This document shows, in pieces, positions 1 to 14,238 of a stretch of DNA of 14,238 bases. How positions within the stretch are numbered: the first letter of the stretch is position 1; the number at the start of each line of letters is the position of its first letter. A program made the position numbers and the translations under genes. This DNA is from Candidatus Odyssella thessalonicensis (GTDB lineage: Bacteria > Pseudomonadota > Alphaproteobacteria > Bin65): assembly GCA_005240015.1 (NCBI GenBank), contig SBBV01000424.1, forward strand, positions 1-14,238. The letters run 5' to 3'. The notes under the pieces were generated by a model. It was given only the letters and a program-made list of their open reading frames with translations. It searched no databases and had not been told where the DNA came from.

Positions 1-2
1 AT

Positions 3-32
3 TGCCTGCCGGGCGTGGTGACGTTCGAGTAG
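3..32 (+). CDS. possible C-terminal end of an unidentified protein (5' end outside window)
   Basis: The frame starting at base 3 reads CLPGVVTFE and stops at TAG 30-32, just ahead of the terminator at 50-82. The placement, a gene ending convergently on the minus-strand DUF4167 gene with a terminator between them, is plausible. Nine residues are too few to identify a family. The other + frames either stop at 21 or run on through the terminator, so this frame is the best guess, not a demonstrated gene. Confidence 0.25.
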   Translation, partial: CLPGVVTFE

Positions 33-49
33 GCAGCGGCCGCGGGCAC

Positions 50-87
50 AAAAAAGTGCGCCGCCGGGGCTGCCGGCGGCGCGCTTT
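50..87 (-). terminator. rho-independent terminator of the DUF4167 gene
   Basis: A perfect 10-bp GC stem (58-67 with 73-82) encloses a 5-nt loop. Read on the minus strand it is followed by AC and then six T (complement of A50-A55), a standard intrinsic terminator about 20 nt after the stop of the DUF4167 gene. On the + strand the stem is followed only by GCTTT, so it may also work weakly for a convergent gene ending at 32. Confidence 0.75.
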
Positions 88-101
88 CATCGGAAACGGA
101 T

Positions 102-914
102 TTAGCGCTGTTCGTCGTCGCGGTTGAACGGATCGCGCGGCGGGGTTTCGCCGGCCGGCCGGTCCGCTTTGAGGAACGCCGGCGGCTCGAACGCCTCGTC
201 TTCGCGCGGGCGCTGCTGACGCTGGTCGCGCTGCTGGCGGTCGTCGCGGCCGCGATCGTCGCGGTTGCCACGATCATCCCGGCCCTCGCGCCGTTCGCCG
301 CGATCCCCACCCTGGTCCTGATAGGGTCCGCGATCGTCGCGGTTGCGGAAGCGGCGGTTGAAGCGGTCGCGGCGGAATTGGCCGTGATGCTGCTGGCCCT
401 GACCACCCTGGCCCTCGCCACGCTCCTCGCCGCGGCCCTCGCGCGGGCCTTCCTGGCGCGGCTGATTGCCGCCCGGCAAGCTCGTCCCCTGGCCGGGGCC
501 GGCACCGTTGTAACCCGGGGTCTGCGGCACCGTGCTGCCATAGGCAGGCTGGGGCTGCTGGCCTTCGCCGGGCACGGGCTGCTCGCCCTGGCCGAAGCCG
601 GTGGCCTCGGTCTCCATCTCCGCGTCCTGCCCGCCCTCGGGGCGCTCCTGGAACTGCTCGAGCGGGCCCTGATTGGCCAGGATATGCCGATAGTAGTGAT
701 CGGCGTGCTGGAAGTAGTTCTCCGACATGATGCGGTCGCCGGAGGCGGCCGCGTCGCGACCAAGCGTCAGATACTTCTCGTAAATCTGGTGGGCCGTGCC
801 GCGCAGCCGAACGCCGGGGCCATTGCTGTCGAAGGTCTGGTTGCGGCCCTGGTGATGATGATGGTGGTGATGCTGGCCTGGCTTGCGATGCTGTCCTCTG
901 CCCCGTCGGCGCAT
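102..914 (-). CDS. DUF4167 domain-containing protein, probable RNA-binding
   Basis: 270 aa. The N-terminus is very basic (MRRRGRGQHRK) and is followed by a run of seven histidines (residues 15-21). The compact conserved DUF4167 segment follows at about residues 25-80, containing RLRGTAHQIYEKYLTLGRDA and MSENYFQHADHYYRHI. The remaining ~190 residues are low-complexity: first Gly/Gln/Pro-rich, then long Arg/Asp/Gly-rich tracts (DDRG, RGER, RDDRG repeats), as in disordered RNA-binding tails. DUF4167 proteins are typical of alphaproteobacteria and are often found near prfA/prmC; neither is in this window. A clear Shine-Dalgarno (complement at 923-928, AAAGGA, 8 nt spacer) fixes the ATG at 914. 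The biochemical role is unknown; RNA or ribosome association is inferred from composition. Confidence 0.9.
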   Translation of the reverse strand: MRRRGRGQHRKPGQHHHHHHHQGRNQTFDSNGPGVRLRGTAHQIYEKYLTLGRDAAASGDRIMSENYFQHADHYYRHILANQGPLEQFQERPEGGQDAEMETEATGFGQGEQPVPGEGQQPQPAYGSTVPQTPGYNGAGPGQGTSLPGGNQPRQEGPREGRGEERGEGQGGQGQQHHGQFRRDRFNRRFRNRDDRGPYQDQGGDRGERREGRDDRGNRDDRGRDDRQQRDQRQQRPREDEAFEPPAFLKADRPAGETPPRDPFNRDDEQR

Positions 915-1338
915 GAACTTAATCCTTTGTAATTGACCAGTTTTCCTTGCCTATGCACATCGTGCGGCGTGCGCGAGCCGTGCTCCCGCAGAAGAGGCGT
1001 GCCGCGGGCCAAAAGGCGAGCGGCTCTCCGTTCTCGAAGAACTCCGACAATGGCTCCGTTGCGCTCAGTGCGGTCTCGACGCTGTTATGCGGACCGTCTG
1101 CCCTCGCCACACACCGCTTGGCGCCTTTAGCCGTTCTCTCTTTCGGCTTCTCCCGGTCGGCGCCTTCTCACGAGGGCTGGCTCACGATTTACCAGAGAAG
1201 CCAAGGGTTTGCCAATCGAAAAGCAAGGGGTTGGGGGAGGGTGCGGCAAACCCGCCATAGCCACCGGTCCCGTCTCGGGCCCGCCTCAAGGGCGACAGCC
1301 GAGCACAGTCAACGTAGGAAGAAACTGGCCAGTTCCAA
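915..1338. other. gene-poor intergenic stretch with one stem-loop
   Basis: About 420 bases in which I see no convincing gene on either strand. Open frames here have no recognisable domains and their codon use does not match the neighbours. It holds the RBS and presumably the promoter of the minus-strand DUF4167 gene next to 915. It also holds a perfect 9-bp inverted repeat GGGTTTGCC/GGCAAACCC (1205-1213 and 1245-1253, 31-nt loop) and a 12-bp palindrome AACTGGCCAGTT (1323-1334). It is less regular in composition than the flanking genes and may be degraded sequence. Confidence 0.5.
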
Positions 1339-1695
1339 GTGGCTAGGGCAAAACAACGCCCGGGAGTCGCTGCGGGTCAGCAACGTGCAATCCTTGCCGG
1401 CGTGGGTGTCCGGCGCGCGACACCGGCTCACGGTCGTGAGCAATATGCCGCCGTCGGCATCCACCCGGTCATCATTCAGTCAGTCGGTTCCGGCGTAACC
1501 GAAGGGCATCGGTCTGCACGCGAGCAGGAGCGGCAAGCGAAGATGGCAGTGTATTTCCGCTGCATGGAGGGCAAGGGATACAAGAGAACGCGCATCACCG
1601 TCGCCGAATGGCGGACCCTTAATGGTGATCCGAACACGGAGCTAGCAAACAAGGCTGGCCGCGATCTCTATCGCAAGTACTACGGCGATAGCTAG
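1339..1695 (+). CDS. hypothetical small protein, start uncertain
   Basis: An open frame of up to 118 aa from GTG 1339 to TAG 1695. Only the last ~50 residues look like real protein: FRCMEGKGYKR followed by TVAEWRTLNGDPN and a Tyr/Lys/Arg-rich end. The short Cys-Met-x-x-Lys-Gly-Tyr motif resembles the C-terminal part of many small uncharacterised proteobacterial proteins. An internal ATG at 1543 would give a 50-aa product, with AGGAG at 1526-1530 as a rather distant RBS (12-nt spacer). The upstream half may be read-through or the remnant of a frameshifted longer gene. It converges on the rlmD-like gene, with the two stops about 15 bases apart. No function can be assigned. Confidence 0.4.
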   Translation: MARAKQRPGVAAGQQRAILAGVGVRRATPAHGREQYAAVGIHPVIIQSVGSGVTEGHRSAREQERQAKMAVYFRCMEGKGYKRTRITVAEWRTLNGDPNTELANKAGRDLYRKYYGDS

Positions 1696-1710
1696 AGAAC
1701 CGCGAGCCGC

Positions 1711-3009
1711 TCAGCGCCACCCGCGCTCGAACGCGGCGGCGAGCTCGAGGTGGGTCGACCACAGGAACTGGTCGACCGGTTTCAACCGCACGAGGCGATA
1801 GCCGCCATCGATCAGCAGCCGCGCGTCGCGCGCGAAGGTGCCGGGATTGCACGAAACCGCGATCACGCGCGGCACGCGCGAGCTAGCGAGCGCGCGGGCC
1901 TGGGCCGCGGCGCCGGCGCGCGGCGGATCGAACACCACGGCATCGAAGCCCGAGAGTGCCGCGGCATCGAGCGGCCGCTTGTCGAGATCGCGCAACTCCG
2001 CGGTGACCCCGGGCAGGATCGCGGCGCGCGCGGCCGCTGCAACGGCAGCGCTCTCCGCTTTGCCCGCATCGATCGCGTGCACCTTGGCGCCGGCCGTGGC
2101 GAGCGGGAACGTGAAGGTGCCGATGCCGGCATAGAGATCGGCGACGCGCTTGGCTTGCGCCGCCGCCGCGCACACGAAATCGCGCAGCGCCGCCTCGCCC
2201 TCGGCGGTCGCCTGCAGGAAGGCGCCGGGCGGCAGCGGCACCGGCACATCGCCGATGATCATGCGCACGGGCCGGCGCTCGAGCAGCGTCTCGACGCCGG
2301 GCCGCTTCGGATGCGCGCGCGCCACCCGCGTCGCGTCGTGGCGTTGCGCGAAGGCCGCGATGCGCTCGCGGGCGCCAAGCCCCATCTCGATCGCGGTGAC
2401 GAGCACGAGATCGGCGCCGCTGTCGGTGGCCGCGAGAAGCACCTCGGCGCCGTCGCCCGGCTTCATGAGCGGCGCAAGGAGTTCGCGCAGCGGCGGGAAC
2501 AGCGCGACGAGGCTCGGCCGCAGCACATGGCATTCGGCGAGATCGACCACGCGGTGGCTGCCGCGCGCGTTGAAGCCGAGGACAACGCCTTCCTTCTTGC
2601 GCGAGGCGGTGAGGTCGGCGCGCCGGCGGCTGGCCGGCGGCGAGACGGCGATGGGCTCGATCACGTCGGCCGCGATGCCGTGGCGGGCGAGCGCCGCCTC
2701 GAGCTGCGCCAGCTTCCAGGCGCGATACGCCTCGGCATCGATGTGCTGCAGCGCGCAGCCGCCGCAGCCGCCTTCCGGGCGATCACCAAAGTGCCGGCAC
2801 GGCGGCGTTGCGCGCGAAGGGCTAGCAGCCAGCACCGCGCGGATGCGCCCCACGAGCCGGCCGTCCTTGTCGCGCGCAAGCCGCGCGTTCACGCGGTCGC
2901 CCGGCACGCCGAGCGGCACGATCACGCGCTCGCCCTCGAACGAAGCGATGCCGTCGCCGCGCGCGCCGAGCGCGTCGATCGTGAGCTCGATGTCTGTATC
3001 CGACTTCAT
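1711..3009 (-). CDS. rlmD: RlmD/TrmA-type class I SAM-dependent RNA (uracil-5-)-methyltransferase
   Basis: 432 aa, normal length. Methylates C5 of a uracil in RNA, in RlmD U1939 of 23S rRNA, using SAM; cytoplasmic. A TRAM RNA-binding domain fills about residues 5-60. Four cysteines fit the [4Fe-4S] site of the RlmD group: C71, C82, C85 (CGGC) and C160. The Rossmann domain shows the SAM loop DLYAGIGTFTFPLA (291-304), VVFDPPRAG (358-366), the nucleophile-bearing VSCNPGTFARD (C387) and the C-terminal PVDQFLWSTHLE, whose E422 matches the catalytic base. ATG at 3009; no strong Shine-Dalgarno is visible. It lies downstream of tlyA in the same direction, with a 149-nt gap filled by an inverted repeat. 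Alphaproteobacterial members are usually annotated only to family level, so the exact target uridine is inferred. Confidence 0.88.
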   Translation of the reverse strand: MKSDTDIELTIDALGARGDGIASFEGERVIVPLGVPGDRVNARLARDKDGRLVGRIRAVLAASPSRATPPCRHFGDRPEGGCGGCALQHIDAEAYRAWKLAQLEAALARHGIAADVIEPIAVSPPASRRRADLTASRKKEGVVLGFNARGSHRVVDLAECHVLRPSLVALFPPLRELLAPLMKPGDGAEVLLAATDSGADLVLVTAIEMGLGARERIAAFAQRHDATRVARAHPKRPGVETLLERRPVRMIIGDVPVPLPPGAFLQATAEGEAALRDFVCAAAAQAKRVADLYAGIGTFTFPLATAGAKVHAIDAGKAESAAVAAAARAAILPGVTAELRDLDKRPLDAAALSGFDAVVFDPPRAGAAAQARALASSRVPRVIAVSCNPGTFARDARLLIDGGYRLVRLKPVDQFLWSTHLELAAAFERGWR

Positions 3010-3027
3010 TTCAGCGAGAATCTAGAA

Positions 3028-3132
3028 CGTCATCCTGAGCGAAGCGAAGGATCTCTCGCGCGCAGGGCGGAGCGTCGGCGGCGAAGGCGCGGCCCCGCAT
3101 GCAAGAGATCCTTCGCTTCGCTCAGGATGACG
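3028..3132. repeat. long perfect inverted repeat, REP/terminator-like intergenic element
   Basis: Two perfectly complementary 29-nt arms (3028-3056 and 3104-3132) enclose a 47-nt GC-rich centre. The arm core CATCCTGAGCGAAGCGAAGG is of a type I recognise as a common intergenic palindrome in high-GC genomes. It sits between the stop of tlyA and the start of the rlmD-like gene, both on the minus strand. It could fold in the transcript as a terminator-like or mRNA-stabilising hairpin, but no T-run follows it. An origin as a non-autonomous mobile palindrome is likely. Confidence 0.85.
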
Positions 3133-3158
3133 GTAAGAGAGTGCGCAAGCCACCGCGG

Positions 3159-3896
3159 TCACGGCTTTCGTGCCGCGATGAGGAATTCCGTGTTGCCGTC
3201 GGCGCCCTCGATCGGGCTCTCGGCGAGCCCGAGCACGCGCCAGCCCGGCTGCGCGGCGAGCCAGGTGCGGATCGTCTCGCACACCTCGGCGCGCACCGCT
3301 TCGTCGCGGACGATGCCGCCTTTCCCCACCTTCTCGGGCCCGGCCTCGAATTGCGGCTTGATGAGTGCCACAAGCGCCGCGCGCTCCTTGGTCAGCGCGA
3401 GCGGAGCCGGAAGCATCGTGCGCAGCCCGATGAAGCTCGCATCGCACACGACGAGGTCGACCGGCTCGGCCACATGTGCGCGCGTCAAGTGCCGCGCGTT
3501 GGTGCGCTCGAGCACGATCACGCGCTTGTCCTGCCGCAGCGACCAGGCGAGCTGGCCGTGGCCCACATCGACCGCGTAGACCTTGGCGGCGCCGCGCGCC
3601 AGCAGTACTTCGGTGAAGCCGCCGGTCGACGCGCCGATATCGAGGCAGACGGCGCCGCCGGGATCGATTCCGAAATGATCGAGCGCGTGCGCAAGCTTGA
3701 TCCCGCCGCGCGAGACCCAGGGGTGGGCCTTGCCCTTGACCGAAAGCGGCGCCTCCGCCGCGAGCGTGGCGCCCGGCTTGTCGATGCGTCTCTCGCCGCT
3801 CCAGACGAGGCCCGCCATCACCAGCGCCTGCGCCCGCGCCCGGCTCTCGGCGAGCCCGCGTTCGACGAGAAGCTGATCGACGCGCTGTTTGGGCAT
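3159..3896 (-). CDS. tlyA: TlyA family rRNA (cytidine-2'-O)-methyltransferase
   Basis: 245 aa from the chosen start. TlyA 2'-O-methylates ribosomal RNA with SAM; characterised homologues modify 16S C1409 and/or 23S C1920. An N-terminal S4 RNA-binding domain covers residues ~2-60 (PKQRVDQLLVERGLAESR). The FtsJ-like Rossmann domain follows, with LDIGASTGGFTEVLL as SAM loop. The K-D-K-E tetrad is visible as K67 (SRGGIKL), D152 (VVCDASFIGL), K180 (LIKPQFE) and E237 (GNTEFL). The frame stays open upstream to 3974, but those 26 codons run through the palindromic element at 3907-3980 and have no homology. The ATG at 3896 puts MPKQRVDQLL at the N-terminus, as in the family. Older annotations call this family hemolysin A; methyltransferase is the supported role. 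Confidence 0.9.
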   Translation of the reverse strand: MPKQRVDQLLVERGLAESRARAQALVMAGLVWSGERRIDKPGATLAAEAPLSVKGKAHPWVSRGGIKLAHALDHFGIDPGGAVCLDIGASTGGFTEVLLARGAAKVYAVDVGHGQLAWSLRQDKRVIVLERTNARHLTRAHVAEPVDLVVCDASFIGLRTMLPAPLALTKERAALVALIKPQFEAGPEKVGKGGIVRDEAVRAEVCETIRTWLAAQPGWRVLGLAESPIEGADGNTEFLIAARKP

Positions 3897-3906
3897 TTCC
3901 TGATTT

Positions 3907-3980
3907 GGGACCGCGCGGCTCCAGCCGCGCCCTTTGCTTGCGTCGGGCTGGGAGTGGGCGCCTGGAGGGCGCACGGTCCC
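3907..3980 (-). repeat. dispersed palindromic element, copy A
   Basis: 74 bp bounded by inverted ends GGGACCG (3907-3913) and CGGTCCC (3974-3980). Two hairpins lie inside: CGCGGCT-CC-AGCCGCG next to the left end, and GCGCC-TGGAG-GGCGC near the right end. Its reverse complement aligns end to end with 14091-14163, including 25 identical bases (3905-3929 against 14141-14165). It fills the gap between the MATE stop and the tlyA start and may contribute to the tlyA leader. Confidence 0.8.
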
Positions 3981-3987
3981 TGGGCGC

Positions 3988-5400
3988 CTACCTTCTTACC
4001 GCCGGAAGATAGCCCCGCCGCGACAGGCGGCGGAAGCGCGTGCCGAGCAGCAGCGCGGCGCAGAAGAGGCCGACCGAGAGCCCGACCCAGATGCCGGGGG
4101 CCCCCACGCCCGCCGCGAAGGCGAGCACATAGGCGAGCGTGAAGCCGATCACCCAGTAGCTCAGCGCGCCGAGCAGCATCGGGATGCGCACGTCGTTCAT
4201 GCCGCGCAGCGCGCCCATCGCGATGGCCTGGGCGCCGTCGGCCATCTGGAACAGCGCGGCGAAGATCAGCAGCGTTGCCGCAAGCGCGATGACGGCCGGG
4301 CTGTCGGGCTTGGCCTGGTCGAGGAACAGTGCCGGCAGGCCGAAGCGCGTGACGTAGAGCAGGACCGCCATCACGCCCATGAACGCCGTGCCGAGGGCGA
4401 TCGCGACCCAGCCGGCGCGGCGCACGGCGGGCGCGTCGCCGCGCCCCACCGCGTGGCCGACGCGCACCGTCGCTGCCTGCGCGATGCCGAACGGCACCAT
4501 GAACGTCACCGACGCGATCTGGACGGCGATCTGGTGTGCGGCGAGCGGCACGGTGCCGAGCCAGCCCATCAGCACCACGGCGGCGATGAACACGCCCGCC
4601 TCGAGCAGGAACGAAACGAAGATCGGCGCGCCAAGCGCGAAGATCTGGCGGAGCTTCGGCCAGTCCGCGCGCCACCAGCGCGCCAGGATGCAGTAGTCGC
4701 GAAACGGCTTGCCCCAGACCGCGACCGCGAGCTGCGCCAGCACCATCGCGATCTGCACCAAGGTGGTGGCGAGGCCGGCGCCGGCGATGCCCATCTCGGG
4801 CATGCCGAAGCGCCCGAACACGAAGGCGTAGACGAGCAACGCGTTGAGCGGGATGCCGGCCAGCATCACCCAGAGCGCCGAGCGCGGCCGGTTCAAGGCC
4901 GAGACGAAGTTTCGGAGCACGATGAGCCAGAGCGCCGGCACGCTGCACCAGAGGAGCGTCGAGAGATACTCGCCCGCGAGCGCCGCGAGGCGCGGCTCCT
5001 GGCCGATCGCGACGAGGATCGGCTCGCCCATCGCCAGCACCAGGCTCGACGGCAGGCCGACCAGCAGCGCGGCCCATAATCCCATGCGCGTGACGCGCCT
5101 GACGCCGCGCGCATCGCCGGCGCCATAGGCCTGGGCCGCGAGCGGCGCCGTGGCCGTCACGATGCCCATGCCGATGATGAACAGGAGGAAGAAGAAGTTC
5201 ATGCCGAGCGCCGCCGCGGCCACGGCGTCGGCGCCGAGCCGGCCGACGAGCAGCACATCGGTCGTCAGCATCGCGGTCTGCCCCAACTGCGTCAGCGCCA
5301 TCGGCAAGGCGAGCTTCACCGTTTCGCCAAGCTCGGCGCGCAAAATCCCGCGACGCGCAGGCGCCTCGCCCGCGGCGGCTATGGTGGATGCTTCCGGCAT
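3988..5400 (-). CDS. MATE family multidrug/cation efflux transporter (NorM-type)
   Basis: 470 aa, the usual length for a MATE exporter. An inner-membrane antiporter that uses a Na+ or H+ gradient to expel organic cations and drugs; substrates cannot be read from sequence. The hydrophobic profile fits two bundles of six helices. Family-like features include the first helix region (VKLALPMALTQLGQTAMLTT followed by DVLLVGRLGADAVAAAALG) and a similar pattern restarting near residue 250 (ALGAPIFVSFLLEAGVFIAA). The C-terminus is short and basic (RRLSRRGYLPAVRR). The ATG at 5400 is chosen because the frame upstream loses protein character; no strong Shine-Dalgarno is present. It lies between dxs and tlyA, genes I expect to be closer neighbours in this class, and is bracketed by palindromic repeats, which suggests a later insertion. 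Confidence 0.9.
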   Translation of the reverse strand: MPEASTIAAAGEAPARRGILRAELGETVKLALPMALTQLGQTAMLTTDVLLVGRLGADAVAAAALGMNFFFLLFIIGMGIVTATAPLAAQAYGAGDARGVRRVTRMGLWAALLVGLPSSLVLAMGEPILVAIGQEPRLAALAGEYLSTLLWCSVPALWLIVLRNFVSALNRPRSALWVMLAGIPLNALLVYAFVFGRFGMPEMGIAGAGLATTLVQIAMVLAQLAVAVWGKPFRDYCILARWWRADWPKLRQIFALGAPIFVSFLLEAGVFIAAVVLMGWLGTVPLAAHQIAVQIASVTFMVPFGIAQAATVRVGHAVGRGDAPAVRRAGWVAIALGTAFMGVMAVLLYVTRFGLPALFLDQAKPDSPAVIALAATLLIFAALFQMADGAQAIAMGALRGMNDVRIPMLLGALSYWVIGFTLAYVLAFAAGVGAPGIWVGLSVGLFCAALLLGTRFRRLSRRGYLPAVRR

Positions 5401-5461
5401 GGAACGCGTGAATATAGTCGCCGGCGCGGGCGGGGAAGCGCAGCTGTTCGCCTTCGAGCAT

Positions 5462-5530
5462 CGTCGTCCCGGGCGCGCTGCAGCACGCCGCTCCTTCAGC
5501 GGCGTGGTGCTGCCCAGACCCGGGACCCAG
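5462..5530. repeat. palindromic intergenic repeat, unit 1
   Basis: A two-part palindrome. The outer arms are GTCCCGGG (5466-5473) and CCCGGGAC (5519-5526). The inner arms are GCTGCAGCACGCCGCT (5477-5492) and AGCGGCGTGGTGCTGC (5498-5513), with a 3-base insertion and a 5-nt CCTTC loop. The CGTCGTCCCGGG end and CCCGGGACCCAGG end resemble intergenic palindromes common in Bradyrhizobium-like and related genomes. It lies upstream of the MATE gene start. Confidence 0.7.
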
Positions 5531-5571
5531 GTACGGCGGAGACGCGACGTGGCGCTGGCACCTCGAGGGGT

Positions 5572-5630
5572 TCCCGGGTTAGCAGCGCATCACGCGCAAG
5601 AAAAGAGCGCGTGCAGCGCAGCACCCGGGA
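5572..5630. repeat. palindromic intergenic repeat, unit 2
   Basis: Outer arms TCCCGGGT (5572-5579) and ACCCGGGA (5623-5630) enclose an inner hairpin CACGCGC/GCGCGTG (5591-5597 and 5607-5613) with a 9-nt A-rich loop. It shares the CCCGGG-bounded design of the unit just to its left; together they fill the dxs-MATE gap. Read on the minus strand it follows the dxs stop and could act as a 3' hairpin, but no T-run is seen. Confidence 0.65.
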
Positions 5631-5652
5631 GGACACAAGACTCGTGGAGTAC

Positions 5653-7581
5653 TTACGCGCGCACCGGGCGGATCACCGCCGCCTTTTCCTCGGCGCCGAG
5701 CGCCAGCAGCGCTTGCGCCACGATGTGCTTGGCGTTCAAGCCCGCCTCTTCGTATTGCTTCTCGGGCTTGTCGTGGTCCTGGAATTTGTCGGGGAGGACC
5801 ATCGGGCGGATCTTCAAGCCGCGGTCGAGCAGGCCGGCATGCGCCAAGTAGTGCAGCACGTGCGCGCCGAAGCCGCCGAGCGCCGCTTCCTCGACCGTGA
5901 CCAGCACTTCATGCTCGCGCGCGAGGCGGGCGACGAGATCGGTGTCGAGCGGCTTCTGGAAGCGCGCATCGGCCACCGTCGTCGAAAGCCCGCGCGCGGC
6001 GAGCTCGTCGGCGGCCTTCAACGCCTCGGCGAGGCGCGTGCCGTAGGAGAGGATCGCGATGGTATTGCCTTCGCGGATGATGCGGCCCTTGCCGATCGGC
6101 AGCGGCACGCCCTCTTGCGGCATGTCGACGCCGACGCCTTCGCCGCGCGGATAGCGCACGGCCGAGGGGCGGTCGTTGATCTGCGCCTGGGTCGCGATCA
6201 TGTGCACGAGCTCGGCCTCGTCGGCCGCGGCCATCAACACGAAGCCGGGGAGGGCGCCGAGATAAGCGCCGTCGAACGAGCCGGCGTGGGTCTGGCCGTC
6301 GGCGCCGACCAGGCCCGCGCGGTCCATGCAGAAGCGCACCGGCAATTGCTGGATCGCGATGTCGTGGACGACCTGGTCGTAGGCGCGCTGCAGGAACGTC
6401 GAATAGATCGCGCAGAACGGCTTCATGCCGTCGGCGGCGAGCCCGCCCGCGAAGGTGACCGCGTGCTGCTCGGCGATGCCGACGTCGAAGCAGCGCTTCG
6501 GGAACTGCTTGGCGAAGAGGTCGAGCCCGGTGCCCGACGGCATCGCGGCGGTGATGGCGACGATCTTCTCGTCCTTCTTCGCTTCCTTGATGAGGGCTTC
6601 GGCGAAAACCTTGGTGTAGGTCGGCGCGTTGGCCGGCGACTTCACCTGCTGGCCGGTGATCACGTCGAACTTGTTGACGCCGTGATACTTGTCGGCGGAG
6701 CTCTCGGCGGGCGGATAGCCCTTGCCCTTTTGCGTCACGACATGGACGAGGATCGGCCCGCCCTCCTTGTCGTCGCGTACGTTGCGCAGCACCGGGATCA
6801 GGTGGTCGAGATTGTGACCGTCGATCGGGCCTACATAGTAGAAGCCGAGCTCCTCGAAGAGCGTGCCGCCAGTGAGCAGGCCGCGCGCATACTCCTCGGC
6901 GCGCTCGGCGGCCTTGCGCAGCGGCCGCGGGAATTTCTCGGCGATGATCTTGGTGAGATGGCGGATCGAGCGATAGCTGCGCGAGGATATGAGGCGCGAG
7001 AGATAAGCCGAGAGTGCGCCCACCGGGGGCGCGATCGACATATCGTTATCGTTCAAGATGACGATGAGGCGCGAATCCATTGCACCGGCATTGTTCATCG
7101 CCTCATAGGCCATGCCGGCGCTCATCGCACCGTCGCCGATCACGCAGATGACGTTGTTCTTCTTGCCCTGGAGATCGCGCGAGACGGCGAAGCCCAGGCC
7201 CGACGAGATCGAGGTCGAGCTGTGCGCGGCGCCGAACGCGTCGTACTTGCTCTCCGAGCGCTTTGTGAAGCCGGAGAGGCCGCCGCCCTGCCGCAACGTG
7301 CGGATGCGGTCGCGCCGCTCGGTCAGGATCTTGTGCGGGTAGCATTGATGGCCGACGTCCCAGATCAGGATGTCGTCCGGCGTGTTGAAGAGATAGTGGA
7401 CAGCTGTGGTGAGTTCGACGACGCCGAGGCCGGCGCCGAGATGCCCGCCGGTCTTGGAAACGGCGTCGATGGTCTCCGCACGCAGCTCATCGGCGAACTG
7501 GCGGAGTTGCTTGATCTCGAGCTTGCGCAGCTCTGCGGGATTGCGCACGCGGTCGAGGAGCGGTGTCTTGCTTTCAGCCAA
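5653..7581 (-). CDS. dxs: 1-deoxy-D-xylulose-5-phosphate synthase
   Basis: 642 aa, full length. Thiamine-diphosphate enzyme condensing pyruvate with glyceraldehyde-3-phosphate to DXP, the first committed and usually rate-limiting step of the MEP isoprenoid pathway (also feeding thiamine and pyridoxal synthesis); cytosolic. Visible motifs: [17 protein letters not shown] (42-58), [12 protein letters not shown] (74-85), [15 protein letters not shown] (116-130), the ThDP/Mg motif GDGAMSAG to NDND (149-180), catalytic E371 in [13 protein letters not shown], and [15 protein letters not shown] (420-434). The start codon is TTG (7579-7581). It is supported by the Shine-Dalgarno AAGGAG (complement 7590-7595, 8-nt spacer) and by the typical Dxs opening [17 protein letters not shown] right after it. 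It lies 55 nt downstream of ispA on the same strand. Confidence 0.97.
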
Positions 7582-7595
7582 CTCTTTTTCTCCTT
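7582..7595 (-). promoter_or_regulatory. strong Shine-Dalgarno that fixes the UUG start of dxs
   Basis: The minus strand reads AAGGAG, then AAAAAGAG (8 nt), then TTG. A near-consensus RBS at ideal distance from a rare start codon explains how a UUG could be used; there is no ATG between this site and the conserved Dxs N-terminus. Confidence 0.75.
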
Positions 7596-7636
7596 CCCGA
7601 AGCCCCGACGACGAATCTTCGATTTTCTACGCGCGT

Positions 7637-8551
7637 TCAGGCCCGCCGCTCTACAACGAACAGAGCGACATTCGAAAGCATTTGAGCTTTGGGTCCGTAT
7701 AAATCCAGATGCTTGGCCGCTTGTAAAGCCAGGGTCCGAGCCCGTTTGCGCGCACCATCAATGCCTAAGTGCGTGATAAACGTGGCTTTTCCGGCTGCGG
7801 CATCTTTGCCCACCTTCTTTCCGACCTCGGCTTCGGTGCCTTCGGCATCGAGCAGATCGTCGGCAATCTGGAAAGCGAGGCCAAGATCCTCGGCATAAGC
7901 CGCCAGCGCCTGCCGCGCACGCGCTGTCGCCTGGCCGAGTATCGCGCCGGCCTGGCACGCAAAGGCGATGAGGCGCCCGGTCTTCATCGACTGGAGGCGC
8001 GTGATATCTACGAGCGAGAAGCTCTTTCCGCGCTGCTCGGCCTCGAGGTCGAACATCTGGCCGCCCACCATGCCGGTGGCGCCCGCGCCCGAGGCGAGGG
8101 CTGCCACCAGCTCCGCACGCACGCCACCGTCTGGATGCGTCTCCGAATGCGCCAGCACTTCGAACGCGAGCGTCAGCAGCGCGTCGCCGGCGAGGATCGC
8201 AGTGGCTTCGTCGAATTGCTTGTGCGTGGTCGGCCGGCCGCGGCGGAGGTCGTCGTCGTCCATCGCCGGCAGATCGTCGTGCACGAGCGAGTAGCAATGC
8301 ACGAACTCGATCGCCGCCGCGGCGCGCAACGCGCGCGGGCGCGGCACATCGAACAGCTTGGCGCTCTCGAGCACGAGAAACGGGCGCAGCCGCTTGCCGC
8401 CGTTCAAGCACGCATAGCGCATCGCGTCGTAGACACGCTTCTCGTGCCCGTCGCCGCGCGGGATCAAGCGGTCGAGCTCGGCCTCGATCGCCAAAGCGGC
8501 CTCGGCCATGGCGGATTTCAGCGCATCCATCGGAAGCGGCGATTCCGGCAT
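7637..8551 (-). CDS. ispA: polyprenyl synthetase, farnesyl diphosphate synthase type
   Basis: 304 aa from ATG 8551. Condenses IPP with DMAPP/GPP to farnesyl diphosphate in the isoprenoid pathway fed by the adjacent dxs; cytosolic. Motifs (numbering from this start): GGKRLRPFLV (51-60), first Asp-rich region HDDLPAMDDDD (91-101, the DDxxxxD form of bacterial FPP synthases), GDALLTLAF (122-130), GGQMFDLEAE (163-172), MKTGRLI (189-195), second Asp-rich region FQIADDLLDAEG (227-238), and a GKDAAAGKATF stretch. Start alternatives are 8581 (overlaps xseB by 14 nt) and 8530 (MDALKSAMAEA, closest to the E. coli IspA N-terminus); none has a clear Shine-Dalgarno. The last ~50 codons are visibly more AT-rich than the rest. 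A geranylgeranyl product cannot be excluded. Confidence 0.93.
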   Translation of the reverse strand: MPESPLPMDALKSAMAEAALAIEAELDRLIPRGDGHEKRVYDAMRYACLNGGKRLRPFLVLESAKLFDVPRPRALRAAAAIEFVHCYSLVHDDLPAMDDDDLRRGRPTTHKQFDEATAILAGDALLTLAFEVLAHSETHPDGGVRAELVAALASGAGATGMVGGQMFDLEAEQRGKSFSLVDITRLQSMKTGRLIAFACQAGAILGQATARARQALAAYAEDLGLAFQIADDLLDAEGTEAEVGKKVGKDAAAGKATFITHLGIDGARKRARTLALQAAKHLDLYGPKAQMLSNVALFVVERRA

Positions 8552-8567
8552 CGGGCGATATGCGGGG

Positions 8568-8819
8568 CTAGTTGCGGGCAAAGGGCTCGGTCGCGGGCTT
8601 GCCGTCCGGCCCGATCACGATCTTCTCGACCTTGGCCTGGGCCTCGCGCAGCTTCTGCTCGCAATGCCGCTTCAGGAGCGCGCCGCGCTCATAGGCGCGG
8701 ATCGAATCCTCGAGCTTGCCGCGCCCCTCTTCGAGCGCGCGCACGATCTTCTCGAGTTCGGCCAGCGCCTCCTCGAAGCTCAGCTTGGCGATGTCGGGCG
8801 GCAGTGCCTCTTCCGCCAT
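8568..8819 (-). CDS. xseB: exodeoxyribonuclease VII small subunit
   Basis: 83 aa, typical length. XseB binds XseA to form exonuclease VII, which degrades single-stranded DNA from both ends; cytoplasmic. The family signature is clear: LSFEEALAELEKIVRALEEG (13-32), KLEDSIRAYERGALLKRHCE (35-54), then a helical tail (QKLREAQAKVEKI). The ATG at 8819 has GAGGGG 8 nt upstream on the minus strand. It is immediately upstream of ispA and probably cotranscribed; xseB-ispA-dxs is a common operon. Its upstream neighbour on the same strand would be the histone-deacetylase-like tail at 14167 if the copper module were absent. Confidence 0.95.
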   Translation of the reverse strand: MAEEALPPDIAKLSFEEALAELEKIVRALEEGRGKLEDSIRAYERGALLKRHCEQKLREAQAKVEKIVIGPDGKPATEPFARN

Positions 8820-8900
8820 CCGGGGATCCCCTCAAGGTGCAAACGGGCCTTAAAGCACGGTGGGGCGCTCATGGGCAAGGCGGCCAGCGGCGAAAGGCCA

Positions 8901-8984
8901 CCCGGTCTGTGAGCCGGGCCGGGCAACGAGCGGAGACGCCGAAAGGTCCGCATCGTTGAATTAACCGACTCACAGAGGTTAGCC
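8901..8984 (+). promoter_or_regulatory. candidate structured leader RNA: three hairpins with complementary loops over the RBS
   Basis: P1 is CCCGG/CCGGG (8901-8905 and 8914-8918) with an 8-nt loop TCTGTGAG. P2 is CAACGA-GCGGA/TCCGC-A-TCGTTG (8924-8934 and 8947-8958, one bulged A), capped by CC-GAAA-GG. P3 is TAACC/GGTTA (8962-8966 and 8977-8981). The loop of P3 contains CTCACAGA (8969-8976), the exact 8-nt reverse complement of the whole P1 loop. The Shine-Dalgarno AGAGG (8974-8978) of the 39-aa gene lies inside P3 and the loop-loop pairing. This is the layout of a translational riboswitch or kissing-loop regulator. I do not recognise a known class, and the fold is a manual prediction. Confidence 0.5.
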
Positions 8985-9104
8985 ATGATGGACATGAGCC
9001 AAATGTCGATGGGTATGGGCATCGGAATGGGCGTGCTCTACCTCGCGCTTCTCGTCCTCGTCGGCCTCGGGATTGCAGCCCTGATCAAGTACCTGCGTTC
9101 GTAG
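8985..9104 (+). CDS. Met-rich single-pass membrane microprotein of the copper-efflux module
   Basis: 39 aa. The N-terminus is strikingly methionine-rich (MMDMSQMSMGMGIGMG: eight Met in 16 residues) and is followed by one hydrophobic helix (VLYLALLVLVGLGIAALI) and a short basic end (KYLRS). The topology would put the Met cluster on one face of the membrane, fitting Cu(I)/Ag(I) binding through thioethers, as in CusF, CusB and CusA. AGAGG with a 6-nt spacer precedes ATG 8985. A small hairpin (9107-9127, one bulge) follows the stop. It is the first gene of the + strand run leading to CusB/CusA, so a copper-chaperone or pump-accessory role is inferred. No named family is recognised. An ATG one codon later (8988) is an equally good start. 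Confidence 0.65.
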   Translation: MMDMSQMSMGMGIGMGVLYLALLVLVGLGIAALIKYLRS

Positions 9105-9189
9105 TCGATCCGCGGCTTCGCGGCATCACGACTAGTATTCTTGGCGCGGGTCACGATCCTTTGATTCCGATCGACCCTGAACGGTCGTA

Positions 9190-9552
9190 ATGTGCTATGC
9201 AATGCCGATGTTCCGCCGCGCCCTCGCTCTATTCCTCGCCGCCGTGCTCGTTTTAGGCTGGACGGGCGCGATCGCTGCGACCGGCTGCGGCGCACCCACG
9301 GGTAAGGCGGCGTCCTCGCTCTCCGCGCTGCCCGGCGGATGCGGCACCTGCGAGGAAGACGAGAACAAGAGCCAGCCGCTGCAAGGCTGCGCCGTACTGG
9401 CCTGCACGGCCGGCTGCGTTTCCGGACCCAGCACGGCGGCCGAGGCAGCGCCCGGCCTGCGGCTCGTTGCGGCAGCGGAGAAGGCCGTGCCGGCGCCGCA
9501 CGATTCGCTGCTCGCGCGCGCGATTCCGCCCGACCACCCGCCACCCCGCTGA
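9190..9552 (+). CDS. exported Cys-rich leader protein, CutF/CruR (DUF2946)-like candidate copper-sensing uORF
   Basis: Up to 120 aa. An N-terminal basic-plus-hydrophobic export signal (FRRALALFLAAVLVLGW) is followed by a short periplasmic part. Its cysteines are C33, C51-x-x-C54, C67 and C72-x-x-x-C76. The C-terminus is proline-rich (IPPDHPPPR, 112-120) and ends at the stop. Published CutF and CruR proteins are short exported uORFs that sense copper with a few cysteines, have a C-terminal stalling-like motif and control translation of the next copper gene. Here the next gene is cusB, and its RBS can pair with this gene's stop region (9550-9563). Starts at ATG 9202 or 9208 are possible; the latter gives the most typical signal peptide. 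No Shine-Dalgarno is obvious. Family membership is my inference from layout and motifs, not from alignment; a plain periplasmic copper-binding protein is the alternative. Confidence 0.65.
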   Translation: MCYAMPMFRRALALFLAAVLVLGWTGAIAATGCGAPTGKAASSLSALPGGCGTCEEDENKSQPLQGCAVLACTAGCVSGPSTAAEAAPGLRLVAAAEKAVPAPHDSLLARAIPPDHPPPR

Positions 9553-9688
9553 TCCCACTCCGGCAAGCACGCCGCGTGACGCAGGTCTCGCGGCGGCTTG
9601 AGCGCGCGCGCATCGGCGTGCGTGCCCTCGAACGGCCTCGGTTGCTGCCGCCCTCGCGCGCCGGCACGCCCGACCGGAGTTGGAATCA
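9550..9688 (+). promoter_or_regulatory. candidate stem sequestering the cusB ribosome-binding site
   Basis: The segment TGATCCCACTCCGG (9550-9563) begins at the stop codon of the leader gene. It can pair with 9674-9688, which holds the cusB Shine-Dalgarno GGAG (9676-9679) and reaches the A of its ATG. The core is a perfect 7 bp (ACTCCGG with CCGGAGT), extended by six more pairs with one mismatch and one bulge. The 110-nt interior has two local hairpins (9570-9576/9589-9595 and 9615-9621/9664-9670). GCACGCC occurs twice (9567-9573 and 9664-9670), so two mutually exclusive pairings with GGCGTGC are possible. A ribosome paused on codons 117-119 (PPP) would cover the left arm. Confidence 0.55.
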
Positions 9689-10971
9689 TGAAAAAGTTTC
9701 CGTTTCGCCTCACCGCCTACGTTGCCGTGCTCGCGATCGGCATCGCCGCCGGCGCCGCCGCGGTCGAGCATCTGCGCCCGTTGTTCACGGGGACGCGGAC
9801 CGCAGCCGCGGCACCGCCCGAGACCGCGCCGCCCGACAAGGGCAAGCGGCGCATCCTCTACTACAAGAATCCGATGGGTCATCCGGACACGTCACCGGTG
9901 CCCAAGAAGGATTCGATGGGGATGGACTACATCCCCGTCTACGAGGGCGAGGAGGACGATGCCGGCGCGATCAAGGTCAGCGCCGACCGCATCCAGAAGC
10001 TCGGCGTGCGCACCGAGGCGGCCCAGTTGCGCCCGCTCGCGCGCACGATTCGCGCCACCGGCACGGTGCAGATCGACGAGGCGCGCCAGGTGGTGATCGC
10101 TCCGCGTTTCGACGGCTACATCGAGAAGCTCCTCGTCGCGCGCACCGGCGACACGGTGAGGAAGGGCCAGGCGCTGGCCGAGCTCTACAGCTTCGATCTC
10201 CATCGCGTGCAGGTCGAGCACTTCAATCTCGGGCCGCGGCCGATACGCACCGGGCCGAGCCAGGAGCTGGGCCCGCTCTACCGCCTGCGCAATCTCGGCA
10301 TCGCCGAGGAGGACCTCGAGCGCATCCAGAAACAGGGCCGCGCCAGCCGCACCGTGCCGCTGCGCGCGCCGATCGCCGGCGTGGTGCTGGAGAAGAAGGC
10401 GGTGGAGGGCATGCGCGCCGCGCCGGGCGAGCTCTTGTTCCGCATCGCCGATCTCTCGACGGTGTGGATGATCGCCGAGGTGTTCGAGCAGGACCTCGCC
10501 GAGATCGCGCCCGGGCAGACGGTCGAGGCGACGTTGCTCGCCTATCCGGGCCGGCGCTTCCCGGGCAAGGTGACGTTCGTCTATCCGACGATCACCGCCG
10601 CCACGCGCACGGCGCGCGTGCGCATCGAGCTGCCGAACCCCGACGGCGCGCTCATGCCCGACATGTATGGCACGGTCGCCGTCGCCTCCGGCGCGGCGCG
10701 CGCACTCACGGTTCCCGACAGCGCCGTGATCGACAGCGGCACGCGCCGCGTCGTCATCGTCGAGAAGGGCGAGGGCCGCTTCGAGCCGCGCGAGATCAAG
10801 ACCGGGCGGCGCGGCGACGGCCATGTCGCCGTGCTCGAAGGTTTGAGCGAAGGCGAGCGCGTCGTCGTCGCCGCCAACTTCCTCATCGACGCCGAGAGCA
10901 ATCTCAAATCGGCGCTGCGCGGGCTCGCCAAGGACAAGCAGGCCAAGGCCGGCGAGGAGCAGAAGCCGTGA
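9688..10971 (+). CDS. cusB: CusB-type RND efflux periplasmic adaptor subunit (Cu/Ag)
   Basis: 427 aa. Membrane-fusion protein linking an RND pump to an outer-membrane channel and handing Cu(I)/Ag(I) to CusA. An N-terminal anchor or signal helix spans about 8-25. The heavy-metal-binding segment of CusB proteins follows at 58-85 (YYKNPMGHPDTSPVPKKDSM, then GMDYIPVY), with M63, M77 and M79 matching the metal-binding methionines in spacing. After it come a barrel-sandwich (lipoyl-like) domain, a short helical hairpin and beta-barrel domains (VVIAPRFDGYIEKLLV, LRAPIAGVVLEKKAVEGM, DLSTVWMIAEVFEQDL). ATG 9688 is chosen over an upstream TTG at 9598 because it opens MKKFPFRLTAYVAVLAIG and has GGAG 8 nt upstream. 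That RBS can be masked by pairing with the leader stop region. Its stop overlaps the cusA start by 4 nt (GTGA). Confidence 0.93.
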   Translation: MKKFPFRLTAYVAVLAIGIAAGAAAVEHLRPLFTGTRTAAAAPPETAPPDKGKRRILYYKNPMGHPDTSPVPKKDSMGMDYIPVYEGEEDDAGAIKVSADRIQKLGVRTEAAQLRPLARTIRATGTVQIDEARQVVIAPRFDGYIEKLLVARTGDTVRKGQALAELYSFDLHRVQVEHFNLGPRPIRTGPSQELGPLYRLRNLGIAEEDLERIQKQGRASRTVPLRAPIAGVVLEKKAVEGMRAAPGELLFRIADLSTVWMIAEVFEQDLAEIAPGQTVEATLLAYPGRRFPGKVTFVYPTITAATRTARVRIELPNPDGALMPDMYGTVAVASGAARALTVPDSAVIDSGTRRVVIVEKGEGRFEPREIKTGRRGDGHVAVLEGLSEGERVVVAANFLIDAESNLKSALRGLAKDKQAKAGEEQKP

Positions 10972-13900
10972 TCGCCGCGCTCATCCGCTGGTCCGCGCGC
11001 AACCTGTTCCTCACGCTGTTCGCCGCCGGCGTGGCGCTGGCGGCGGGCGGCTACGCGCTCTCGCGCATCCCGCTCGATGCGGTGCCCGACCTCTCCGACA
11101 CGCAGGTCATCGTCTACACCGAGTATCCGGGCCAGGCGCCGCAGGTGGTCGAAGACCAGGTCACCTATCCGCTCGCGACCGCGCTGCTCGCCGTGCCGCG
11201 CTCGCGCGTGGTGCGCGGCTTCTCCTATTTCGGCGTTTCGTTCGTCTACGTGATCTTCGAGGAGGGCACCGACATCTATTGGGCGCGCAGCCGCGTGCTC
11301 GAATATCTCAACACCGCCACCGGCAAGCTGCCGAAGGGCGTCACGCCCTCGCTCGGGCCCGATGCCACCGGCGTGGGCTGGGTCTTCCAATACGTGGTGC
11401 AAGGCGCGCAGCGCAGCCTGGCCGAACTCCGCACCGTGCAGGATTGGTACGTGCGCTACGGCCTCGCCAAGGCCGAAGGCGTCGCCGAGATCGCGAGCGT
11501 CGGCGGCTTCGTGCGCCAGTTCCAGGTGACGGTGAACCCGCGCGCGCTGCAGGCGCAGGGCCTCTCGCTGATGAAGGTCGTCCAGGCCGTGCGCCAGGCC
11601 GGCACCGATTTCGGCGGGCGCACGGTCGAGCTGGCCGAGACCGAATTCGTGGTGCGCGGGCGCGGCTACATCCGCAACCCCGCCGACCTCGAGGACATCG
11701 TGCTGAAGACCGAACGCGGCACGCCAGTGCTGCTCAAGAACGTGGCCCGCGTCGAGTTCGGGCCCGACGAGCGGCGCGGCATCGCCGAGCTCAACGGCGA
11801 GGGCGAGGCCGTGAGCGGCATCGCCGTGCAGCGCTTCGGCCAGAACGCGCTCGGCGTGATCCGCAGCGTCAAGGCGCGCATCGCCGAGATCGCGGCGAGC
11901 CTGCCCGAGGGCGTCAAGATCGTCCCGGTCTACGACCGCTCCGATCTCATCAAGCGCGCGATCGACACGCTGTCGTGGACGCTGCTCGAGGAATTCCTCG
12001 TCGTGGCGCTGGTCTGCGCGATCTTCCTGTTCCATGCACGGAGTGCCCTTGTCGCCATCGCCGTGCTGCCGGTGGGCCTCCTGATCGCGATCGCGCTGAT
12101 GGATGTGTTCAGCATCGGCTCGAACATCATGAGCCTCGGCGGCCTCGCGATCGCGATCGGCGCCATGGTCGATGCAGCGATCGTGATGATCGAGAACGCG
12201 CACAAGCACATCGAGCGCAATCCCGATGCGCCGCGCACGCGCGTGCTCATCGACGCGGCGGCAGAGGTGGGTCCATCGCTGTTCTTCAGCCTGCTCATCG
12301 TCACGGTCTCGTTCCTGCCGATCTTCGCGCTCGAGGCGCAGGAGGGTCGCCTGTTCAAGCCGCTGGCCTGGACCAAGACCTTCGCCATGGCCGCGGCGTC
12401 GCTGTTGTCGGTGACGCTCGTTCCCGCGCTGATGGTGCTGTTCATCCGCGGCAAGATCCGGCCCGAGGCGCAGAACCCCATAAACCGCGCGCTGTTGGCG
12501 CTCTATCGCCCGGTGATCGGCGTCGTGCTGCGCTGGAAAGGCCTGACCCTCGTCGCGGCCGCTACCGTTGCCGGCGTCACGGTGCTGCCGGTCCTGCGCC
12601 TCGGCTCGGAGTTCATGCCCAATCTCAACGAGGGCACGCTCATGTACATGCCGGTGTCACTGCCCGGCCTCTCGGTGACGAAGGCGGCGGAGCTGGTGCA
12701 GCTCCAGAACAAGATTCTGAAGTCCTTCCCCGAGGTGGAGTCGGTGCTCGGCAAGGCCGGGCGCGCCAACAGCGCCACCGATCCGGCCCCGGTCGAGATG
12801 TTCGAGACGATCGTGAACTTGAAGCCGAAGTCGCAGTGGCGCAGCGGCGTCACGGTCGACAGCCTCATGGCCGAGATGGACCGCGCGCTGCGCCTGCCGG
12901 GAATCACGAACGCGTTCACGATGCCGATCAAGGCGCGCATCGACATGCTCGCGACCGGCATCAGGACGCCGCTCGGCATCAAGCTGTTCGGCCCGGACCT
13001 CGCCAACCTCGAGCGGCTCGCACGCCAAGTCGAGCAGGTGGTGCGCAGGGTGCCGGGCACGCGCAGCGCTTATTCCGAGCGCGTGCTCGGCGGCTACTAT
13101 CTCAACATCGAGCCCGACCGCGCCGCGCTCGCGCGCTATGGGCTTACCATCGGCGAGCTGCAGGACACGGTGGCGGCCGCGCTCGGCGGCGAGACGGTTT
13201 CGACCGCCGTGCAGGGGCGCGAGCGCTACGCGGTTGCCGTGCGCTATCCGCGCGAGCTTCGCGACAGCCCCGAGGCGATTGCCGAGAACGTGCTGGTGCC
13301 GATGCCCGAAGGCGGCATGATCCCGCTGGGGCAGGTGGCGAAGCTCACGCGCAGCCAGGGCCCGGCGATGGTGCGCACCGAAAACGCCCAGCTCGCCGTC
13401 TATATCTTCGTCGACATCGAAGGCCGCGACATCGGCGGCTATGTCGCCGAGGCGCAGCGCAAGATCGCGGCCGAGGTGAACATGCCGGCGGGCTATCGTG
13501 CCGTATGGAGCGGCCAGTTCGAATATCTTGAACGGGCGGAAGCCCGCCTTGCCATCGTGGTGCCGGTGACGCTCGCTGTCGTCTTCCTGCTGCTCTATCT
13601 CAACTTCCGGCGCATGACCGAGACGCTGATGGTGATGCTCTCGCTGCCCTTCGCGTTGGCGGGCGGCGTCTGGCTCACCTATTGGCTCGGCTTCAACCTG
13701 AGCGTCGCCGTGGCCGTAGGCTTCATCGCGCTGGCCGGGCTCGCGGCCCAGACTGGCGTCGTGATGCTGCTCTATCTCGACAACGCGCTGGCCGAGGAAA
13801 GGGCGCGCGCACAGGCCGAAGGCCGCGCGCTCACCCGCGCCGATCTCCGCCACGCCGTCATCGCCGGCGCGGTCGAGCGCTTGCGCCCGAAAGTCATGAC

Positions 13901-14084
13901 CGTCGCCGCGATCATGGCCGGGCTGCTTCCGCTGATGTGGAGCGAGGGCACCGGCTCGGAGGTGATGCGCCGCATCGCGGTGCCGATGGTGGGCGGCATG
14001 ATCTCCTCGGCGCTGCTGACGCTCGTCGTGATCCCGGCGCTCTACACGGCCGTGAAGACGTGGCAACTGAAATTGCGACGGTAG
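10968..14084 (+). CDS. cusA: CusA-type heavy-metal (Cu/Ag) RND efflux transporter
   Basis: 1038 aa, full length for the HME-RND family. Proton-driven inner-membrane trimeric pump exporting Cu(I)/Ag(I). GTG start at 10968 overlaps the cusB stop; GAGGAG lies 8 nt upstream, so translation is probably coupled. The N-terminal helix and VPDLSDTQVIVYTEYPGQAP opening are typical. The TM4 signature AIGAMVDAAIVMIENAHKHI carries D402, matching the proton-relay Asp. The three periplasmic metal-ligand methionines are M561 (LMYMPVSLPG), M611 (PVEMFET) and M660 (RIDMLATGI), spaced 50 and 49 as M573/M623/M672 in E. coli CusA. This points to monovalent Cu/Ag rather than the Zn/Co/Cd of CzcA. C-terminal RPKVMTVAAIMAGLLPLMW and GSEVMRRIAVPMVGGM are family hallmarks. 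No outer-membrane channel gene follows in the window. Confidence 0.96.
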   Translation: MIAALIRWSARNLFLTLFAAGVALAAGGYALSRIPLDAVPDLSDTQVIVYTEYPGQAPQVVEDQVTYPLATALLAVPRSRVVRGFSYFGVSFVYVIFEEGTDIYWARSRVLEYLNTATGKLPKGVTPSLGPDATGVGWVFQYVVQGAQRSLAELRTVQDWYVRYGLAKAEGVAEIASVGGFVRQFQVTVNPRALQAQGLSLMKVVQAVRQAGTDFGGRTVELAETEFVVRGRGYIRNPADLEDIVLKTERGTPVLLKNVARVEFGPDERRGIAELNGEGEAVSGIAVQRFGQNALGVIRSVKARIAEIAASLPEGVKIVPVYDRSDLIKRAIDTLSWTLLEEFLVVALVCAIFLFHARSALVAIAVLPVGLLIAIALMDVFSIGSNIMSLGGLAIAIGAMVDAAIVMIENAHKHIERNPDAPRTRVLIDAAAEVGPSLFFSLLIVTVSFLPIFALEAQEGRLFKPLAWTKTFAMAAASLLSVTLVPALMVLFIRGKIRPEAQNPINRALLALYRPVIGVVLRWKGLTLVAAATVAGVTVLPVLRLGSEFMPNLNEGTLMYMPVSLPGLSVTKAAELVQLQNKILKSFPEVESVLGKAGRANSATDPAPVEMFETIVNLKPKSQWRSGVTVDSLMAEMDRALRLPGITNAFTMPIKARIDMLATGIRTPLGIKLFGPDLANLERLARQVEQVVRRVPGTRSAYSERVLGGYYLNIEPDRAALARYGLTIGELQDTVAAALGGETVSTAVQGRERYAVAVRYPRELRDSPEAIAENVLVPMPEGGMIPLGQVAKLTRSQGPAMVRTENAQLAVYIFVDIEGRDIGGYVAEAQRKIAAEVNMPAGYRAVWSGQFEYLERAEARLAIVVPVTLAVVFLLLYLNFRRMTETLMVMLSLPFALAGGVWLTYWLGFNLSVAVAVGFIALAGLAAQTGVVMLLYLDNALAEERARAQAEGRALTRADLRHAVIAGAVERLRPKVMTVAAIMAGLLPLMWSEGTGSEVMRRIAVPMVGGMISSALLTLVVIPALYTAVKTWQLKLRR

Positions 14085-14090
14085 GGCTCG

Positions 14091-14163
14091 GGGACCGCGC
14101 GCCTCCGGGCGCGCCTCTCACGCGCGCGGCGACGAAGGGACGCGGCTGGAGCCGCGCGGTCCC
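14091..14163 (+). repeat. dispersed palindromic element, copy B
   Basis: 73 bp with perfect 10-bp inverted ends GGGACCGCGC (14091-14100) and GCGCGGTCCC (14154-14163). Two hairpins lie inside: GCGCGCC-TCCG-GGCGCGC (14097-14114) and CGCGGCT-GG-AGCCGCG (14141-14156). It is the inverted counterpart of 3907-3980. It starts 7 nt after the cusA stop and ends just before the stop of the convergent gene, so it may also serve as a bidirectional 3' hairpin. Confidence 0.82.
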
Positions 14164-14166
14164 AAC

Positions 14167-14238
14167 TCACGCCGCCATCAGCGCGCGCACATGCGCGGCG
14201 GCGCTGGCGGCGAGCGCCACGTTGTTGAACAGGCAGAA
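14167..14238 (-). CDS. C-terminal tail of a histone-deacetylase-family protein (5' end outside window, possibly rearranged)
   Basis: The last 23 codons and TGA (14167-14169) are visible. The end, ALAASAAAHVRALMAA, matches how AcuC/HDAC-type proteins usually finish (an ALAASVAAHVRALL-like helix). Such a gene is the expected minus-strand neighbour upstream of xseB in alphaproteobacteria. The seven residues before it, FCLFNNV, are instead the mid-protein HDAC motif (GFCLFNNVAIAA), normally more than 100 residues earlier. The visible piece therefore looks like a join of two HDAC regions through the shared VALAA. Identification rests on short motifs only. Confidence 0.5.
   Translation of the reverse strand, partial: FCLFNNVALAASAAAHVRALMAA

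Follow-up and report, generated by a model that had tools for sequence, protein, structure and literature searches.

The closest described system is CutF of Rhodobacter capsulatus. Its Cys motif, Pro motif, Sec signal, and anti-Shine-Dalgarno (anti-SD) sequence have been tested by mutation (PMC9973294). The same paper lists 5,334 CutF-like proteins in 2,804 proteomes, although such leaders have been tested in very few organisms. Among the gene neighbors that it lists are OEP, CusA-type, CusB/CzcB (HlyD_D23), and CusF genes, and the intergenic regions were analyzed there for their length (PMC9973294). The main-text parts consulted describe no SD pairing, covariation, or stop-codon-anchored anti-SD across relatives. 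A literature search limited to titles and abstract openings found no report of such a stop-anchored clamp. A second copper-responsive leader is CruR, to which the first-pass annotation of our locus had drawn a relation. That relation is not supported: CruR acts by another route, in which copper triggers Rho termination (PMC9426467).

Here we describe a locus in a window of 14,238 nt (the whole stretch of DNA that was analyzed). We think it rather probable that positions 9190 to 9688 form a functional CutF-type translational switch for a cusBA copper/silver pump. The first-pass annotation had described the leader as seemingly wired to an RND pump. A CusBA-type pump does follow the leader, but the arrangement is not new, because CutF-like genes next to RND genes are already listed (PMC9973294). 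The window is a new member of this known group. What is new is a conserved clamp, anchored at the stop codon, in the RND-linked class.

The locus and its pump genes

The features are listed in Table 1. The upstream open reading frame (uORF), cusB, and cusA are all on the + strand. There are no further genes between the uORF and cusB, and the intergenic region is 135 nt. The GTG start of cusA overlaps the cusB stop.

Table 1. Features of the locus (positions in the window)
Feature	Position	Strand	Remarks
CutF-family uORF	9190..9552	+	120 aa, ATG..TGA
Candidate pausing site, Pro-Pro-Pro codons 117-119, then Arg and stop	9538..9546	+	Read from the sequence; pausing putative
Predicted clamp, left arm, starting at the uORF stop codon; anti-SD ACUCCGG at 9557-9563	9550..9563	+	
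Intergenic inner part, several local hairpins	9564..9673	+	Prediction only
Predicted clamp, right arm CCGGAGUUGGAAUCA; cusB SD GGAG at 9676-9679 and first AUG base	9674..9688	+	
cusB, RND periplasmic adaptor, 427 aa	9688..10971	+	PF16576, 1e-68
cusA, RND transporter, 1,038 aa, GTG start	10968..14084	+	TIGR00914 CusA/CzcA, 1175.7 bits

The next gene had been read as a Cu/Ag efflux adaptor, and the searches bear this out. Its product matches the CusB family, its closest solved relative is E. coli CusB (5.4e-48), and CusA is encoded beside it. The NCBIfam CusB model gives it 186 bits, under the model cut-off of 390. Against solved structures, the window CusA scored 1149.8 bits with E. coli CusA and 566 bits with ZneA. 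Its Met residues in YMP, VEM, and IDM align with Met residues of E. coli CusA, which we take to be the copper/silver-binding methionines. Homology supports the reading of cusB and cusA as a CusBA-type Cu/Ag RND pump.

A short Met-rich ORF (39 aa, MMDMSQMSMGMGIGMG...) lies upstream of the CutF-type ORF, at 8985-9104 on the + strand. It has one hydrophobic stretch, and a Pfam search gave no match above the cut-off. It may be a member of the same copper operon. An Rfam search gave no match. The reading of the region as a repeat element was rejected; elsewhere in the genome there are just two partial matches, of 30 to 35 bp.

The leader protein

The leader has the features first ascribed to it, an exported-looking, Cys-rich product with a Pro-rich end. 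It contains a CxxC at residues 51-54, Cys 67, and a CxxxC at residues 72-76 (C72-TAG-C76), and its C terminus is IPPDHPPPR followed by the stop. The published rule for CutF-like proteins asks for a length below 150 aa, a PP among the 15 C-terminal residues, a Sec signal peptide, a CxxxC, and a next same-strand gene within 1,000 nt. The N terminus is a candidate Sec signal, signal-peptide-like by a hydropathy and basic-residue filter. The product has 120 aa and ends in PPDHPPPR, C72-TAG-C76 supplies the CxxxC, and cusB starts 135 nt downstream.

The product had no match in Pfam or NCBIfam at E ≤ 1. The first-pass annotation had pointed to DUF2946 and to CutF-like proteins as places to look. The former gave nothing, with no DUF2946 (PF11162) match at E ≤ 1 and no RAPP in the tail (RAIPPDHPPPR). 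The latter gave a match to a profile of CutF relatives. With a profile from eight relatives, built without the window ORF, the ORF scored 30.7 bits, and the best of 2,000 shuffles reached 13.8; the test is not fully independent, as seven of the eight relatives were found via searches using the window ORF and R. capsulatus CutF itself was not included. A profile from six cutO-linked relatives gave 25.7 bits, compared with 19.2 for the best shuffle. The fit to the profile agrees with the CutF-type logic proposed at the outset. It supports the window ORF as a CutF-type uORF, homologous by profile to ORFs preceding cutO-like oxidases.

Relatives of the leader were sought at several depths. A search with the single ORF sequence in 11 genomes of the family retrieved just itself at E ≤ 0.001, with weak matches at E ≤ 0.1. 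In 385 genomes of the class it matched in 17 at E ≤ 0.01, its own genome included. Five of these loci were inspected, and one (L104) is a CutF-like ORF preceding a multicopper oxidase. The same search of plasmids gave no match at E ≤ 1. A three-sequence profile matched in 10 of the 385 class genomes at E ≤ 0.001, again with its own genome included. It found 11 other places, and in 9 of them a cutO-like multicopper oxidase is next. Six of these cutO-like genes were checked with Pfam and match Cu-oxidase families. The tails of the cutO-linked relatives read, for example, PPEPHPPRTLI or DPYPPR. Seven genomes in the order of genome G066 were also searched, and G066 alone matched.

Some further loci were observed along the way. 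The Roseomonas mucosa plasmid pTT14-5 (CP099476.1, about 104718-104906; L134) has an unannotated CutF-like ORF ahead of a multicopper oxidase gene. The genome of the window has a second CutF-like ORF (L155, G000:C541:476-820), 235 nt before two redoxin/thioredoxin-like genes. Folding predicts no pairing of its stop-proximal arm with the next SD. In L143 and L156, a CutF-like ORF comes first, a small gene second, and a cusB-like gene third, and an OEP gene is absent between them. The small gene is YtkA-like by Pfam in L143 and by reading only in L156.

The predicted clamp at the locus

The pairing first proposed between the stop codon and the cusB SD, of seven contiguous and six flanking pairs, is present in full. 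The predicted stem has 13 pairs, with a core of 7 (9557-9563 with 9674-9680) and 6 flanking pairs (9550-9555 with 9682-9688). It spans from the uORF UGA to the first base of the cusB AUG and is predicted to bury the cusB SD. It is the closing stem of the minimum-energy fold of 9550-9690 (141 nt). This fold has -81.4 kcal/mol (z -3.88), and none of 200 shuffles was as stable.

A duplex between the first 20 nt counted from the stop codon and the last 20 nt ahead of cusB has a predicted energy of -19.6 kcal/mol. This was equaled by 51 of 5,000 dinucleotide shuffles (about 1%) and by 157 of the 14,218 20-mers in the window. With narrower segments of 14 and 15 nt, chosen post hoc, those at 9551 and 9550 come 2nd and 3rd among 14,224. 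When the whole segment was folded, 2 of 200 shuffles equaled it in the number of SD pairs formed with the stop-proximal arm. At a chance level of about 1%, the stem of this single locus is suggestive, modest evidence when taken alone and not decisive.

Formation of the clamp in the calculations depends on the folding context. Its probability is at least 0.88 for RNAs with a 5' start at 9500-9550 and a 3' end no later than 9720. It is at most 0.04 if the RNA starts at 9440-9460 and ends by 9720. It is at most 0.29 for all nine 5' starts if the RNA ends at 9840. Of 71 SDs compared, the best partner of the window arm is its own, and the arms of three other loci pair better with the window SD than the window's own arm does. 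A genome of the same genus has a cusB with 79% identity over the last third; its contig begins inside cusB, and a search for a leader in that genome gave none.

Conservation of the clamp in RND-linked leaders

Two betaproteobacterial leaders (L030 and L047) have an anti-SD right after the stop codon. Together with L058 they seeded a profile that was searched over 349 genomes of one order (centered on G616), and 42 genomes matched at 1e-5. The resulting loci are called set B here (L159-L187), with a hold-out (L229-L247). For set B, 29 of 30 fetched loci were usable; L158 was dropped as its next gene was not found.

In set B (n = 29), the stop-proximal 20 nt paired with its own next SD at -15.1 kcal/mol, against -10.4 kcal/mol when partners were permuted (z -8.4, p 5e-5). 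With one locus per family (n = 15), z was -5.8. The excess was 2.0 to 4.8 kcal/mol for segments starting -6, 0, +3, and +6 nt from the stop codon. It was below 1 kcal/mol at ten other offsets from -60 to +36 and is confined to the neighborhood of the stop codon. The own SD was the single best partner in 5 of the 29 loci, with a median rank of 3 of 29. It is rarely the best because all of these SDs share a GGAG-like core. The matched pairs next to this core are of many pair types.

The hold-out consisted of 19 matches not fetched before, 6 of them from genomes already represented among the earlier fetched loci. It gave -17.5 against -11.7 kcal/mol (z -7.9), and all 19 loci were at -10 kcal/mol or better. 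In whole-segment folding of the 48 loci, the expected number of arm-SD pairs was 4 or more in 45, with a mean of 7.7 against 1.7 for shuffled sequences. Taken one by one, 32 of the 48 reached p ≤ 0.05.

The next gene is an OEP gene (PF02321) in 46 of the 48 loci. The folding failures are L176 (next gene CusF), L182 (without a Pfam match), and L186 (OEP). The clamp was found by folding in 45 of the 46 OEP-linked loci, and two of the three failures are the loci without OEP. A sample of 20 loci was followed further downstream, and in 18 the OEP gene is succeeded by cusB and cusA; in one of the two exceptions just 570 bases of contig remained.

These comparisons support a stop-anchored anti-SD clamp that is conserved, with matching base changes, in one RND-linked class of CutF-like leaders. 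The window shares the layout of this predicted clamp.

The leader ends of set B are also regular. PP lies exactly 10 residues ahead of the stop in 25 of the 29 leaders, and 15 of the 29 end in FRI or FRN. By the geometry, a pause at this PP would not cover the arm, and a pause at termination would. The fixed PP and the F-R-I or F-R-N ends hint that the nascent chain acts while the ribosome stands on the stop codon. Pausing may differ between set B and the window, as PP in set B is mostly 10 residues upstream and PP in the window is terminal.

Loci without the clamp

A curated set of CutF-like loci retained 53 of 65 candidates, and 12 were dropped as near-duplicates or for an unclear next start. 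The clamp as a general CutF-like feature was rejected on this set. It beats shuffles at p ≤ 0.05 in just 3 of the 53 loci (the window, L012, and L047). Tests by class took 42 of the 53, with classes assigned by reading and some of them checked with Pfam. No stop-anchored excess was found in CusF-type loci (n = 8, p 0.81) or in YtkA-like loci (n = 9, p 0.78). The OEP-linked loci of this first set showed a weak excess (n = 15, p 0.044). The cutO-type loci, which are the near protein relatives of the window ORF, had no stop-anchored clamp (n = 9, p 0.79). Conservation of the stem in relatives, which the first-pass annotation had made one measure of its proposal, is divided. A stem of this layout is kept with matching base changes in set B and the hold-out, and it is absent from the cutO-type near relatives.

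Thirty DUF2946 (CruR-type) loci from the same order, treated with the same next-start rule, showed no preference for their own SD at the stop codon (z -0.21, p 0.41). At offsets -12 and -6, which fall in the final codons of the leader, these loci (L188-L217) pair with their own SD about 2 kcal/mol better than with those of other loci. Leaders like L140, L148, and L151 were matched in 9 of 234 genomes. Six such loci were checked, three of them the query loci. Their duplexes were -7.1 to -12.5 kcal/mol, and a clear clamp was not found among the six.

The proposed switch

Copper sensing, pausing, and release at this locus are proposed by analogy with CutF. With little copper, the nascent chain would be exported and the ribosome would finish and leave. 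The clamp would then close, and cusB would be poorly translated. With copper in the periplasm, the Cys motif would bind it while the chain is still attached to the ribosome. Translation of the copper-bound chain would linger at the terminal PPPR-stop. The footprint of the lingering ribosome would cover most of the left arm, so that the closing stem could not form. Translation of cusB, and then of the overlapping cusA, would follow. If CutF is a guide, the pause would last longer with copper, and the clamp would open.

The position of the clamp in the model suits a ribosome on the last codons or on the stop codon. A ribosome footprint has its edge at about +15 nt. For a ribosome whose P site holds Pro119 or Arg120, this would place the edge at 9559-9562, with most of the left arm covered. 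Masking the left arm lowered the computed cost of opening the SD-AUG region from 14.7 to 8.5 kcal/mol with the 3' end at 9720, and from 12.3 to 10.2 kcal/mol with the 3' end at 9750. The SD stayed mostly paired under the mask (unpaired probability at most 0.21). It is freed just partly because a weaker hairpin, formed with early cusB codons, replaces the clamp. A ribosome held at PPP had been expected to release the cusB RBS. By the footprint estimate it would cover most of the arm, and the calculations back exclusion of the clamp in part, with the SD left largely paired. Ribosomes on the uORF and on cusB would presumably remove the competing structures.

Alternative explanations

Under plain translational coupling, cusB would need ribosomes that reach the uORF stop, with no nascent-chain copper sensing, and the Cys/Pro protein would do something else or nothing. 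The conserved element does sit at the stop codon, and termination there by any ribosome would open the clamp; a pause at the usual PP of set B would miss the arm. Coupling leaves aside what the leader proteins found have in common, which is a start that looks like an export signal, Cys residues, and PP in the tail. The best-studied relative requires its Cys and Pro motifs (PMC9973294). We regard coupling as unlikely, while giving it real weight. In a different account the small protein serves the pump as a copper chaperone in the periplasm, and the stem is an mRNA-stability element or an incidental GC-rich structure. This is improbable. Own-SD matching at the stop recurs ahead of other pump operons of the cusCBA type (by folding, in 45 of 48 loci), and R. 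capsulatus CutF acts solely in cis and was undetected in cells (PMC9973294). The Cys motifs and the export-signal-like start would suit a chaperone all the same, as would the match of the single-locus stem by about 1% of shuffles and the strong local hairpins between the arms.

Very improbable, in our judgment, is attenuation as in CruR. Copper would here change translation of the uORF and thereby cause Rho to end transcription within the 135 nt ahead of cusB. The copper-responsive uORF CruR, which has a long intergenic region, does work in this way (PMC9426467), but the uORF product here has no DUF2946 match and no RAPP, and the 30 DUF2946 loci have no clamp at the stop codon. Repression by copper would make sense for an importer and not for an efflux pump. 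The intergenic region in the window is also predicted to be highly structured, whereas the CruR leader needs a lack of structure in part (PMC9426467). Our preferred reading remains the CutF-type switch.

A broader reading is that one geometric device controls the RND copper pumps of several proteobacterial lineages. The anti-SD would lie just past the stop of a CutF-like leader, only a ribosome held at or near the stop would uncover the SD, and copper on the nascent chain would gate termination or the last codons. We advance this tentatively, as a possibility that falls short of an even chance. The PP at a fixed distance from the stop and the FRI or FRN ends of set B speak for it. If the device is shared, the window would stand as a separate instance of it, connected here to cusB.

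Control of copper efflux pumps is usually ascribed to transcriptional regulators. If the reading is right, a conserved, covarying RNA clamp at the stop codon of a copper-sensing peptide would add a post-transcriptional layer to copper efflux. The clamp also gives a precise test, by compensatory changes in its two arms, of how CutF-like leaders act on RND pumps.

Comparison with known systems

CutF-CutO of Rhodobacter capsulatus (PMC9973294; PMC8456105) resembles the window in having a small Cys-motif protein, exported-looking in the window, with a Pro-rich end, encoded just upstream of the next gene. In both, an intergenic stem shields the next SD, by prediction in the window. The next gene is a Tat-exported oxidase in CutF-CutO and cusB of an RND pump in the window. 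The predicted clamp of the window runs from stop codon to start codon, whereas its nine cutO-type relatives are without such pairing. Published CutF-like genes before RND genes (PMC9973294) have the order seen here, a CutF-like ORF and then an OEP, CusB/CzcB, or CusA-type gene.

In Bordetella pertussis, the uORF of CruR (PMC9426467) comes first in its operon, responds to copper, and has a Cys motif and a Pro-rich end; the window ORF is alike in layout. CruR differs in being a DUF2946 protein with RAPP, and in its case copper leads to Rho termination and an importer operon is repressed. In SecM, VemP, and MifM, arrest of the leader nascent chain opens a stem ahead of the next gene (PMC9973294), as is proposed here. 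These leaders sense export activity, not metal.

The set B leaders share with the window an anti-SD directly after the uORF stop that is predicted to pair with the next SD, in RND operons. They belong to another CutF-like subfamily, with tails such as PPIAIRNCCFRI before the stop, and their next gene is OEP and not cusB. Their intergenic regions are 61 to 94 nt in 40 of the 48 loci, compared with 135 nt in the window.
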